Position numbers and translations under genes: made by a program. From Oscillospiraceae bacterium (GTDB lineage Bacteria > Bacillota > Clostridia > Oscillospirales > Acutalibacteraceae): 64,000 bases of DNA. Positions 1 through 64,000 of this stretch are shown in pieces (within the stretch, counting starts at the first letter, position 1; each line of letters starts with the position of its first letter). The notes beneath the pieces are model-generated. The model was not told the DNA's origin and did not search any database. It was given only the letters and a program-made list of their open reading frames with translations. The stretch is taken from the NCBI GenBank assembly GCA_022650485.1, contig JALCPP010000004.1:1-64000 (forward strand), given 5' to 3'.

Positions 1-49
1 CACGGTAACGTGTTCAGCTTGGCAGTACTAATAGGCCGAGGGCTTGACC
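1..49 (+). rRNA. 23S ribosomal RNA, 3' end only
   Basis: The first 49 bases match the conserved 3' end of bacterial 23S rRNA: the block ending in GTACTAATAGGCCGAGGGCTT followed by GACC. The gene enters from upstream of the window. No 5S sequence follows within the next 500 bases, which is where a normal 16S-23S-5S operon would place it; the only 5S gene seen lies about 3.5 kb downstream. The exact mature 3' end is inferred from family convention. Confidence 0.88.
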
Positions 50-138
50 ATATTTTTGGTTCGCCCTACCAATTCGTTTTTCTCTTCTTAAGCTTTGTTC
101 AGTTTTCAGGGTATAATTTACTCAGTGTCCGGAAACGA

Positions 139-200
139 AAGACCTGTCGGCGTGACAGGTCTTTTTCTTATAGCCATCGGAAAATTCCGATGGCTTTTTG
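139..200 (+). terminator. Tandem intrinsic terminators of the rRNA operon
   Basis: Two hairpins stand back to back. The first pairs AAGACCTGTC (139-148) with GACAGGTCTT (154-163) and runs into a T-rich tail. The second pairs AGCCATCGG (172-180) with CCGATGGCT (187-195) and is followed by TTTTT. Double terminators are common after rRNA operons. Their place directly after 23S suggests this transcript ends without a 5S gene. Confidence 0.85.
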
Positions 201-572
201 TCATTTATAACGTGATAATTAGTCGAGATAATACGGAAAGTATCCATAAAGTGACGAAAAGAAAGTTGAATGTGACTACTATTTGTATTAAAATGCAATT
301 ATAGACTGGATTGTATTAAAATAAAGGTAAAAAGGCGGAATATGTACTTCGTATTTATGATGGATCACCACAGGGTCGCTCAATGGTTTTTGACATCATT
401 TGATACTATATGTAATAAAACAACAATATATCCGTTTTGTAGTAAAAACGAAAGCACTTCTTAGTTGTGTGTTTAACGCATGGGATGGATCATTCCCAAT
501 GAATTCCGCAAAAAATTGTATTTGAAAATTTTATCAGAATCCAGTATGATGGTGATAACATTAGACAGCCGG
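201..572. other. AT-rich intergenic stretch
   Basis: About 370 bases between the rRNA terminators and the next promoter. I see no coding sequence that I believe and no tRNA or 5S gene. A 77-codon minus-strand frame overlaps the downstream promoter and the next gene, has low-complexity composition and no ribosome binding site, and is not called. Confidence 0.5.
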
Positions 573-601
573 TTGACATTGATTCTTGCGTGTTGTATTA
601 T
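573..601 (+). promoter_or_regulatory. Sigma-A type promoter of the ABC exporter operon
   Basis: A consensus -35 TTGACA (573-578) is followed after exactly 17 bases by a -10 TATTAT (596-601). It lies 34 bases before the ATG of the first gene, whose GGAGG site follows directly. Confidence 0.8.
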
Positions 602-635
602 TGTATTAATATAATATGAATTGGAGGAAGATTTC

Positions 636-1088
636 ATGGCTGTGTTTGCCGGGTTTGGCATTATGTTTTTCGCGCTGATGCTACTTTTGGGTCTTCTGTA
701 TTTCATGGCACATGTTTTGTTTGCACTGGCGGCCTACCACGACGCGCAGGCGCAGGGGAATCCGGATGCACTGGTTTGGGGCCTTGCCATTGGCATTTTG
801 GGTTTTATTCCGGGGATTATTTATCTGTGTATCAGGGGCTCCGGCCGGCGGCTGGTTCGCTGCCCTAATTGTGGATATCCCCATGATGCGGTTGACTTTT
901 GCTGCCCGAAATGCGGAGAAAAAAATTCCCCCGCACCAAAAGCCGATCCCTATCAGCAGGTGCTGGCGGAGCGGGCGAGGAAGGAATTGATCGGTGGCAT
1001 TGTGGTGATTGCCGCGGGGGTCCTGGTTACAATTTTGGCAGTCATTTTTTTTAGCTTTTCCATCATGGGAAGTTGGAAGTTATTTTAA
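636..1088 (+). CDS. Zinc-ribbon membrane protein, first gene of ABC exporter operon
   Basis: A 150-residue protein of unknown function. It has a hydrophobic N-terminal segment (about 5-33), a second one (about 47-66), a four-cysteine zinc ribbon (Cys76, Cys79, Cys90, Cys93), and a C-terminal membrane segment (about 119-143). The ATG at 636 is chosen because GGAGG sits 9 bases upstream; a TTG at 621 lies before that site. It is followed after 37 bases by an ABC ATPase and a permease, so it may be an accessory or sensing subunit of that exporter; this is inferred from position only. The topology would put the zinc ribbon in a loop between membrane segments. Confidence 0.8.
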   Translation: MAVFAGFGIMFFALMLLLGLLYFMAHVLFALAAYHDAQAQGNPDALVWGLAIGILGFIPGIIYLCIRGSGRRLVRCPNCGYPHDAVDFCCPKCGEKNSPAPKADPYQQVLAERARKELIGGIVVIAAGVLVTILAVIFFSFSIMGSWKLF

Positions 1089-1125
1089 ATAGATCGATAG
1101 ATTGTGGGAAACGATAGGAGAATTT

Positions 1126-1860
1126 ATGCTAGAGATACAACACCTGACGAAACGCTATCGGAAGTTGACAGCGAATCATGATTTGTCTTTCCGGGTGCAG
1201 GACGGCGAGGTTGCCGTTCTGGCCGGACCAAACGGAGCGGGGAAATCCACCGCGATTAAATGTATTGCCGGACTGCTGCGGTTTGACGGAACAATTCTGG
1301 TCTGCGGGCATCCGAATAAAAGTGTGGAAGCCAAACGCTGCTTTGGTTATATCCCTGAGATCCCCGCGCCGATGGAATCGCTGACGGTGCTGGAGCATTT
1401 GGAATTTATCGCCCGGGCTTACCGTGTGGAGGACTGGCAGAAGAAGGCGTCTGTCTTTTTAGAGCGCATGGAACTGGACGACAAGAAGAATAAACTGGGC
1501 AGTGAGCTTTCAAAGGGTATGCAGCAAAAGTTGAGTATCTGCTGCGCGATGCTGCCGCAGCCAAAAGTTATCTTGTTGGATGAGCCGCTGGTCGGCCTTG
1601 ACCCGCATGCGATCAAAGAGCTGCGCGGCTTGATAGAAGAAAAGCGCAAAGAGGGCTGTTCCATCCTGGTCAGCACGCATATGCTGGACTCTGTCCAGCA
1701 GGTATGGGACAGAGCTTTGATTATGATGAACGGAGAAATTGCGGCGGAGCGGACGCGCCCCGAAATAGAAGGCAGCGGCGAAAGCCTGGAACAGCTGTTC
1801 TTTTCAATTACAGAGGGAAAGGAGCCGGACTGTGGGGACGATTCTGTACATAGCGCGTAA
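1126..1860 (+). CDS. ABC transporter ATP-binding protein
   Basis: A 244-residue ABC ATPase. Walker A is GPNGAGKST (residues 34-42), the signature region reads LSKGMQQ (128-134) instead of LSGGQ, and Walker B VILLDEP (148-154) is followed by a D-loop LVGLDP and an H-loop STH. The LSKGM form is typical of exporter ATPases of the CcmA/YtrB kind. The ATG at 1126 has an AGGAG site just upstream. Its last 29 bases overlap the next gene, so the two are probably translationally coupled and form one exporter. The substrate cannot be told from sequence. Confidence 0.92.
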   Translation: MLEIQHLTKRYRKLTANHDLSFRVQDGEVAVLAGPNGAGKSTAIKCIAGLLRFDGTILVCGHPNKSVEAKRCFGYIPEIPAPMESLTVLEHLEFIARAYRVEDWQKKASVFLERMELDDKKNKLGSELSKGMQQKLSICCAMLPQPKVILLDEPLVGLDPHAIKELRGLIEEKRKEGCSILVSTHMLDSVQQVWDRALIMMNGEIAAERTRPEIEGSGESLEQLFFSITEGKEPDCGDDSVHSA

Positions 1861-3424
1861 GCAGATTAAGAATAATGTGATTCAATTAGTGCGCAAACCG
1901 GTGCGTTTGATCGCGCTCATCGTTGCTGCCGCGCTGATTATCTGGATGGTCTGGGATTTGCCTTCACAGTCGCACGGGCAGATGGACCTTGCCATTTTGC
2001 AAAGCGGATTTTTGGCATGGCTGTTGGTGCTGGGAACAATTACGGCGCTGTCCTCTGTGGAATCCGGTTCCTCGCTGTTTCAGCTGCCGGACGTCAATCT
2101 GCTTTTTGTTTCTCCGCTTTCCCCAAAAACGGTTTTGGCCTATGGGCTGGCCCGGCAGACAGGGAAGACGGTGGCGGGTTTTGCTTTCCTGTTGTTTTAC
2201 AGCTGGATGCTGGTTGATAATTTTGGCATTACCGTGGCGGATGTATTGCTTTTGATTCTGGGCTCGGTTCTGTTTCTGGTCGCTATTCAGGCTTTGGCGT
2301 TGTGTTTGTACTGTTTTGCAAACCGCGGGGCGGTACAGCGAGCGGCAGTGAAGGCAGGAATCCTTGCGGTCCCGTTTCTGATTATACTGTACGTGCTTTA
2401 TCAGTCGAGAGACGGGTTGAACTTTTCCGTGATATACCAAACGGCCGCGTCCCCGGTGCTGGATGCGTTTCCCGTTGTCGGCTGGATTCGAGGGGCTGTG
2501 TTTGCACTGATTGTGGGAAACGGGGCTCTGGCAGGGCTGTACTTTGCTTTAACGGCCGCATTTTTTGCACTGACCATTCTCGTGCTTTTAAAAATTGATG
2601 CCGATTATTATGAAGATGTTCTCAGTACCGCAGAAAAACTGTTTCATGTGCGCCGTGCCATCAAGGAAAAGCGCACGGTTTCTCTCCCGACAAAGAAGAA
2701 AGTCGGGCGCACGGGAATCGGCAGGGGCTGGGGTGCAAGCGCGTTCTTTTATAAGCATCTGATGGAAAACCGGCGCGGCAGCCGTTTTGCCTGGATTGGC
2801 AGTTCTACGCTGATGTTACTGCTGGTAAATGCGGCGGTGGCAGTGGTTATGCGTGTCATTGTCAGTGTGAACGGTCACCATGCGGCGGCGGATGCGGTTC
2901 TTTTTTCTGGCTGCGGAATGAGCATCTATGTTATGTTTTTTCAAAATATGATGGGGGACTGGGCGAAGGAACTGGAAAAGCCGTACCTTTATATGGTCCC
3001 GGAAGATCCGTTTCGTAAACTGTTTTGGGCTGGCCTTTCAACGGGCATTCAGCCTGCGGTGAACGGCCTGATCGTTTTTGCCGTGATGTGCGCCGCACTG
3101 CACGCCAATCCTTTCACGGGGATTGCCTGTGTTCTTGGATACGCCTCGTTTGGGTTTTTATTTACCGCGGGCAGTGTTCTGGGGCGCCGTGTGCTGGGCA
3201 GAGTCCCCAACCGTGGGATCATCATGATTCTTTATATGCTGCTGCTGCTTCTGGTTCTGGCGCCGGGGGTTGGCGGTACGCTGGCGGTGGTGCTTGCACT
3301 GGATGCCTCCATTGCGGGAGCGGCTCCATTGCTGTGGGCGCTTCCAATTACAATTTGGAACATGACGGCATCGCTGCTCATTTTTTATTTTTGCCGGGGA
3401 ATTTTATTTTCCTGTGAAAAATAG
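1832..3424 (+). CDS. ABC exporter permease
   Basis: A 530-residue integral membrane protein with many hydrophobic segments in two blocks (roughly residues 25-280 and 325-528), split by a charged cytoplasmic loop (about 255-300) rich in Lys and Arg. It resembles the putative ABC exporter permeases found beside CcmA-like ATPases in Clostridia. The GTG at 1832 is preceded by AAAGGAG with 7-base spacing and lies inside the end of the ATPase gene, which supports coupling. With the ATPase it would form a transporter; the substrate is unknown. No clear terminator is seen before the 5S promoter 100 bases later. Confidence 0.85.
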   Translation: MGTILYIARKQIKNNVIQLVRKPVRLIALIVAAALIIWMVWDLPSQSHGQMDLAILQSGFLAWLLVLGTITALSSVESGSSLFQLPDVNLLFVSPLSPKTVLAYGLARQTGKTVAGFAFLLFYSWMLVDNFGITVADVLLLILGSVLFLVAIQALALCLYCFANRGAVQRAAVKAGILAVPFLIILYVLYQSRDGLNFSVIYQTAASPVLDAFPVVGWIRGAVFALIVGNGALAGLYFALTAAFFALTILVLLKIDADYYEDVLSTAEKLFHVRRAIKEKRTVSLPTKKKVGRTGIGRGWGASAFFYKHLMENRRGSRFAWIGSSTLMLLLVNAAVAVVMRVIVSVNGHHAAADAVLFSGCGMSIYVMFFQNMMGDWAKELEKPYLYMVPEDPFRKLFWAGLSTGIQPAVNGLIVFAVMCAALHANPFTGIACVLGYASFGFLFTAGSVLGRRVLGRVPNRGIIMILYMLLLLLVLAPGVGGTLAVVLALDASIAGAAPLLWALPITIWNMTASLLIFYFCRGILFSCEK

Positions 3425-3527
3425 CGAGGATTGGGTATAAATTCGCAAGAATCGGGGAATGATTCCCTATATCGTTGTTTGTGTTAAGACGGTTTCAAAA
3501 TAAATTAAACTTTTTTTAAATTTAGGC

Positions 3528-3556
3528 TTGCATTTTGTCGCAGGCCGTGGTATTAT
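3528..3556 (+). promoter_or_regulatory. Dedicated promoter of the 5S rRNA gene
   Basis: A -35 TTGCAT (3528-3533) and -10 TATTAT (3551-3556) are spaced by 17 bases, 26 bases before the 5S gene. With the downstream terminator it makes the 5S gene an independent transcription unit. Confidence 0.7.
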
Positions 3557-3582
3557 ATTGAAGTCGTCAAAACACGAAACAA

Positions 3583-3697
<115 letters not shown>

Positions 3698-3705
3698 ATC
3701 AGAAG

Positions 3706-3734
3706 CAGTCACCCAATAGGGTGGCTGTTTTTTT
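3706..3734 (+). terminator. Terminator of the 5S gene
   Basis: Stem CAGTCACCC (3706-3714) pairs with GGGTGGCTG (3719-3727) with one G-U pair, followed by seven T residues. Confidence 0.85.
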
Positions 3735-3822
3735 ATGCTGTTTTCTGTCTGATAAACGCAGGGAAAGACCGGAAAAACGGGTTCCGGCATGGTACCATAT
3801 CCATACGGATGGAGGAATTACG

Positions 3823-4689
3823 ATGGACTGGATTCAGGGAATGCGGCGCTCTATCGATTACATGGAAGAACATCTGGAGGAACCGGCCGATTTTGGGCGG
3901 ATTGCCCGGGAAGCGGGAGCGTCCCAATTCCATTTCATGAGAATGTTTGAAATTTTGACAGGGATGACGGTCGGGGAGTATCTGCGCCGGCGTCGGCTTA
4001 CGCTTGCGGGGCAGGAATTGTCGCTTTCCGGTGCGAAAGTGATTGATACGGCACTTCGTTTTGGCTATGCCACGCCGGAATCGTTTTCAAAGGCATTCCG
4101 CCGTTTCCACGGCATTTCCCCTTCGGCTGCGCGCGAGCCGGGGGCGAATTTAAAATCTATCGGAAAGCTCTCCATTCAGATTACCTTGAAAGGGGCCTGC
4201 GTTTTGAATTACAGATTAGTAGAAAAAGAAGCGTTTACCGTGCTGGGCAAAAAAGTGAGAGTATCCTGTAAAAACGGAGAAAATTATCGAATAATTCCGG
4301 AGTTTTGCCGAAAATGCGAACAGGACGGAACCTTTGCCCGTTTAATGAAGATGGCGGCGAAAGAGATGGGAATGCTCGGGATCTGTGCGAATTTTAATGA
4401 GCAGACGGATGATTTCAATTATTATGCGGCTGCCGTTTATGACGGCGGGGAGATTCCACAGGGGATGGAAACGCTGGAAGTTCCAAAACTGACCTGGGCG
4501 GTGTTCGAGTCGGTCGGGCCGGTGCCCGATGCCTTGCAGGATGTTTGGAAACGGATTTTTTCAGAATGGTTTCCCTCCAGCGGCTACGAGCATGCGAAAG
4601 GTCCGGAATTGGAAGTGTACGAAAAGGGAGATATGACGAAACCGGATTATCAATGCAGCATATGGATTCCCATCGTTAAAAAGGTGTAA
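3823..4689 (+). CDS. AraC-family regulator with GyrI-like effector domain
   Basis: A 288-residue regulator. Residues 1-100 hold the two helix-turn-helix motifs of the AraC/XylS family (for example RIAREAGASQFHFMRMFE and ALRFGYATPESFSKAFRRFH). Residues about 125-288 resemble the GyrI/Bacterial effector-binding fold, which in this class binds small, often cationic, compounds. The ATG at 3823 is chosen for its GGAGG site 7 bases upstream; the frame is open further back into the 5S terminator, which cannot be coding. It stands alone with its own terminator, so its targets are not obvious. The inducer is unknown. Confidence 0.88.
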   Translation: MDWIQGMRRSIDYMEEHLEEPADFGRIAREAGASQFHFMRMFEILTGMTVGEYLRRRRLTLAGQELSLSGAKVIDTALRFGYATPESFSKAFRRFHGISPSAAREPGANLKSIGKLSIQITLKGACVLNYRLVEKEAFTVLGKKVRVSCKNGENYRIIPEFCRKCEQDGTFARLMKMAAKEMGMLGICANFNEQTDDFNYYAAAVYDGGEIPQGMETLEVPKLTWAVFESVGPVPDALQDVWKRIFSEWFPSSGYEHAKGPELEVYEKGDMTKPDYQCSIWIPIVKKV

Positions 4690-4707
4690 AAACAGAAGCA
4701 TTCAAGG

Positions 4708-4735
4708 AGAGCGCCTGCGGGGCGCTCTTTTGTTT
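4708..4735 (+). terminator. Intrinsic terminator after the AraC-type gene
   Basis: AGAGCGCC (4708-4715) pairs with GGCGCTCT (4721-4728) around a 5-base loop and runs into TTTTGTTT. Confidence 0.85.
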
Positions 4736-5030
4736 ATATTCGGAGGGAACATGATGATCATATACAATTAGTTAAAACTTTTAATAATTATTCTTTAAGT
4801 ATATTTTTTTTCATATGTAAAATCTGATTGTGAGCTTGTGGCTTTTTGAAATTAGGACAGAAAAATTTTGCTGAGCAGAGCCCGGATTCTTTCCTATATA
4901 TAATAGAAAGAGAAAAGACGGAGAACAGAGCGCTGGTTTGGCAGCCGGACCGGGCTGGAAATGCCGCTTGCTATTTTACACTTTAAAGCGTAAAATAGAT
5001 TAAAACAACAGCGAGAATGGAGAATCGGTC
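4736..5030 (+). promoter_or_regulatory. Upstream region of aroF, with a probable -10 box
   Basis: About 295 bases without a gene. A TATAAT at 4899-4904 is the best -10 candidate, but I find no good -35 at normal distance. Just before the gene CTATTTTAC and GTAAAATAG (about 4970-4997) form a 9-bp hairpin with an AT-rich loop; there is no T tract after it. I see no T-box motif or leader peptide rich in aromatic codons. Confidence 0.4.
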
Positions 5031-6044
5031 ATGATTGTCTTAATGAAGAAGAACTGCACGCAGCAAAATGTGGAAGCAATTGTACAGCTTCTGAAAGAAT
5101 ATGGGTTGGGCGCAAATCTATCCACTGGCAGTCAGGCGACTGTGGTTGGCGTTTTGGGCGACAAAACCAAGCTTGGCGGCGTCAATCTGGAATTGATGGA
5201 CGGTGTGGAAAAATGTGTGCCGATCATGCACTCGTATAAACTGGCCAGCCGTGACATGGTGCCGGAGGGTCGGACCGTTCAGGTTGGAACTGTAACGTTC
5301 GGCGGGAAGAAACTGGTCATGATTGCGGGCCCGTGCGCGGTGGAAAATCAAGAACAGATTCTGCAGGCTGCAGAAGGGGTGAAAGCGGCGGGCGCGGCCA
5401 TGCTGCGCGGCGGTGCGTTTAAGCCGAGAACGTCCCCTTACTCGTTTCAGGGAACAGAGGAAGAGGGGCTTAAAATGCTGCGCAGGGCCGGGGATGAAAC
5501 CGGACTGCCGGTGGTCAGCGAGGTAACCGATCACGAACAGCTCGCTTTTGCGGAAAAATACTGCGACATGTTTCAAATTGGTGCGCGCAACATGCAGAAC
5601 TTCCGCCTGCTGCGGGCGGTGGGCCGTACCGGCATTCCGGTTCTGCTCAAACGCGGGATTGCGTCCACCATTGAGGAATGGCTGGATGCCGCAGAATATA
5701 TTATGAGCGAGGGAAACAGCAGTGTGGTTCTCTGCGAGCGGGGAATCCGAACCTTTGAAACGGCCACCCGCAACACGCTGGATGTTTCCGCCGTTCCGGT
5801 CATTCGGGAGCGGAGCAGCCTTCCTATTATAGTAGACCCGTCTCACGCAGCCGGAAAAGCTTCTTATGTGCGGGCGCTTGCCCTTGCAGGAGTTGCCGCG
5901 GGAGCGGATGGCTTAATTGTTGAGGTTCATCCCAACCCCAAAAAGGCAATGAGCGATGCCGCACAGCAGCTTACTCCGAAAGCCTATACAGCATTGTTTC
6001 AAACAGCGGTAAAGGTGGCGGAAGCGGTCGGAAGAACATTATAA
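5031..6044 (+). CDS. aroF: 3-deoxy-7-phosphoheptulonate (DAHP) synthase, type I beta
   Basis: A 337-residue enzyme that condenses phosphoenolpyruvate with erythrose 4-phosphate, the first step of the shikimate pathway in the cytoplasm. Residues 1-70 form the ferredoxin-like/ACT-type N-terminal domain of the I-beta subclass. The catalytic barrel follows, with the GPCAVE, GGAFKPRTSPYSFQG, LLKRG and DPSHAAG motifs carrying substrate and metal ligands. The ATG at 5031 follows GGAGA by 7 bases; the MIVLMK start matches the family. It is a single gene with its own terminator, not part of a visible aro cluster. The N-terminal domain suggests allosteric feedback control by an aromatic product. Confidence 0.95.
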   Translation: MIVLMKKNCTQQNVEAIVQLLKEYGLGANLSTGSQATVVGVLGDKTKLGGVNLELMDGVEKCVPIMHSYKLASRDMVPEGRTVQVGTVTFGGKKLVMIAGPCAVENQEQILQAAEGVKAAGAAMLRGGAFKPRTSPYSFQGTEEEGLKMLRRAGDETGLPVVSEVTDHEQLAFAEKYCDMFQIGARNMQNFRLLRAVGRTGIPVLLKRGIASTIEEWLDAAEYIMSEGNSSVVLCERGIRTFETATRNTLDVSAVPVIRERSSLPIIVDPSHAAGKASYVRALALAGVAAGADGLIVEVHPNPKKAMSDAAQQLTPKAYTALFQTAVKVAEAVGRTL

Positions 6045-6056
6045 TAGATAGAGTCG

Positions 6057-6087
6057 GCCGCCGCGAAGAATTTCGCGGCGGCTTTTT
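6057..6087 (+). terminator. Intrinsic terminator of aroF
   Basis: GCCGCCGCGAA (6057-6067) pairs perfectly with TTCGCGGCGGC (6072-6082), followed by TTTTT. Confidence 0.9.
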
Positions 6088-6148
6088 ATAAACTCTTGCT
6101 TTCTATAGAGAGACAGGCGCTTCTTTCCAATTTAAGAGATATGCGCAT

Positions 6149-6203
6149 ATTGTTAACTATTTTGTTTTATAAAGTTGACAATAAACTGCTGATTCCTTAT
6201 ACT
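6149..6203 (+). promoter_or_regulatory. BirA (biotin repressor) operator over the bioY promoter
   Basis: ATTGTTAAC (6149-6157) and GTTGACAAT (6174-6182) form an inverted repeat with a 16-base spacer, matching the known BirA operator form in Firmicutes. The right arm contains the -35 TTGACA (6175-6180), and a -10 TATACT (6198-6203) follows after 17 bases. Bound BirA-biotinyl-AMP would therefore cover the -35 box and shut the bioY operon when biotin is plentiful. Confidence 0.85.
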
Positions 6204-6224
6204 ATAGAAAAGGAGACGTTTGAA

Positions 6225-6776
6225 ATGAAGAGAAAAAAGATATTTGAACTCTTGTCCTGTGCCATGTTTGCGGCCCTGACCGCCGTATTGTCACAGTTTT
6301 CCATCCCGATTGGGCCGGTGCCGATTAATCTTGCGACTTTTTCCGTGTTCCTTGCAGGCGGAATTTTGGGCGCGGGCGGCGGATTGCTCAGTCAGGTGGT
6401 ATACATTCTTCTGGGGGCGGCGGGAATTCCCGTGTTTGCCGGGTTCAGCGGCGGAATCGGCGTCATCCTCGGCCCGACCGGCGGGTATATTGTGGGGTAT
6501 GCAGCAGCCGCGTGGCTGGTCGGAAAATTGGAACACCGGCTGGGGAACGGTTTTCTTTCAGCAGCGGCGTCCATGGCGGCAGGGCTGGTTGTGTGCTATT
6601 TTCTGGGCACAGCCTGGTTTATGGTGGTTACAAAGAGAACGTTAGTGGAATCTTTAATGCTGTGCGTGGTTCCGTTTTTAATTGGGGATGCGCTGAAGAT
6701 TGCGGTGGCCGCAGCTGTTTCTGAACGGATCGGCGCGGTTTATGAGCGGTTGGACCGCAGAGCGGGTACGGTGTGA
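6225..6776 (+). CDS. bioY: Biotin transporter S component BioY
   Basis: A 183-residue hydrophobic protein of the BioY family, the biotin-binding S component of ECF transporters. It shows about six membrane segments and the family motifs around FSIPIGPVPINLATFSVFLA and the GPTGGYIVGY block. The ATG at 6225 is preceded by AAGGAGA; the frame is open further upstream, but that part lies across the promoter. No EcfA or EcfT gene is beside it, so it would rely on a shared energising module elsewhere. The BirA operator at 6149-6182 strongly supports both the function and biotin control. Confidence 0.93.
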   Translation: MKRKKIFELLSCAMFAALTAVLSQFSIPIGPVPINLATFSVFLAGGILGAGGGLLSQVVYILLGAAGIPVFAGFSGGIGVILGPTGGYIVGYAAAAWLVGKLEHRLGNGFLSAAASMAAGLVVCYFLGTAWFMVVTKRTLVESLMLCVVPFLIGDALKIAVAAAVSERIGAVYERLDRRAGTV

Positions 6777-7216
6777 AAAAAAATTTGATGCTGTGCCCGC
6801 ACCATGCGCTTTGTCTGCAGTTTTTTATTGGAAAAGGATATGGCGATGATTTTGTAGCAGGGATGGCAGAAATTCAACGGGCTTTATGGGAACACGAGGA
6901 CCGCACCGTCCTTCTCGTTGCGGGGACGGATCAGATCTGCGCCCGATGCCCCAATAATCGGGCAGGTGTTTGTGAAGCTGCGGAAAAATCAGACCGATAT
7001 GACCAAAAATGCCTGCATGTGTTTGGGCTGAAAACGGGGCAGAGCCTTTCCTGGCGAAACTTAATACAAATTGTAAAAAGAACAGCTGTCCTGTCCCCAC
7101 GGGTTCGCGCCTCGATTTGCTCTGACTGCGGCTGGGATTCCGTCTGCCGCAAACAGCAGGCGAAGCTGCTGGCAGCGATGTCTGTATCCATGGAAACCGA
7201 AAAACACCGCCGCTAA
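6773..7216 (+). CDS. DUF1284 domain protein
   Basis: A 147-residue protein of the DUF1284 family, recognised from its start (LCPHHALCLQFFIGKGYGDDF, seen here as CPHHALCL and GKGYGDDF) and from several cysteines (CARCPNN, CSDCGWDSVC) that could bind metal. The GTG start overlaps the bioY stop (GTGTGA), so it is co-translated with bioY and would come under the same BirA control. The biochemical role of the family is not established. Pairing with bioY may be operon economy or a link to biotin or metal handling; the sequence does not decide. Confidence 0.85.
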   Translation: MKKNLMLCPHHALCLQFFIGKGYGDDFVAGMAEIQRALWEHEDRTVLLVAGTDQICARCPNNRAGVCEAAEKSDRYDQKCLHVFGLKTGQSLSWRNLIQIVKRTAVLSPRVRASICSDCGWDSVCRKQQAKLLAAMSVSMETEKHRR

Positions 7217-7234
7217 TCCCGGCGGCGTTTTTTT
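7207..7234 (+). terminator. Terminator of the bioY operon
   Basis: CCGCCG (7207-7212) pairs with CGGCGG (7220-7225), followed by CG and seven T. The stem overlaps the stop codon of the DUF1284 gene. Confidence 0.8.
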
Positions 7235-7605
7235 ATTTTTTTGCGGAAAATAATCGAATCGGGGCATTACAAAATGTAGCTTTTTTAAAATTGTCAAGAC
7301 CAAGATGTTGAGAACTCGGTGGAAAATGTTTAAAACCTGTCAAAAATAACAAATGGTATATATTTTGACCAAAGAATGCGGCCTTCCATACAGCAGTATG
7401 CCCTGTCATGTTAAGAGCTTCAATTGTTTTTGTTAAGAATTGTAAACTTAAATTAACAATATAGTTAACAATACAGGAGAAATCCGGCAGGTACTGTTTT
7501 GCTGAAAATGTGTGAAATGAAACGTAAGGAAACGCAAGATATAGGGCATAATACAGAGAAATCGAGAGTTCCAGCTAAATAGATTAAAATATTGGGCCTT
7601 TTGTA
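7235..7605. other. Intergenic stretch between the bioY and rplM operons
   Basis: About 370 AT-rich bases with no credible gene; the only open frames are tiny or run antisense into rplM. It contains the BirA-like inverted repeat reported separately at 7439-7472, followed by an AGGAGA with no proper start codon behind it. Confidence 0.5.
7439..7472 (+). promoter_or_regulatory. Second BirA-like box without an evident target gene
   Basis: ATTGTAAAC (7439-7447) and GTTAACAAT (7464-7472) are separated by exactly 16 bases, the same geometry as the bioY operator, with one mismatch in the left arm and a perfect right arm. An extra TTGTTAA lies just upstream (7430-7436) and a TTAACAA sits in the spacer. 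The next gene is rplM, about 260 bases away with its own promoter, so the box has no obvious regulated gene. Confidence 0.5.
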
Positions 7606-7634
7606 TTGACATCGGACCGGGCTTGTGGTAAGAT
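7606..7634 (+). promoter_or_regulatory. Promoter of rplM-rpsI
   Basis: TTGACA (7606-7611), 17-base spacer, TAAGAT (7629-7634). Confidence 0.8.
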
Positions 7635-7640
7635 CAAAGA

Positions 7641-7731
7641 TGCAAATTTCCGCGTTGCTTTTTGCGCGGTAAAAGGCCCCGCAGAAAGCGGGGGCACAAG
7701 GATTCCGATCAAAATTCAGGAGGTAACAACC
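7641..7731 (+). ncRNA. Candidate L13-type ribosomal protein leader
   Basis: The 5' leader can fold into two hairpins: CCGCG (7650-7654) with CGCGG (7665-7669), and GCCCCGC (7676-7682) with GCGGGGGC (7688-7695, one bulged G). Firmicutes rplM genes often carry a structured autoregulatory leader; whether this one fits that family needs a covariance model. A strong AGGAGG-type site follows at 7718-7724. Confidence 0.4.
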
Positions 7732-8160
7732 ATGTCCACCTATATGCCGAAATCCGGCAGCATTGAGCGCAAGTGGTATGTCATCGACGCCGCCGGAAAG
7801 CCGCTCGGGCGTGTTGCCGCGCAGGCTGCTGTTCTGCTTCGCGGAAAGCATAAAACGACTTTCGCGCCGCATGCTGATTGCGGAGACCACGTCATCATCA
7901 TCAACTGCCGCCAGGCAATGCTGACCGGCAAAAAACTGCACAAGAAAATTTATTATCAGCCCACTTTGTATGTCGGCCACATGAAGAAAGTCGTATACTC
8001 GACCTTGATGGAAGAGAAGCCATGCAAGGCAATGGAACTTGCCGTCAAGGGAATGATCCCGGACAATGCAATCGGCCGCGCCTCAATGGCAAGGCTCCGC
8101 CTGTTTGAGGGCGACCAGCACAGTCATGCCGCCCAGAAGCCGCAGGCCTGGGAACTGTAA
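7732..8160 (+). CDS. rplM: 50S ribosomal protein L13
   Basis: A 142-residue L13 protein of standard length, with family blocks WYVIDAAGKPLGRVAAQAA, LRGKHK and GMIPDNAIGR. L13 is an early-assembling protein of the large subunit. The ATG at 7732 has CAGGAGGT 8 bases upstream; the frame is open back into the promoter, but no start there has a binding site. It is the first gene of the universal rplM-rpsI pair, 15 bases before rpsI. Confidence 0.98.
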   Translation: MSTYMPKSGSIERKWYVIDAAGKPLGRVAAQAAVLLRGKHKTTFAPHADCGDHVIIINCRQAMLTGKKLHKKIYYQPTLYVGHMKKVVYSTLMEEKPCKAMELAVKGMIPDNAIGRASMARLRLFEGDQHSHAAQKPQAWEL

Positions 8161-8175
8161 GGGGAGGATCACACA

Positions 8176-8577
8176 ATGTACGAAAAAGCACCATATTTTT
8201 ATGGAACCGGAAGAAGAAAAAGCAGCGTTGCCCGTGTCAGAGTTTACCAGGGCAGCGGTAAAATCACCATTAATGACCGTACCATTGATGAATACTTCGG
8301 TCTGGAAACACTCAAACTGATTGTTCGCCAGCCGCTTGTACTGACTAAGACTGACGAAAAGTTTGACATTGTCTGCCGCGTAGCCGGCGGCGGTGTTACC
8401 GGACAGGCCGGCGCAATCCGTCACGGCATTGCCCGTGCCCTGCTGCAGTACGATTCAGAAAATCTTCGTTCTATTCTGAAAAAGGCCGGGTTCCTGACCC
8501 GTGACCCGAGAATGAAGGAACGTAAGAAGTACGGCCTGAAAGCTGCACGTCGCGCACCCCAGTTCTCCAAGAGATAA
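8176..8577 (+). CDS. rpsI: 30S ribosomal protein S9
   Basis: A 133-residue S9 protein. It shows [14 protein letters not shown] near the start, the [19 protein letters not shown] core, and a C-terminal basic tail ending in QFSKR, where the last Arg contacts P-site tRNA in known structures. It is co-transcribed with rplM, with GGGGAGG upstream of its ATG, and is followed by a strong terminator. Confidence 0.98.
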
Positions 8578-8593
8578 TTTGTATCTCATTCGT

Positions 8594-8630
8594 AATCCCC
8601 GCAAACCGGAAGGTTTGCGGGGATTTTTGT
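8594..8630 (+). terminator. Terminator of rplM-rpsI (repeat copy 1)
   Basis: AATCCCCGCAAACC (8594-8607), GGAA tetraloop, GGTTTGCGGGGATT (8612-8625), then T-rich. The hairpin and the 16 bases before it are nearly the same as the terminator at 11760-11794. Confidence 0.92.
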
Positions 8631-8640
8631 GTCTGAAGCA

Positions 8641-9177
8641 AATCTAACGCAAACAGGGGGTCTGCTGATGAATGAAAGCCTGAAGATATGGCAGAGATGA
8701 AAATCATAAAGCATCACCCTGTGAGTATCATGAAATAATGACGGGAATAGTGCATGATCTGTATGCCTTTACATATTATTTAAAAGATATTTGAAACTGC
8801 CAATATGGATGAAGAAGGATATGATAAGGGAAAGCATATCCCGTATAAAGTTGGAAAGCGGATTTTCTGTGTAAAAAACAGTAAGAAGAGGGAAAAGTCT
8901 GTTTTTAGTTAGAAGCCAAAGAATTTTAAAAATAAAAGCATAATTACTTGGACGAATTATCTTGAATATTGGAAGAATAAGGAATATAATGTATTCTAGG
9001 AATAAATCATCTAAAGCTAAACCGTGTAGTTTTTTCAAAATACGAAAGTAAATCCGGCTGGCCTGCGCTGCTCTGAAGGGGAAAGAAAAAATCGAAAAGG
9101 AGGGAAACAAAAGCAGAAAAGCTTTGCGGCAGGGTTCAGGAAGAATCAGCTTTATAAAATAAAGAGAGGAGAAGCAT
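8641..9177. other. Gene-poor AT-rich stretch
   Basis: About 540 bases with no gene I can support. A 138-codon minus-strand frame (8769-9185) is rich in Phe, Ile and Leu as AT-rich non-coding DNA often is, has no recognisable domain, and is not called. Purine-rich runs and an AGGAGG (about 9099) hint at former genes. It sits beside a possible pseudogene. Confidence 0.45.
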
Positions 9178-9379
9178 ATGGACATACCAGAGGGCTTTTT
9201 TAATTGCTTGAGGCACTGTCCTGATGATCGGCTTTGCCGCTATGATGGCGTATACGCACAAAGTGTATCTGGAAGCGGGAATTTTATACAGCAAACGAGC
9301 GGCTGAGTGCTGTATGTTTGCTCCAGCGAATTTTGCTTTTCTCCTTATAAACTATGTAGATCCACGCAATGTTGCTTGA
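9178..9379 (+). pseudogene. Possible decayed small membrane protein gene
   Basis: An ATG at 9178 after AGAGGAG opens a short frame (MDIPEG...). One base shift later the DNA reads as a membrane-like segment, RAFLIA, stop, GTVLMIGFAAMMAYTHKVYL, ending with TGA at 9377-9379. A good start site, a frame break and an in-frame stop together suggest a degenerate gene, but no parent family was recognised and it could be chance. Confidence 0.28.
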
Positions 9380-9422
9380 ATTGGGGCTTTCACATAATTT
9401 TGTATATTAAGGAGGGTTCAAT

Positions 9423-10829
9423 ATGTTTTGCCCACAATGCGGAACAAAAAATAACGATGATGCAGTAGTCTGCTCAAACTGCGGCGCAGATGTTTCTCAA
9501 GCTTTTTCAGAGGCTCAGACTTCCCCGCAAAACCAGACGGGCGCCCAATTTCAAACATCTGCATCGAATTCCTCTGTGGCTCCGACCTATGTTTATCAGT
9601 CCGGTACAGCCGCCGTAAAGGCGAGAATACAGTTGAAAAAATCCACTAAAATCATTCTGGCGGCCATCGTGGTATTTATCGTTGCATGCACGGTCCTTTA
9701 CAATATCGCCAAGCAGATGAGCAGCCCTAGAAATGTGGCTCAGACTTATTTTGGAACCATTCAAAACCATAATTGGGAGAAGGCCTATTCTCTCCTGGAT
9801 ATTAAGGAAAGCGATTTCCTTAACAAGGCCAACTTTGTCAAAATGATGAAAGAATCTGTGGAGATGAATAAAATTGTCAACTACAGGATTCTTGATGAAA
9901 AAACACAAAAGGCAAGTAAGGCGGACGGAAAAAGCAATCAAAAGAAAGGTTCGTTATCGGCGGGCGGCCTGACAAAGGCCGTCAAGGTTCAATATATTGT
10001 GCAAGGTGAAACGGAACCGCAGACCGTGTCGATGATCTTGATTAAGCACCCTCAAAGGAAGTTCTTTCTGTTTGACACATGGAAAGTCTCTTCAGAAGAA
10101 TATATTACGTCGGAAGCAGAGATTACGGTTCCTGATGGGACAACTGTATATTTGGATGGCGTGAAAATTCCAGATTCCGCTAAGATGGAGGATGATTCTT
10201 GGGATGACTGGGACGAGCAAGCCAATCAGCCCGTATGTTATCTGGTGAAAAATATTTTTACGGGGACCCATGCGCTCAAGGTTACTTCGCCATATACCGA
10301 CGATTATACAGAGAATGTTACCGCCGAGGACGGTTACATGAGTACCGAAGTAGACAAGTTAAAAGTGAAGAAGTCTGTTTCGGACCAAGTGTCGCAGCAG
10401 GCGCAGCAGACCATTCAGGATATTTACAAAGCAGCTATGGCGGGGGAGAGCTTTAGCAGCGTCAAAGATGTTTTTGTTCCAGACAGTGATATACAAAGGT
10501 CTATGCTGTACGACTATAAGGCGCTTCTTGATCAGATGGCGACGGGTGACCACAGCGACAGAGGATTCAAGAGTATCACCGTTTCTGACTTTGAGACGCA
10601 GGTTCAGGATTCCGGGGAGGAGACATCCCTGTTTGCTGTTAAGCTCGTTACGAATTTCAATTGCGCTTATACGGCCGTGATGCCGTCGGGCGGTCTGGAT
10701 TCCTCTACGCAGCCCCAACAGATTTCCAACGAAGGCAACGGCCGGATTTCCTTTACTTACGAGTTGAATGATGACAAATGGCTCATCAAAGATATGAGCA
10801 GCTTTATGTTGTACCCAAGTGATAATTGA
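9423..10829 (+). CDS. Zinc-ribbon, TcaA/YvbJ-like membrane protein
   Basis: A 468-residue protein with an N-terminal zinc ribbon (Cys3, Cys6, Cys17, Cys20), a low-complexity linker, one membrane helix (about 77-96), and a long extracellular part. The segment after the helix (NVAQTYFGTIQNHNWEKAY) matches the TcaA second-domain style, a repeat with VPDGTTVYLDGVKIP follows, and a C-terminal NTF2-like part closes it. TcaA-like proteins are linked to glycopeptide response and wall or teichoic acid processes; a similar sensing role is inferred. The ATG follows AAGGAGG. It forms an operon with the next gene, 14 bases away. Confidence 0.8.
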   Translation: MFCPQCGTKNNDDAVVCSNCGADVSQAFSEAQTSPQNQTGAQFQTSASNSSVAPTYVYQSGTAAVKARIQLKKSTKIILAAIVVFIVACTVLYNIAKQMSSPRNVAQTYFGTIQNHNWEKAYSLLDIKESDFLNKANFVKMMKESVEMNKIVNYRILDEKTQKASKADGKSNQKKGSLSAGGLTKAVKVQYIVQGETEPQTVSMILIKHPQRKFFLFDTWKVSSEEYITSEAEITVPDGTTVYLDGVKIPDSAKMEDDSWDDWDEQANQPVCYLVKNIFTGTHALKVTSPYTDDYTENVTAEDGYMSTEVDKLKVKKSVSDQVSQQAQQTIQDIYKAAMAGESFSSVKDVFVPDSDIQRSMLYDYKALLDQMATGDHSDRGFKSITVSDFETQVQDSGEETSLFAVKLVTNFNCAYTAVMPSGGLDSSTQPQQISNEGNGRISFTYELNDDKWLIKDMSSFMLYPSDN

Positions 10830-10843
10830 GGAGATGATTTACT

Positions 10844-11734
10844 ATGGCAAAGTTTTGCGTTTATTGCGGCAGGCCTTTAGAAGAAGGAGAGGTATGTCAA
10901 TGCAGGAATATTTCTGCACAGGCAACGCCGCTCAAAGCGGAAGAAAAAGTTGCGCAAGCCAATATTTTACCCAGTAAAGCAGGAAAATACGTTCAGGGAC
11001 TTTGGCACTTTATCAGGCAGTCTTTTCAAGCACCGGTACAGGCGATGAGATCATTTGCCGCGTCTGCGGACGTTAACGAGGCGTTTGGGTTAATCGGGAT
11101 ACAGGCAATTGCGTTTGGCCTGTTTATGGTTGTCCTTTGCAGCAAGCTTAGCGATGTCCTTACAACGGCGCTGTATGGGGGGCTCTCCTCCATCGGCTCT
11201 CTCTTTAGCTGGGCGAGCGGGAATTTATTTGAAAATTCTGACGCAATCGCGGATTTGGGTAGGTTCCCAATGGGTAAAATCTTTTTTCTGTCACTGCTTT
11301 TGGCAGCTGTCTCAGCCTTCCTGTTCGCGGGGATTTTGCTGATGTTCAGCAAAGTTTTCAAGGGCCAGACTACATACAGGCATATGCTGTGCGTATCGGG
11401 CGCGAATAGTCTGGCGTCTGCCCCGTTCCTGCTGCTCGGTATTGTGGGACTTTGGATTAACTTCGAACTGGGCATTGGGATCGCTTGCCTGAGCTTGTTC
11501 CTGCAGCCGTATTTCACGCTTGAGGCTTTGAACGGCCTTGAAATTGTGGAGAAAGATAAATCGGTTTATTTCTGTTTCCTGTCGTTTGCGGTGCTGGCCT
11601 TGGCGATGCTGCTTGTTGCAAAGCAGATTTATCCGCAGTACCTGCCAACGGGATTGACATCGCTGTTGGATGAGGCGAAAGTGTATGCGGATGACGCTTC
11701 CGGTGTTTTGGGAGAATTTTTCGGCAACTCTTAA
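10844..11734 (+). CDS. Zinc-ribbon multi-pass membrane protein
   Basis: A 296-residue protein with an N-terminal cysteine cluster (Cys5, Cys8, Cys18, Cys20), a soluble linker, and about five membrane segments between residues 80 and 270. The membrane part resembles the broad YIP1/DUF-type families found beside zinc-ribbon proteins in Clostridia, but I cannot assign it firmly. It follows the TcaA-like gene by 14 bases with GAGGAGA before its ATG, so the two probably work in one envelope complex. The unit ends at the terminator at 11760. Confidence 0.75.
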   Translation: MAKFCVYCGRPLEEGEVCQCRNISAQATPLKAEEKVAQANILPSKAGKYVQGLWHFIRQSFQAPVQAMRSFAASADVNEAFGLIGIQAIAFGLFMVVLCSKLSDVLTTALYGGLSSIGSLFSWASGNLFENSDAIADLGRFPMGKIFFLSLLLAAVSAFLFAGILLMFSKVFKGQTTYRHMLCVSGANSLASAPFLLLGIVGLWINFELGIGIACLSLFLQPYFTLEALNGLEIVEKDKSVYFCFLSFAVLALAMLLVAKQIYPQYLPTGLTSLLDEAKVYADDASGVLGEFFGNS

Positions 11735-11759
11735 TACAACTGATTTGTATCCCATTTTC

Positions 11760-11794
11760 AATCCCCGCAAACCGCAAGGTTTGCGGGGGTTTTT
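11760..11794 (+). terminator. Terminator of zinc-ribbon operon (repeat copy 2)
   Basis: AATCCCCGCAAACC (11760-11773), GCAA tetraloop, GGTTTGCGGGGGTT (11778-11791), then TTTT. Close sequence copy of the rpsI terminator, including the upstream TTTGTATCxCATT. Confidence 0.92.
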
Positions 11795-11896
11795 GCATTT
11801 CACAGCGGCTTTTCGCCGTCTCACGGGTAAAACGCACTGCGTGACGCAAAAATATGGTAGAATGCAAGCATCACAGAAAAGAGGGGGCAAGGTCCG

Positions 11897-12337
11897 GTGA
11901 AAGTCAGAATCGAGTTGCAAAAGGACCTGAACGAGCCGTACGCGGTCATCTACACGGGGCGGATTGACAATGAAGTGTCCGAATTGGCCGCGCGGCTTGG
12001 TGAAAGCCAAAAAGATAATTTCTTTGTTCTGCGGCAGGATGAAAAATATGTTGTGGTAAAGCCGCAGGAAATCTATATGGCGCGGTTTGAGGAAAATCAG
12101 GTTGTTCTTTACGGAAGAGGGGAAACATACACGTCCAAACTGCGGTTGTATGAAATTGAAAATCAGCTGGGAAGCGATTTTCTTCGCATTTCAAAAACGA
12201 CCCTGGTCAATCTGAAACAGATTGACAGTGTGGAATCCTCGTTTGGCGGCACGATGGCTCTAAAGCTGAAAAACGGCGGGAAAGATTATATTTCCAGAAA
12301 ATACTTGCCCGCGTTCAAAAAATATCTCGGGATTTAA
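11897..12337 (+). CDS. LytTR-type DNA-binding regulator
   Basis: A 146-residue protein whose C-terminal half is a LytTR DNA-binding domain: LYEIENQLGSDFLRISKTTLVN followed by the ISRKYLPAFKKYLG end. There is no receiver domain, so it belongs to the stand-alone LytTR group usually paired with a DUF3021 membrane protein. In that group the membrane partner is thought to restrain the regulator. The GTG at 11897 follows GAGGGGG by 9 bases. The next gene, 14 bases on, is exactly such a DUF3021 partner. Likely self-regulating, as is common for LytTR systems. Confidence 0.88.
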   Translation: MKVRIELQKDLNEPYAVIYTGRIDNEVSELAARLGESQKDNFFVLRQDEKYVVVKPQEIYMARFEENQVVLYGRGETYTSKLRLYEIENQLGSDFLRISKTTLVNLKQIDSVESSFGGTMALKLKNGGKDYISRKYLPAFKKYLGI

Positions 12338-12351
12338 AGGAGGAACTTCAA

Positions 12352-12780
12352 TTGATACGTATTATGAAGTATGTGGTGAGAGGAATTACCTGGGGCTGCA
12401 CGTTTTTAAGCGTGATTTGTATGATCGGTGTTTGGCAGAACGGTGCCCAGTGGTTTTTAAACTCCCCCAAAAGTTACCCGATGCAGGGCTTTGCTTCCAT
12501 GCTGGTGGGGATCGGCTGGATTCTGCCCACCATGGTTTATGAAAGCAAGAAGCTGTCAAGGCCTATTCAGATTTTAATTCACATGACGGTGGGCTTTACC
12601 GTGTATTTTCCCGTTGCGTTTTACATGGGATGGATTCCTCTGGAAGGGGGGACACCGCAGATTCTGCTGGAAGTCCTTCTGGCACTGCTCATTTCCCTGG
12701 CCATCTGGTTTTGTTTCTATCTATATTACAGAAAAGAAGCCCGTGATATGAACCGGAAGCTTCATCAGATCAATCGATGA
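12352..12780 (+). CDS. DUF3021 membrane protein, LytTR partner
   Basis: A 142-residue protein with four membrane helices (about 11-28, 46-63, 74-92, 103-126), matching the DUF3021 family. It follows the LytTR gene directly. The TTG at 12352 is chosen because AAAGGAGG ends 8 bases before it; an ATG four codons later is too far from that site. DUF3021 proteins are inferred to act as membrane anti-regulators of LytTR proteins; the signal is unknown here. A terminator follows within 15 bases. Confidence 0.85.
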   Translation: MIRIMKYVVRGITWGCTFLSVICMIGVWQNGAQWFLNSPKSYPMQGFASMLVGIGWILPTMVYESKKLSRPIQILIHMTVGFTVYFPVAFYMGWIPLEGGTPQILLEVLLALLISLAIWFCFYLYYRKEARDMNRKLHQINR

Positions 12781-12794
12781 AATACGGCGGAAAA

Positions 12795-12830
12795 AATCCC
12801 TTGTAAATGAAAGTTTACAGGGGATTTTTT
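12795..12830 (+). terminator. Terminator of the LytTR-DUF3021 operon
   Basis: AATCCCTTGTAAA (12795-12807) pairs with TTTACAGGGGATT (12814-12826) with one G-U pair, then TTTT. Confidence 0.85.
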
Positions 12831-13000
12831 GATATAAGAATAAAATAATTACGAAAAATGTCATGACAAAATATCACAGTTTATGATAATTTTGTAATGG
12901 ACAAAAGACATAGGATGCATGCGCCTTCCCGGCATATTGTGAATAAAATATGAACAAAAAGAAAGCTGAATTGATGCTCTTTTCGAACAAAAAACAGTGC

Positions 13001-13026
13001 TGTAACAGTTGTAACAGGTTTGTAAC
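13001..13026 (+). promoter_or_regulatory. WalR-like direct repeat of TGTAAC
   Basis: Three TGTAAC units stand at 13001, 13010 and 13021. The last two are spaced by 5 bases and fit the known WalR (YycF) site TGTWAH-N5-TGTWAH. The box lies about 130 bases before the promoter of a G5/3D-domain wall protein, the kind of gene WalR controls in Bacillus. The distance is larger than usual. The rest of the 330-base gap (12831-13158) shows no gene. Confidence 0.45.
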
Positions 13027-13158
13027 CGCTGATTTTCTTACAGGTTGCACAGAAATCAATGCCCTTTCAAACCCGGCAACACCAATTTTAATGTCGAATT
13101 TGGAATAATAGTAGGAGGACGGTTGTGAATATTGCACAAAATGAAGGGCACGAATAAT

Positions 13159-13187
13159 TTGACATATGGGAAATTGGTGAATATAAT
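13159..13187 (+). promoter_or_regulatory. Consensus sigma-A promoter of the G5/3D wall protein
   Basis: Perfect TTGACA (13159-13164), 17-base spacer, perfect TATAAT (13182-13187). Confidence 0.85.
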
Positions 13188-13281
13188 AACTCGCATTGAT
13201 AGAATAACTCAGCGCTGACAGCCGGAAAGCAGGGAACGCGATGTGGAAGATCCCTTTCGGCTGACGGAAAAGGGTGAATTT

Positions 13282-14751
13282 ATGCGTAAGAAATTTGAGC
13301 CTGTGCTGCGCTTTTTTCGCAGGCTTGCAAAAGCGATGAAATCCGTGTGCCGCTTTGGGCGGAAACAGAAGGCAGGTCCTTTTGCCGCAGGAGCAAGCAC
13401 GCGGGTGTGCCGCTTTTTTATGGGGCTTTGGAAAAGCTGGAATACGGCGAGAAAGGCCGGGCTGGTTCAACAGCTGGCGGTGCTTGTGCGCAGAAAAAAA
13501 GAAGCTGCGCTTGCCTGGGTCCGCAGCAGGGTGGATCACGTCACTCCAGAAGAGGGGACGGCGCTTCGGGCGGCACTGCTGCGGCAGGGAGCGATGCTTT
13601 TGCTGATGGTTTCGGTTACGGTCGGCTCCGTGGGAACCGTGATGGCCGCGACTCATGTCGCAACAATTACGTGTGACGGGGCAGAAAGCCTGATTGAAAT
13701 GACCTCGCCTGAAACAGACCGGATTCTTCTGAAAGCGGGAATTCAAACCGGGCCGGATGACCTGGTTTCGCGCAGCGACGATCCGGAACATGCCGGCGAC
13801 GTTCTGATTACAGTAAAAATGGCGCGGAACGTAGATGTTGAGTCGGACGGTACCAGCAAAACGGTCACCGCCCATTACGGCGACACGGTAAGCGATGTGC
13901 TTTGTGCGGCCGGCGTCAGCATGGACGCCGACGATCTGGTTACGCCGTGTGCAAGTGAACTGGTTAAGCCGGACACAAAGATTCAGGTTACGCGGATGGT
14001 CCAGGTGACGGTTGCCGCGGATGGCTGCAAGGTTGCCACAACGGTAAAGGAAGGCAGCGTGCTGGATGCGGTTCGTCAGGCCGGCGTGGCGCTTGGTACG
14101 GAAGACACTTTGAATGTCGATGAAAATAAAGTCGTCGATGCCGGAATGGAGATCAGTGTTTCCCGTGTCACTTACAACGAAGTGACCGAAACGAGGTCCG
14201 TTCCGTATCAGACCGTTACCAAAAAGGATTCCACCCTTGCCGCGGGCAAAACGAAGGTGGAAACAGCGGGCAAAAACGGAACGGCGCAGGTTGTCGTGCG
14301 CCAGAAACTGGTTGAAGGCCAGGTGACCGAAACGCAGGATGTGAGTTCGACGGTTGTCACAAAACCGGTCGATCAGGTTGTGCGGCTCGGTACGAAAAGA
14401 AGCGCGGTGGCATCCGTCGGTTCTGACGGAACCGTGGTGGATGAGAACGGGAACACGGTGCGGTATAAAAAAGTGCTGACCGGAAAATGCTCCTGCTACA
14501 CCGGCGGCGGCTGGACTTCCACCGGAGCGAAAGCCGCGTTTGGGCGCGTTGCGGTTAACCCGAATGTGATCCCTTATGGGACAAAGCTGTATATCTGTTC
14601 GCCGGACGGAAAGCTGGTTTACGGCTACGCGGTTGCGGCGGATACGGGCGGCGCGGCAATGCGCGGAATTATTATTGCAGATTTGTACTACGACACTTAT
14701 CAGGAGTGCACCAAGATCGGCACCAGAACGATGAGCGTTTACGTTCTGTAA
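13282..14751 (+). CDS. RpfB/YabE-like cell-wall protein with DUF348, G5 and 3D domains
   Basis: A 489-residue exported protein. A basic cytoplasmic N-terminus of about 95 residues precedes one membrane or signal segment (about 101-123). Three DUF348-type repeats follow, then a G5 domain (VTETRSVPYQTVTKKDSTLA...) and a C-terminal 3D domain (LTGKCSCYTGGGW, AADTGGAA, ADLYYD) with its conserved aspartates. 3D domains are lytic-transglycosylase-like folds that act on peptidoglycan. The ATG at 13282 follows AAAAGGGTG; an in-frame GTG at 13243 is possible. The long basic N-terminus is unusual for YabE-like proteins. A consensus promoter, a WalR-like box and a strong terminator frame it as a single gene. 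Confidence 0.88.
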   Translation: MRKKFEPVLRFFRRLAKAMKSVCRFGRKQKAGPFAAGASTRVCRFFMGLWKSWNTARKAGLVQQLAVLVRRKKEAALAWVRSRVDHVTPEEGTALRAALLRQGAMLLLMVSVTVGSVGTVMAATHVATITCDGAESLIEMTSPETDRILLKAGIQTGPDDLVSRSDDPEHAGDVLITVKMARNVDVESDGTSKTVTAHYGDTVSDVLCAAGVSMDADDLVTPCASELVKPDTKIQVTRMVQVTVAADGCKVATTVKEGSVLDAVRQAGVALGTEDTLNVDENKVVDAGMEISVSRVTYNEVTETRSVPYQTVTKKDSTLAAGKTKVETAGKNGTAQVVVRQKLVEGQVTETQDVSSTVVTKPVDQVVRLGTKRSAVASVGSDGTVVDENGNTVRYKKVLTGKCSCYTGGGWTSTGAKAAFGRVAVNPNVIPYGTKLYICSPDGKLVYGYAVAADTGGAAMRGIIIADLYYDTYQECTKIGTRTMSVYVL

Positions 14752-14769
14752 CACAGCGGAATCTTAAAA

Positions 14770-14799
14770 GGCGGGAACCAGGCGGTTCCCGCCTTTTTT
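14770..14799 (+). terminator. Intrinsic terminator of the wall protein gene
   Basis: GGCGGGAACC (14770-14779), loop AGGC, GGTTCCCGCC (14784-14793), then TTTTTT; the A run before the stem can extend pairing. Confidence 0.92.
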
Positions 14800-14814
14800 A
14801 CGTCAAAATCCGTG

Positions 14815-14844
14815 TTGACACCAAAGGCCTTTCCGGGTTATAGT
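14815..14844 (+). promoter_or_regulatory. Promoter of small membrane protein gene
   Basis: TTGACA (14815-14820), 18-base spacer, TATAGT (14839-14844), 35 bases before the start codon. Confidence 0.7.
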
Positions 14845-14881
14845 GTTAGCAAAACATGGAAAAGCAACAGGAGGCGGAATG

Positions 14882-15142
14882 ATGGGGTACGTTTATGTGG
14901 TACTGTGGATTGGAGTCGGAGCCTTTCTGATTTTTCGCATGGGAAAAGAAAGCCGGGTGTTTTATCCCATTGGCGGATTTTTTCTGCTGCTTGGCGTGTG
15001 GTGGGCGGCAGGCGTTTATACCGGGCTGAATTTGTTTTCCGGGGCATGGGGATGGGCTCTGCGTGCGGTGACGGCGGTCACACTGGTTTTGGCATGTGCG
15101 GAGTTTATCAAGGATGTGCGCAGGACGCGAGGCGGAAAATAG
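14882..15142 (+). CDS. Small three-helix membrane protein
   Basis: An 86-residue hydrophobic protein with three predicted membrane helices (about 3-17, 25-45, 52-72) and a basic C-terminus (FIKDVRRTRGGK). No family is recognised. Two ATG codons stand in tandem at 14879 and 14882; the second has better spacing (7 bases) from AGGAGG. It has its own promoter and is followed by a long perfect hairpin without a T tract. Its role is unknown. Confidence 0.72.
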   Translation: MGYVYVVLWIGVGAFLIFRMGKESRVFYPIGGFFLLLGVWWAAGVYTGLNLFSGAWGWALRAVTAVTLVLACAEFIKDVRRTRGGK

Positions 15143-15246
15143 AGGAAATCCTTTGCCGGGGCACGCCTTTTTTACTGCCAAATTCAAATTCACAGCATAG
15201 AATAAGAATGCGGGGCCAATATATTGAAACCGCTTGATCATAGATT

Positions 15247-15273
15247 GTCTGCCGGAGCCTGGCTCCGGCAGAC
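15247..15273. other. Perfect 12-bp hairpin without T tract
   Basis: GTCTGCCGGAGC (15247-15258) pairs perfectly with GCTCCGGCAGAC (15262-15273) around CTG. Neither strand has a U tract after it, so it is not a classical terminator. It lies about 27 bases before the rpe -35 box and could be a factor-assisted end of the upstream transcript or a protein site. Confidence 0.55.
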
Positions 15274-15299
15274 ACCTGTGACAAGCGCGCCGGATTTGG

Positions 15300-15328
15300 T
15301 TGAAAAAAGCGAAGAAGTAGGGTACAAT
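15300..15328 (+). promoter_or_regulatory. Promoter of rpe and the Rnf-like cassette
   Basis: TTGAAA (15300-15305), 17-base spacer, TACAAT (15323-15328), 26 bases before the rpe start. Confidence 0.7.
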
Positions 15329-15354
15329 AAAAGCAAACAGGGAGGAGATATAAA

Positions 15355-16005
15355 ATGCTGATCGCACCTTCCATGCTGGCTTCGGATTTTTCAAAACTGA
15401 GTGATGAAATCATTCGAATGGATATTTCCGGCGCTGACTGGATTCACCTTGATGTGATGGACGGACACTTTGTGCCGAACCTGACCTTTGGCCCGCCGAT
15501 TGTCGCCGCGATGCGCCCGTATACGGACAAGCCGTTTGACGTGCATTTGATGATTGACGAACCTTTGCGCTACGCACCGGCCTTCTTAAAGGCGGGCGCC
15601 GATATTGTGACATTTCACGCGGAGTCGCTTTCCGACCCCGGTCAAACCATAGAAACCATTCGGGCGGGCGGAGCAAAGCCCGCTATGTCTGTAAAACCCG
15701 GCACACCCGTGCAGAAGATTTTTCCCTATTTGGACCGCCTGTACATGGTGCTGGTCATGACGGTGGAGCCCGGCTTCGGCGGGCAGAAATTTATGCCGGA
15801 CATGATGGAGAAAGTACGGCTGCTCAAAAAGGAAAAGCCGGACCTTCTGGTCCAGGTCGACGGGGGAATTCACACGGAAACGATCGCTCAGGCGGCTCAG
15901 GCCGGTGTTGATATCTGCGTTGCGGGGACCGGTGTTTTCAAAGCACCGGACGCTGCGGAAGCGATCCGGAATTTGAAAGCGGCGGCCCAAGCGGCCCTGA
16001 AATAA
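15355..16005 (+). CDS. rpe: Ribulose-phosphate 3-epimerase
   Basis: A 216-residue TIM-barrel enzyme that interconverts ribulose 5-phosphate and xylulose 5-phosphate in the pentose phosphate pathway. Family blocks are clear: APSMLASDF at the start, LDVMDGHFVPNLTFGPP with metal-binding Asp and His, FDVHLMI, TVEPGFGGQKF, VQVDGGI and AGTGVF. GGGAGGAG lies before the ATG. In many Firmicutes rpe follows rsgA and thiN; here it heads a unit with an Rnf-like cassette 15 bases downstream. The shared transcript is inferred from the lack of any terminator. Confidence 0.96.
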   Translation: MLIAPSMLASDFSKLSDEIIRMDISGADWIHLDVMDGHFVPNLTFGPPIVAAMRPYTDKPFDVHLMIDEPLRYAPAFLKAGADIVTFHAESLSDPGQTIETIRAGGAKPAMSVKPGTPVQKIFPYLDRLYMVLVMTVEPGFGGQKFMPDMMEKVRLLKKEKPDLLVQVDGGIHTETIAQAAQAGVDICVAGTGVFKAPDAAEAIRNLKAAAQAALK

Positions 16006-16020
16006 CGGAGGGACGGAACC

Positions 16021-17049
16021 ATGCCGCGCGGAGTCAAACTGGATTTAGAAAAGGAACCTTCGCTGAAAGAACAAGTGATCACAATTCCGGCACCCAAAAC
16101 GCTGCCGGCACCGAAGATGTTTGCTTCGCTGCGCAAAAAAGCAGCTGCGGCAAAGGTCCTTGAAAGAGCGCGAATTGCGGAAATTGTGGATGAACTGGAC
16201 GGCGAACCTCTGTACAAAAAGCTGAAACGTTTCGTATCGGCGGATGCGCTTACGCTGGTTGCCGTCTGTTTTGACGAGGACCCGATGACTTCCGCCACGC
16301 AGGCGGTGTTCCGGGAAAATGCGGCGAAGGTGCTGGCGGGGCTGGATGCTGCCGCCCATGCGTGCCGCGCCGTTTCCAAAAAAATTGCCGCCGCGTCGCG
16401 CGAAGAATTTCGGTACGTACCCAAGAACCGTGCGGGGGTTGAGCTTTTAACCGCCGGGGATCGCTATCCCGCGGCGGTTCTTCTTCGCAGAAAGTGGATG
16501 GAAAAAGGCAAATCGGCCGGTTTCATCGGCGGGCAGGCATGCGCGGCACTGGCGGATGCCGTGACCCGCGGGCTGGCGCAAAACGAAACGGTGGTAACGG
16601 TAGCTGGAAACGGAGCTTCACGGTGGGTGAACTGCCGGGTGCGTATCGGAACGCCGGTGCGCGATGTGCTGGCGGCCGGAAAACTTCTGCCGGAAACCTC
16701 GGTGGTGGCGGTGGGATCTTCGGTGAACGGCAGAAGCATCACCAACCTTTCCGAGCCGGTCACAGCGGCGACCCGCTGTATCATTGCCATGAAAGGGCTG
16801 CCCCGGCGCAAAACGCTGCCCTGCGTTGGATGCGGGCGGTGTGAACGCGCCTGCCCCCGCGGAATTATTCCGTGGATGATTTTGCAGCAGCTGGAATTGG
16901 AAGAACCGAATCCATTTCGTTTGTTTAATGTAGAGCACTGCATTCAATGTGAGAGCTGCAGTATTGTGTGCCCGTCCGGAATTCATCTGGTGGATGCGGT
17001 GCGGCGTGCGGAAAAGATTAAGGAAGGCAGGGAAAATAAAGGATGCTGA
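16021..17049 (+). CDS. RnfC-like protein, shortened, with two 4Fe-4S motifs
   Basis: A 342-residue homologue of RnfC, about 100 residues short of the usual 430-450. The C-terminus keeps two full 4Fe-4S motifs (CVGCGRCERACPRG and CIQCESCSIVCPSG, about residues 265-320), and the middle keeps the VVTVAGNG and VRIGTP blocks of the complex I 51-kDa/SLBB fold. The N-terminal barrel is reduced to a short stretch (RGVKLDLEKEP...), and the glycine-rich NADH/FMN motif is not found. It is the first of four overlapping Rnf-like genes. Either it no longer takes electrons from NADH, or it uses another donor. The ATG follows GGAGG. Confidence 0.82.
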   Translation: MPRGVKLDLEKEPSLKEQVITIPAPKTLPAPKMFASLRKKAAAAKVLERARIAEIVDELDGEPLYKKLKRFVSADALTLVAVCFDEDPMTSATQAVFRENAAKVLAGLDAAAHACRAVSKKIAAASREEFRYVPKNRAGVELLTAGDRYPAAVLLRRKWMEKGKSAGFIGGQACAALADAVTRGLAQNETVVTVAGNGASRWVNCRVRIGTPVRDVLAAGKLLPETSVVAVGSSVNGRSITNLSEPVTAATRCIIAMKGLPRRKTLPCVGCGRCERACPRGIIPWMILQQLELEEPNPFRLFNVEHCIQCESCSIVCPSGIHLVDAVRRAEKIKEGRENKGC

Positions 17050-18017
17050 AGAACGCGGTTCCTCCGTATCTGAAAAGTGAATTTACCGTTTTTTCCATGA
17101 CGCGCAGCACACTGCTGGCACAGCTTTCCCTGCTGGTCGTGCCCATCCTCTATTACGGATTCCGCCCGCTGGTCGTCGCCGGGGCTTCTATGCTGACCGC
17201 CGTAGCCTGCCATGTCCTTTTCTGTCTCATCCGCGGAAAGAACATTTCTATTACGGAAATATCTCCGCTGGTGACGGGGTTGATGATCGCACTGCTTTTG
17301 CCGATGAATGTGCCGCTCTGGCTTCCCTGTATCGCCACCGCGTTTGCCATGCTGGTGGCTCGGGAACCATTTGGCGGCTTCGGGCGCAATCCGTTCAATC
17401 CGGCTGCCGCCGGGTTGGTTTTTGTCACCCTCTGCTGGCCGCGGCTGGTGTTTTCTTATTTTGACCCGTCCCGTGCGTCGTCGTTTCCACTGCTCGGGGC
17501 AGGGACTTATTCGATGGTTTCATCGCCGTCGCAGGTGCTGAAGCAGGGCTTTAAACCGGATATCCTGCCGCGGGAAATGCTGTGGGGAAATTTTGCAGGC
17601 CCGCTTGGCACAACGGGCATTTTAATCATCGGGGCCTGCGGCATTCTGCTTTTTTTAACCCGGGCGGCGAAACCGGAGGCAACACTCTGCTTCCTCGGCG
17701 CGGCCGCTTTGGCTGCGGCGCTGTTTCCCCGTATCCTGTGTAGCCCGCTCACTTCTGTAAAATACGAGCTTTTGTCCGGCTCGCTCTTTTTCTGCTCCGT
17801 ATTTCTGGTGACGGATCCGGTAACGTCGCCGCGCACGCTTCCGGCAAGGTGCCTTTACGGCGCGTTTGCCGGCGCGATGACCATGGTGTTCCGATGGCTG
17901 GGAACTTATGAGCAGGGAGCCTGCTTTGCACTGCTGCTGGCAAATGCCGCCGCTCCGCTGATGGATTCCGCCGTGTTCCGTTTGCGCGGCTGGGAGGGAA
18001 AACCAAATGAAGAATAA
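17043..18017 (+). CDS. RnfD-like membrane protein
   Basis: A 324-residue RnfD/NqrB-family protein with many membrane helices and the conserved loop REPFGGFGRNPFNPAAAG. The site that in RnfD carries covalently bound FMN, (S/T)(G/A)ATP, reads VSSPSQ here, so the flavin-bearing Thr appears replaced by Ser. LWGNFAGPLGTT and LVTDPVTSP match other family blocks. It overlaps the RnfC-like gene by 7 bases and the next gene by 11 bases, so the four genes are tightly coupled. Whether it carries flavin cannot be decided from sequence. Confidence 0.85.
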   Translation: MLKNAVPPYLKSEFTVFSMTRSTLLAQLSLLVVPILYYGFRPLVVAGASMLTAVACHVLFCLIRGKNISITEISPLVTGLMIALLLPMNVPLWLPCIATAFAMLVAREPFGGFGRNPFNPAAAGLVFVTLCWPRLVFSYFDPSRASSFPLLGAGTYSMVSSPSQVLKQGFKPDILPREMLWGNFAGPLGTTGILIIGACGILLFLTRAAKPEATLCFLGAAALAAALFPRILCSPLTSVKYELLSGSLFFCSVFLVTDPVTSPRTLPARCLYGAFAGAMTMVFRWLGTYEQGACFALLLANAAAPLMDSAVFRLRGWEGKPNEE

Positions 18018-18648
18018 AAGGCTTTTTCTGCGCGCGGCGGTTCCGATTTTTCTGAACGGCCTGCTGTTCAGAAACCCCGTGCTGATTCGTGCGCTTGGCA
18101 TGTACCCCATCGTTGCGGCGGCGTGGAACACAAAAAACGCGGCGGGGCTTTCCATTCTCTTTCTGGCTTTGTCGCTTTCGTCGTCGCTTTTGCTCTGCCT
18201 GACCGGAATGCTGGTGCCGCGCTGGTTCCGCCCCGGGCTGGTTCTGCTGGTGTCCGCCGCGCTTTATGTTCCGGCCGGGGCATTGGCGGACTGGCTGGTT
18301 CCGAATTCCATTTCAAACCTTGGAATGGCGGCCGGGCTGATGATCTGCAACTCCGTTATCTTCTCCCACGCGGAGGAATACGCGCCGGAGCATGTGGCGG
18401 TCGCGGTTGCGGCGGATGCGCTGGGCTGCTCGGCAGGGTTTGCACTGACGGCGTTTTTGGTTGCGTCGGTGCGCTCGGCATGGCTGAACGGATTCCACCT
18501 GCCGTTTGTCGGCTTTGTTATGGGGCGTGCTTCCGACTTTCCATTTGCCGGCTTTCTACTGCTCGGGTTTTTGGCCGCTCTGGTTCAATGGATGAATCAC
18601 CTGCGGGCGCGCCGCGGTGCCGAGCGCAGCAAGAGGAGGATGCCGTGA
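18007..18648 (+). CDS. RnfE-like membrane protein lacking cluster cysteines
   Basis: A 213-residue protein of the RnfE/NqrD family with six membrane helices. Orthology is shown by the NGLLFRNPVLIRALG start and the HAEEYA block. In functional RnfE the motif LGxCP and a later NC supply cysteines for the intramembrane [2Fe-2S] cluster; here the first reads GMYP (Tyr33) and the second NS (Asn115-Ser116). It starts inside the end of the RnfD-like gene. RnfG, normally encoded between D and E, is missing. The protein keeps the fold but probably not the cluster. Confidence 0.83.
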   Translation: MKNKRLFLRAAVPIFLNGLLFRNPVLIRALGMYPIVAAAWNTKNAAGLSILFLALSLSSSLLLCLTGMLVPRWFRPGLVLLVSAALYVPAGALADWLVPNSISNLGMAAGLMICNSVIFSHAEEYAPEHVAVAVAADALGCSAGFALTAFLVASVRSAWLNGFHLPFVGFVMGRASDFPFAGFLLLGFLAALVQWMNHLRARRGAERSKRRMP

Positions 18649-19235
18649 TGTTTTTAAAACTGGTTTTAACGGCACTTCTGGCCGTCGGTACGGAAAATCT
18701 TCTATTTGCGGGAGGCGCCGGGTTCAGCCGGGCCATGCGCGCCGCGCAGCGTCCGGGCAGCATCGGCATTTATTCGCTGCTGGTTACATGGTTTTCTCTG
18801 GTCTCCGGCTTTGCGGGCATGTGGCTTAACTCTTTTCTTCCGGCCTATGGCCCGAAGATGACGCTGAGCTCGGCCTGCCTTGCGGGTGCTGCTGCGGCCG
18901 CTTATCTGGTGACATATATCGTTGCGCGCCTTGCGCTGCCCAGAAGAATGATGAAAAAAATCGAGCCGTTTTTAGCGCCGGCGGCTATCAATACGATTGT
19001 GCTGGCACTGCCCTATGTGCAGCGCAGCTTTTTGTTCGGACCGGCTCAGACCGCAGGATATGCGCTGGGCTCAGGAGCCGCGTTTTACCTTGCCTCTGTG
19101 GTTCTGATGCACGCGCAGGCGAAATGCCGCAATCCGGATATGCCGAAAGCATTCAGCGGCCTGCCCGCTTCGATTTTATATATCGGCATCCTGTCGATGG
19201 CGTTTGCCGGATTTGCCGGTTCGAGGGTGTTTTGA
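18648..19235 (+). CDS. RnfA-like membrane protein lacking cluster cysteines
   Basis: A 195-residue RnfA/NqrE-type protein with six membrane helices and the C-terminal FSGLPASILYIGILSMAFAG block typical of RnfA. The LGLCP motif is replaced by GGAGF (about residues 22-26), and the NC pair in the second half-repeat is replaced by NT (Asn115-Thr116). The ATG overlaps the stop of the RnfE-like gene (GTGATG) after AGAGGAGG. No RnfB gene follows; a strong terminator comes at once. With the E-like partner it would form the membrane core without the usual [2Fe-2S] cluster. Confidence 0.8.
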   Translation: MFLKLVLTALLAVGTENLLFAGGAGFSRAMRAAQRPGSIGIYSLLVTWFSLVSGFAGMWLNSFLPAYGPKMTLSSACLAGAAAAAYLVTYIVARLALPRRMMKKIEPFLAPAAINTIVLALPYVQRSFLFGPAQTAGYALGSGAAFYLASVVLMHAQAKCRNPDMPKAFSGLPASILYIGILSMAFAGFAGSRVF

Positions 19236-19236
19236 G

Positions 19237-19284
19237 GAACAAAAAGAGGAGGAACCGCATCTGCGGTTCCTCCTCTTTTTGTTC
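19237..19284. terminator. Bidirectional terminator between the Rnf-like cassette and a lipoprotein gene
   Basis: A very long inverted repeat: GAACAAAAAGAGGAGGAACC and following GCA pair with TGC and GGTTCCTCCTCTTTTTGTTC. It has A and T runs at its flanks and serves convergent genes. Confidence 0.93.
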
Positions 19285-19295
19285 CAACCCGAAAC

Positions 19296-19721
19296 TCAAT
19301 ACTTGAGTGCTTTAATCAGGCGGTTCATCTCATCTTTTTTGGCGATGGTTCCCTTGCAGTTTAAAACGGTGTTGTCCATCCGGATGAGCGTGTAATAGAT
19401 TTCGCCGTTCTGTGCGGTGTATTTGTTGTAAGCGTTTGAATCCACCGTGCTTTCCCCGCCGGTTACAGTCAGGCTGTCTTTCAGGGAAGCATATTGTTCC
19501 TGTGCGCTGATTGAATCGGAACAAGTGGTAAAAATAATCTGTGTGTCGGTTTCACTTTTTGAAGCGCTCAGCGAGTCAGTTCCCTGTGCTACGGTGTACC
19601 CCAGTGCTTCGGCTTGCTTTTTGAAGTCGTCGTTTGAAACCGGGGTGCGTGCGGAGCAGGCCGAAAGAATGAAAAGACACGCGGCAAGCGCGGCGGCCAG
19701 AAAAGCGGCAGTTTTTTTCAC
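19296..19721 (-). CDS. Small lipoprotein of unknown function
   Basis: A 141-residue secreted lipoprotein. Its N-terminus (VKKTAAFLAAALAACLFILSAC) is a signal peptide ending in a lipobox LSAC. The mature part, about 115 residues, is soluble and contains two internal Cys, one of them in the segment TTCSDS. The GTG at 19721 is chosen because GGAGGG lies 7 bases before it; an ATG seven codons earlier overlaps that site. The protein faces the outside of the membrane. No domain is recognised. It is a single gene convergent with the Rnf-like cassette. Confidence 0.78.
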   Translation of the reverse strand: MKKTAAFLAAALAACLFILSACSARTPVSNDDFKKQAEALGYTVAQGTDSLSASKSETDTQIIFTTCSDSISAQEQYASLKDSLTVTGGESTVDSNAYNKYTAQNGEIYYTLIRMDNTVLNCKGTIAKKDEMNRLIKALKY

Positions 19722-19878
19722 GGAAAACCCTCCATCATTCAAAAGCTGTTTGGCTGTAATAAAAATCAGAAATTATCAATTATTATAAACCGCTTTACAG
19801 CGGTTTACAAGCCCTGGGCACGCGGCAGAAGCTGTTTTTGAATGCTATCAATTTCCAGAAACAACCTTGTTAAATCCT

Positions 19879-19907
19879 GCATAGACAGCCCTTTCCTGTG
19901 GATAATA
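19879..19907 (+). promoter_or_regulatory. Sigma-G-like promoter of spoVT
   Basis: GCATA (19879-19883), 17 bases, GATAATA (19901-19907) fits the forespore sigma-G pattern GHATR-N17/18-CATnnTA with one mismatch. spoVT is sigma-G dependent in Bacillus, which supports the reading. Confidence 0.5.
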
Positions 19908-19942
19908 TGGAATGTAAATCACCACATAGGAGGGAAATCAAT

Positions 19943-20479
19943 TTGAAAGCCACAGGAATCGTAAGAAGAATTGACGACTTGGGTCGTGTAGTAATACCAA
20001 AGGAGATTCGCAGAACGCTGCGTATCCGCGAGGGAGATGCCCTTGAGATTTACACAGATTCGCAGGGGGGAGTTATCTTTAAAAAGTATTCCCCCGTCGG
20101 AGAGCTTTCCACTTTTGCTTTTCAATATGCGGAAGTTTTAAACCGCACGGCGGGCCTGCCTATGTTGATTTGCGACCGGGATCATATTGTTGCAGCCGCC
20201 GGGGTATCCCGCAAGGAATATCTGGAGCGGCGGGTTACGCCGGAGCTTGAGGAGTGCATGCAGTCGAGGCGGACTTTTATCACCACCAGCGGCGAAAGAT
20301 TACAGCCCGTTGAGGGAATCGACCGCACGGCAGGTGTCATCTGCCCGATTTTAGCTTCCAGCGACGTTACGGGCGCCGTGATTCTGCTGGAAGACGATGC
20401 CCAGACCGCCCCGGATGAAACCAAAACAAAACTGGTGCAGGTAGCAGCCGCGTTCCTCGGAAAGCAAATGGAGGAATAG
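19943..20479 (+). CDS. spoVT: Stage V sporulation transcription regulator SpoVT
   Basis: A 178-residue protein, the same length as the Bacillus subtilis SpoVT. Residues 1-50 form the AbrB-type swapped-hairpin DNA-binding domain (KATGIVRRIDDLGRVVIPKE, RIREGDALEI). The remainder is a GAF-like domain (LPMLICDRDHIVAAAG). SpoVT tunes forespore gene expression late in sporulation. The TTG at 19943 is chosen for TAGGAGGG 8 bases before it and for the exact family length; upstream in-frame ATGs lie before that site. The GAF ligand is unknown. Confidence 0.93.
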   Translation: MKATGIVRRIDDLGRVVIPKEIRRTLRIREGDALEIYTDSQGGVIFKKYSPVGELSTFAFQYAEVLNRTAGLPMLICDRDHIVAAAGVSRKEYLERRVTPELEECMQSRRTFITTSGERLQPVEGIDRTAGVICPILASSDVTGAVILLEDDAQTAPDETKTKLVQVAAAFLGKQMEE

Positions 20480-20500
20480 AGGAATCTTTCTCGGAACTCC

Positions 20501-20529
20501 TTGCAATTCTAGCCTTAATGTGCTAAAAT
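20501..20529 (+). promoter_or_regulatory. Promoter of the rimP-nusA-infB operon
   Basis: TTGCAA (20501-20506), 17-base spacer, TAAAAT (20524-20529). Confidence 0.65.
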
Positions 20530-20556
20530 AACGAAAGTATATGAGAGATGGGATGA

Positions 20557-20585
20557 AAGAGTGGGGCAACCCGCTCTTTTGTTTG
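20557..20585 (+). terminator. Leader attenuator before rimP
   Basis: AAGAGTGGG (20557-20565), GCAA tetraloop, CCCGCTCTT (20570-20578) followed by TTGTTTG. It lies between promoter and rimP, so it can stop transcription early. Autoregulation of the nusA operon through NusA-dependent termination in its leader is known in Bacillus; the same control is inferred here. Confidence 0.65.
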
Positions 20586-20604
20586 TATAGCGGGGGGAAG
20601 TACG

Positions 20605-21087
20605 TTGGCAGGAAAGGGAAAAGAAGGCGGCGTTGCCGGTGCAGTCTGGAAACTGGCGCTGCCGTTTGCACAGCATTTAGGGCTTTCCATTTGGGATGTT
20701 CGGTATGAAAAAGAAGGCGGCGCCTGGTACCTGAGGATTTTTATCGACAAGCCCGGCGGGGTCGGCATCGACGACTGCGAAGCCATGAGCCGCGCGGTCA
20801 ACAAGCCGCTCGACGAGCTGGACCCGATTCGCGGTTCCTACTGCCTGGAGGTTTCTTCCCCCGGAATGAACCGCGAGCTGAGGCGCAGCGAGCATTTTGC
20901 CGCTTTTCTTGGCTCCTGCGTGCAGGTCCGGCTGATTCGGCCTCTGCCTGACGGAACCAGGGACCTTACCGGGGTTCTTGCAGGATATGAAGGCGGAGAG
21001 CTGACGCTTCGGAATGATTCCGGGGAAACGGCCAGCCTGACTCTTCGTGACACCGCCTGGGTGCGGCTGTTGGAAGAGGACGAATAG
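20605..21087 (+). CDS. rimP: Ribosome maturation factor RimP
   Basis: A 160-residue RimP, needed for 30S subunit maturation. Motifs include the N-terminal LGLSIWDVRYEKEGG, RIFIDKPGGVGIDDC and the LEVSSPGMNREL block. The TTG at 20605 follows GGGGGGAAG; no better start is found. It heads the conserved translation operon, 17 bases before nusA, with a promoter and an attenuator hairpin upstream. Confidence 0.95.
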   Translation: MAGKGKEGGVAGAVWKLALPFAQHLGLSIWDVRYEKEGGAWYLRIFIDKPGGVGIDDCEAMSRAVNKPLDELDPIRGSYCLEVSSPGMNRELRRSEHFAAFLGSCVQVRLIRPLPDGTRDLTGVLAGYEGGELTLRNDSGETASLTLRDTAWVRLLEEDE

Positions 21088-21104
21088 GAGGAGTATGAGA
21101 AAAC

Positions 21105-22187
21105 ATGAACAGCGAGATATTTGACGCCCTGAACCTGCTGGAAAAGGAGCGGGGAATTTCGGTCGATTTTATGTTGGACCGAATTAAAAAGGCGATTGTT
21201 ACGGCATGCAAAAACAGCTATGGCAACGAGGACTGCATCGTAAAGGTCGATCAGGCAAAGGGAGCTTTTGAAGTTTATCTGCGCCAGGACGTCGTAGAGG
21301 ACATAACGGACAAAGGAAAGGAAATCCTACTGGAGAAGGCACGGGAAATTGACCCTTCCGCCGCAATTGGCGACAGAATTGCCGTTCCGCTTGACACAAA
21401 GGATTTTGGTCGGATTGCCGCCCAGACGGCGCGCAACATCATTCGGCAGGGAATTCGCGACGGCGAGCGCAGCCGCATGCTGCAGGAATTTGAAAGCAAG
21501 CATCAGGAGCTGGTCAGCGCGGTGGTGGAACAGGTGGACCCGCGCTCCGGCGCAGCCACGCTGACCATCGGCAAGGCCGAAGCCGTGCTGCCAAAGTCGG
21601 AGCAGGTTGCCGGCGAAAAGCTGCGCGAAGGCGACCATATCAAGGTGTATGTGGCGGATGTCAAGGATACGGAAAAAGGTCCGCGTGCCATGATCAGCCG
21701 GATTCACCCCGACCTGGTCAAGCGCCTGTTTGAAGCGGAGGTACCGGAAATTTACGACGGGACGGTTGAAATCAAGGCCGTTTCGCGCGAAGCGGGTTCC
21801 CGCACGAAAATCGCTGTTCTAAGCCATAACCCGGATGTCGACGCGGTCGGTTCCTGCATCGGCGCGAAGGGCATGCGTGTCAACCGCATCGTGGCGGAGC
21901 TCAGCGGCGAAAAAATAGATATTGTTCAGTACAGCGAAGACCCAAAACAGTTTATTGCGTCCGCACTTTCACCCGCAAGCGTGGTGGATGTGGTTCCGGC
22001 GGAGGATGGGGCACGGATGTGCCGCGTTGCGGTGCCGGACGACCAGCTTTCGCTGGCAATCGGAAATAAAGGGCAGAACGCCCGTCTGGCCGCCAGGCTG
22101 ACGGGTTGGAAAATAGATATTAAACCGGAAAGCGGGTTCTATGACGAACCTGCCGCAGAGCCGGAAGAAGCACCGGTTCAGGAATAA
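21105..22187 (+). CDS. nusA: Transcription termination/antitermination factor NusA
   Basis: A 360-residue NusA of the Gram-positive form: N-terminal RNA polymerase-binding domain (1-130), S1 domain (about 135-200), then two KH domains, the first with GSCIGAKGMRVNRI and the second with LAIGNKGQNARLAARL. The acidic C-terminal repeats of proteobacterial NusA are absent; a short Glu/Pro-rich tail ends the protein. It modulates pausing and termination and probably represses its own operon. It sits second in the operon. Confidence 0.97.
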   Translation: MNSEIFDALNLLEKERGISVDFMLDRIKKAIVTACKNSYGNEDCIVKVDQAKGAFEVYLRQDVVEDITDKGKEILLEKAREIDPSAAIGDRIAVPLDTKDFGRIAAQTARNIIRQGIRDGERSRMLQEFESKHQELVSAVVEQVDPRSGAATLTIGKAEAVLPKSEQVAGEKLREGDHIKVYVADVKDTEKGPRAMISRIHPDLVKRLFEAEVPEIYDGTVEIKAVSREAGSRTKIAVLSHNPDVDAVGSCIGAKGMRVNRIVAELSGEKIDIVQYSEDPKQFIASALSPASVVDVVPAEDGARMCRVAVPDDQLSLAIGNKGQNARLAARLTGWKIDIKPESGFYDEPAAEPEEAPVQE

Positions 22188-22226
22188 AAAAACCGGGGAT
22201 GGATTGCCACAGGGGGGCATGCTGCG

Positions 22227-22499
22227 ATGCAGAAGAGAAAAGTTCCGCTGCGCATGTGCGCGGGATGCGGGCAGATGAAACCGAAAAAAGAACTTGTTCG
22301 GGTGGTCAAATCCCCCGAAGGCGAAATTTCACTCGATTTGGTCGGCCGTAAGCCCGGGCGAGGCGCGTATGTCTGCAAAAGTGCCGAATGCCTGAAGGCG
22401 GCACGGAAAGCCAGACGATTGGAAAAGGCTTTTTCCTGCCGAATTCCGGATGAGGTGTATGACCGCCTTGAGGAGGAATTGAACGGGAATGAATCATAG
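22227..22499 (+). CDS. ylxR: YlxR family RNA-binding protein (RnpM)
   Basis: A 90-residue YlxR protein with the family start PLRMCAGCGQMKPKKELVRVVK and the LDLVGRKPGRGAYVCKS block. The motif CAGC and later Cys make a small metal or structural site. In Bacillus this protein has been described as a modulator of RNase P and renamed RnpM. It lies in its conserved place between nusA and the L7Ae-like gene, overlapping the latter by 11 bases. An upstream ATG in another frame is ignored. Confidence 0.92.
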   Translation: MQKRKVPLRMCAGCGQMKPKKELVRVVKSPEGEISLDLVGRKPGRGAYVCKSAECLKAARKARRLEKAFSCRIPDEVYDRLEEELNGNES

Positions 22500-22794
22500 G
22501 CTGCTTTCCCTTCTGGGAATTGCAAGACGGGCCGGCAAGTTGAGCCTGGGAAGCGACGCCGTACGCAAGGCGGCGCTCGGGGGGCGGTGCCCGCTGATTC
22601 TGTTCGCATCGGATCTTTCCCCGCACACGGTTCGCACGGTTGGCGAAGCTGCGGCGAAAGGAAACGCTGAAACGGCGGTTTTGCATGTAAACATGGAAGA
22701 AATTGGATGTGCCATAGGGAAAAGGACGGGGGTACTTGCGGTAAATGATATAGGATTTGCAAAAAAGCTGCTCGCGCTGAATGCGGAAGAATGA
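22489..22794 (+). CDS. ylxQ: L7Ae-family ribosomal protein YlxQ
   Basis: A 101-residue protein of the L7Ae/L30e/S12e family (LLGIARRAGKLSLGSDAV, LILFASDLSPHT, GVLAVNDIGFAKKL). Family members bind kink-turn RNA; YlxQ is a candidate K-turn binding protein linked to the ribosome. It overlaps the end of ylxR and is 15 bases before infB, the usual order in Firmicutes. Confidence 0.92.
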   Translation: MNHRLLSLLGIARRAGKLSLGSDAVRKAALGGRCPLILFASDLSPHTVRTVGEAAAKGNAETAVLHVNMEEIGCAIGKRTGVLAVNDIGFAKKLLALNAEE

Positions 22795-22809
22795 GGAGGA
22801 ATTTGTACT

Positions 22810-25371
22810 ATGATGATTAAATACAGGGTTCACGAGGTCGCAAAGGACCTGAACGTGCCGAACAAGGACGTGATCGACACGTTGCAAAAATACACCGGGG
22901 AAGAAACAAAACATATGACGGCTTTGTCCGAAAACGAACTGGACGTCGTGTTTGAAAAGTTTACACAGAAAAATAAGATGGATGATTTGACTTCTTATTT
23001 TGCAGAAGGCGACAAGCGGAAGCCGGTCGTGGTGGAACCGGAGCGCCCGGATGTGGCCGTTCGGACTCAGCCGGCCAAGAACGCTTCAAAACAGGCTTCC
23101 CCGGCGCCGCGCCAGGCTTCCGCGCCGCGCGGCGGCTCCGCATCCTCCTCATCCGCAGCCCACAGAAATGATGGGAAAAAATATGAAAACGGCAAAGGCA
23201 GAACACAGTCTGCCGACAGCCGCCAGCGCCCGAACCAGCAGCATCAGCGCAGCAATTTTCACCAGCGCCCCAACCAGCCGCAGAATGCCGGCGCAAATGC
23301 AAACCGCAGCAATAACCGCCCGGGGCAGAAACCGCAGCAGCACCGCGGGGCTCAGAAAAGCATCCGTCTGGAAGGCGGAAGCAATTCGATTCAGCGCCCA
23401 GCAGGCAGAATCGTGGATATGCATTCCACTCATGTTGAACTTGATAAATACAATGAGAAATACGACCGCCTCGCTTCGGAAAAGATTAAGCCGAACGACA
23501 ACGTTGTGAAAAAGCAGAAGCTGACCCAGCGCAGTTCCCAGTACCGCAGAAGGCCCAGAAATGCCCGCAGAGAAACCGAAGCGGAGCGTCTGCGCCGCAT
23601 TGCGATGGAGCGCAAGGCCAAGCCGATTACAATACAGGTTCCGGAGCAGATCACCGTTGGGGAACTGGCGCTGCGCCTGAAAGCCACGGCGGCTGAAGTG
23701 ATTAAAAAGCTGATGGGCATGGGCGTTTTCGCCACAGTGAACGACGTGGTCGATTTTGACACCGCCTCGCTTGCCGCAATGGAATTCCACGCCAAAGTGG
23801 AAAAGGAAGTCGTTGTTACCATCGAAGAGCAGATTATCGACGACAGCGAGGATGAAGACGACAATCTGGTGCCGCGCGCTCCGGTTGTTGTCGTCATGGG
23901 CCACGTTGACCACGGTAAAACGAGCTTGCTCGATGCCATCCGCCACACCAGCGTCACTTCCGGTGAAGCCGGCGGAATCACACAGCACATCGGCGCTTAT
24001 CAGGTCAAGGTCGGCAAAAGCAACGTCACATTCCTTGACACTCCGGGCCATGAAGCGTTTACCACCATGCGTGCCCGCGGCGCGCAGGTAACGGATATTG
24101 CGGTTTTGGTTGTCGCCGCCGATGACGGTATCATGCCGCAGACCGTGGAAGCAATTAACCATGCGAAAGCCGCAAAGGTTTCGATCATTGTTGCGATTAA
24201 CAAGATGGATAAGCCGGGCGCGAATCCCCAGGTGGTGATGGAAGGCCTGACAAAGTACGGGCTGGTTCCGGAAGAATGGGGCGGAGATATTCCGTGTGTC
24301 CCGGTTTCCGCAGTGCAAAAGACAGGAATTCATGAGCTGCTGGAAATGATTCTGCTGGTCGCGGATATGAAAGAGCTGAAAGCAAACCCGGACCGTGCGG
24401 CAAAGGGCACGGTGGTTGAGGCAAGGCTCGACAAAGGCCGCGGCCCGATTGCCACGGTTTTGGTACAGAACGGTACGCTGCATCAGGGTGATATCATCGT
24501 TGCCGGTACAACGGTGGGCCGTGTGCGTGCCATGACGGACGAAAACGGAAGAACAATCAAATCCGCGGGGCCGAGTGTCCCGGTGGAGATTACCGGTCTG
24601 GACGATGTGCCGACGGGCGGCGATATTTTCAATGCCGTTTCGGATGAGCGCCTGGCGCGCGAGCTGGTCGACCAGCGCCGCAACGAGAAGAAGGAAGAGA
24701 AGTTCAATTCCCGCACCAAGGTAACGCTCGACAATCTGTTTGACCAGATGCAGCAGGGTGACATGAAGGAATTGCACCTGATTGTCAAGGCGGATGTACA
24801 GGGTTCTGTCGAGGCGGTCTGCCAGTCGCTTGAAAAGCTGACGAATGACGAAGTCCGTGTCAATGTGATTCACAGCGGCGTCGGTGCGGTCAATGAATCT
24901 GACGTGATGCTGGCATCGGCTTCCAACGCGATTATCGTGGGCTTTAACGTACGGCCCGACCCGGTTGCCGAAGAAAACGCAAAGCGTGACGGTGTCGACA
25001 TGAGGCTGTACCGTATCATTTACGACTGTATCAACGAAATCGGCGATGCACTGAAAGGCATGCTGGCGCCGAAATTCCGCGAAGCCGCGCTCGGCAAAGC
25101 GGAAATCCGCCAGATTTACCGCATCAGCAGTATCGGCACGATTGGCGGCTGCCATGTTACGACCGGCAAAATTACACGCACCGCGCAAATCCGCATAGTC
25201 CGCGACGGCATCGTTCTTGCGGAGGATAAGATTTCCTCCCTCAAGCGGTTTAAGGACGACGTGAAAGAAGTCATGGAAGGCTATGACTGCGGCATCGGGC
25301 TGGAAAAATATAACGATCTTAAAGAGGGCGACATTCTCGAAGCCTTCGAAATGCAGGAATACAAGGAATAG
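22810..25371 (+). CDS. infB: Translation initiation factor IF-2
   Basis: An 853-residue IF-2, the GTPase that brings initiator tRNA to the 30S subunit. An IF2-N domain (1-52) precedes a long Arg/Gln/Asn-rich linker (about 70-200) and a second IF2-N-like domain (about 275-325). The G domain carries [16 protein letters not shown] and NKMDKPG. Two beta-barrel domains and IF2 domain 3 complete it. Tandem ATGs stand at 22810 and 22813. GAGGAGG-type purines precede the start. Downstream, a strong hairpin partly separates it from rbfA. Confidence 0.98.
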
Positions 25372-25380
25372 GCGAGACCG

Positions 25381-25409
25381 GCCCGCCGTATGGAACGGCG
25401 GGCTTTTTT
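25381..25409 (+). terminator. Internal terminator between infB and rbfA
   Basis: GCCCGCCGT (25381-25389) pairs with ACGGCGGGC (25395-25403), then six T. It lies inside the operon and would lower transcription of rbfA-nrnA-truB-ribF relative to infB. Confidence 0.85.
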
Positions 25410-25428
25410 GACGGGAGGAACGTATTTT

Positions 25429-25788
25429 ATGGCCGGACACAAACTGGGACGTGTAACGGAGGATATCAAGCGCGAACTGACGGCGGTTCTCCGCGAATTG
25501 AAGGACCCGCGGGTCCGTGGATTGATCAGCATTGTCCGCGTCGATGTGACAAATGATCTGTCCTACTGTACGGTGTATATCAGCGCGATGGAAGGACTTG
25601 ACCGCGCCAAAGAAGCCGTGAAAGGGTTAAAGTCCGCTTCTGGGTTTATGCGGCACGAGCTGGGGTCCCGGCTTTCCCTGCGCAAAATTCCGGAACTGAT
25701 CTTTAAGGCAACGGATTCCATTGAGTACAGCGCGAACATTTCCAGAATACTCAATGACCTGAAGGAGGAACGGAATGATCGGGATTAA
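25429..25788 (+). CDS. rbfA: Ribosome-binding factor A
   Basis: A 119-residue RbfA, a KH-like cold-shock factor for late 30S assembly. Family motifs are RVTEDIKRELTAVLRELKDPR, VDVTNDL, CTVYIS and LRKIPELIF. The ATG at 25429 follows GGGAGGAA; a longer frame would start inside the terminator stem and is rejected. It overlaps nrnA by 14 bases. Confidence 0.95.
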   Translation: MAGHKLGRVTEDIKRELTAVLRELKDPRVRGLISIVRVDVTNDLSYCTVYISAMEGLDRAKEAVKGLKSASGFMRHELGSRLSLRKIPELIFKATDSIEYSANISRILNDLKEERNDRD

Positions 25789-26731
25789 GGAAGCGGCGGA
25801 ACGCCTGAAAAAAGCCGAACGGGTGCTGATCCTGAGCCACCAGTTTCCGGATGGGGACACGCTGGGCTGTGCCGCGGCACTGTGCCGCGGACTGCGGCGG
25901 ACAGGCAGGCGCGCGGCAATCCGCTGCTCCGACAAAATCGGGCCGAAGTTTAATTTTCTGTTCCATGATCTGCCGGATGACGACTTTACACCGGACCTGG
26001 TCGTCGCGGTGGACATCGCGGATGAAAAGCTGCTCGGCGAACCGCTGCAGACGCAGTGGGGCGGCAAGGTGGAGCTTTGCATTGACCATCATCCCTCCAA
26101 CACGATGTATGCGGAACAGACTTGTCTGAACCCAAAAGCCGCCGCAACCTGCGAAATCATTTATGACGTGCTGCGCGAAATGGGAGTTGCGGTTGACAAG
26201 AAGATCGCAACCCCGCTTTATACAGGAATTACGACGGACACGGGGTGCTTTAAGTATATCAATGTGACGCCGCGCACCTACCGCATTGCGGCGGATTTGG
26301 TGGAAACGGGCGTCGACGCGCCGAAGATCAACCGCGAGATGTTCGACACCAAAAGCCGCGCAAGGCTTGATGTTGAGCGCCGTGTGCTGGATTCTATTCG
26401 GTACGACTGCGGCGGAAAAGTGGCTGTCATCGTCATTTCAAGGCAGATGGTGCGTGAATCCGGCGCGTGTGAGGATGACCTTGACGGTCTGGCGACTATC
26501 CCGCGCGGCATTGAGGGAGTACAAATCGGCGTAACGCTGCGGGAAAAGGAAGACGGCGCCTGGAAGGTGTCGCTTCGCGCACTGCCGCCGTCCAATGCTT
26601 CTGAAATCTGCGAACGCTTCGGCGGCGGGGGCCATCCGGGAGCGGCGGGCTGTACGCTGAATCTGCCGCTGGAACAGGCGAGGGAGCAAATGCTCTGCGC
26701 GGTCCGCGAATATCTGGAGAAACATGGATGA
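25775..26731 (+). CDS. nrnA: DHH/DHHA1 phosphoesterase, nanoRNase NrnA type
   Basis: A 318-residue protein of the bifunctional oligoribonuclease/pAp-phosphatase (NrnA) class. The DHH domain has SHQFPDGDTLG, VAVDIAD and IDHHPSN; the C-terminal DHHA1 domain ends with ERFGGGGHPGAAGC. It degrades short RNA fragments and pAp. Its place between rbfA and truB is the conserved Firmicutes order. It overlaps rbfA upstream and truB (ATGA) downstream. Confidence 0.94.
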   Translation: MIGIKEAAERLKKAERVLILSHQFPDGDTLGCAAALCRGLRRTGRRAAIRCSDKIGPKFNFLFHDLPDDDFTPDLVVAVDIADEKLLGEPLQTQWGGKVELCIDHHPSNTMYAEQTCLNPKAAATCEIIYDVLREMGVAVDKKIATPLYTGITTDTGCFKYINVTPRTYRIAADLVETGVDAPKINREMFDTKSRARLDVERRVLDSIRYDCGGKVAVIVISRQMVRESGACEDDLDGLATIPRGIEGVQIGVTLREKEDGAWKVSLRALPPSNASEICERFGGGGHPGAAGCTLNLPLEQAREQMLCAVREYLEKHG

Positions 26732-27624
26732 ACGGACTTCTGATTCTGGACAAGCCGGCGGGTTTTACCTCTTTTGACGCGGTCGCCGTCATGCGCGGCT
26801 TGACACATCAAAGAAAGATCGGTCACACGGGTACGCTGGACCCGATGGCGACGGGCGTTCTGCCGTTGCTGCTCGGCTGTGCGACGCGCGCGAACGCGCT
26901 GTTGCCGGATACCGACAAAGAGTATGAAGCCGGTTTCCGGCTGGGAATTGCGACCGATACGCAGGACATGACGGGAAAGGTCATTGCCGAAAGCGGGCAC
27001 GGCGCCGCAAAAGAGAAAGTGGAGGCGGCGCTTTGCGCGTTTCGCGGTGAAATTCTGCAGGTTCCGCCGATGGTTTCGGCAATCAGTGTCGGCGGGAAAC
27101 GCCTTTACGACCTCGCCCGGCAGGGGATTGAGGTAGAGCGAAAGCCGCGCCCTGTGACGATCAGCCGGCTGGAGCTGTTGTCTTATGATGAATCGACGCG
27201 TAGCGGTGCGCTGCGTGTTGCCTGTTCCAAGGGAACTTATATTCGTACGCTCTGCGCAGATTTGGGAGAAGCGCTGCATACATACGGCGCAATGTCCTCT
27301 CTGCGCAGGACGCGCGCTTCCGGTTTTACGCTTTCGGACTGCGTCACGCTGCCGCAGGCGAAGCAGCTTGCGGCTGAAAACAGGCTTGCAGAGCGGGTCC
27401 TGCCGGTGGAAACGCTGTTTATGGGGATGCCGGATGTCGCGGTTTCGCCCGCACAGGCGGTGCGGTTTGGAAACGGCGGCGCGCTGGATTTAGACCGCAC
27501 GTCTCTGCGCTGTGCACAAGAGGGCGCGGTGTTCCGTGTCAAAGACCGTGACGGCGCCTTTTTAGGGCTGGGCCGTGCGGAAAACGGGCAGCTCCGTGTA
27601 CACCGGCTGTTTCGCAGCGAATAA
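26728..27624 (+). CDS. truB: tRNA pseudouridine(55) synthase
   Basis: A 298-residue TruB, which makes pseudouridine 55 in the T-loop of tRNAs. The catalytic motif HTGTLDPMATGVLPL is at residues 31-45, with DKPAGFTSFDAV at the start and SKGTYIRTLCADLG in the middle. A C-terminal PUA-like extension is present (from about 235). It overlaps nrnA by 4 bases, showing coupling. Confidence 0.96.
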   Translation: MNGLLILDKPAGFTSFDAVAVMRGLTHQRKIGHTGTLDPMATGVLPLLLGCATRANALLPDTDKEYEAGFRLGIATDTQDMTGKVIAESGHGAAKEKVEAALCAFRGEILQVPPMVSAISVGGKRLYDLARQGIEVERKPRPVTISRLELLSYDESTRSGALRVACSKGTYIRTLCADLGEALHTYGAMSSLRRTRASGFTLSDCVTLPQAKQLAAENRLAERVLPVETLFMGMPDVAVSPAQAVRFGNGGALDLDRTSLRCAQEGAVFRVKDRDGAFLGLGRAENGQLRVHRLFRSE

Positions 27625-27650
27625 ATCCTTTTGTTTTGGAGAAAATAAGC

Positions 27651-28580
27651 ATGGAAATCTATCGAACACTTAGTCCCTCTGGGGGAAACAGCGCCGTCGC
27701 GCTGGGTAATTTCGACGGATTGCACGTGGGCCACCAAAAGGTGATTTCCCTGGCGCTTGACGGCGCTTCGCAGGGGCTGCTGCCCACGGTTCTGACTTTT
27801 GCCCAAAATCCGCTTGCCGACCTGGGCGGTGGCGCCGGGGGGCGCCTGCTGTCGCAGGAAGATAAGATTGCCGTTTTGGAACGGATGGGTGTAAAACAGC
27901 TGTATATTCTGGAATTCAGCACCGTAAAAGACCTTTCGGCAGAGGAATTTGTCGACCGGGTCCTCGTTGATTGCCTGCAGGCGAAAAGTGCCTGCTGTGG
28001 GTTTAATTTTACCTTTGGCCGCGGCGGCAAGGCGGACCATTCCACGCTTGCTTCGCTGTGTGGGGCGCGCGGCGTAAAGGTTTCGGTCGCTCAGGCCGTT
28101 TTGATGGGCGGAACGCCCGTCAGCTCCACACGAATCCGCGGCCTGATTGAACACGGACGCGCGGACGAAGCGGCGCTCCTGCTTGGAAGGCCGTTCGGCT
28201 ATTGTATGCCGATTCGTCAGGGAAGGCGGCTGGGTCATTCGCTTGGCACGCCGACTTTAAATCAGGAACTGCCGCACGGGTTTGTTCAGCCAAAATTCGG
28301 GGTTTATGTTTCACAGGTTTTTATCGAGGAAAAAAAATATGCCGGAGTGACCAATGTGGGGGTGAAGCCCACGGTGGGTTCCGACCGGCCGCTTTCGGAA
28401 ACCTGGATGCCGGATTACCACGGCAAAGAGCTGTACGGAAAGACCATCCGGGTGGAACTGCTTCATTTTCTGCGCCCGGAGCATCGGTTTTCCACGCTGG
28501 AAATGCTCAAGGAGCAGATTCTGCGCGACGGTGCCGCGGCAAGGGACTTTTTTCAAAAATCAGGGCCGCGGGGCGAGTAA
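27651..28580 (+). CDS. ribF: Bifunctional riboflavin kinase/FAD synthetase
   Basis: A 309-residue RibF that makes FMN and FAD from riboflavin. The N-terminal FMN adenylyltransferase domain shows ALGNFDGLHVGHQKVI and the SSTRIR block; the C-terminal flavokinase domain shows RQGRRLGHSLGTPTLN and GVTNVGVKPTVG. The ATG at 27651 follows TGGAGA by 8 bases. It is last in this part of the operon; rpsO has its own promoter after it. No FMN riboswitch is seen. Confidence 0.95.
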   Translation: MEIYRTLSPSGGNSAVALGNFDGLHVGHQKVISLALDGASQGLLPTVLTFAQNPLADLGGGAGGRLLSQEDKIAVLERMGVKQLYILEFSTVKDLSAEEFVDRVLVDCLQAKSACCGFNFTFGRGGKADHSTLASLCGARGVKVSVAQAVLMGGTPVSSTRIRGLIEHGRADEAALLLGRPFGYCMPIRQGRRLGHSLGTPTLNQELPHGFVQPKFGVYVSQVFIEEKKYAGVTNVGVKPTVGSDRPLSETWMPDYHGKELYGKTIRVELLHFLRPEHRFSTLEMLKEQILRDGAAARDFFQKSGPRGE

Positions 28581-28588
28581 ATTTTTAA

Positions 28589-28617
28589 TTTACAAAAGTG
28601 CCGCGCCGTGTTATAAT
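28589..28617 (+). promoter_or_regulatory. Promoter of rpsO
   Basis: TTTACA (28589-28594), 17-base spacer, TATAAT (28612-28617). Confidence 0.78.
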
Positions 28618-28649
28618 ATAAAACCATAGAACTCAAAGCAAACCCCTTC

Positions 28650-28702
28650 CTCGGATCAGGGGGAACGCCCCAAACAAGGGATTTCACCGGCCCTGTTCTG
28701 AG
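28650..28702 (+). ncRNA. Candidate rpsO leader structure
   Basis: CTCGGATCAGGG (28650-28661) can pair with CCCTGTTCTGAG (28691-28702), enclosing a GGGG/CCCC hairpin. It sits in the rpsO 5' leader, where S15 autoregulation by RNA structure is known in several bacteria. The match to a known S15 leader class is not tested. Confidence 0.4.
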
Positions 28703-28734
28703 AATGCGGGAAATTTAGAAAAGGTGGAACAGCT

Positions 28735-28998
28735 ATGTTAAAAGAAGAAAAAACAGCAGTGATTCAAAAGTATGCGATGCACGAGGGCGATACCGGCTCG
28801 CCGGAAGTTCAGGTTGCGATTCTTACGACCAGAATTAATGCGCTGACTGAGCATCTGAAAGCCCATAAAAAGGATCATCATTCCCGCCGCGGACTTCTGA
28901 AAATGGTTGGGCAGAGAAGAAACATGCTGAACTATTTGCAGAAAAGCGACATCATGCGGTATCGTGCCGTAATCAAAAAACTGGGCATCCGCAAATAA
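28735..28998 (+). CDS. rpsO: 30S ribosomal protein S15
   Basis: An 87-residue S15 with the expected blocks [32 protein letters not shown] and [13 protein letters not shown]15 binds the central domain of 16S rRNA. AAAGGTGG precedes the ATG. It is followed by a hairpin and pnp, the widely conserved order. Confidence 0.98.
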
Positions 28999-29010
28999 TT
29001 AACACTTTAG

Positions 29011-29040
29011 GGCAGACGGTTCTTTTTACCGCCTGCCTTT
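29011..29040 (+). terminator. Weak terminator-like hairpin after rpsO
   Basis: GGCAG-A-CGGT (29011-29020) pairs with ACCG-C-CTGCC (29028-29037), followed by only TTT. It may partly end the rpsO transcript or serve as a processing site before pnp. Confidence 0.6.
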
Positions 29041-29058
29041 AGGCTTATTATGCGAAGT

Positions 29059-29161
29059 CTCCGGAAAGTGGGAACCACGGGAATTTAGCAGTGAAACGGG
29101 CGCCTGTTCATCCGGCGGACGCCGGTTTTATTGCTAAATCAGCCGTACCCGCCATCCGGAG
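29059..29161 (+). ncRNA. Nested RNA structure in the pnp leader
   Basis: An outer stem CTCCGGA (29059-29065) with TCCGGAG (29155-29161) encloses a 15-bp stem: ATTTAGCAGTGAAAC (starting about 29083) with GTTTTATTGCTAAAT (ending about 29139), with two G-U pairs. The GC-rich interior can fold further. It lies between rpsO and pnp, directly before the pnp ribosome site. Confidence 0.5.
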
Positions 29162-29183
29162 CCGCAACGGAGGAGATACATTC

Positions 29184-31397
29184 ATGTTTGAAAATTACAA
29201 AGTCTACAAAACGGACTTTGCGGGCAGGCCTCTTGTGGTTGAAACAGGCAAGATGGCTCAGCTTGCAAACGGCGAGTGCCTGGTTCGCTACGGCGAAACC
29301 GTGGTGCATGTGGCGGCTACCGCTTCCGCAAAACCGCGCGATGGCATCGACTTTTTCCCGCTTTCCGTCGATTTTGAAGAAAAGCTTTATTCCGTCGGCA
29401 GAATTCCGGGGTCTTATTTAAAGCGCGAAGGCCGCCCGACCGACCATGCGATTCTGACATCCCGCATGATTGACCGCCCCATCCGCCCCCTGTTCCCGAA
29501 GGACATGCGCAACGATGTTTCTGTTGTCTGCACCGTGATGAGCGTGGACCATGACTGCCAGCCGGAAATTGCGGCGATGGTCGGTACGTCCGTTGCCCTG
29601 AGCATTTCGGATATCCCGTGGGACGGTCCGATTTCCGGTGCTTCCGTCGGATATGTCGACGGCGAATTTGTGGTTAACCCGACCAGCGAGCAGAGAAAGA
29701 ATTCTAAAATGGCCGTTACGGTTGTGTCAACCGCCGACCGCATTGCCATGATTGAAGCCGGTGCCGATGAAATTCCGGACGATGTGATGTACAACGGTAT
29801 TATGGCCGGGCACAAGGCCAACCAGGCGATGGTTCAGTTTATTAATTCCATCAAAGAGGAAATCGGCAAGCCGAAGTTCTCTTATCCCAGCAACGAGCCG
29901 GATGAGGAGATGCTGGAGGCAGTCAAGGATTTTGCGCTGGAGGATGTCCGCCTGGCGCTGGATACCGATGACAAGAATGTGCGTGACGAGCGCCTGCAGC
30001 CGATTTATGAAAAGGTACACGAAAAGTTCGACCCGATCTATCCCGAGCAGGGAGCGAAGATCGACGAATGTATGTATAAAACGCAGAAATATGTGGTGCG
30101 CCGCTGGCTTTTGGATGAGCAAAAGCGTGTCGACGGCCGCAAGATGGACGAAATCCGCCCGCTTGCCGCAGAGGTCGGAATTCTGCCGCGTGTCCACGGT
30201 TCCGGAATGTTTACCCGCGGGCAGACTCAGGTGCTGACGGTTGCGACGCTGGGTTCGATGAGCGATGAGCAGACGTTCGACAGCATCAGCGAGCAGGAAA
30301 CCAAACGCTACATTCACCAGTACAACATGCCGTCTTATTCCGTGGGCGAAACAAGACCGAGCCGCGGCCCAGGCCGTCGTGAAATCGGCCATGGTGCTTT
30401 GGCGGAACGCGCGCTTCTGCCGGTGATTCCTTCGGTTGACGAATTTCCGTACACCCTGCGCCTGGTTTCAGAGGTCCTTTCGTCCAACGGTTCCACTTCG
30501 CAGGCTTCCATCTGCGGTTCCACACTGGCGCTGATGGATGCGGGTGTGCCGATTAAGGCGCCTGTTGCCGGTATTTCTTGCGGTTTGATTACCGAAGGAG
30601 AGCGCTGGATGACCATGGTGGATATTCAGGGCGTTGAAGATTTCTTCGGCGACATGGACTTTAAGGTTGCGGGAACCCACGCCGGAATTACCGCGATTCA
30701 GATGGACCTGAAAATTCACGGCCTGACGCCGGACATGGTCCGCGAAGCCCTGTACAAGACGCATAAGGCAAGGGATTATATCATTGACGACGTGATGCTG
30801 AAAGCAATTGCCGAACCCCGCAAGGAACTTTCCAAGTATGCGCCGAAAATGCTTTCCACGGTGATTCCGGTGGAAAAGATCCGCGAAGTGATCGGTTCCG
30901 GCGGAAAGGTCATTCAGAAAATCTGCGCCGAGTGTGAGGTAAAGGTTGATGTGGAAGAAGACGGTCACGTCTTTGTTTCCGGCATTGATATGGATAACTG
31001 CAAACGCGCGATGGGCATTATTGACACCATTGTAAACGACCCGGAGCCGGGTTCTTTCTACAACGGCAAAGTCACGCGCCTGATGGATTTCGGTGCGTTT
31101 GTGGAAATCGCGCCGGGCAAAGAAGGCCTGGTTCACATTTCGCAGCTGGATGTTAAGCGGGTTGAAAAAGTGGCGGATGTTGTCAATGTCGGCGATGAAG
31201 TCATGGTGAAAGTGCTCAATATAGACGAAAAGGGCAGACTGAACCTTTCCCGCCGCGCCGCTTTGATTGAAGTGGACGGAATGGTACCGGAAAACGACCC
31301 GGAGCCGCGTCCGTTCCGCAGGCCGGCCCCGCGTCACGATGACCACGGCCGCTCCGGCGGCAGGCCAAACTACGGAAAACCGAGGCAGTCGAAATAA
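29184..31397 (+). CDS. pnp: Polyribonucleotide nucleotidyltransferase (PNPase)
   Basis: A 737-residue PNPase, the phosphorolytic 3'-5' exoribonuclease of RNA decay. Two RNase PH domains flank an all-helical domain; conserved blocks include RPIRPLFP, EVLSSNGSTSQASICGSTLALMDAG and GDMDFKVAGT. A KH domain (IPVEKIREVIGSGGKVIQKI) and an S1 domain (YNGKVTRLMDFGAFVEIAPGKEGLVHISQL) follow, then a basic Pro/Arg tail. The ATG at 29184 follows GGAGGAGAT; the open frame further upstream lies in the structured leader and is rejected. Confidence 0.97.
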   Translation: MFENYKVYKTDFAGRPLVVETGKMAQLANGECLVRYGETVVHVAATASAKPRDGIDFFPLSVDFEEKLYSVGRIPGSYLKREGRPTDHAILTSRMIDRPIRPLFPKDMRNDVSVVCTVMSVDHDCQPEIAAMVGTSVALSISDIPWDGPISGASVGYVDGEFVVNPTSEQRKNSKMAVTVVSTADRIAMIEAGADEIPDDVMYNGIMAGHKANQAMVQFINSIKEEIGKPKFSYPSNEPDEEMLEAVKDFALEDVRLALDTDDKNVRDERLQPIYEKVHEKFDPIYPEQGAKIDECMYKTQKYVVRRWLLDEQKRVDGRKMDEIRPLAAEVGILPRVHGSGMFTRGQTQVLTVATLGSMSDEQTFDSISEQETKRYIHQYNMPSYSVGETRPSRGPGRREIGHGALAERALLPVIPSVDEFPYTLRLVSEVLSSNGSTSQASICGSTLALMDAGVPIKAPVAGISCGLITEGERWMTMVDIQGVEDFFGDMDFKVAGTHAGITAIQMDLKIHGLTPDMVREALYKTHKARDYIIDDVMLKAIAEPRKELSKYAPKMLSTVIPVEKIREVIGSGGKVIQKICAECEVKVDVEEDGHVFVSGIDMDNCKRAMGIIDTIVNDPEPGSFYNGKVTRLMDFGAFVEIAPGKEGLVHISQLDVKRVEKVADVVNVGDEVMVKVLNIDEKGRLNLSRRAALIEVDGMVPENDPEPRPFRRPAPRHDDHGRSGGRPNYGKPRQSK

Positions 31398-31400
31398 ATA

Positions 31401-31439
31401 AGCAAAAAAAGCGCAGTCTGCCGGCTGTGCTTTTTTGCT
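31401..31439. terminator. Bidirectional terminator after pnp
   Basis: AGCAAAAAAAGCGCAG (31401-31416) pairs with CTGTGCTTTTTTGCT (31425-31439). A and T runs on both sides let it serve pnp and the convergent XRE gene. Confidence 0.85.
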
Positions 31440-31447
31440 GTTCAGGT

Positions 31448-31750
31448 TCAGGAAACTTTTTTGTTCATGCTGCGGAACTCCTTGAGCATCATTTTTAAGA
31501 GTTCTTCCTGGCTGATGGTCAGCCCGTCAATTTGCAGCAGCTTGCGGTTTTCCAGCCCAAGAATGTAGTCGCTCGAAACGCCGTAAAGAATGGAAAGCTT
31601 AATGAGTACATCCAGCGACGGGGTTTTAATGTTGTTTTCATATCCGCTGATTGTGGTCTTGGAAAGCCCCAATCTTTTCGCCACCTGGGTTTGAGTCAGA
31701 TCCTTGTTTTCACGCAGTTCGCGAAGACGATAGCCAAAATCAAAAATCAT
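31448..31750 (-). CDS. XRE-family transcriptional regulator
   Basis: A 100-residue regulator with a Cro/C1-type helix-turn-helix (RLRELRENKDLTQTQVAKRL, LSKTTISGYENNIKTPS, LIKLSILYGVSSDYILGL) and a short C-terminal extension. The ATG at 31750 follows AAGGAG by 7 bases; the frame is open further back, but that part covers the operator. A perfect inverted repeat 21 bases upstream suggests self-repression. It is divergent from proBA, and its wider targets are unknown. Confidence 0.88.
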   Translation of the reverse strand: MIFDFGYRLRELRENKDLTQTQVAKRLGLSKTTISGYENNIKTPSLDVLIKLSILYGVSSDYILGLENRKLLQIDGLTISQEELLKMMLKEFRSMNKKVS

Positions 31751-31770
31751 TATATCAGCTCCTTGAGTTG

Positions 31771-31793
31771 AGTGTACTCGATAATTGTACACT
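31771..31793. promoter_or_regulatory. Perfect inverted repeat, probable XRE operator
   Basis: AGTGTAC (31771-31777) and GTACACT (31787-31793) flank 9 bases. It lies just upstream of the XRE gene in the divergent gap before proB, as an autoregulatory operator would. Confidence 0.65.
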
Positions 31794-31911
31794 TTAAGAC
31801 AACAAATCGTTATAAATATTCACTTACAATCAACTCAGCGAAAACAGAAAGCTATTTCTTTCGGCAGCGGGGCAATTCAAGTGCCGCAAAGAGCAATTTC
31901 AAAGAAACAAG

Positions 31912-31940
31912 TTCAATCTTTCTGGAAATTATGCTATAAT
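31912..31940 (+). promoter_or_regulatory. Promoter of proB-proA
   Basis: TTCAAT (31912-31917), 17-base spacer, TATAAT (31935-31940), 35 bases before the proB ATG. No T-box is seen upstream. Confidence 0.68.
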
Positions 31941-31975
31941 CGAAGCGGAACAGAAGGGAGAGAGAAGATAACATT

Positions 31976-32776
31976 ATGTCGGCTGTGACACAGGCAAAAA
32001 GAATGGTAATAAAAGTGGGAACTTCCACATTGACCTATGAAAGCGGGAAATTGAACCTGCGCAGGATTGAGCGTCTGTGCAAGGTGTTAAGCGACCTTCA
32101 GAATTCCGGAAGAGAAATTGTGCTGGTCACCAGCGGGGCGATCGGCGTCGGCGTCGGCAAGCTTGGCTTGCGGGAACGGCCGCAGGAAACGGAAAAGCGC
32201 CAGGCGGTGGCTGCCGTCGGTCAGTGCGAACTGATGTTTATCTATGACAAATTTTTCGGCGAATATAACCGCACCGTCGCGCAGGTGCTTTTGTCCGGCG
32301 ATGTGACCGCAAATGAATATACCCGTAAAAACACGGAAAATACGTTTAAGCAGCTGATTTCAATGGATATTATCCCGGTGGTAAATGAAAACGACACCGT
32401 TGTTGTGGATGAGCTGGTCGGAAATCAGATTGGGGATAACGATACCCTTTCTGCGATGGTGGCGCGTTTAATCGGAGCGGACCTTTTGGTCATCCTGACC
32501 GATATCGACGGGTTTTATGATGGAAATCCGGTTGTCGATGCAAATGCCAGGCGCATTCCGTTTGTTCCGCAGGTCACCGATGAAATCCGCGAGCTGGCGG
32601 GGGGCGCAGGTTCCCGCCGCGGAACCGGAGGCATGCGTACCAAGGTGGATGCCGCGGCCAGCGTGAATGAAGCGGGCATCCCCTGCTGTATTATCAGCGG
32701 GGCTTACCCGGAAAAGTTGTACGACCTTTTCGAAGGAGCCCAAATTGGGACAGTTTTCGGAGCAAAAAACGGTTAG
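31976..32776 (+). CDS. proB: Glutamate 5-kinase (short form)
   Basis: A 266-residue amino-acid kinase that phosphorylates glutamate in the first step of proline synthesis. Motifs include VIKVGTSTLT, VTSGAIGVGVGKLGL, NENDTVVVDEL and GGMRTKVDAA. It ends after the kinase domain, so it lacks the C-terminal PUA domain of the 360-residue form; short ProB proteins occur in other bacteria. The ATG follows AGGGAGAG. proA lies 46 bases downstream in the same unit. Confidence 0.95.
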   Translation: MSAVTQAKRMVIKVGTSTLTYESGKLNLRRIERLCKVLSDLQNSGREIVLVTSGAIGVGVGKLGLRERPQETEKRQAVAAVGQCELMFIYDKFFGEYNRTVAQVLLSGDVTANEYTRKNTENTFKQLISMDIIPVVNENDTVVVDELVGNQIGDNDTLSAMVARLIGADLLVILTDIDGFYDGNPVVDANARRIPFVPQVTDEIRELAGGAGSRRGTGGMRTKVDAAASVNEAGIPCCIISGAYPEKLYDLFEGAQIGTVFGAKNG

Positions 32777-32822
32777 AATGAAAAGGAACCAAAGAAAACG
32801 CCGTGAAACAGGGGAGAATGCA

Positions 32823-34067
32823 ATGACTGTTTTGGAGGAAATGGGAAAAAAAGCGAAACATGCCGCCCGTGAGCTCGCCGCCGCAGGCCGGCTCAGGGAA
32901 AAGGCTCTTTTTGCCATGGCCCGCGCCGTGGAACATGAGGTGGACGCGATCCTTGCCGCCAACCGGCTGGATTTAAGACAAGCGGAGAAAGACGGGATGA
33001 GTGCGCCGCTTATGGACCGGCTGGCCCTTTCAGATACGCGGGTACGTGCCATGGCGGAGGGAATCCGTTCCGTGGCGGCGCAGGCCGACCCGGTCGGGCA
33101 GGTGGTTTCCGGGTTTGTCCGCCCCAATGGGCTGAAAATTGAGAAAATCCGCGTTCCCATCGGCGTGATCGGCATGATTTACGAAGCGCGCCCGAATGTA
33201 ACCGCGGATGCGGCGGCGCTTTGTCTGAAAGCCGGCAACGCGGTGATTCTGCGGGGCGGAAGAGAGGCCATTCATTCCAACGAAGCAATTGCGCAGGCGA
33301 TGCGCGGCGCGCTGGAGTCCTGCAAAATGAATCCGGACTGCATCCAGCTGGTACGGGACCCGTCGAGGGAATCCGCGGTGGAAATGATGCAGCTGACGGG
33401 TTTGATTGATGTTCTGATTCCCCGCGGCGGCAGGGGGCTGATCCGCTCCGTTGTGGAAAACTCCCGGGTGCCGGTGATTCAGACGGGTGCAGGGAACTGC
33501 CATGTGTATGTGGATGATTCGGCGGACGTAGCAATGGCCGCGAAGATTATCTGCAATGCCAAAACGTCGCGCCCCTCCGTCTGCAACGCGATTGAAACGA
33601 TTCTGGTTCACCGCGGCATCGCGGAACGCGCTCTGCCTGCCATTCAGGCGGCACTCGATCAGAAAAACGTAGAGCTGCGCGGCTGCGAACGGACGAGGGC
33701 GATTCTGGGGGACCGGGTCGTGCCCGCAACGGAAGACGACTGGGGCCGCGAATACCTTGATTATATTCTGGCGGTCCGCGTGGTTGACGACATGGACGAA
33801 GCGCTGCGCCATATTGCGCGTTACTCCACCGGGCACAGCGAGGCAATTGTTACAAGCAGTTATGAAAACGCCAGGCGCTTTACCACGGCGGTTGACGCGG
33901 CGGCGGTATATGTCAATGCTTCCACACGGTTTACAGACGGAGGGGAGTTTGGCCTGGGGGCGGAAATCGGTATTTCGACGCAGAAACTGCACGCGCGGGG
34001 GCCTATGGGGGCTTTTGAATTGACCTCCTATAAATTTATTGTGACAGGCAGCGGACAGATCCGCTAG
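32823..34067 (+). CDS. proA: Glutamate-5-semialdehyde dehydrogenase
   Basis: A 414-residue enzyme that reduces glutamyl 5-phosphate to the semialdehyde using NADPH, the step after ProB. Family blocks are IGVIGMIYEARPNVTADAAA, LKAGNAVILRGG and KTSRPSVCNAIETILVH with the catalytic Cys, and FTDGGEFGLGAEIGISTQK. The ATG at 32823 follows GGGGAGA. The frame is open back into proB, but that overlap would be too long. Confidence 0.96.
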   Translation: MTVLEEMGKKAKHAARELAAAGRLREKALFAMARAVEHEVDAILAANRLDLRQAEKDGMSAPLMDRLALSDTRVRAMAEGIRSVAAQADPVGQVVSGFVRPNGLKIEKIRVPIGVIGMIYEARPNVTADAAALCLKAGNAVILRGGREAIHSNEAIAQAMRGALESCKMNPDCIQLVRDPSRESAVEMMQLTGLIDVLIPRGGRGLIRSVVENSRVPVIQTGAGNCHVYVDDSADVAMAAKIICNAKTSRPSVCNAIETILVHRGIAERALPAIQAALDQKNVELRGCERTRAILGDRVVPATEDDWGREYLDYILAVRVVDDMDEALRHIARYSTGHSEAIVTSSYENARRFTTAVDAAAVYVNASTRFTDGGEFGLGAEIGISTQKLHARGPMGAFELTSYKFIVTGSGQIR

Positions 34068-34084
34068 GAAGAGGGAGACACGAC

Positions 34085-35128
34085 ATGGCTACGAAAAATA
34101 AAAATAAAGGTGCGGAGTCGTACTCCGCGGATTACCGCTCCTCCTATCCTTCCGGTAAGAGAAAAACACCCCAGGCACAAAAGCGGCATTCTTCGGCCTT
34201 TGTGCCAAAGGAAAAGCCACAGCCTTCCGCTTCTGCGCAGAAGGCGAAAAAACAGGCTCCGGCTTCCAAAGCAAAAGGGAAGAATACGCCGGCCGAGAAT
34301 GCAAGCCGGAAGGCAAAGCCTTCTGCCTCCCCGCGCCGTGCGGGGCTGGAAAGCGGCACGGAGCTGGACGGCTTTTTGCCGGAAAACGAAAACACCGATG
34401 AGAGCCTGCTGTCTAAATGGGACGATGGCATGACGGTGGAGCTGCCCGCACAGCCGCAGCCGAAGCGGCGGGGACGCCACCGTTATGGAATTTTTGTCGG
34501 TTCACTTGTCCTTCTTTTGGCATTGGTCGGTGTCGGATTCCTGGCAACGACCATCGGCACAAAAATACATTCGGCTTTGACGGACGATACGCAGCTGCGC
34601 CGGTACGATCAGTTTTTAACGGTGGTGGTTGCACAGGACCCGCAGCCGTTTGCTTCCCCCGATAAGGCAAATTCCGACTTTGTTCTGAATGCTTCTTTGT
34701 GGCAGTGCATGACGAGTGACAGTGCGTCGAGCTACACGGATTACGACGATGCGGGAAGAACGATCGTTCCGCTGGGGGACGTGGCGGATGCCTGCCACCA
34801 GCTGTTTGGCCCGGATTGTCAGCTTCAGCCGAAGAACCCGGCGGAAGAATCGTTTTTTGAATACGATTCTCAAAACGCGCAGTTTCATGTTGCACTGTAT
34901 TCGCTGGACAGCACCTATACCCCTTATACCGACAGTGCGAAAAATCAGAACGGCGCTGTTATTCTGCGGGTGGGGTATGTGCCGCCGAGTGACGAAACCC
35001 GGACACAGTCTGGGGCGGAAACTTCCAGCGTGGCGCCGAAACCTGTTAAATATATGGAATATGAGATGAGAACGGACGCTTCGACGCAAAAGCAGTATAT
35101 CTATGCGGTAAAAGAGTTATCAGAATAA
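34085..35128 (+). CDS. Single-pass membrane protein of unknown function
   Basis: A 347-residue protein with a Lys/Ser/Pro-rich cytoplasmic N-terminus (about 1-125), one membrane helix (about 132-156, YGIFVGSLVLLLALVGVGFL), and an extracellular C-terminal domain of about 190 residues holding two Cys (near LWQCMT and GPDCQL) that could form a disulfide. No family is recognised. The low-complexity basic tail resembles the linkers of cell-division or wall proteins. It follows proA by 17 bases after GAGGGAG, so it is probably cotranscribed, but no proline role is implied. Confidence 0.78.
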   Translation: MATKNKNKGAESYSADYRSSYPSGKRKTPQAQKRHSSAFVPKEKPQPSASAQKAKKQAPASKAKGKNTPAENASRKAKPSASPRRAGLESGTELDGFLPENENTDESLLSKWDDGMTVELPAQPQPKRRGRHRYGIFVGSLVLLLALVGVGFLATTIGTKIHSALTDDTQLRRYDQFLTVVVAQDPQPFASPDKANSDFVLNASLWQCMTSDSASSYTDYDDAGRTIVPLGDVADACHQLFGPDCQLQPKNPAEESFFEYDSQNAQFHVALYSLDSTYTPYTDSAKNQNGAVILRVGYVPPSDETRTQSGAETSSVAPKPVKYMEYEMRTDASTQKQYIYAVKELSE

Positions 35129-35152
35129 AAAAAGACCGGCCGCAAGGCCCGG
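35126..35152 (-). terminator. Terminator of the minus-strand three-gene cluster
   Basis: On the minus strand CCGGGCC, loop TTGC, GGCCGG (one bulge) is followed by a run of T (35133 down to 35126). Confidence 0.65.
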
Positions 35153-35190
35153 AAAGAATCCGAACCCCGGCCGGGGGGTGGTGCGCGCGG

Positions 35191-35544
35191 TTATGTAGCA
35201 AGGTACATCAAAGCAAAAATCAGCGCCGTGTCCGCCTTTTCCTCTAATAAAATTAAAAGCAGAACCCAGATCAGGGTGCGTTCATTGTCTTTTAACAGGG
35301 CGTCTAAAAGCCCGGAACCGGGGTCTGCGGGCGGTTCTTCTTCCGGTGGCGGGGCAGGCGGCTCTGCGGGAATCTGCGTCGAAAAGGCACGATTTCCCGG
35401 CACGGGCGGTGGATATGCCACAGACGGTGCGGAAGGGCCGTTGTGCGGAAGATGCGCCCTTGCCTGCATCTCCCGGGCGCGTCTGACGGCATCGCTTTGC
35501 AGACTTTGAAAATTTTGAGAATCCCTGTTCTGATTTGCTGGCAT
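35191..35544 (-). CDS. Small Pro-rich protein with hydrophobic C-terminus
   Basis: A 117-residue protein, third gene of a minus-strand cluster. The N-terminal half is polar with Gln and Arg, the middle is a Pro/Glu-rich stretch (about 58-75), and the C-terminal 35 residues are hydrophobic (TLIWVLLLILLEEKADTALI and following), probably a re-entrant or membrane segment broken by charged residues. No family is known to me. It follows its neighbour by 8 bases. The cluster may be sporulation-related, but that is a guess from the organism only. Confidence 0.65.
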   Translation of the reverse strand: MPANQNRDSQNFQSLQSDAVRRAREMQARAHLPHNGPSAPSVAYPPPVPGNRAFSTQIPAEPPAPPPEEEPPADPGSGLLDALLKDNERTLIWVLLLILLEEKADTALIFALMYLAT

Positions 35545-35552
35545 GGTTCACC

Positions 35553-35918
35553 TCATAAAAGTCCGCTTTGCCGGATGAAGGGAATCATCTTTACAATCTG
35601 CATCAGTCGGATTGCCTCATCCAGTTTTTTCTTCTTTTCATCTTTTAAAAAGGGGCGCAGCGCCCGCAATAGTCGTGTGCTGTCGTCTTCCTGCCGGAAT
35701 TTCGAGATCATGGGGGCAAACTTCATGATCATTCGCATTGAATCCGCGTCCATCCCGGACGGGGCGCGGTTGTCCGGAACGGCGGGTGCCGGCGGCTCAG
35801 GCGGCGGCGAGGGCCCGGGCCCGTCGCCTCCGCTCAGCATGCTCGCCAAATTTTTGATTTTCTCCATGCTGTCCGGACTTTTCAGAAAATCATTCAGCAT
35901 AGAGGGTAAATCGTCCAT
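35553..35918 (-). CDS. Small helical protein with Pro/Gly linker
   Basis: A 121-residue protein, middle gene of the cluster. An N-terminal amphipathic helix (MLNDFLKSPDSMEKIKNLAS) is followed by a Gly/Pro-rich linker (about 30-52) and a basic helical C-terminus (LRALRPFLKDEKKKKLDEAI). Its start codon abuts the stop of the preceding gene (TAAATG). The Leu-rich N-terminal motif with SPDS recalls the NSPEAQDL motif of the neighbour, so the small proteins may share a fold. Function is unknown. Confidence 0.68.
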   Translation of the reverse strand: MDDLPSMLNDFLKSPDSMEKIKNLASMLSGGDGPGPSPPPEPPAPAVPDNRAPSGMDADSMRMIMKFAPMISKFRQEDDSTRLLRALRPFLKDEKKKKLDEAIRLMQIVKMIPFIRQSGLL

Positions 35919-36089
35919 TTATTTACCTCCCTTGAACTTACGGATCAGGTCCTGTGCTTCCGGCGAATTCAGAATCTTGTCGCAGGCGGCTTTATTCGAC
36001 AAAAGCGATTTGACCCGTTCCCGGTCCTGTTGCCCGAGCTGGTTCATCAGGGATTCCAGCAGCTGATTGTTTTCCGGACTGTTTTGCAT
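35919..36089 (-). CDS. 56-residue protein heading the small-gene cluster
   Basis: A 56-residue, mostly helical, charged protein (NNQLLESLMNQLGQ, ERVKSLLSNKAACDKILNSP). The ATG at 36089 follows GGGGTG; a longer frame back to 36194 would overlap the opposite gene and its ribosome site. Upstream on the minus strand GTATATA, 14 bases, then CATAAAG resemble a sporulation sigma-E-type promoter, only weakly. It is divergent from the phosphodiesterase gene. Function is unknown. Confidence 0.62.
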   Translation of the reverse strand: MQNSPENNQLLESLMNQLGQQDRERVKSLLSNKAACDKILNSPEAQDLIRKFKGGK

Positions 36090-36168
36090 AACATCACCCC
36101 ACAATATCTTTATGCGATACTCAATGATTATATACCCGCCCCGGCGGGGCGGTTCAGGAGGTCTTTCC

Positions 36169-36633
36169 ATGCGAATTCTGGTCGTGTCGGACACCCACAG
36201 GGACTCTTTTGCCCTTCGGGCGGCAATTTTAAAACAGCCCCGGGCAGAGGTCGTTATTCACCTGGGGGACGGAGCGGAAGAGGCTGAACAGGCCAGAAAC
36301 AGCTTTCGCAGAAAAATGTTTCTGATGGTGCGCGGAAACTGTGACCTGGGTAGCACTCTGCCGGTGGAAGGCCTGACGCGCCTGGGCGGCAAAAATATTT
36401 TTTATACTCATGGTTATACTTACAATGTGAAGTACGGCATGTATGATGTTGTTTCTGCGGCGCGCAGCCAAAAGGCGGATGTTCTGCTGTTTGGCCATAC
36501 GCACGAAGCGCTGACCGAGTACCGTGACGGGTTGTATCTGATGAATCCGGGGTCGCTTCACGGCAGCTATGGGACTTATGGCATACTGGATATTACCCCA
36601 GCGGGGATCGTAACCAATATTCTAAGAGTTTAA
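36169..36633 (+). CDS. YfcE/MJ0936-type metallophosphoesterase
   Basis: A 154-residue calcineurin-like phosphoesterase of the small YfcE class. Metal-binding motifs are VVSDTHRD (start), HLGDG, VRGNCD, and FGHTHE with NPGSLH near the end. Such enzymes cleave phosphodiesters in vitro; the cell substrate is unsettled. The ATG at 36169 follows CAGGAGGT; the frame is open further back, but those starts lack a site. In other bacteria it often follows rdgB and rph; here it stands before phosphoglucomutase. Confidence 0.9.
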   Translation: MRILVVSDTHRDSFALRAAILKQPRAEVVIHLGDGAEEAEQARNSFRRKMFLMVRGNCDLGSTLPVEGLTRLGGKNIFYTHGYTYNVKYGMYDVVSAARSQKADVLLFGHTHEALTEYRDGLYLMNPGSLHGSYGTYGILDITPAGIVTNILRV

Positions 36634-36686
36634 CGGCGGTTCTGTAACACCATATGCCGAAACTGAATGGAAAGGAACAAAAGGTT

Positions 36687-38369
36687 ATGAACGAATATGA
36701 AAGATGGATTAAAAACGCGCTGGATGATCCGGATCTGGCGGAAGAACTGAACTCCATTCGGGATAATCCGGAAGAGATCAGTGACCGGTTTTACCGGGAT
36801 TTGGCGTTTGGCACCGGGGGGCTGCGCGGCGTGATCGGCGCCGGTACCAACCGGATGAATGTCTACACGGTGCGCAAAGCGACGCAGGGACTGGCTAACT
36901 ACCTGAAAAAACAATCGGAACACCCTGCGGTTGCCATCGCCTATGACAGCCGGATTAAATCCGATTTGTTTTCTAAAGAGGCCGCCGCGGTGCTTGCCGC
37001 AAACGGTGTGGTGGCGCATATCTATCCACAGCTTTCCCCAACGCCGACCCTGTCGTGGGCGGTGCGTGCGCTTCACTGTGACGCGGGAATTTGCGTGACC
37101 GCCAGCCACAATCCGGCGAAATATAACGGATATAAAGTGTATGGAAGCGACGGCTGCCAGATTACCCTGAAAATGGCGGACGATGTTCTGGCTGAAATTG
37201 AAAAGCTGGATGTGTTCCGTGACGTTCGGCGCATGGAGTATGACAAGGCAAAGGCCGAGGGCCTGATTTCTGTGATTCCGGACGAGGTGACCGACCGTTT
37301 TCTGGAGGAAGTCATGGGTCAGCGCGTGTTTTCCGAACCCTGTGACGGGCTGAAGGTGGTCTACACGCCGCTGAACGGCACCGGCCGTGTCTGTGTGACA
37401 CGAATTCTGAAGATGATCGGCGTGGGCGAAGTGACGGTTGTGCCGGAGCAGGAGTTCCCGGACGGACACTTTACCACCTGTCCGTTCCCGAATCCGGAAA
37501 TTCGAGAGGCACTGCAAAAAGGGCTGGAACTGTGCGGAAAGGTTCAGCCGGATCTTCTGCTGGCGACCGACCCGGACTGCGACCGCTGCGGAATCGCGGT
37601 TAATCAGAACGGAAAATTTATTCTGATGTCAGGCAACGAGGTCGGCGTGCTGCTGCTTGACTTTATCGCGCGCAGCCGGAAAGAACAGGGAACTTTGCCG
37701 GACTGCCCGGTCGCGGTCACGACCATTGTCAGCACCGATATGGCGACGCCCGTCGCGGCGCATTACGGGGTGGAACTGCGGCGCGTTTTGACCGGCTTTA
37801 AGTACATTGGGGACCAGATTGCCCTGTTGGAAAAAGACGGTGCGGCGCAGCGCTATATCTTCGGGTTTGAAGAAAGTTACGGGTATCTGTCCGGCGGATA
37901 TGTCCGCGACAAGGATGCGGTCAATGCAAGTATGCTGATCTGTCAGATGGCGCAGTATTACCGCAGGAAGGGAAAGACGCTGTGCGACGCCATGGAGGCA
38001 CTGTACCGGCAGTACGGTTATTATGAAAACGCTCTGCTGAACTTCGGGTTTGAGGGAGAAGACGGCATGATTCACATGGGGAAGATTATGGATTCCCTGC
38101 GGAAAAATGCGCCCGCAGAAATCGCCGGTTCTTCGGTGTCCGGCTGGAGCGACTACCAGACCTCTTTGACCAGCGACGGCCAAAAAATCGATCTTCCAAA
38201 ATCCAATGTGCTGGAATACCGTTTGGAAAACGGCTGTAAGGTGATTATCCGCCCCAGCGGAACAGAGCCGAAGATCAAAGCCTATCTTTCCGCCCACGGA
38301 AGCTCAAAAAAAGAATCGTTGGCGCTGATTGAAGCGCTGAAAAAAGAAGTTCCTTCCATCATGAAATAA
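36687..38369 (+). CDS. Phosphoglucomutase/phosphomannomutase
   Basis: A 560-residue alpha-D-phosphohexomutase of the PgcA/YhxB type. The active-site serine lies in VTASHNPAKYNGYKVYG, the metal-binding loop is DPDCDR, the sugar loop is GFEESYG, and the phosphate loop is RPSGTEPKIK. It converts glucose 1-phosphate and glucose 6-phosphate and would link the galactose genes further on (galKTE) to glycolysis. The ATG at 36687 is chosen for the purine-rich AAGGAAC/AAAGG upstream; an ATG at 36654 has no site. Confidence 0.94.
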   Translation: MNEYERWIKNALDDPDLAEELNSIRDNPEEISDRFYRDLAFGTGGLRGVIGAGTNRMNVYTVRKATQGLANYLKKQSEHPAVAIAYDSRIKSDLFSKEAAAVLAANGVVAHIYPQLSPTPTLSWAVRALHCDAGICVTASHNPAKYNGYKVYGSDGCQITLKMADDVLAEIEKLDVFRDVRRMEYDKAKAEGLISVIPDEVTDRFLEEVMGQRVFSEPCDGLKVVYTPLNGTGRVCVTRILKMIGVGEVTVVPEQEFPDGHFTTCPFPNPEIREALQKGLELCGKVQPDLLLATDPDCDRCGIAVNQNGKFILMSGNEVGVLLLDFIARSRKEQGTLPDCPVAVTTIVSTDMATPVAAHYGVELRRVLTGFKYIGDQIALLEKDGAAQRYIFGFEESYGYLSGGYVRDKDAVNASMLICQMAQYYRRKGKTLCDAMEALYRQYGYYENALLNFGFEGEDGMIHMGKIMDSLRKNAPAEIAGSSVSGWSDYQTSLTSDGQKIDLPKSNVLEYRLENGCKVIIRPSGTEPKIKAYLSAHGSSKKESLALIEALKKEVPSIMK

Positions 38370-38388
38370 AAAACAATTCAGGAAATGA

Positions 38389-38433
38389 TTGACAGCTTTT
38401 AATTTATACGGTAAACTTAACCTGTATATACAG
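38389..38433 (+). promoter_or_regulatory. Promoter with adjacent 12-bp palindrome
   Basis: TTGACA (38389-38394), 17-base spacer, TAAACT (38412-38417), followed by the perfect palindrome CTGTATATACAG (38422-38433) near the expected start point. The placement suits a repressor site for the DUF1648 gene downstream. Confidence 0.55.
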
Positions 38434-38576
38434 AGCAATCGTAATTGTTCGAAAACGGCGCGGTGCATTTGCAGTTCTCCCATACGGCGGTCTGTATATC
38501 CAAAATGGCTGTTGCAAAATTTTTATTTTGCGCAGCCTCTTGTTTTCCGGCCTTGATGGGAAAGGAGCCCTCCTCT

Positions 38577-39071
38577 GTGCGCAGATCAAAACTCAAATTG
38601 ACTTACAGCTTTTCAGAGAAGCTGCTGCAAATTTTGTCTTTCGTTGCCCTGACCGTCCTGGTTGTGCTGACCATTTGCGCGATGGCCGGTCTTTCCACCA
38701 AAATTCCCACTCATTTCGGTGTCGGCGGAAGCCCGGACAGTTGGGGCGGCAAAGGCTCGCTTCTTTTGCTTCCGATTATGGGGGGCGTGCTGTATTTATC
38801 CCTGACGATCCTGGAGCGGTTCCCGTGGATTTACAATTATCCGGTCGAGATCACCAAGGAAAACGCAGCCCGTCAGTATGGGTTGGCACGCCGGCTTCTG
38901 GAATGGATGAAGTTCATACTAACCGGGACTTTTCTTTATTTACAGTGGCAGACCATTCAGGTTGCAAAGGGACTGTCGGGCGGGTTTGGTGTCTGGTTTC
39001 TGCCCGCTTTTCTGCTTTTGCTGTTCGGCGTGACGGGAATTCTCATTTATAAAATGTTTAAGGCAGGATAA
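38577..39071 (+). CDS. DUF1648 domain membrane protein
   Basis: A 164-residue protein with four membrane helices and the DUF1648 signature near the first loop (IPTHFGVGGSPDSWGGKG). DUF1648 is found in SdpI-like immunity and other membrane proteins of Firmicutes. The GTG at 38577 follows AAAGGAG by 9 bases; the frame is open upstream without a site. A promoter and a palindrome lie about 145 bases before it. A transport or immunity role is possible; the sequence does not decide. Confidence 0.82.
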   Translation: MRRSKLKLTYSFSEKLLQILSFVALTVLVVLTICAMAGLSTKIPTHFGVGGSPDSWGGKGSLLLLPIMGGVLYLSLTILERFPWIYNYPVEITKENAARQYGLARRLLEWMKFILTGTFLYLQWQTIQVAKGLSGGFGVWFLPAFLLLLFGVTGILIYKMFKAG

Positions 39072-39094
39072 AATGCCGGTTGCAATTGACCGGT

Positions 39095-39123
39095 TGACAA
39101 AAGAGCGGAAAAAAGTGATAATA
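39095..39123 (+). promoter_or_regulatory. Promoter of lipoprotein gene
   Basis: TTGACA (39095-39100), 17-base spacer, GATAAT (39118-39123). Confidence 0.65.
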
Positions 39124-39185
39124 ATACAGTTAGGTTCATCGGCGGTTTCAACCGGGATGGGCATCTTTGTTAGGAAAAGGCGGAA

Positions 39186-39716
39186 ATGAAAATGAAAAAG
39201 ATTTGGATTCTTGCGGCTGCGGCCGTTTTGTTGATGTCGGTGACGGCCTGCGGCGCCGGCGATGTGGGCGGATCGTCCTCTAAGGCAGAGGACTCTTCCT
39301 CTGCGGTTTCTTCCAGCTCTGCTCCCACTGTTTCACAGTCCAGCGTGGAAGATAATCTGGGCGGACTTCAGAAATATCTGGCGGGCAACGGGGTCCTTTC
39401 CGGGGACGCGACGAAAATGCGCGCGGATGTCATCGGTGCAAAGAGCGGAGTGCGGTATCAATTTTCTTACAACGGAAAGAATAATGTGACGGTGGAATTC
39501 TATGAGTACGATTTAAACAGCCTGAACGACGCCGCGCAGAAGGTTCAGAGCAGTGTCAAGGCAAACGGTACGTTTACTTTGCTGGATAAGACGATCAGCG
39601 CGTCTTTGTCCGACAGCGGAAAGTATCTGATGATTTACAAGGACACCGTTGACCAGGAGACAAACAAGGCATACGCCGAAAAGGTTGCCAAACTGTTTCA
39701 GGAATTTAAAAGCTAA
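39186..39716 (+). CDS. Lipoprotein of unknown function
   Basis: A 176-residue secreted lipoprotein: signal peptide KKIWILAAAAVLLMSV with lipobox VTAC, then a Ser-rich tether (about 28-52) and a globular domain of about 120 residues. It has its own promoter. AAAGGCGGAA precedes the ATG; a second ATG two codons later is possible. No family is recognised. A hairpin follows that also ends the convergent XRE gene. Confidence 0.78.
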   Translation: MKMKKIWILAAAAVLLMSVTACGAGDVGGSSSKAEDSSSAVSSSSAPTVSQSSVEDNLGGLQKYLAGNGVLSGDATKMRADVIGAKSGVRYQFSYNGKNNVTVEFYEYDLNSLNDAAQKVQSSVKANGTFTLLDKTISASLSDSGKYLMIYKDTVDQETNKAYAEKVAKLFQEFKS

Positions 39717-39762
39717 AACAAAACGAATTGTTTTATATCTTTAAAAAACACAGTGAATAACA

Positions 39763-39793
39763 AGAAGGGAGCCGCGATATGCGGCTCCCTTCT
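39763..39793. terminator. Hairpin between convergent genes
   Basis: AGAAGGGAGCCGC (39763-39775) pairs perfectly with GCGGCTCCCTTCT (39781-39793). The T tract is poor on both strands, but it lies exactly between convergent genes. Confidence 0.65.
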
Positions 39794-39795
39794 GA

Positions 39796-40038
39796 TTATT
39801 CAATTTCCTGATCTAAGGTCTGAAAAATGTTTGAGTTAAAAAAGTCAGACAAAGAGATTTCCAGTCCATCGCACAATTTCTTAATTGTAACGATTCCCGG
39901 GTTTTGACTTTCTCCGTTTAAGATGCTCTTAATGGTGGACTGAGGCACAGCGGAGCGATAACTTAAAGCATTCGGTGTCATGTTTTGTTTTCGGCATAGA
40001 TCCGTAATCCGTTCTGCGACGGCCTGTCTTGTATGAAT
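39796..40038 (-). CDS. Small XRE-family regulator, probable ATT start
   Basis: An 80-residue Cro/C1-type regulator (RQAVAERITDLCRKQNMTPN, RSAVPQSTIKSILNGE, KKLCDGLEISLSDFFNS). The first ATG in frame (39981) would cut off the first helix of the DNA-binding domain. Extending upstream restores a full HTH beginning IHTRQAVAERI; a perfect GGGAGG (40052-40047) stands 8 bases before an ATT at 40038-40036, with no ATG, GTG or TTG nearby in frame. So a rare ATT start is the best reading; a one-base indel after an ATG at 40045 is the alternative. A palindrome lies upstream. Confidence 0.75.
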   Translation of the reverse strand: MHTRQAVAERITDLCRKQNMTPNALSYRSAVPQSTIKSILNGESQNPGIVTIKKLCDGLEISLSDFFNSNIFQTLDQEIE

Positions 40039-40104
40039 GATACATTCCTCCCGTGGTAGATCTCTAACTGATATTATTACAATAGAAAATATTTTTTATT
40101 ATTG

Positions 40105-40122
40105 TTAGTGATATATCACTAA
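40105..40122. promoter_or_regulatory. 18-bp perfect palindrome in the divergent gap
   Basis: TTAGTGATATATCACTAA (40105-40122) sits between the XRE gene and the small plus-strand gene. A -10 TATAAT (40130-40135) for the small gene follows 8 bases later, and a half-like ACTGATATTATTA lies near 40067. It is the probable XRE operator. Confidence 0.65.
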
Positions 40123-40166
40123 TTTGTGCTATAATGGAGAAAATATAAGGAATAGGGGAAATAGAA

Positions 40167-40346
40167 GTGGCCGATTATAAAACGATGTATTTCCATCTTG
40201 CGGCAAACGTGGCAAACGCAATTGAACTTTTAGTCCAAGCACAACAGGCTGGCGAGGCTTACTATGTGAAAGAAAATACTTCCGTTGTTTCGCTAAGCGG
40301 CAAAGAAGTAAAAGTAAAGCAAAAGAAAAGTGATGGCCATCCATAG
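40167..40346 (+). CDS. Small 59-residue protein divergent from XRE gene
   Basis: A 59-residue protein starting with GTG after TAGGGGAA: MADYKTMYFHLAANVANAIE, then LLVQAQQAGEAYYVKENTSV and a Lys-rich tail. The N-terminus resembles short proteins common in Clostridia genomes and prophages. A -10 box and the 18-bp palindrome lie just upstream, so it is probably controlled by the divergent XRE regulator. The terminator hairpin (40329-40354) overlaps the stop codon. Its role is unknown; the pair could be a regulatory or toxin-antitoxin-like module, unproven. Confidence 0.7.
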   Translation: MADYKTMYFHLAANVANAIELLVQAQQAGEAYYVKENTSVVSLSGKEVKVKQKKSDGHP

Positions 40347-40354
40347 CCATCACT
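40329..40354 (+). terminator. Hairpin overlapping the stop of the small gene
   Basis: AGTGATGGC (40329-40337) pairs with GCCATCACT (40346-40354). The tail is only modestly T-rich. Confidence 0.55.
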
Positions 40355-40383
40355 CTAAATTCTTCTGATCCTTTAATGGATTT

Positions 40384-42249
40384 CTATTGAATTACGGGAG
40401 GTTCGCCCACTTCGTGGGAAGCGCCGTTAAAATAAATATCATACCAGACAAGGAAAATAAACACGGTCCAGATTTTGCGGCTGTTGTCGCATTTGCCCTG
40501 GATGTGGCTGTCCAGCAGAGAGGTGAGAAAATCCGTGTTGAAAAACTGTTCCGCCGTTTTAGAGGTAAACGCCTGGCGCACAATGGCACTGTACTTTTCT
40601 TCCCGCAGCCAGACACGGATCGGCACGGGGAATCCCAGCTTTTTCTTTTTTGCCGTTGCTTCCGGCAAATGACGCAGTGCCGATTTGCGCAGTGCGTACT
40701 TTGTGTTCTGCGGGTTGACTTTCAGCCTGCGCGGAATGCGTGAGGCAACGGCAAAGACTTTGCGGTCCAGAAACGGCACGCGAAGCTCCAAAGAATTTGC
40801 CATGCTCATGCGGTCGGCTTTTAAAAGGATATCCCCGACCATCCACACGTTGATGTCCAGGTACTGCATCTTTGTCACATCGTCGAGGTCCTTTACGCGG
40901 TCGTACCAGGGGCGTGTCAGCCGCTGCGGGCGGGAAACCGGCAGCCCTTCTTTCAAAAGACTGCGCTTTTCGTTCATGGTGAACAGGCTGTTGTTGCCGA
41001 TGAACGATTCTTCAATGCTTTTCGAGCCGCGGATGAGAAAATTTTTGCCTTTAAAGGAAAAGGGAAGTTTCTGCACAAAGGCGGCGAGCGCTTTGCGCAG
41101 TCTAAGCGGAAGACGGCGGTAGGCCGCCATATCGTCCGGTTCATGGTAAATGTTGTAGCCGCCGAACAGCTCGTCCGAGCCTTCGCCGGAAAGAACCACT
41201 TTTACGTATTGACTCGCGATTTTCGACACAAAATAAAGGGCGATGCAGGACGCGTCCGCAAGCGGCTGGTCCATGTGGTACATGACCTTGCGGATATTGC
41301 CCCAGTATTCATCCGGAGAGATGGTTTTATAGTGATGCTCTACGCCGATCTTTTCGGAAAGATCTTTTGCGTAGCCGATTTCATTGTATTTTTCATCTTC
41401 ACCGAACCCGACCGTGAACGTCTTTTGCCCGGTAAAGTAAGTCGCGACATAGCTGGAATCCACACCGCTGGAAAGGAAACACCCGACTTCCACATCGCTG
41501 ATGCGGTGCGCCGCGACGGAATCTTCAAAAACCTGGTCGATTTCGTTGACCGCTTCCTCTTCGGTCATCGTTTCGTCCGGCTCGAATTTCGGCTCCCAGT
41601 AGCGCTTAATTTCCACTTCGCCGTTGCGGTACCACAGGTAATGGGCCGGCATCAGGCAAGAGACGTTTTCAAAAAATGTTTCCGGCGGCACCGGATATTC
41701 AAAGGAAATGTAATTGTTCAGCGCATTGAGGTTCAGCTTTTTTTCAAATCCTGGGAATTGCAGAATGCTTTTGATTTCGGAACCGTAAACAAAGCTGTCG
41801 CCCACCTGTGTGTAGTGCATCGGTTTGATTCCGAAGAAATCCCGCGCCAAAAACAGGCTTTTGTCCGTCTTGTTCCACACGGCGAACGCAAACATGCCGC
41901 GCAGTTTGTTTAAAAGTTCTTCGCGCCATTCTTCAAAGCCGTGAACCAGCACTTCCGTGTCGGTATTTGTTTTGAACCGGTGCCCTTTTGCCACAAGAAT
42001 TTCCCGCAGCTGCTGGTAGTTGTAAATTTCTCCGTTAAACATGACAACCAGGGTTCCGTCTTCGTTTGTAATCGGCTGGTCGCCCTGCTTTAAATCGATG
42101 ATGCTCAGACGCCGGAATCCCATTGAGATATCGGCATCCGTATAGATTCCCAGGGAATCCGGTCCCCGGTGGGTAATCACATCCGTCATATTTTGAATGA
42201 CCGCGTCGCGGTCAATAATTTCTCCTGTAAATCCGCACAGTCCGCACAT
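40384..42249 (-). CDS. asnB: Asparagine synthase (glutamine-hydrolysing)
   Basis: A 621-residue AsnB. The N-terminal glutaminase domain begins MCGLCGF with the catalytic Cys2 and has the HRGPDS and NGEIYNY blocks. The synthetase domain has the PP-loop SSGVDSS and the SGEGSDELFGGY motif. It makes asparagine from aspartate, glutamine and ATP. It begins 2 bases after the CpXC gene ends, so both are one unit on the minus strand. The C-terminal tail (about 600-621) is longer than needed for the fold. Confidence 0.95.
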   Translation of the reverse strand: MCGLCGFTGEIIDRDAVIQNMTDVITHRGPDSLGIYTDADISMGFRRLSIIDLKQGDQPITNEDGTLVVMFNGEIYNYQQLREILVAKGHRFKTNTDTEVLVHGFEEWREELLNKLRGMFAFAVWNKTDKSLFLARDFFGIKPMHYTQVGDSFVYGSEIKSILQFPGFEKKLNLNALNNYISFEYPVPPETFFENVSCLMPAHYLWYRNGEVEIKRYWEPKFEPDETMTEEEAVNEIDQVFEDSVAAHRISDVEVGCFLSSGVDSSYVATYFTGQKTFTVGFGEDEKYNEIGYAKDLSEKIGVEHHYKTISPDEYWGNIRKVMYHMDQPLADASCIALYFVSKIASQYVKVVLSGEGSDELFGGYNIYHEPDDMAAYRRLPLRLRKALAAFVQKLPFSFKGKNFLIRGSKSIEESFIGNNSLFTMNEKRSLLKEGLPVSRPQRLTRPWYDRVKDLDDVTKMQYLDINVWMVGDILLKADRMSMANSLELRVPFLDRKVFAVASRIPRRLKVNPQNTKYALRKSALRHLPEATAKKKKLGFPVPIRVWLREEKYSAIVRQAFTSKTAEQFFNTDFLTSLLDSHIQGKCDNSRKIWTVFIFLVWYDIYFNGASHEVGEPPVIQ

Positions 42250-42251
42250 AG

Positions 42252-42929
42252 TTATCCTTTCCGCTCCTGTTCCTCAGCGGGTCTTGTTTCGTGGTAATGG
42301 TCCAGAATAGTCTGCGCCGTCATGCCGTCCACGGGGACGAAGCCGTCTGCCGGGACAGATCCGGCACATTCCACAATTTCCACTGACTTTTGGTAGGCTT
42401 CCATCCGTGTATGCCGGCGCACGGGCTTGTCTTCACCTTCCAGCAAAAAAGAGAATCCAATTTCATTTTTGGATTCATCGGCGTAGCAAAAGTAGCCGGC
42501 AGCTGCTTTCTTGCCGTGCTTTTGGTCCAGAACTCCCGCCAAAGCGAGCTTGACCAATTCCACCGCACGGTCGTCCAGCCCCGCGTCAAAAATCAGAATT
42601 TTTTCCTTCAGTGCTTCCGGGGTGGTAACCAGACGCTTTGCGACACCGTGCAGCTGCGGAAATTCTTTTTCCAGATCGATTTCTTCACAGCCGCCGCCGT
42701 TCGGCGAAAGGTACACCATATAATTTCGTTCCGGGTCATGGTAGAGAAAAGGATATAGAAACCGGGCTGTATATCCGCATTCGGGGCAGCTCCAGTCAAA
42801 CATGGTTTCATTCAGTACGCGCGCTTTGCGGTCCGGATTTTGGGCGGCATCCACCCCCGGCCACAGTTCTGTTTTAACGGCTGCGCCGCACTGCGGGCAG
42901 CTGATTTCCTCGGTTATTTGCGTCGCCAT
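42252..42929 (-). CDS. CpXC domain zinc-binding protein
   Basis: A 225-residue protein of the CpXC family: SCPQCGAAV and SCPECGYTA make a four-Cys zinc site, followed by FLYHDPERNYMVYLSP typical of the family. The C-terminal half is a separate unknown domain. The ATG at 42929 is supported by the family start. It precedes asnB by 2 bases and is probably cotranscribed. The function of CpXC proteins is not known. Confidence 0.87.
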   Translation of the reverse strand: MATQITEEISCPQCGAAVKTELWPGVDAAQNPDRKARVLNETMFDWSCPECGYTARFLYPFLYHDPERNYMVYLSPNGGGCEEIDLEKEFPQLHGVAKRLVTTPEALKEKILIFDAGLDDRAVELVKLALAGVLDQKHGKKAAAGYFCYADESKNEIGFSFLLEGEDKPVRRHTRMEAYQKSVEIVECAGSVPADGFVPVDGMTAQTILDHYHETRPAEEQERKG

Positions 42930-43009
42930 TCCCGCTATCTCCTTATATTCTTTGCATGTTTTTCTATTATATCACACTGACATAAAAAAAGGAATACATG
43001 AAATAATAC

Positions 43010-43038
43010 TGTTGCACAGACGCTTTTTGAGGTATAAT
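43010..43038 (+). promoter_or_regulatory. Promoter of the 142-residue protein and mnmA
   Basis: A -10 TATAAT at 43033-43038 with a weak -35 TGTTGC (43010-43015) at 17 bases. Confidence 0.5.
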
Positions 43039-43083
43039 AGAAACAAATTTATAAAAACCGCGTTCGCGGCAGGAGGTATCCGA

Positions 43084-43512
43084 ATGGAAGTTTTTAAGAA
43101 TGTCGCCGATTCCGTGACGAAGGCGGTCAATTTCGTCGTGGATAAAAACCGCAGGGCAGCCATGATTAACCGGCTGAAAATTGTCATCCGCAATGAAAAA
43201 GAAGTCGAGGCCAGTTCCTATATTGAACTGGGAAAATATTATTATGAAAATATGCGCGATGCGTCAAATGAACGCACCGAAACGCTCTGCGTTGCCGTGG
43301 ACAATGCGGACCGCAGGCTGAAACGCGCGTTTGCCAAACTGGATGAGATGATGGTGCCGGCGGCCGCGGAAGAGGAAGAAGAGGAAGGCTGCGAGGAAAA
43401 CAGCGTCGACGAAGACGCCGCCCCTGATGACGAAGCTTTTTTCCGCTCGTTCAGCGCGGCACAGGAAGAACCGGACGGTACGGATGAAGCGGCGGAAGAT
43501 CCGGTGATATAA
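43084..43512 (+). CDS. Acidic-tailed cytoplasmic protein
   Basis: A 142-residue protein. The N-terminal 90 residues are helical and basic (VADSVTKAVNFVVDKNRRAA, RLKIVIRNEKEVEASSYIEL); the last 50 are very acidic with runs of Glu and Asp. No membrane segment and no known domain. The ATG at 43084 follows GGAGGT; the longer frame runs back across the promoter. mnmA starts 1 base after its stop, so they are cotranscribed. It may be a scaffold-type protein; the role is unknown. Confidence 0.75.
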   Translation: MEVFKNVADSVTKAVNFVVDKNRRAAMINRLKIVIRNEKEVEASSYIELGKYYYENMRDASNERTETLCVAVDNADRRLKRAFAKLDEMMVPAAAEEEEEEGCEENSVDEDAAPDDEAFFRSFSAAQEEPDGTDEAAEDPVI

Positions 43513-43513
43513 A

Positions 43514-44584
43514 GTGAAGAAAAAAGTCATGCTGGGAATGAGCGGCGGCGTGGACAGTTCAGCCGCCGCTCTTCTTTTGCAGAAAGCGGGATATGAAGTG
43601 CAGGGCGTCACCCTGCGCCTGAAGCCGGCCAAGCCGGCATGCGGGGCCGCGGGCGACAGCCAGCTGTCCGATATTGAAGATGCCAGACGAGTCTGCCAAA
43701 AACTTGGAATGGAACACAGGGTGCTGGATTTGACCGAGCAGTTTGAGCAGGCGGTGATTGCCCCGTTCGCGGCTTTGTATGAGGCCGGGCGAACCCCGAA
43801 TCCGTGCGTGCTGTGCAACCCGGCAATTAAATTCGGCGCAATGCTGGATTATGCGGAGCAGATGAATTTTGACTATGTCGCCACCGGGCATTACGCGCGG
43901 ATTGAGCAGACGCCGCAGGGGCGGTTTCTGCTGAAAAAATCGCCTGCGGCGAAAGACCAGAGCTATGTGCTGTACAGCCTTTCGCAGCATCAGCTTTCGC
44001 ACACGCTGCTGCCGGACGGCATTTATTCCAAGCCGGAGATTCGCGCGCTGGCGGAGCAGGCGGGCCTGCCGGTCGCGCACAAGAAAGACAGCCAGGAAAT
44101 CTGTTTTGTGGACGACAACGACTACGGCGGATTTCTGGAACGCTATACCGGCCGAAAAGCCAGACCGGGGAATTTCCTTGACGCGGCGGGCGCTGTCATC
44201 GGCCGTCACCGCGGCGTGACGCATTACACGGTCGGCCAGCGCAAAGGGCTCGGCGTGTCGTTTGGAAAACCGATGTATGTTACCGCGATCGACGCCGAAC
44301 ATAACACGGTCACGCTTGGCGGGGAACAGGATCGGTATGCCGCCGCCCTGACAGCGGGGGAGCTGAATTTTATCCCGTTCGATACATTGGAAAGCAAGGC
44401 AAAGGTGCAGGTAAAGGTCCGCTACTCTGCCACACCGGCGGAAGCGATGCTGGTTCCCCTTCCGGGCGGCAGGGTCCATGTTGAATTTGAAAAGCCGCAG
44501 AAATCGGTCGCGCCGGGGCAGGCCGCTGTTTTTTACGACGGCGACATCGTGCTGGGCGGCGGAACAATTCTGACAAAAGAATAG
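43514..44584 (+). CDS. mnmA: tRNA-specific 2-thiouridylase MnmA
   Basis: A 356-residue enzyme that thiolates U34 of tRNAs for Lys, Glu and Gln. The PP-loop GMSGGVDSSAAA is at residues 8-19, the catalytic cysteines lie in NPCVLCN and EICFV, and TGHYARI and TVGQRKGLGV are clear. The GTG start is set by the family start MKKKVMLGMSGGVDS; the ribosome site is weak, so translation may be coupled to the previous gene. A terminator follows. Confidence 0.96.
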   Translation: MKKKVMLGMSGGVDSSAAALLLQKAGYEVQGVTLRLKPAKPACGAAGDSQLSDIEDARRVCQKLGMEHRVLDLTEQFEQAVIAPFAALYEAGRTPNPCVLCNPAIKFGAMLDYAEQMNFDYVATGHYARIEQTPQGRFLLKKSPAAKDQSYVLYSLSQHQLSHTLLPDGIYSKPEIRALAEQAGLPVAHKKDSQEICFVDDNDYGGFLERYTGRKARPGNFLDAAGAVIGRHRGVTHYTVGQRKGLGVSFGKPMYVTAIDAEHNTVTLGGEQDRYAAALTAGELNFIPFDTLESKAKVQVKVRYSATPAEAMLVPLPGGRVHVEFEKPQKSVAPGQAAVFYDGDIVLGGGTILTKE

Positions 44585-44588
44585 AAAA

Positions 44589-44631
44589 CGGGCCGAAATT
44601 CCATTTTGCCGGAGTTTCGGCCCGCTTTTTT
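44589..44631 (+). terminator. Terminator of mnmA
   Basis: CGGGCCGAAA (44589-44598) pairs with TTTCGGCCCG (44615-44624), with an inner TCC/GGA, then six T. Confidence 0.88.
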
Positions 44632-44749
44632 GCCATATGGCAGATTGCTTTGCCGCGGGCAAAAATTTTTCTGTCATCCAAACAACATTTTTCATAAAAT
44701 GAAAACAGTGCAGATGAAATGATGCGTTTCTGTTTTGGGGGATGGTTGC

Positions 44750-45655
44750 TTGACTTCGCAGGAATTTCATATGACGACCCGAATCTCGTTTCAAAGTATG
44801 ATGGTGAACCTGTTCCTCTTTGCTTTGAAAGGGCTGCTCGGCATGCAGATTGCCTCGGCCAGCCTGCTGTCCGACGCGGTGCATTCCCTGACCGATATTT
44901 TCAGCACGCTGATTGTTTTGATCGGAATCCGCGTGTCGAGCAAGCCCTCCGACGCGGGGCATCCGTACGGGCACGAAAAAATTGAGTGTGTCATCGCGCT
45001 GCTGCTGGGCGTCATGCTGTTTGGCATCGGCGGCGGAATCGGATGGGACGGTGTCAAAAAGTTGTTTCACCCGGCTGCCGCGGTCCCGCAGTATTCTGTG
45101 ATGAATGGGCTGGCAATGGGGGCGGCGGTGGTCTCCATCGGCGCGAAGGAGTGGATGTATCGCTTTACAATGAAGTGCGCAAAAAGAATCCGCTCCTCTT
45201 CCATGGCGGCGGACGCGTGGCACCATCGTTCCGATGCACTGTCGTCCGTCGGCAGCCTGGCGGGAGTTTTCGGTATGCGGCTGGGTTACCCCGTCATTGA
45301 CGCGGCGGCCTGCCTGGTTATTTCCGTTTTCATTTTCAAGGCGGCTTACGGCATCTGCGCCGATGCGTGTGCCAAGCTGGTTGACGCGGCCTGTTCGCCG
45401 GAACTGACGGGAAGAATAAAAAAGATTGCCAAAAGCAACCGGGAAGTTCTGGCGGTCGACGCATTGAAAACCCGCCAGTACGGGTCAAAAATCTATGTCG
45501 ACCTGGAAATTACGCTGGACCGGAATGCCAGCCTGGCACATTCGCATGATGTTGCGGAAGAAATCCACAACGAAATCGAGGGGGATTTTTCACAGGTAAA
45601 ACACTGCATGATTCATGTGAACCCTTCTATGCTGGTCAATCATCATCACATTTAA
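44750..45655 (+). CDS. Cation diffusion facilitator family transporter
   Basis: A CDF protein of about 301 residues that exports divalent metal in exchange for protons. Six membrane helices are seen; metal-binding motifs are SDAVHSLTD in helix 2 and HHRSDALSS in helix 5, with GHPYGHEK between. The C-terminal cytoplasmic domain ends with HNEIEGDFSQVKHCMIHVNP and a His-rich tail. The start is uncertain: TTG at 44750 after GGGGGATGG, or ATG at 44771. HxxxD in helix 5 suits zinc, iron or manganese; the metal is not fixed by sequence. Confidence 0.9.
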   Translation: MTSQEFHMTTRISFQSMMVNLFLFALKGLLGMQIASASLLSDAVHSLTDIFSTLIVLIGIRVSSKPSDAGHPYGHEKIECVIALLLGVMLFGIGGGIGWDGVKKLFHPAAAVPQYSVMNGLAMGAAVVSIGAKEWMYRFTMKCAKRIRSSSMAADAWHHRSDALSSVGSLAGVFGMRLGYPVIDAAACLVISVFIFKAAYGICADACAKLVDAACSPELTGRIKKIAKSNREVLAVDALKTRQYGSKIYVDLEITLDRNASLAHSHDVAEEIHNEIEGDFSQVKHCMIHVNPSMLVNHHHI

Positions 45656-45691
45656 AAAAAGCCGCGGCTGAAATTTTCAGCCGCGGCTTTT
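45656..45691. terminator. Bidirectional terminator between CDF gene and galE
   Basis: GCCGCGGCTGAAA (45661-45673) pairs with TTTCAGCCGCGGC (45675-45687), flanked by A7 and T4. Confidence 0.9.
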
Positions 45692-45700
45692 GACATTCTG

Positions 45701-46699
45701 TTACGGATTTTTCCGGATGAAATTCCAGCTGTCGCGGCACATGTCGGAAAGCGAGTATTCGGCTTCCCAGTGCAGCTCCGCTTTGGCACGGGACGGGTCC
45801 GCGTAGCAGGTCGCAATGTCGCCCGCGCGGCGCGGGTCGATCTGGTAGGGAATGGTAACGCCGCTCGCCTTTTCAAATGCGTGAACCACATCGAGTACGG
45901 AGCTTCCGGTTCCGGTGCCCAGGTTGAATGCGCGCGAACCGGTGATGGAGTCGAGCGCCTGAAGCGCTTTGACGTGGCCGTTTGCCAGGTCGCAGACATG
46001 GATGTAGTCGCGCACGCCGGTTCCGTCGGGGGTGGGGTAGTCGTTGCCGTAAACGTGCAGCTTCGGCAGTTTGCCGATGGCGACCTTCATGATGTACGGC
46101 ATCAGGTTATTCGGAATTCCATTCGGATTTTCGCCGATCAGGCCGCTTGGGTGCGCGCCGATCGGGTTAAAATAACGAAGCAGGGCCGCTTTCATGTCCG
46201 GCATGGCGTGACAGGCGTCGCGCGTGATCTGTTCGATCATATATTTGGTCCAGCCGTAGGGGTTTGTGGCGGAAAGCGGCATTCCCTCGGTGAACGGTGC
46301 TTGGTTGTTCATGCCGTAAACCGTCGCGGAGGAGCTGAACACGAATTTGCGAACGCCGTATTCCCGCATCAGGCGGAACAGGTTCAGCGTGCCGGTCAGG
46401 TTGTTGTGGTAGTATTCGAGCGGCTTTTCCACTGATTCGCCGACGGCCTTGAGGCCCGCAAAATGGATGACCGCGTCAATCTGGTTTTCCTTAAAAATCC
46501 GTTCGAATTTTTCATAGTCGAGCATATCGCATTCATAGGCGGGAAATTTTTTGCCGGAAAGTGTTTCAATTTTGCCGATCACATCGGGGGAAGCATTGCA
46601 GTAATTGTCCATGACGACAATGTCGAATCCGTTTTTGAGCAGTGCAACGCAGGTGTGCGAGCCGATGTATCCGGCGCCGCCTGTAATCAGAATGTTCAT
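45701..46699 (-). CDS. galE: UDP-glucose 4-epimerase
   Basis: A 332-residue short-chain dehydrogenase-type epimerase. The NAD-binding GGAGYIGSHT is at residues 7-16, the catalytic Ser in SSSATVYG, and YGWTKYMIE supplies Tyr and Lys. It interconverts UDP-galactose and UDP-glucose, closing the Leloir pathway. It overlaps galT by 4 bases and is last in galK-galT-galE. Confidence 0.96.
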   Translation of the reverse strand: MNILITGGAGYIGSHTCVALLKNGFDIVVMDNYCNASPDVIGKIETLSGKKFPAYECDMLDYEKFERIFKENQIDAVIHFAGLKAVGESVEKPLEYYHNNLTGTLNLFRLMREYGVRKFVFSSSATVYGMNNQAPFTEGMPLSATNPYGWTKYMIEQITRDACHAMPDMKAALLRYFNPIGAHPSGLIGENPNGIPNNLMPYIMKVAIGKLPKLHVYGNDYPTPDGTGVRDYIHVCDLANGHVKALQALDSITGSRAFNLGTGTGSSVLDVVHAFEKASGVTIPYQIDPRRAGDIATCYADPSRAKAELHWEAEYSLSDMCRDSWNFIRKNP

Positions 46700-47676
46700 T
46701 TTGGTTTCTCCTTTTCGGTCAGATACTGCCGATAGGCCTGCCGCAGTTCTTCCGCAGTGTTTTCCGGGCAGGTCGGGTTGCAGGCAGCCCAGACACCCGT
46801 TTCGCTGGAAGCGTTGTACTTGAGCTTTTCGGCGCTGCGCATCGGCGGGTAGAATTCAATGTGAAAATGAAAGGTTTTCGAGTAATCGCCTAAGTTGACC
46901 GGCGCCGAGTGCATGCACATCATGTAAGGAAATTGAAAGCCGAACAGGCTGTCAAGCATCCCAACGGTTGAGCGCACCGTGACGCCGAGCGTGTGCCGTT
47001 CTTCCGGTGTAAAATCGGTAATATACTGGCGATGGATGTTGGACAGAATCGATACGCCATAGGGGTACGCGCTGAAAAACGGAAGAAGAACGGTAAAGTG
47101 CCTGTTTTGAAAAAGAATACGCTTTTTTGCTTCTTTTTCCTTTTGAAGGAAGTCACAAAACAGGCAGCGCTTATTTTGTTCATAATACTCCTTTGCAGAG
47201 TCCGTTTCAAGTGCCATTTTTTTTGGCAGAAAGGGATATGCGTAAATCTGCCCGTGGGGGTGCGGCATGGTCACGCCGACGGCTTTGCCACGGTTTTCAA
47301 ATATGAAGACATACTTGATTTTCGGGTCGGCCCGCAGCGCGGCAAAACGGCTGCACCACAGATGGACAAGCTTTTCCATGTGGCGGTCCGAAAGCTGCGT
47401 CATTCGCGCGCGGTGTTCCGGGGAATACAGAATTACCTCACACTTGCCGTAATTCGGCGCAACGCGAAAAAAGTCCGTGCCCACCGGGTCCGGTTTGTCC
47501 GGCGCTGTTAAAAGCGCGGGAAAATCATTGTCGTATTCCATCACTTCGTATTCCGGCACATTGCCGGAGGAAGGGCAGAACGGGCACCAGTCCTTTGGCA
47601 TTTGCGGCCGGTCCTGCCGGTTGGACGCCACCATCGTCCAGTCTTTGAGAAACGGATTCCATCTCAGCTCCGCCAT
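46696..47676 (-). CDS. galT: Galactose-1-phosphate uridylyltransferase
   Basis: A 326-residue GalT of the HIT superfamily (GalT family 1). The active-site motif is GVTMPHPHGQIYAYPF with the nucleophilic His in HPH; zinc-ligand type Cys appear in WCPFCPSSG and RCLFCDFL. It transfers UMP from UDP-glucose to galactose 1-phosphate. It lies between galK (30 bases upstream) and galE. Confidence 0.95.
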   Translation of the reverse strand: MAELRWNPFLKDWTMVASNRQDRPQMPKDWCPFCPSSGNVPEYEVMEYDNDFPALLTAPDKPDPVGTDFFRVAPNYGKCEVILYSPEHRARMTQLSDRHMEKLVHLWCSRFAALRADPKIKYVFIFENRGKAVGVTMPHPHGQIYAYPFLPKKMALETDSAKEYYEQNKRCLFCDFLQKEKEAKKRILFQNRHFTVLLPFFSAYPYGVSILSNIHRQYITDFTPEERHTLGVTVRSTVGMLDSLFGFQFPYMMCMHSAPVNLGDYSKTFHFHIEFYPPMRSAEKLKYNASSETGVWAACNPTCPENTAEELRQAYRQYLTEKEKPK

Positions 47677-47706
47677 AGTGCATTCCTCCTGCGTTTTTGC
47701 AAATTA

Positions 47707-48990
47707 TTATAAAATACGCACGGCGCCTGCCGCCCGCACGGAAAGCGGCAGGCAGCTGCCGGGGCCGAACACGCTTTCCATCTCTCGCCGGAACGGCTCA
47801 AAATCCGCCGTGGGAACATAAGCCTGCACGGTTCCGGCAAATCCCCCGCCGTGCAGCCTCCATGCCCCGCCGCAGGCGGAAAGGAAGTGTTCGCACAGCG
47901 CTAATCCCAGGGGAATGCCCTGGCTTTCTATGCGGGAAGGGGAGTAGGCGTTCTGCAGATACAGAACGGACGAACGCCCGCTTTCCCGGACCAGATGCAG
48001 AAAATCAGAAAATCGGTTTTTACTCAGTGCGGCCGTCTGCTGAAGAACGCGGTCGTTTTCGCCGAAAAAGTGGATGGCCCGCAGCACCGCGCGGTCGCCG
48101 GCTTTTCTGCGCACAGCGGGCAGGTTTGCATAGAATTCCTCTTTCTTTACCTGTGACAGCAGTGTTTTGCCAAAGCAGGCGGACACGCGCCGCATTTCCT
48201 CCGGAATCGCGGCATAGTCCGCGGTCAGGCAGGAATGGTCCCCTTTGGTGTCAATGATACACAGGCGGTAACCGCAGCCGGAAAAGCAAAATGGAATTTT
48301 GCTCACGGCCGGATGGGCCTGGTCGTGAAAGTCAATGGTGACCAGACCGCCCGCCGCGCAGACCGTCTGGTCCATCAGGCCGCAGGGCTTGCCGAAGTAG
48401 CGGTTTTCCGCGTCTTGGCTGACCTGCGCGATGGATACGGCATCCATGTCCCCGCCGCCGAACAGATCATCTGCAATGCGTCCAATCAGGACTTCAAACG
48501 CGGCGGAAGAGGACAGACCGGAACCCGGAAGAACATCGGACTGGAGATAGGCCTGAAAACCTCCGATTTTCCGCCCCAACGCGGAAAATCCGGAGCAGAT
48601 GCCGCGGACCAGCGCGGTAGAGGAGCCTTTTTCCCCCGGTTTTGGAGCAAGGTCGGCGGGGCTGATGCGTGTGGGGGGGAATCCTTCCGACTGCACGGTG
48701 ATTTCTTTGCCCCCCGCGGCGACAACGGCGATGGCGTCAAGGCCGACTCCGGCTGCGAGAACCCTGCCGCCCTGATGATCCGTGTGGTTCCCGCCCATTT
48801 CCGTGCGGCCCGGGGCGCTGTAAATACGGATGTCCCGTTTCCGGCCAAACAGCGTTTCGAATTTTTCAACAGCGCGCAGGAGGCGGAGCCGGCAGACTTC
48901 GGGCCGCGTGCCGTCAATACCGTAAAGTTCCGCAAGAATTTTGCTGAATTGCGGTTCCGACAGCTTTTGTTTTGCTTCGTTCAATCTCAT
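47707..48990 (-). CDS. galK: Galactokinase
   Basis: A 427-residue GHMP kinase. Motifs are RIYSAPGRTEMGGNHTDHQGG (seen as APGRTEMGGNHTDHQ), the phosphate loop LPGSGLSSSAAFEVLIG, and HGGGFAGTVQAYVP. It phosphorylates galactose. The ATG at 48990 follows AGAGGAG; the same frame stays open far upstream, antisense to gerA, with no meaning. The N-terminal part (1-50) is longer than in E. coli GalK and fits the Firmicutes form. A promoter lies upstream on the minus strand. Confidence 0.95.
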   Translation of the reverse strand: MRLNEAKQKLSEPQFSKILAELYGIDGTRPEVCRLRLLRAVEKFETLFGRKRDIRIYSAPGRTEMGGNHTDHQGGRVLAAGVGLDAIAVVAAGGKEITVQSEGFPPTRISPADLAPKPGEKGSSTALVRGICSGFSALGRKIGGFQAYLQSDVLPGSGLSSSAAFEVLIGRIADDLFGGGDMDAVSIAQVSQDAENRYFGKPCGLMDQTVCAAGGLVTIDFHDQAHPAVSKIPFCFSGCGYRLCIIDTKGDHSCLTADYAAIPEEMRRVSACFGKTLLSQVKKEEFYANLPAVRRKAGDRAVLRAIHFFGENDRVLQQTAALSKNRFSDFLHLVRESGRSSVLYLQNAYSPSRIESQGIPLGLALCEHFLSACGGAWRLHGGGFAGTVQAYVPTADFEPFRREMESVFGPGSCLPLSVRAAGAVRIL

Positions 48991-49026
48991 AAAATTCTCC
49001 TCTGCGAAATGCGTGTTTATGGCTAT

Positions 49027-49055
49027 ATTGTAGACCTGCCCTCGCCTTGCGGCAA
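49027..49055 (-). promoter_or_regulatory. Promoter of galK-galT-galE
   Basis: Read on the minus strand: -35 TTGCCG (49055-49050), 17-base spacer, -10 TACAAT (49032-49027), about 36 bases before the galK ATG. Confidence 0.65.
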
Positions 49056-49185
49056 GGCTTAAAGTTATCAGAAATATAGATTTTTGATGAATTGACGCAA
49101 ATGAATATTCCGGCTGGCGGCGGGAACGATAACCGCATCGGTAAAATTTGCCGGGCACACCGGCCCGGGGGAAGGAAATGGGAAC

Positions 49186-50694
49186 ATGAATACCTCTGAC
49201 AGTTTTGCGGGGGCCAAGCTTCCGTCTGACCGGATTGAACAAAATATCCGTTACCTCAGGGATTTGTTTACCGACGATGAAACACTGATTTTTAGAAGAC
49301 TGGTCAATGAAAAGGGGAAACAGCCGCTTCGGTTCTGCCTGATTTATGCGGACGGCATGGTCAATAACCGCCTGATTAACCAGGATGTCATCCGGCCCGT
49401 GCTGGAATTTCTGTTTAAACCCGACGAAGGGGAAGCACTGATTGACACCGTTCAGCTTCAGGCGATGTTTTCCAACGATGCGAAAAAGACGGACTCCGTC
49501 GAGGAGCTGATTCAGGGCATTGTTTACGGGGATACCGTCCTTTTGGCGGAAGGATGCCAGCAGGCGCTGATTCTGAACACAAAGGGATTCACGCTGCGTT
49601 CCATTGCGGAGCCGGAAAGCGAACGTGTCATCTGCGGCCCGCGCGAGGGCTTTAACGAATCGATTCTGACAAACCTTTCTCTTCTGCGGCGCAAAATCAG
49701 AACGCAGGACCTGAAGTTCAAATTTCTTACGTTCGGCCGAAGAACAAAGACCAAGGCGTGCATTTGTTATATGGACAGCATTGTGAACCACAATGTGCTC
49801 ACGGAGCTGGAACGGAGGCTGGAAAAAATTGATATTGACGGGATGCTGGATACCAACTACATTACGGAAAATATTAAGGATGCCTCTTACTCTGCGGTCA
49901 AGACCATCGGCACCACAGAGCGCCCCGACGTGGTGGCGGCGAAATTGCTGGAGGGACGCGTCGCGCTGATTCTGGACGGAACACCGGTGGCCCTGACGGT
50001 GCCCTATCTGTTTATAGAGCATTTTCAGGCCGACGAAGATTACTATATTAATTATGTGTTTTCGTCCATAGACCGGGTGCTGCGCTTTGTGGCGTTTATG
50101 CTGTCGCTGATTTCCCCGGCCGTGTATGTCGCGATGGTCACATTCCACCAGGAGATGCTGCCAACGCCGCTTTTAATGAGCATTTTTACTTCCCGGCAGG
50201 GTGTGCCGTTTCCAACAGCGCTGGAAGTGACCATGATGCTGGTCGTTTTTGAAATGCTGCGGGAATCCGGCGCGCGCATGCCCGGTATTATGGGCCAGAC
50301 GCTCAGTATCGTCGGGGCTCTGGTCATCGGGCAGGCGGCGGTGGATGCAAAAATTGTCAGTGCGCCGGTTGTCATTGTGGTGGCGCTGACGGGAATCTGC
50401 GGGCTGATGATTACGCGCCTGAAGGGGTATTTAATCATTCACAGGTTCTTTTTGCTGCTGTGTGCCTGCGTTCTGGGCCTTTACGGGGTTCTTTTGGGGC
50501 TTTTGGTCCTGCTTTCTGGATTGTTCGGCATGACGTCGTTCGGCATTCCGATTATGCCGGATGTGTATACCAGAGGTTTGCAGAATTATAAGGACACGTA
50601 TATCCGCGCACCGTGGTGGATGATGATTAAAAGACCGAGATTCTTGTCTGGCAACCGTGTCAGACAATCTGGCGGAGGAAAAAAACCTCAATGA
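49186..50694 (+). CDS. Spore germination protein, GerA family (A subunit)
   Basis: A 502-residue GerA/GerKA-type protein: a large N-terminal soluble domain (about 1-270, including GTTERPDVVAAKLLEGRVAL, ILDGTP) and about five C-terminal membrane helices (290-470). It is the A subunit of a germinant receptor in the spore inner membrane, sensing nutrients. The ATG at 49186 follows GGAAGGAA. It is first of five linked genes; the C subunit starts on its stop codon. The germinant is unknown. Confidence 0.94.
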   Translation: MNTSDSFAGAKLPSDRIEQNIRYLRDLFTDDETLIFRRLVNEKGKQPLRFCLIYADGMVNNRLINQDVIRPVLEFLFKPDEGEALIDTVQLQAMFSNDAKKTDSVEELIQGIVYGDTVLLAEGCQQALILNTKGFTLRSIAEPESERVICGPREGFNESILTNLSLLRRKIRTQDLKFKFLTFGRRTKTKACICYMDSIVNHNVLTELERRLEKIDIDGMLDTNYITENIKDASYSAVKTIGTTERPDVVAAKLLEGRVALILDGTPVALTVPYLFIEHFQADEDYYINYVFSSIDRVLRFVAFMLSLISPAVYVAMVTFHQEMLPTPLLMSIFTSRQGVPFPTALEVTMMLVVFEMLRESGARMPGIMGQTLSIVGALVIGQAAVDAKIVSAPVVIVVALTGICGLMITRLKGYLIIHRFFLLLCACVLGLYGVLLGLLVLLSGLFGMTSFGIPIMPDVYTRGLQNYKDTYIRAPWWMMIKRPRFLSGNRVRQSGGGKKPQ

Positions 50695-51845
50695 AAAAAA
50701 CAGTAAAAATATCAGCTTTGATTTTGGAAGTGATTCTGATTCTGTTCACCTTTTCCGGCTGCTGGAATTACCACGAGCTGGAAACCTACTCCATTGTGTC
50801 CGGCATCGCCATTGACAAGGGGTTGAACGGTTACAAATATCACATCACGTTCGAGTGCATTAAAATGTCCGGCGGGGGAGCGGGGGCGGAAATTGAACCG
50901 CTGCTGCTGGAAGAGGACGGAAACACTTTTTTTGACACGGTGAGAAGCACCCTGCGCGAATCGGACAAAAAACTGTATTTTAACCATTGTAAAATTGCCA
51001 TTCTAAGCCCTGAAATTGCAAAGGCGGGCATTAAATCTTTAATAGATTGGGTTCAGCGTGACTCAGAGCCCCGCCTGACCATGGATTTACTGGTTTCCAG
51101 GGAAGAGACGGCAGGGGATATTCTGCGGGTCAAGCCGCAGTCCGGTCAGATTCTTTCTTACCAGATTGCCGGAACGCTGGATGAAGTCACCGGATACTAC
51201 GGGAGTTCCACCGGAGTGCAGCTGTACGAGGCAAGCGATATTTTGAATACCGAAGGAATTTCGCTGGTTCTGCCCGCCATTGAAAAGAAAAAGGAAGCGA
51301 GCGGAGAAACGGTTCAGTTTTCCGGGGGCGCCATTTTTAAAGGGGACCGTCAAATCGGCTGGCTGGCGTCTAATTCCAATAAGTATTACGACATGGTCAG
51401 GGACAAGGTAAAGGGAGGGCTCCTGATGACGGGGCCGACCCCTGGCTCGACGCAAATCTGTCTTGAAATCCGAAAAAGCGAAACAAACGTAACGCCTGTT
51501 GTGTCCGGGCAGACGGTATCCGCCCAGATTCAGGTTCAGATGAAAGTTTCTTACGCCGAGCAGGACAGCGAGAAAGACGAACTGACACAAACAGGGATTG
51601 ACAAGGTGGAAGAGTACGCGGAAAAGACGGTTGAATACGGAATTGAAAGTGTTGTAAAAGAAGTGCAGCAGAATGACAACAGTGATATTTTTGGGTTTGG
51701 AAGTCACATTTACCAAAACAACCGCAAAGAGTGGGAGCGGCTCAGCCCAAAGTGGCATGAAATTTTTAAGACCATGAAAGTCAACGTTGAAGCAGAAGTA
51801 GAGATTGAAAACACGGGCCTGAGCAGGGCAAAGGCGGGTGACTGA
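50691..51845 (+). CDS. Spore germination lipoprotein, GerC family (C subunit)
   Basis: A 384-residue Ger(x)C protein with a signal peptide and lipobox (FTFSGC at about 20-25) followed by WNYHELE, the usual start of mature GerC. The remainder is the three-domain GerC fold (IAIDKG, LDLLVSREE-like LLVSREETAGDIL, GGAIFKGDRQIGWL). It anchors the receptor to the membrane outer face. It overlaps gerA (ATGA) and the next gene. Standard length for the family. Confidence 0.94.
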   Translation: MKKTVKISALILEVILILFTFSGCWNYHELETYSIVSGIAIDKGLNGYKYHITFECIKMSGGGAGAEIEPLLLEEDGNTFFDTVRSTLRESDKKLYFNHCKIAILSPEIAKAGIKSLIDWVQRDSEPRLTMDLLVSREETAGDILRVKPQSGQILSYQIAGTLDEVTGYYGSSTGVQLYEASDILNTEGISLVLPAIEKKKEASGETVQFSGGAIFKGDRQIGWLASNSNKYYDMVRDKVKGGLLMTGPTPGSTQICLEIRKSETNVTPVVSGQTVSAQIQVQMKVSYAEQDSEKDELTQTGIDKVEEYAEKTVEYGIESVVKEVQQNDNSDIFGFGSHIYQNNRKEWERLSPKWHEIFKTMKVNVEAEVEIENTGLSRAKAGD

Positions 51846-52059
51846 CTTGGAGTACTTCATGATTTTTTCCCCAACCTTTCTCATCCTTGCATGGCTGAAT
51901 CTGCGAAAGACCTATCAGCTAAGGCAGTTCCAATACTATATGGTTCAGATTCCTATTTTTGTCATTGTTCTGGTCTTTAATTTCTTAATCGTGTTTGAAG
52001 TCCCTGTTCCAAGCATTTCTTCGCTGCTGCTGAAGCTGTTATCCCATTTTGTAAAATGA
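51838..52059 (+). CDS. Small two-helix protein within the ger operon
   Basis: A 73-residue membrane protein with two helices (about 6-21 and 36-56). It starts with GTG at 51838 inside the end of gerC, or TTG at 51847. Short membrane proteins at this place, between gerC and gerB, resemble the accessory D-type subunits described for some Bacillus receptors, which modulate receptor function. That match is by position and topology; the sequence itself was not recognised. Confidence 0.68.
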   Translation: MTDLEYFMIFSPTFLILAWLNLRKTYQLRQFQYYMVQIPIFVIVLVFNFLIVFEVPVPSISSLLLKLLSHFVK

Positions 52060-52069
52060 GGGCTGCGTC

Positions 52070-53194
52070 TTGAATCGTACCGATATTTCCGCAAAACAGA
52101 TGGAGGCCACGGTGGTGCTGTTCCTGGTGGGCAGCTCACTGGTTACCGGCGGCTCGACCCGCGCAAAGCAGGACACATGGTTCTGCATTGTGGCTGCGAT
52201 GATTTTGGTGATCCCCATGGTCTGGGTTCATTCGGAAATTCTGAACCTTTACCCGGGACGAAATTATTTTGAAAATATTATCTGTGCGGCGGGGCGGCCG
52301 GCCGGTACGGTCATCTGCGTGCTGATCACCTTGTACGCATTGGTCCTGGGGGCGGTGGTTCTCCGCAATTTCTCTGAGTTTATTCATCTTGTCAATATGG
52401 TGGAAACGCCGATTATCATGATTGCCGTCAGTGTGATGGTTGTGGTGATTTATACTTTAAGCAACGGACTGTATGTGCTGGCAAGAATCAGCAAATTGAT
52501 GCTGCTTCTGCTGGTTGTTTCTGTCACCGTGACCATTGTGCTTGCGTATCAGAACATGGATGCAAGCCATTTAAAGCCGGTTTTACAGAGCAGACCGGCG
52601 GATTTGCTGAGAGGAATTGTGTCCTCTTTTTCGACTCCGTACTGTGAAATTATCCTCTGTGCCCCCATGTTTGGCGCAATGAGCCGAAACGCCAAAATTT
52701 TCCCCACCTTTTTGAAAGGAGTCTTTTTTGCCTTTCTGATTTTGCTGGCGGCAAATATAAGAAACACGCTGGTGCTGGGGTATTTGGACACAACGGTTAA
52801 TTATTCGTCGTATGAAGCGGTCAGCGTCATCCAGATCGGTGAGTTTTTTACCCGTGTGGAAGTCTTAATCGGAATTACGCTTTTACTGGCAGGCTTTGTT
52901 AAGTCCGGGGTGATTTTATTTTCCACCTGTGAAGGGCTGCGCAAAGCGGCCGGATACCGGGACTACGAACCCATCGTCGTGCCGGTTGGGGTGCTGACTC
53001 TGACCGCCGTTCCTCTCATCAGCAGCAATGTATCGGAATTGTCTTGGATGATTGAGCATCTTCCGTTTTATGCTCTGCCGGTTCAGGTGCTGCTTCCGGT
53101 TCTTGTGTTAGTGATTGGAAAAGGGAAAAAGAAATTAAAACAGAGAAAGGCACCGCGTCAGGGGCAGATCCCTAAAAAAACAAAGAGTGCCTGA
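52070..53194 (+). CDS. Spore germination permease, GerB family (copy 1)
   Basis: A 374-residue GerAB-type protein of the amino acid-polyamine transporter fold with ten membrane helices. The start MNRTDISAKQMEATVVLFLV is typical, and the Lys/Arg-rich end is cytoplasmic. GerAB binds the germinant within the membrane. It starts with TTG at 52070. A second, closely similar gerB follows after 47 bases; the two share long identical stretches such as HSEILNLYPGR and IQxGEFFTRxEVLIGI. Confidence 0.93.
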   Translation: MNRTDISAKQMEATVVLFLVGSSLVTGGSTRAKQDTWFCIVAAMILVIPMVWVHSEILNLYPGRNYFENIICAAGRPAGTVICVLITLYALVLGAVVLRNFSEFIHLVNMVETPIIMIAVSVMVVVIYTLSNGLYVLARISKLMLLLLVVSVTVTIVLAYQNMDASHLKPVLQSRPADLLRGIVSSFSTPYCEIILCAPMFGAMSRNAKIFPTFLKGVFFAFLILLAANIRNTLVLGYLDTTVNYSSYEAVSVIQIGEFFTRVEVLIGITLLLAGFVKSGVILFSTCEGLRKAAGYRDYEPIVVPVGVLTLTAVPLISSNVSELSWMIEHLPFYALPVQVLLPVLVLVIGKGKKKLKQRKAPRQGQIPKKTKSA

Positions 53195-53241
53195 TTTTTT
53201 GCGGAAAAGCGGCAGACGGCGCGCGGAAGGAGAGAAGCAAA

Positions 53242-54387
53242 TTGAATCAAACGGATATTTCCGCCAAACAGATGATGGCGACCATTACGATGTTTATGGT
53301 GGGAAGCTCTTTAATCACCGGCGGTTCAGACAGCGCGAAGCAGGACAATTGGGTCTGCATTCTGGCGGCGGCGGTTCTGGTCATTCCCTTGGTGTGGATT
53401 CACTCTGAAATTCTGAACCTCTACCCGGGACGGGCATATTTCAGAAATATAATCAGAGCAATGGGAAGGCCGCTTGGCATTGCGGTCTGCGCGCTGCTGA
53501 CCCTTTACATTCTGCACCTCGGCGGAATGGTCCTGCGGGTTTTTTCTGAGTTTATCCATGTTGTCAACATGACGGAAACGCCGATGATTGCAATTGCCGT
53601 CGGAATTATCACGGTCATGATTTATCTTTTGTCCAACCGCATTTATGTGCTGACCAGAATCAGTAAGTTTATGGTGCCGATTATGTGCGTTATTATTGTC
53701 ATGACGCTTCTGCTTTCTTATAAAAATATGGATTTTAACAACTTAAAGCCGATTCTTCAAAGCGAGCCGTCCGCGCTGATGAAGGGGACGGTGTCGGCTG
53801 CGGCGGTGATGTCGGGAGAAATTATGATGTGTGCCCCAATGTTCGGCGCGATGGATCGAAAGAAGAATGTTTTTTCCACCATGCTGAACGGGGCCCTTTT
53901 CGGTTTCCTTATTATTGTTGTGGTGAGCTTTCGCAACCGTCTGGTGCTGGGCTATATTTCAGGAATCAGCATTTTCCCGTCTTATGAGGCCGTCAGCGTC
54001 ATACAGCTTGGCGAATTCTTTACCCGCATAGAAGTCTTAATCGGGATTCTGCTGCTGCTGGTGGGGTTTGTAAAAATCTGTGTGCTGATGTTTTCTGCCT
54101 GCGAGGCGCTGTCTTCCACAGTTGGCTTGAATGATTACGAGCCGCTGGTGGTGCCCGTTGGTCTGCTGCTGCTGACCATTGCCTCCCTGGTGCATGCCGA
54201 TTCTATCGAAATGAGCCGGTGGATTAAAATGTTCCCGCTTTACTCTTTTCCGTTTCAGGTGCTTTTGCCGGTGCTTGTCTTAATTGTGGGGAAAATTCGA
54301 AAAAGAGCGGCAAAACCGAAAAAGCCGAAAACAGAAACTGCAAAAGAGGAAAAAACAAGCGCTTCTCAAAACCTGCAGGAAGGCTGA
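53242..54387 (+). CDS. Spore germination permease, GerB family (copy 2)
   Basis: A 381-residue GerB protein, a tandem paralogue of the gene before it. It begins with TTG after GGAGAG, with MNQTDISAKQMMATITMFMV, and keeps the ten-helix plan and the basic C-terminal tail (longer, with KKPKTETAKEEK). Similarity is strong throughout, so the pair arose by duplication. Two B subunits could give two receptors with one A and C set, each with its own germinant; this is inferred. A terminator ends the operon. Confidence 0.93.
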   Translation: MNQTDISAKQMMATITMFMVGSSLITGGSDSAKQDNWVCILAAAVLVIPLVWIHSEILNLYPGRAYFRNIIRAMGRPLGIAVCALLTLYILHLGGMVLRVFSEFIHVVNMTETPMIAIAVGIITVMIYLLSNRIYVLTRISKFMVPIMCVIIVMTLLLSYKNMDFNNLKPILQSEPSALMKGTVSAAAVMSGEIMMCAPMFGAMDRKKNVFSTMLNGALFGFLIIVVVSFRNRLVLGYISGISIFPSYEAVSVIQLGEFFTRIEVLIGILLLLVGFVKICVLMFSACEALSSTVGLNDYEPLVVPVGLLLLTIASLVHADSIEMSRWIKMFPLYSFPFQVLLPVLVLIVGKIRKRAAKPKKPKTETAKEEKTSASQNLQEG

Positions 54388-54407
54388 AGCTTTAGTGACA
54401 GCAGAGA

Positions 54408-54438
54408 AAAAAGGCACGGGGATTTCCCCGGCCTTTTT
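54408..54438 (+). terminator. Terminator of the germination operon
   Basis: AAAAAGGC, CGGGGA (to 54422) pair with TCCCCG, GCCTTTTT (54425-54438), with one bulged A. Confidence 0.82.
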
Positions 54439-54566
54439 GCGGCTTTTTGGCCTATAATGCGGCAGGGATAATTTGCTTTTCTTTTTTACAGTGCTATGTT
54501 ATAATCAAAAGGAATGGCAAAAGCCGATAAAAGCTTTGCAGCGGCCATATTTTTGAGGTGAATTGG

Positions 54567-57317
54567 ATGAAGAATATATTAACCTTGTTTTTCGGCAACT
54601 ACTCACAGCGGGAACTGAAAAGGATTCAGCCTATTTGTGACAGAGTCCTGGGCCTTGAAGAGAAATACAAGGCGCTTTCAGACGAAGAGCTGAAAGGGCA
54701 GACCCCGGCGCTGAAAGAACGACTTTCAGCGGGGGAAACACTGGACGATATTTTGCCCGATGCGTTTGCAGTTTGCCGGGAAGCCGGGGACCGCGTGCTG
54801 GGCATGAGGCATTTCCCCGTACAGATTCTGGGCGGTATTGTGCTGCACCAGGGCAGAATTGCGGAAATGAAGACCGGCGAAGGAAAAACGCTGGTGGCGA
54901 CACTTGCCGCCTATTTGAACGCCCTTTCGGGCAAAGGCGTGCACATTGTTACGGTCAATGATTATCTGGCCCGCCGCGACTCGGAATGGATGGGAAAAAT
55001 TTACCGCTTCCTCGGCCTTTCCGTCGGTCTGATTGTGCACGATATGGACAATCAGGCACGCAAACAGGCGTATCAGGCAGATATTACTTACGGCACGAAC
55101 AATGAGTTCGGCTTTGACTATCTGCGCGACAATATGGTGATTTACAAGAAAGAAAAAGTGCAGCGCGGGCACAATTACGCCATCGTCGATGAAGTCGACT
55201 CCATCCTGATTGATGAGGCGCGCACGCCGCTTATTATTTCCGGGCAGGGGGAAAAGTCAACCGAAATGTACACGGTTGCGGACCATTTTGCCAAGGGCCT
55301 GCACTGTGTCAGGGTTGCTGAACTCAACGAAAAAGAAGATAACGACGAGCTGTATAAAGACGCGGATTATATTGTGGATGAAAAGGCCAAAACCGCAACG
55401 CTGACTCAGTCCGGTGTGAAAAAGGCAGAGGCTTTTTTCAAAGTTGACAACCTGACGGATGCGGACAATATCTCCATCCAGCATTATGTCAACCAGGCCG
55501 TGAAGGCGCGCGGGGTTATGCGCAAAGATATCGACTATGTGGTCAAGGACGGGCAGGTCATCATCGTCGATGAGTTTACTGGCCGTTTGATGCACGGCCG
55601 CCGTTACAACGAAGGCCTTCACCAGGCGATTGAAGCGAAAGAGGGCGTGAAGGTCGCGCACGAAAGCAAAACGCTTGCGACCATTACGTTCCAGAATTAT
55701 TTTCGCATGTATGACAAGCTTTCCGGCATGACGGGCACCGCCATGACCGAGCAGGACGAATTCAGCGAAATTTATAAGCTGGATGTGGTGGAAATCCCCA
55801 CAAACAAACCGATGGTCCGGAAGGATCTGCCGGATGTTGTGTACAAAACCGAAAGGGCAAAATTCAACGCTGTCATCGAGGATATCGTCGAACACCACAA
55901 GTCGGGGCAGCCGGTGCTGGTCGGAACCATCTCGATTGAAAAATCGGAAGAGCTGAGCCGCCTTCTGCACAAAACGGGAATTAAGCACGAAGTCTTAAAC
56001 GCGAAGTTCCACGATAAAGAAGCCGAAATTGTCGCGCAGGCGGGTCGGAAAGACGCTGTGACCATCGCAACCAACATGGCGGGCCGCGGAACCGATATTG
56101 TGCTGGGCGGTAATCCGGAGTACATGGCAAAGGCGGAAATGCGCAAAAAGGGCGTTCCGGAAGAGCTGATCAGCGAGGCGGACGCGCATTCCGAGACCGA
56201 TAATCAGGAAATTCTCGACGCGCGGGAACAGTTCCGCCAGCTGTCTGAAAAATTCCATGAACAGACGAAGCAGGAGGCCGAGGAAGTCAAAGCGGCCGGC
56301 GGTCTGTATATTATCGGTACGGAACGGCATGAATCCCGCCGCATCGACAACCAGCTGCGCGGCCGTTCGGGCCGTCAGGGCGACCCCGGAATGAGCCGGT
56401 TCTACATCTCTTTGGAAGATGACCTGATGAGGCTGTTCGGCGGGGACCGCATCAACACGCTGATGGACCGCCTGAAGGTTGAAGAAGATACGCCGATTGA
56501 AAACAAGATGCTGACAGGCACGATTGAAAGCGCCCAGCGCAAGATTGAAGGGCGCAATTTCGGCATCCGCAAAAATGTTCTTCAGTTCGACGATGTCATG
56601 AACCGGCAGAGGGAGATTATCTACAGCCAGCGCGATCAGGTCTTAAACGGAGAAAACCTGAAAGAGCAGGTCATGAAGATGATCGAGCAGGCAATTGAAG
56701 ACCAGGTCACCCATTTTATTCCGAAAGATGCAGAACCGGAAAACATCAACCTGAACGGTCTGCGCGACCGCTACATGGGCTGGCTGATCGGGCCGGAAGA
56801 TCTGGTTTATACCGATGAAGAGAGGGTGCGGCTCGAACCGGACGACGTGGCGCACGACTTGATTGAAAAAGCGCACCAAAGTTATGAACAGCGCGAAGAA
56901 AAGTTCGGAAGCGAGATTATGCGCGAGCTGGAGCGCGTGGTGCTGCTGAAAAATGTAGACACCCAGTGGATGGACCATATCGATGCGATGGAAGAGCTTC
57001 AGAAGGGCATCCGCCTGCGCGCCTACGGCCAGAAGGACCCGGTGGTGGAGTACCGCCTGGAGGGCTTCGACATGTTCGACAACATGATCGCAGCCATCCG
57101 CGAGAATACCGCGCGCATGATTCTGACGGTGCAGATCCGCACGCAGGAGGAGCCGAAGCGCGAGCAGGTCGCAAAGCCGACCGGTACCGCCGGGGCGGAT
57201 ACCGCAGACCAGTCCCACACGCCCGTGCGCAAGGGAAAAAAGCCCGGGCGCAATGACCCCTGCCCGTGCGGCAGCGGCAAAAAATATAAAAAATGCTGCG
57301 GAAGATTTGAAGACTAA
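54567..57317 (+). CDS. secA: Protein translocase ATPase SecA
   Basis: A 916-residue SecA, the motor of the Sec pathway. Walker A is [11 protein letters not shown], Walker B is [12 protein letters not shown], the preprotein cross-linking domain and helical scaffold follow, and the C-terminus has the zinc motif [13 protein letters not shown] for SecB or ribosome contact. The ATG at 54567 follows GAGGTGA; a GTG three codons earlier overlaps that site. A -10 TATAAT (54500-54505) precedes it, with no good -35. A single gene with a terminator. Confidence 0.97.
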
Positions 57318-57380
57318 GGCAGACAGAGCCTGTTCGCCAAACCCGCCGATTGGAAAAGGAAAAGAATAGTACACAAGTTT

Positions 57381-57414
57381 GGCGGGGCAGCATACGGCTG
57401 CTCCCGCCTTTTTT
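57381..57414 (+). terminator. Terminator of secA
   Basis: GGCGGG-GCAGC (57381-57391) pairs with GCTGC-T-CCCGCC (57397-57408), then six T. Confidence 0.88.
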
Positions 57415-57475
57415 CATTCATGTGTCCATCTGTTTTATGAAGATGAAATATTTCTAAACACGAGGAGAGTTTATC

Positions 57476-58225
57476 ATGAATGCAACGGCTTATGATTGGA
57501 ATGACCTGACCAAACTGTTTCGGATTCCGAAACCGGAAAAACACGGATTTTGTGTGTGGAACCGGGAAAAGAATCAGATTGAATATCATTGTGTAAAGGG
57601 AAATGTTCTGCGGCCTGTGGAGGATTTTCAGTTCCCGATGGAACAGATTAACGTGGAAGCGGAAATTCAAAAAAGTCTGCCGCTGCAGTTCGCTCTTTTA
57701 GAAACCGCAGTTTACTGGAGTACGCGCGGAGAGATTATGTCACCTGATTTGAGCGATACGGACAAATTCAGGGAAACAATGGAGGTTATGCTTCGCTGTT
57801 ACCGTGAAGTTCGCGCATCATACCAGGCGGGAACGGGAATTTCCATTACGGGAACCCATGTTTTTCCGGAGGTCAAAGAATCCTTTCAGCGGCTTTTGCA
57901 TTCTAAAAAGCTGCATTCCTGCATTTCACTTCTCGCGTCGCGGGCCCCGCTGGAACCGCGCATGGACAGCCCCCTGACGCTGTATGAGGTTCAAAACCCC
58001 GCATCCAATCCGTGTGACGTGACGAAATCGACGCGGGAGTTTGCCGCGTTTTTGAAAATCAGAAGGAAACAGAGCGGCGATATCGCGTCATTTCCCCTTT
58101 ACGGATATTCTTTTTCGGAACTGGCGCAGAACACAGCGGTAAATTTAATTCTTTCTCAATTTTCCAGAAGTTTTTATATTGAAGAAACCGGGACAAAGCG
58201 TTCCTATGGATTTTATCTTGTGTAA
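57476..58225 (+). CDS. Protein of unknown function
   Basis: A 249-residue cytoplasmic protein with no signal peptide or membrane segment. I do not recognise a domain. It is mixed alpha/beta, with aromatic-rich ends (YDWNDLTKLFRIPKPEKHGF, GTKRSYGFYLV) and one Cys pair at distance. The ATG at 57476 follows GAGGAGAG. It stands alone between secA and a VOC gene; about 95 bases after it hold nothing recognisable. It could be an accessory gene of narrow distribution. Confidence 0.72.
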   Translation: MNATAYDWNDLTKLFRIPKPEKHGFCVWNREKNQIEYHCVKGNVLRPVEDFQFPMEQINVEAEIQKSLPLQFALLETAVYWSTRGEIMSPDLSDTDKFRETMEVMLRCYREVRASYQAGTGISITGTHVFPEVKESFQRLLHSKKLHSCISLLASRAPLEPRMDSPLTLYEVQNPASNPCDVTKSTREFAAFLKIRRKQSGDIASFPLYGYSFSELAQNTAVNLILSQFSRSFYIEETGTKRSYGFYLV

Positions 58226-58322
58226 CCACATCAAAGCATCAAGCGCAGGCGGAAATTTAGAATCCTTTTTATGGCTTTTACGGCTTCATGTTGAAACGAG
58301 ATTTTATCAGTGAGGAAACAAA

Positions 58323-58793
58323 ATGAAATTTGCAGGTCCTTTGGTTGTCGTTACCGATATCAGAAAAGCGCGCACGTTTTATGAGTCGGTGCTGGGGCAG
58401 ACCGTGAAATATGACTTTGGGGAGAACATCCAGTTCGAAAGCGGAATTTCACTTCAGACAAAATCAAGTTTTGCCGCAATGGTTGGTGTGGGGGAAGATG
58501 CGGTTACACTGTGTTCCCACAACGGGGAGCTGTATTTTGAAACAAAGGATTTCGACGCAACCGCGGCCCGGCTGAACGGGATTCCCGGAATCCGGTACCG
58601 ACAGAAGTTGATGGAACACCCCTGGGGTCAGCGGGTGAGCCGGCTTTATGACCCGGACGGGAATCTGATTGAGATCGGGGAAACAATGCAAACCGTCGCG
58701 CGCCGATACCTGAAAATGGGATGGACGGTGGAAAAGGCAGCGGAAAAAACACAGCTTCCGCTGGAACAGGTCGCCGCCCTGTGGGACGTCTGA
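58323..58793 (+). CDS. VOC (glyoxalase/bleomycin resistance) family protein
   Basis: A 156-residue VOC protein: betaalphabetabetabeta modules at LVVVTDIRKARTFYESVLGQ and the closing DPDGNLIEIGE with the metal-type Glu. The last 35 residues (KMGWTVEKAAEKTQLPLEQV) form an extra helical tail not usual for the family, like a small HTH. The substrate, whether detoxification or antibiotic binding, is not defined. TGAGGAA precedes the ATG at 58323. Confidence 0.85.
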   Translation: MKFAGPLVVVTDIRKARTFYESVLGQTVKYDFGENIQFESGISLQTKSSFAAMVGVGEDAVTLCSHNGELYFETKDFDATAARLNGIPGIRYRQKLMEHPWGQRVSRLYDPDGNLIEIGETMQTVARRYLKMGWTVEKAAEKTQLPLEQVAALWDV

Positions 58794-58938
58794 TTCGTCC
58801 AGCCGCCGTGTTTACAAGAAATTTTATTTTGGGAATCGCTCTTTTCTCGGGCGGTTCCCATTGTTTTTTGTCGAACCATGTTGAAAATTCCGCATAAGAA
58901 TCGTATATTACAAAGAAAACAAAATTTTGTAGACAGCA

Positions 58939-58967
58939 TTGTAATTATTTGAGCAATACGCTATAAT
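58939..58967 (+). promoter_or_regulatory. Promoter of the EF-G-like gene
   Basis: TTGTAA (58939-58944), 17-base spacer, TATAAT (58962-58967), 73 bases before the ATG. Confidence 0.68.
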
Positions 58968-59040
58968 TATCATAAATCAGGTTGGCCAAGTATATGATAT
59001 ATATCGTTGATTTTTCAACCCTAGAAAGGAGCTGCAATAA

Positions 59041-61113
59041 ATGAAACAATATGAGGCGAAGCATATTCTGAACATTGCGCTTGCGGGACACAGCGGCGCG
59101 GGCAAAACCAGTATAGCCGAGGCCATGCTGTATCTTTCCGGTGCCGCCGATCGCTTGGGAAAGGTCGGGGAAGGAAACACTGTATGTGATTTCGATCCTG
59201 AGGAAATCAGACGAAAGACGTCCGTATTGACTTCAGTGGCTCCGATTGAGTGGAAAAACAATAAAATCAATTTGCTGGACGCGCCCGGCCTGTTTGACTT
59301 TGAGGGCGGTGTGTGTGAGGCGCTCCGCGCGGCAGACAGCATGCTGATTGCTGTTTCCGGCAGGGACGGCGTTGCGGTTGGAACTGAAAAGGCGGCGGCC
59401 GCCGCAGATTCACGCGGGCTTTCCAAAATCTTTTTTGTCAACGGTCTGTGTGATGAAAGCGCGGATTTTTACAAGGTGTTTGAAAATTTGAAGGCCTGTT
59501 TCGGTCCGTCTGTCTGCCCGGTGGTTGTGCCGTATATTCAGAACGGCAAGGCAAATATCTATGTGAATGTGCTGGAGTACAAAGCATATGAGTACCGCGG
59601 CGGAAAAGCAGTCGAGGTGAAAATGCCGGATATGGGTACCCGGCTGGAGGGTCTGCGCACCGCGATTTACGAGGCGGTGGCGGAAACCAGCGACGAAATG
59701 TTCGACAAGTATTTTTCCGGCGAGAGCTTTACGCCGGAAGAGGTGATTGTCGGTATCAGCAAAGGGGTGAAATCCGGGGCGGTTGCGCCGGTGTTCTGCG
59801 GGGATGCGGTGCTGTTAAACGGAATTGACCAGCTGCTGAACGGACTTGCGTGGCTTGCGCCGTCCGCCGCGGAAAAAAGCGGGGAAACCGGAATGGATGA
59901 AGATGGAAATCCGGTCGAAGTAGAAGTGGACGAGGCGGCGGCGCCCGCGGCCATTGTCTTTAAAACGGTTGCGGATCCGTTTATCGGCAAGCTGTCGTAC
60001 CTTAAGGTCATCGCAGGAAGAATTTCGTCAGACAGAGGGCTTCTTAATATGACGACCGGCCAGCAGGAACGCGTCGGCAAGACGATTATTCCGCGGGGCA
60101 AAAAGCAGGAAGACGCGCCGTATCTTGCGGCCGGGGATATCGGCGCGGTGCCGAAGCTTTCCGCTAAAACCGGAGACACGCTCTGCTCGCCCGAACGCAG
60201 GGTAAAGTTTGCACCGGTCGATTACCCGGCGCCGTCCCTGAGCATGGCGGTGCTGCCAAAAAGCAAAGGGGAAGAGGATAAGGTGGCGCAGGGGATTCTC
60301 CGCCTGACCGAAGAGGACCCGACCCTCCGGTTCACGACCAACGCGGAAACACACCAGATGATCGTATCCGGTATGGGGGAACAGCACCTGGATGTCCTTG
60401 CGTCCAAGCTGAAAAAGAAATTCGGCGTGGAAATCCGGATGGAAATGCCGCGCGTTGCGTACCGCGAAACCATCCGTAAAAAAGTGAAAGTACAGGGCAA
60501 GTATAAGAAGCAGACCGGCGGGCACGGCCAGTACGGCGACGTTTGGATTGAGTTTGAGCCGTGCGACGCGGAGGGACTGGAATTTAACGAGCATGTGGTG
60601 GGCGGCGCGGTTCCGAAGGGCTTTTTCCCGGCGGTGGAAAGAGGGCTGCGCGACAGCATTGAGCGCGGACCGCTCGCGGGGTACCCGGTGGTCGGTCTGC
60701 GTGCGACCTTGTACGACGGTTCCTACCATCCGGTGGATTCTTCTGAAATGTCGTTTAAAATGGCGGCGGCGCTCGCTTACAAAACCGGCATGCCGAAGGC
60801 TTCCCCCGCTTTGCTGGAGCCGATCGGCACACTGCACTGCACCGTGCCGGACGACGACATGGGCGACCTGATGGGGGAGATTAACAAGCGCCGCGGGCGC
60901 GTGCTGGGGATGGAACCGGCGAAAACCGGGTTTCAGACGATTGAAGCCGAAGTCCCGCAGGCCGAAATGAACGATTTTACCACTTTTGTGCGCCAGGTCA
61001 CGCAGGGACGCGGTTCGTTTACGTTTGAATTTGCAAGGTATGAGGAGGTCCCGCCGCAGGTTTCGCAGAAGATTGTTACCTCCGCGGCGGCAAAACAGCC
61101 GGCTGAAGCCTGA
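59041..61113 (+). CDS. Elongation factor G-like GTPase (EF-G2 type) with degenerate G4
   Basis: A 690-residue EF-G paralogue. G1 reads AGHSGAGKTS (15-24), the EF-G2 form, and G3 is DAPG. G4, normally NKxD, reads NGLC (134-137), so both the Lys and the base-reading Asp are missing. Domains II to V are present, with TGGHGQYGDVWIEFEP in domain IV and a domain V end like EF-G. It is not the main EF-G: the gene stands alone, away from rpsL-rpsG. EF-G2 proteins have no settled role; this one may bind nucleotide poorly. GAAAGGAGC precedes the ATG. Confidence 0.9.
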   Translation: MKQYEAKHILNIALAGHSGAGKTSIAEAMLYLSGAADRLGKVGEGNTVCDFDPEEIRRKTSVLTSVAPIEWKNNKINLLDAPGLFDFEGGVCEALRAADSMLIAVSGRDGVAVGTEKAAAAADSRGLSKIFFVNGLCDESADFYKVFENLKACFGPSVCPVVVPYIQNGKANIYVNVLEYKAYEYRGGKAVEVKMPDMGTRLEGLRTAIYEAVAETSDEMFDKYFSGESFTPEEVIVGISKGVKSGAVAPVFCGDAVLLNGIDQLLNGLAWLAPSAAEKSGETGMDEDGNPVEVEVDEAAAPAAIVFKTVADPFIGKLSYLKVIAGRISSDRGLLNMTTGQQERVGKTIIPRGKKQEDAPYLAAGDIGAVPKLSAKTGDTLCSPERRVKFAPVDYPAPSLSMAVLPKSKGEEDKVAQGILRLTEEDPTLRFTTNAETHQMIVSGMGEQHLDVLASKLKKKFGVEIRMEMPRVAYRETIRKKVKVQGKYKKQTGGHGQYGDVWIEFEPCDAEGLEFNEHVVGGAVPKGFFPAVERGLRDSIERGPLAGYPVVGLRATLYDGSYHPVDSSEMSFKMAAALAYKTGMPKASPALLEPIGTLHCTVPDDDMGDLMGEINKRRGRVLGMEPAKTGFQTIEAEVPQAEMNDFTTFVRQVTQGRGSFTFEFARYEEVPPQVSQKIVTSAAAKQPAEA

Positions 61114-61217
61114 CGGTCAAACACAAAAATTTTTGTAGGATGCGCGGCATAACTGCGCCGCAACCGTGTATTTTTTCCGCTCCCCCGGCATATGTATTTG
61201 CCTGAGGGGGCGGATTT

Positions 61218-61847
61218 ATGTTTGTGGTTTCAATGAAGACGGGAAAAAGAAGAATCGTCGCCGTTTTAGCGGTGGCTTTGGTCGTGGTAACCGCCGCCAT
61301 TGTTGCGGTCAAATATTTTACATCTTCGCCGACTGCCCAAAGCGGAGGGAAAAAATATAACCTTGCCGCTTCGGACAACGACGAGCGAATCGCTTTTTTT
61401 AAACAGTTCGGATGGGAAGTAAAGCCGCAGCCGGTTGCCGACGGAGAGGTTACCATTCCACAGAAGTTTGACGACGTATACATTAAGTATAATAATATTC
61501 AGCAGGAACAGGGACTTGATTTAATTCCTTACGAGGGAAAAGCCTGCAAACAGTGGGTTTATGAAATCACCAATTTCCCAGAGCAGGAAGTGATGCGCGG
61601 CACCTTGCTGGTTTACAACGGATATGTCATTGCCGGCGACCTGTGCACCCCCGCTCTGGACGGATTTATGACCGGGTTTGACGGTCAGCTGAACAGCAGC
61701 GATTACGGCGTGAATGAGCCGACCCTCGCGCGGGGCAACGATGATGCCCTGACCATGGCGCCTGCCGAAGAGGCATCTTCCGCCGTGGAGGAAGTGAAGC
61801 CCCAGGCTTCTTCTGAAATTCCGGCCAACGCGTGGCCGACCGATTAG
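61218..61847 (+). CDS. DUF4830 domain membrane-anchored protein
   Basis: A 209-residue protein with one N-terminal membrane helix (about 12-32) and an outside domain matching DUF4830 (NDERIAFFKQFGWEVKP, IPQKFDDVYIKYNNIQQEQG, LIPYEGKACKQWVYEITNFP). The C-terminus is a Glu/Ser/Pro-rich tail. The ATG at 61218 follows GAGGGGG by 7 bases. The family is common in Clostridia, with unknown role. It is followed by a strong hairpin. Confidence 0.82.
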   Translation: MFVVSMKTGKRRIVAVLAVALVVVTAAIVAVKYFTSSPTAQSGGKKYNLAASDNDERIAFFKQFGWEVKPQPVADGEVTIPQKFDDVYIKYNNIQQEQGLDLIPYEGKACKQWVYEITNFPEQEVMRGTLLVYNGYVIAGDLCTPALDGFMTGFDGQLNSSDYGVNEPTLARGNDDALTMAPAEEASSAVEEVKPQASSEIPANAWPTD

Positions 61848-61903
61848 GCGGCGGGTCGCCGCCTGCTTCGCCTCGTCGTTTTTTACTCTGAGAAAGACAA
61901 AAG

Positions 61904-61945
61904 AGGGAGCAAAGCGTCTGCTGGACGGACGCTTTGCTCCCTTTT
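61904..61945. terminator. Strong terminator after the DUF4830 gene
   Basis: AGGGAGCAAAGCGTC (61904-61918) pairs perfectly with GACGCTTTGCTCCCT (61928-61942), then TTT. On the minus strand the same stem also runs into a T-rich tail, so it may work in both directions. Confidence 0.88.
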
Positions 61946-62469
61946 GAATCGGCGGCCCCTGTTTTCCGTACGGAGGGCCATGGGCACACCGGGCAATCAG
62001 GAGGATTTCCTGACGGACTCCGGTGCCGCGCTGTTCGTCCCCCCACCGGACTGTTCCCGTTAAGACTTCGGTTGGGGGAATCAACGGCGCTTTTAATTTA
62101 AAACTCCTTTTCACGCGTTCCGCTTTGCACTTTTCTCCCCCGCCTTGGACAGGGAAGCCGCCCGCAGGGCACAAAAAAACACCGGTACGGAATTCTTTCA
62201 TCCCATACACCGGCGCGCGTGAAAAGCAGGGTGTCTTCTTCGCCCCCGTCTTTCCCCCTCTGTACAAAAATGGGAAAAAGAGGTATACTGTTACCTGCAA
62301 ATGCGCGGTTTTTACCGCTGTGTATGGAGGTTGGTTCTCCGTATGCAGGGGGCGGGATGGTGGTGCATCCTGTCCCTGCTTTGCACTTTTTTTATGTGCT
62401 CTACAATTTTCATTATAATCCTTAATTTACCAAATTTCAACTGCAAATCTTTTTCAGGCGCCTGCGCGA
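61946..62469. other. Gene-free stretch with several hairpins
   Basis: About 520 bases where the open frames look accidental on both strands. Visible structure: GGCAC-AC-CGG (about 61983) with CCGGTGCC (about 62021-62028) enclosing TCAGGA/TCCTGA; and, read on the minus strand, CCGGTGTATGGGA with TTCCGTACCGG followed by a run of seven T near 62179-62173, a terminator shape. This may be a non-coding RNA region on the minus strand, or decayed DNA. Confidence 0.45.
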
Positions 62470-62498
62470 TTGATCTTTTCCGTGGCGGAGGGTATACT
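62470..62498 (+). promoter_or_regulatory. Promoter of the pseudouridine synthase gene
   Basis: TTGATC (62470-62475), 17-base spacer, TATACT (62493-62498), 27 bases before the ATG. Confidence 0.65.
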
Positions 62499-62524
62499 GA
62501 TTGTAATAGAAAGGGGGCCCGCAC

Positions 62525-63253
62525 ATGGCAAAGGAGCGCTTGGATAAAATTCTGGCTTCGCAGAATCTGGGAAGCCGCAAAGAGGTCGGCGCCATGATTC
62601 GCGCAGGGCGCGCCGCGGTTCATGGCACGGCGGTGAAGTCCCCCGCGCAGAAGTTTGACCCGCAGGCGGACCCGATTACGGTAGATGGGAAACCGCTGAA
62701 TTTTAAAAGGCATCTCTACCTGATGCTGAACAAGCCGGAGGGGGTGCTGTCGGCGTCGCGCGACCCGCATGCACGCACGGTGGTGGACCTGCTTCCGCCG
62801 CATCTTCAGCGGAGGGGCATCTTTCCCGCGGGGCGGCTGGACCGGGATACCCGCGGCCTTTTAATCCTGACCGACGACGGGGGGTTCGCACACCGGATGC
62901 TGGCGCCGAAAAGCCATGTGACAAAATGGTACGAGGCGCTGCTGGAGTCCCCGGTACAGGAACAGGATGTTCTGCGGTTTCGCCGGGGGGTGGAACTTTC
63001 CGACGGGATGATCTGTCTGCCGGCGGAGCTTTCCGTTTTGCGCCGGGGCGACCACCCAATCGCACTGGTGGGTTTGCGGGAAGGGAAATTTCACCAGGTA
63101 AAAAGAATGTTTGCGGCGTGCGAAAACCATGTTCTGTCACTGCGCCGGGTTCGCATCGGCGGCCTTTTTCTGGACCCGCAGCTGGAGGAAGGCGGTGCGC
63201 GGGAGCTGGAAGAGGCGGAAGCCGCGCGGGTGTTCGAAAGGCAGAATGGATAA
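62525..63253 (+). CDS. rRNA pseudouridine synthase, RsuA/RluB family
   Basis: A 242-residue enzyme. An S4 RNA-binding domain (1-50, ERLDKILASQNLGSRKEV) precedes the catalytic domain with GRLDRDTRGLLILTDDG, where the first Asp of RLDRDT is the nucleophile, and a KxGxxHQVKRM-like block (REGKFHQVKRMF). It makes pseudouridine in 16S rRNA (RsuA type, U516) or 23S rRNA; the length favours RsuA, but the target is not certain. GGGGGC-rich purines precede the ATG at 62525. A direct repeat overlaps its stop codon. Confidence 0.92.
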   Translation: MAKERLDKILASQNLGSRKEVGAMIRAGRAAVHGTAVKSPAQKFDPQADPITVDGKPLNFKRHLYLMLNKPEGVLSASRDPHARTVVDLLPPHLQRRGIFPAGRLDRDTRGLLILTDDGGFAHRMLAPKSHVTKWYEALLESPVQEQDVLRFRRGVELSDGMICLPAELSVLRRGDHPIALVGLREGKFHQVKRMFAACENHVLSLRRVRIGGLFLDPQLEEGGARELEEAEAARVFERQNG

Positions 63254-63310
63254 AATAGACGAAAACGCGCCGATTTTTTTTGCGTCCCCAACTGATAAAA
63301 TAAACGAAAA
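63249..63310 (+). repeat. Pair of 17-bp direct repeats
   Basis: GATAAAATAGACGAAAA (63249-63265) and GATAAAATAAACGAAAA (63294-63310) differ at one base and start 45 bases apart. The first overlaps the stop of the pseudouridine synthase gene. They lie upstream of an ABC ATPase gene and could be a regulator site. Confidence 0.6.
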
Positions 63311-63482
63311 ACCGGCCCCCGCTTTGTGATTTATCGGATTTCCATAAACTGAAAAAATAATCTTTGGGCAAAAAAGACCTGTTTATCCTGATTTGCTTCT
63401 GCTATGATGATTTTAACAGGAAAGCAAATTTTCTTTTAAAGATTTTATAGTAAAAGAATGCATGAATCAGGAGGTTTTACAC

Positions 63483-64000
63483 ATGGCAAGCGTAACACTG
63501 AAAAATGTTTATAAAGTTTACAGCGGCAATGTTACCGCGGTTACGGATTTCAATCTGGAGATTAAGGATAAGGAATTCGTAATTCTGGTTGGACCTTCCG
63601 GATGCGGAAAATCCACGACACTGCGGATGATTGCCGGACTGGAAGAAATCACAAAGGGCGAGCTCTATATCGGGGACACGCTGGCAAACGATGTGGCGCC
63701 GAAAGACCGCGATATCGCGATGGTGTTCCAGAACTACGCGCTGTATCCGCATATGACGGTGTTCGACAATATGGCGTTCGGGCTGAAGCTGCGCAAGGTG
63801 CCGAAGGACGAAATTAAGCGCCGCGTGGAAGAAGCGGCACGCAATTTGGATATTTCCCATTTGTTGGACCGCAAGCCGAAGGCACTGTCCGGCGGCCAGC
63901 GCCAGCGCGTTGCACTCGGCCGTGCCATTGTGCGTGACCCGAAGGTCTTTTTGCTGGACGAACCGCTTTCCAATCTGGACGCAAAGCTGCGCGCTCAGAT
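63483..64000 (+). CDS. ABC transporter ATP-binding protein, MsmX/UgpC type (cut at window end)
   Basis: The first 172 residues of a sugar-type ABC ATPase. Walker A is GPSGCGKST, the Q-loop [13 protein letters not shown] is typical of the UgpC/MsmK/MsmX group, the signature is LSGGQRQRV, and Walker B is [12 protein letters not shown]. In Firmicutes such ATPases energise several carbohydrate importers in trans. CAGGAGG precedes the ATG at 63483. The gene runs past the window, so its regulatory C-terminal domain is not seen. No clear promoter is found, only a TATGAT near 63405. Confidence 0.93.

Follow-up and report, generated by a model that had tools for sequence, protein, structure and literature searches.

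The locus considered here raises the question of what a membrane complex derived from Rnf might do after its electron path has been broken. The window, by which we mean the whole 64,000-nucleotide stretch of Oscillospiraceae bacterium DNA that was analyzed, contains a cassette of four overlapping genes. A preliminary description of the sequence took them to be homologous to rnfC, rnfD, rnfE and rnfA, with rnfG and rnfB missing. The family matches agree on the four genes, and neither rnfG nor rnfB is present at 16021-19235. The search for a full rnfCDGEAB elsewhere in the genome found a complete canonical operon, ApbE-rnfCDGEAB, that has separate copies of C, D, E and A. The cassette would then encode a second Rnf-derived complex, which is probably an electron-independent transporter or ion conduit.

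Organization and Distribution of the Cassette

The cassette genes and the gene upstream of them are arranged as follows.

15355-16005, + strand: rpe, ribulose-phosphate 3-epimerase (PF00834, 1.7e-72), conserved upstream neighbor of the cassette
16021-17049, + strand: RnfC-derived subunit, 342 aa
17043-18017, + strand: RnfD-derived 10-TM-type subunit, 324 aa (PF03116, 4e-67)
18007-18648, + strand: RnfE-derived subunit, 213 aa (PF02508, 8e-20)
18648-19235, + strand: RnfA-derived subunit, 195 aa (PF02508, 4e-11)

The order C-D-E-A is the order of the Rnf homologues. The C gene starts after a gap of 15 nt from the end of rpe, and the cassette genes overlap by 7 nt (C/D), 11 nt (D/E) and 1 nt (E/A). 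A plasmid origin was considered and rejected; the plasmid collection gave just weak matches to rpe.

When other genomes were searched for the same set, rpe-linked [C]-D-E-A cassettes were found to recur at ~97 distinct loci, apparently in Oscillospirales, the hosts being gut and rumen Clostridia. Rpe adjoins the cassette at 82/91 D loci, and one gene order is common to several GTDB families. Most of the family (~70 loci, in a collection biased towards DEA-type members, 80 loci having come from a genome-contig scan seeded with a narrow D alignment) is missing C and consists of D-E-A only. In this DEA clade, RnfC and the riboflavin-binding Asn of D were lost together. None of the ~97 cassettes contains a G or B gene, and the cluster cysteines are retained in all G/B-containing operons whose ligand motifs were inspected. 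In four genomes that are 95-99% complete (G335, G030, G241 and G253), the cassette is the only Rnf-Nqr pair; none of the four has an FMN_bind domain (RnfG) or an RnfB over the cut-off, and ApbE is absent from G030, G241 and G253. Matches to the RnfB profile in genomes without canonical rnf were dismissed as ferredoxin-domain matches only. At the genome level, four genomes thus show the cassette to be independent of RnfG and RnfB, and three of them show the same for ApbE. The preliminary description had held that rnfG and rnfB elsewhere in the genome would speak against its interpretation; they were found, but they do not refute it because neither gene accompanies the cassette in the four near-complete genomes.

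Fate of the Redox Sites

The E and A subunits match the solved RnfE (7zc6_E, 7e-40) and RnfA (7zc6_A, 5e-29) chains, and the ligand positions were set by profile alignment to these solved RnfA/RnfE chains. Homology covers C, D, E and A, while the fold models cover single subunits D and A; the AlphaFold2 model of A alone (pLDDT 81.5) has RnfA/NqrE as its best Foldseek matches. Cysteine is retained at 0/4 of the intramembrane [2Fe-2S] ligand positions.

18103-18105, + strand: E Y33, replacing TM1 ligand Cys25 (GMYP)
18352-18354, + strand: E S116, replacing TM4 ligand Cys108 and preceded by conserved N115 (NS)
18726-18728, + strand: A S27, replacing TM1 ligand Cys25 (GFSR); the next residue is R28 where the DEA clade has an invariant Glu
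18990-18995, + strand: A N115-T116 (NT), the Asn (Na+ ligand N112) kept and Thr replacing TM4 ligand Cys113

The DEA clade has Ser or Thr in the former Cys columns of A in 61/61 and 59/59 members, Glu beside the former Cys in 61/61, where there was formerly Pro, and Ser at the former TM4 Cys of E in 52/63. That invariant Glu is Arg in the window's genus. In TM1 of E the window has Tyr, yet Cys is still present in 56/64 of the DEA clade. Ser at helix breaks can be structural, which counts against reading such positions as an ion site.

The RnfC-derived subunit matches the rnfC family TIGR01945 at 2e-30 over its C-terminal half only. The family search found no match to the RnfC N-terminal domain in it, and the barrel is missing. 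The glycine-rich FMN/NADH motif is degenerate, with ELDGEP in the window in place of GLGGAGFP. Both CxxCxxCxxxCP motifs are whole, retaining 8/8 of the Fe-S cysteines, all of which are present in 25/25 CDEA-type members.

16822-16854, + strand: first 4Fe-4S motif, CVGCGRCERAC
16939-16971, + strand: second 4Fe-4S motif, CIQCESCSIVC

The RnfD-derived subunit gave an AlphaFold2 model (pLDDT 87, single subunit) with Z 35-36 to solved RnfD and 29-36 over RnfD/NqrB. The flavinylation motif Dxx[ST]AT is gone; the segment reads YSMVSSPSQ, the Asp and flanking residues being lost, and Ser at the column of the FMN-bearing Thr is nearly invariant. The riboflavin ligands remain in 23/25 and 24/25 CDEA members. 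Three positions were placed by alignment to RnfD.

17397-17399, + strand: D N119, equivalent to riboflavin ligand N123 of A. woodii RnfD, retained
17523-17525, + strand: D S161, aligned with the FMN-attachment Thr156, the surrounding flavinylation motif lost
17826-17828, + strand: D D262, equivalent to riboflavin ligand D249 of A. woodii RnfD, retained

Most of what had been read from the letters about these sites stands. RnfC was described as about 342 residues with two 4Fe-4S motifs and without the barrel and NADH/FMN segment, which is what we find. The claimed loss of all four [2Fe-2S] ligands falls at the same sites in the solved-chain alignment, and the FMN Thr motif of RnfD is replaced as reported (VSSPSQ), though S161 aligns with the Thr. 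The broader statement that the cassette has lost its known redox sites holds for the [2Fe-2S], flavinylation and FMN/NADH motifs, but goes too far for this window, where D still has its riboflavin site and RnfC its clusters, with their eight cysteines.

Sodium-Path and Docking Residues

In Rnf, the RnfA/E heterodimer switches between inward-open and outward-open states around the [2Fe-2S] cluster and is a proposed Na+ carrier. For Acetobacterium woodii Rnf, a sodium path has been proposed that includes RnfA N112 and RnfE R67, L103 and E115 (PMC11889175). All four are kept in the window, two of them, by alignment, as follows.

18229-18231, + strand: E R75, equivalent to R67 (Na+ gate ion pair), retained
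18373-18375, + strand: E E123, equivalent to E115 (Na+ site/ion pair), retained

Family-wide, RnfA N112 is kept in 83/83, RnfE R67 in 86/89 and RnfE L103 in 78/88, with conservative changes. RnfE E115 is kept in 61/63 of the DEA clade, but in just 6/25 CDEA members. RnfA T110, T111 and E88 are not retained, and the RnfB-contact residues K32 and R154 of RnfA lie at about the 3rd percentile of conservation. At the level of sequence, then, the losses are selective: residues of the electron path and of RnfB docking are lost or drifting, and those of the sodium path are kept in the window. The Na+ route itself is disputed, the RnfA/E path being debated and others placing it in RnfD (PMC12174285, PMC11889175). 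A review has likened RnfA/E to alternating-access symporters (PMC12174285).

Proposed Function and Alternatives

Ion or ion-coupled transport via A/E is favored because the sodium-path residues and the Ser/Thr/Glu at the old cluster site are conserved. The best reading, held with as much confidence as doubt, is a transporter of ions, or one coupled to them, that works by alternating access and in the window's lineage is possibly redox-gated through C. More tentatively, the cassettes may form a widespread Oscillospirales transporter family descended from a redox pump, with the [2Fe-2S] site converted to a Ser/Thr/Asn(/Glu) ion site, gradient-driven transport, and a window form that is redox-gated via RnfC and riboflavin. 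The C-D-E-A set here, and D-E-A in most relatives, would have abandoned pumping driven by redox reactions. What is kept would be the RnfA/E heterodimer, its cluster site turned polar, mostly by Ser/Thr for Cys beside the old Asn, with an additional Glu in the DEA clade. It would probably move Na+/H+ as an alternating-access carrier or as a gated conduit, or couple these ions to a solute, with an existing ion gradient as the driving force. We infer the assembly of the subunits as one complex, and likewise the transport, its direction, substrate and gating. Cytosolic redox state may tune the complex in the window's lineage through the RnfC clusters and the riboflavin site of D; such an input to D is possible in the window and excluded for the DEA clade without C. 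The scarcity of E115 among CDEA members counts against this reading, and since Glu stands against Arg and TM1 Tyr against Cys, one ion-site chemistry does not cover the whole family. The original suggestion of a channel, transporter or sensor was right that the electron path is broken and the fold kept; the retained residues narrow it by favoring ion or ion-coupled transport.

A redox sensor or regulator is an unlikely alternative, in which the RnfC clusters would hand electrons from the cytosol to the riboflavin of RnfD and alter the conformation of D-E-A or a partner, without vectorial transport. The intact Fe-S cysteines and riboflavin ligands of CDEA members, and their joint loss in the DEA clade, are consistent with it. 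However, sensing cannot be the core job because most of the family, without C and the riboflavin Asn, conserves D-E-A, and the FMN/NADH motif of RnfC, which bears on its electron donor, is degenerate. Somewhat less likely still is a membrane scaffold for an enzyme of the cell envelope, with D-E-A anchoring a single-TM DUF4015 glycosyl-hydrolase-like protein in place of RnfG. At ~60 loci A is indeed followed by a basic one-TM protein, which in ~34, divergent families included, carries a DUF4015 domain, and in one clade LCP and transglutaminase genes come next. But in the window's genus and at loci L138 and L139 the protein is not encoded beside the cassette, no DUF4015 is over the cut-off in genomes G000, G001 and G003, and the retention of the sodium-path residues is left unexplained. 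A search for a DUF4015 partner in the rest of the genome gave only a sub-threshold match, to a different GHL10-like protein, and the idea was dropped. The one-TM protein was likewise rejected as an RnfG replacement, since hhalign detects no relationship between its TM and the anchor of RnfG.

It is very improbable that the cassette forms an alternative redox complex borrowing RnfG, RnfB and ApbE in trans from the canonical operon. The presence of that operon in the same genome would allow it, but the loss of the [2Fe-2S] ligands and RnfB-docking residues and the four genomes described above largely refute it. We give almost no credence to a decaying duplicate under relaxed selection. Within the window's genus, dN/dS of the cassette is 0.13-0.26, ~2-4x that of the canonical operon, and the N-terminal barrel of RnfC is lost; nevertheless, these omega values, the open frames and overlaps, the recurrence in one order across GTDB families and the invariant residues refute decay by comparison. 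The earlier view that the fold is under selection gains from the same evidence, together with the ~97 loci and the D and A models matching RnfD and RnfA/NqrE, and a dying operon, which that view had named as a refutation, is contradicted.

Relation to Known Systems

The cassette resembles Rnf (A. woodii 9eri, Clostridium tetanomorphum 7zc6, Azotobacter vinelandii 8ahx) in C/D/E/A order, the D and A folds, the RnfC 4Fe-4S motifs, the riboflavin ligands in D and the Na+-path residues in A/E. It differs in having no RnfG, RnfB, [2Fe-2S] ligands, D flavinylation motif, or C barrel and FMN/NADH motif. With Na+-NQR it shares the NqrB/D/E core (homologues of D, E and A), but Na+-NQR keeps [2Fe-2S] and covalent flavins, and the cassette has no NqrC or NqrF. 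NqrA, a relative of RnfC, has likewise lost cofactor sites (PMC4014512). Two-subunit Nqr/Rnf-like flavinylated systems (PMC8238504, PMC10979944) have an RnfD-like subunit whose FMN site is lost, as in the cassette. There it is combined with a flavoprotein resembling RnfG and fused to an NAD-binding domain, and E/A are missing. The cassette has E/A but no RnfG-like subunit, and no NqrF-type NAD domain is fused to its D, which carries PF03116 only.

Faecalibacterium duncaniae A2-165 has a second G/B-less cluster, rnfDEA (CG447_09840-830), beside rnfCDGEAB, and it has been placed within an NADH:ferredoxin oxidoreductase (PMC10781979). It probably belongs to the same family as the cassette. Apart from this mention, the literature searched does not describe a C-D-E-A set without cofactors. 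An rnf annotation in a genome, apparently also that of the second "rnf" operon in Faecalibacterium, may not mean that energy is conserved through those genes, and a misread annotation would affect how the metabolism of gut and rumen fermenters is modeled. A complex found in nature with the proposed RnfA/E ion path but no electron path would make ion transport testable without redox chemistry, and bears on the disputed Na+ route (RnfA/E or RnfD) in Rnf and NQR. Amt/Rh and urea transporters are distant kin of RnfD/NqrB, and an ammonium or urea transporter was considered for D and rejected; the fold match is real, but at Z 11-13 it is far below that to RnfD/NqrB, and the cassette D would work with E and A.

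The Cassette and Its Relatives

Beginning 15 nt after rpe, the window carries four mutually overlapping genes, assigned by Pfam and NCBIfam models as follows:

16021-17049, + strand, C, RnfC homologue (C-terminal half only)
17043-18017, + strand, D, RnfD homologue
18007-18648, + strand, E, RnfE homologue
18648-19235, + strand, A, RnfA homologue

All four score below the curated NCBIfam cut-offs for Rnf, and no rnfG or rnfB lies near the cassette in the window. On gene content and overlaps the preliminary description was accurate. The full operon it proposed to look for is present elsewhere in the genome as ApbE-rnfC-D-G-E-A-B (G000:C8). In the canonical RnfD of this genome (L039, 5755-6711; motif DAVTTASPL), the residue at the FMN-attachment position is Ser instead of Thr.

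The gene set also recurs in other genomes. A search of 40 relatives, a genome_contigs scan and targeted retrieval together yielded some 97 distinct non-canonical loci, ordered rpe-[C]-D-E-A, with C in about 27 (CDEA-type; those without RnfC are DEA-type) and a G or B gene in none. By record title, these belong to Oscillospiraceae, Ruminococcaceae and Clostridia genomes, Soleaferrea, Avimonas and Onthovicinus among them, from gut, rumen and digesters. The canonical CDGEAB operons of the same order keep their cysteines wherever the motifs were printed and inspected.

Cofactor and Proposed Ion Path Residues

Ligand columns were set by profile alignments to solved chains. In A, GICP has become GFSR and NC has become NT; in E, GLCP has become GMYP and NC has become NS. 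Therefore, all four ligands of the intramembrane [2Fe-2S] cluster are missing, as first proposed. C likewise fits its earlier account, with 8/8 Fe-S cysteines (both 4Fe-4S motifs) kept and the FMN/NADH motif and N-terminal barrel gone. The reported loss of the RnfD FMN motif holds for Dxx[ST]AT itself, but a Ser occupies the attachment column, as it does in 64/66 DEA-type and 20/25 CDEA-type members. D also has the equivalents of N123 and D249, riboflavin ligands probed by mutation in Acetobacterium woodii (PMC11889175), whose numbering is used here. The earlier observations thus stand in detail, but their title, that the known redox sites were lost, is excessive for the window, because the riboflavin ligands of D and the eight cysteines of C remain.

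The A. woodii study positions Na+ close to the cluster, with RnfA N112 and backbone atoms as its ligands and RnfE R67-E115 as its gate, and has RnfA K32 and R154 contacting RnfB (PMC11889175). The N112 equivalent is invariant (83/83) and that of R67 is kept in 86/89; E115 is kept in the window, 61/63 DEA members and 6/25 CDEA. RnfA T110, T111 and E88, also named in that study, are not retained; T111 works via its backbone (PMC11889175). In the DEA clade, K32 and R154 drop to roughly the 3rd conservation percentile, the vacated A cysteine columns hold Ser/Thr (61/61 and 59/59) beside an invariant Glu (61/61), and E has Ser in the TM4 cysteine column (52/63) and still has the TM1 Cys (56/64). 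The window's genus has Arg at the Glu position and Tyr at E TM1. The riboflavin Asn of D is Val in 56/66 of the DEA clade, which is without RnfC, and is still present in the divergent C-less loci L135-L137. As judged from these alignments, the selective pattern is one of an electron path dropped, much of the ion path retained and the cluster site rebuilt.

DEA-type E proteins (e.g., L033, 6225-7427) also have a new near-invariant TM4 Cys (R/H-C-E, 61/63), confined to the RnfC-less clade, which accompanies the retained TM1 Cys.

Selection and Independence from the Canonical Operon

Omega from NG86 on pairs of congeners, approximate as dS is near 1, is 0.13-0.19 for C, 0.14-0.17 for D and 0.16-0.26 for both E and A; canonical rnf genes give 0.04-0.13 and rpe 0.09-0.16. 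The cassette genes are clearly under purifying selection, in line with the earlier proposal that selection holds the fold.

For INDEPENDENCE, genomes G335 (99% complete and one of the nearest relatives of the window's cassette version), G030, G241 and G253 (95-98%) each have exactly one Rnf-Nqr pair, that of the cassette. None has an FMN_bind protein or an RnfB above cut-off, and ApbE is also absent from the latter three. The cassette is thus independent of the RnfG and RnfB of the canonical operon and does not require either. Another genome, G330 (family f18), has 15 FMN_bind matches, which suggests extensive extracytosolic flavinylation.

Possible Function

The AlphaFold2 model of D (pLDDT 87) matches RnfD of A. 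vinelandii (Z 36.1) and A. woodii (35.1), with AmtB at 13. That of A (pLDDT 81.5) has RnfA and NqrE as its top Foldseek matches (probability 1.00, TM ~0.64-0.68, E-values only 0.004 and up). These predicted folds alone are not informative on function.

RnfA/E in Rnf alternates between inward- and outward-open states and resembles symporters (PMC12174285). Hydroxyl and carboxyl groups in place of the cluster could allow this switch to bind Na+ or H+ directly and to draw its power from the ion gradient. RnfC and riboflavin might act as its modulators in the window's lineage. We consider such a gradient-run switch the best-supported reading, with about an even chance of being correct. Its main rivals are a sensor and an envelope scaffold. 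Our literature search found no description of a cofactor-stripped C-D-E-A cassette. A 2024 study took both rnfDEA and the accompanying rnfCDGEAB of Faecalibacterium duncaniae as oxidoreductases (PMC10781979). The partial Nqr/Rnf-like systems published so far differ in retaining a flavoprotein partner.

Neighboring Genes and Possible Descent

In about 60 relatives (e.g., L134-L137, L090, L030), A is directly followed by a basic one-TM protein; about 34 of these proteins have a DUF4015 glycosyl-hydrolase-like domain, and about 27 consist of the anchor only. It would sit in the topological place of RnfG, with no detectable homology to it; since the window's genus lacks it, it is left out of the explanation offered. 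A MecA-like adaptor gene, typical of most C-less relatives and absent in the window, separates rpe from D in 57 loci, where it is antisense to them (e.g., L036, 6306-6911, minus strand).

In a quick-search tree of D, the canonical sequences and L031 split from all others with 99% SH-aLRT support; several long branches make the inner branching order unsure, and L142, a row labeled DEA within the canonical group, is a wrongly labeled canonical operon. A complete canonical rnfCDGEAB comes after rpe in a different family of the order (L037, 4162-11705), possibly the ancestral arrangement that gave rise to the rpe-linked cassette.
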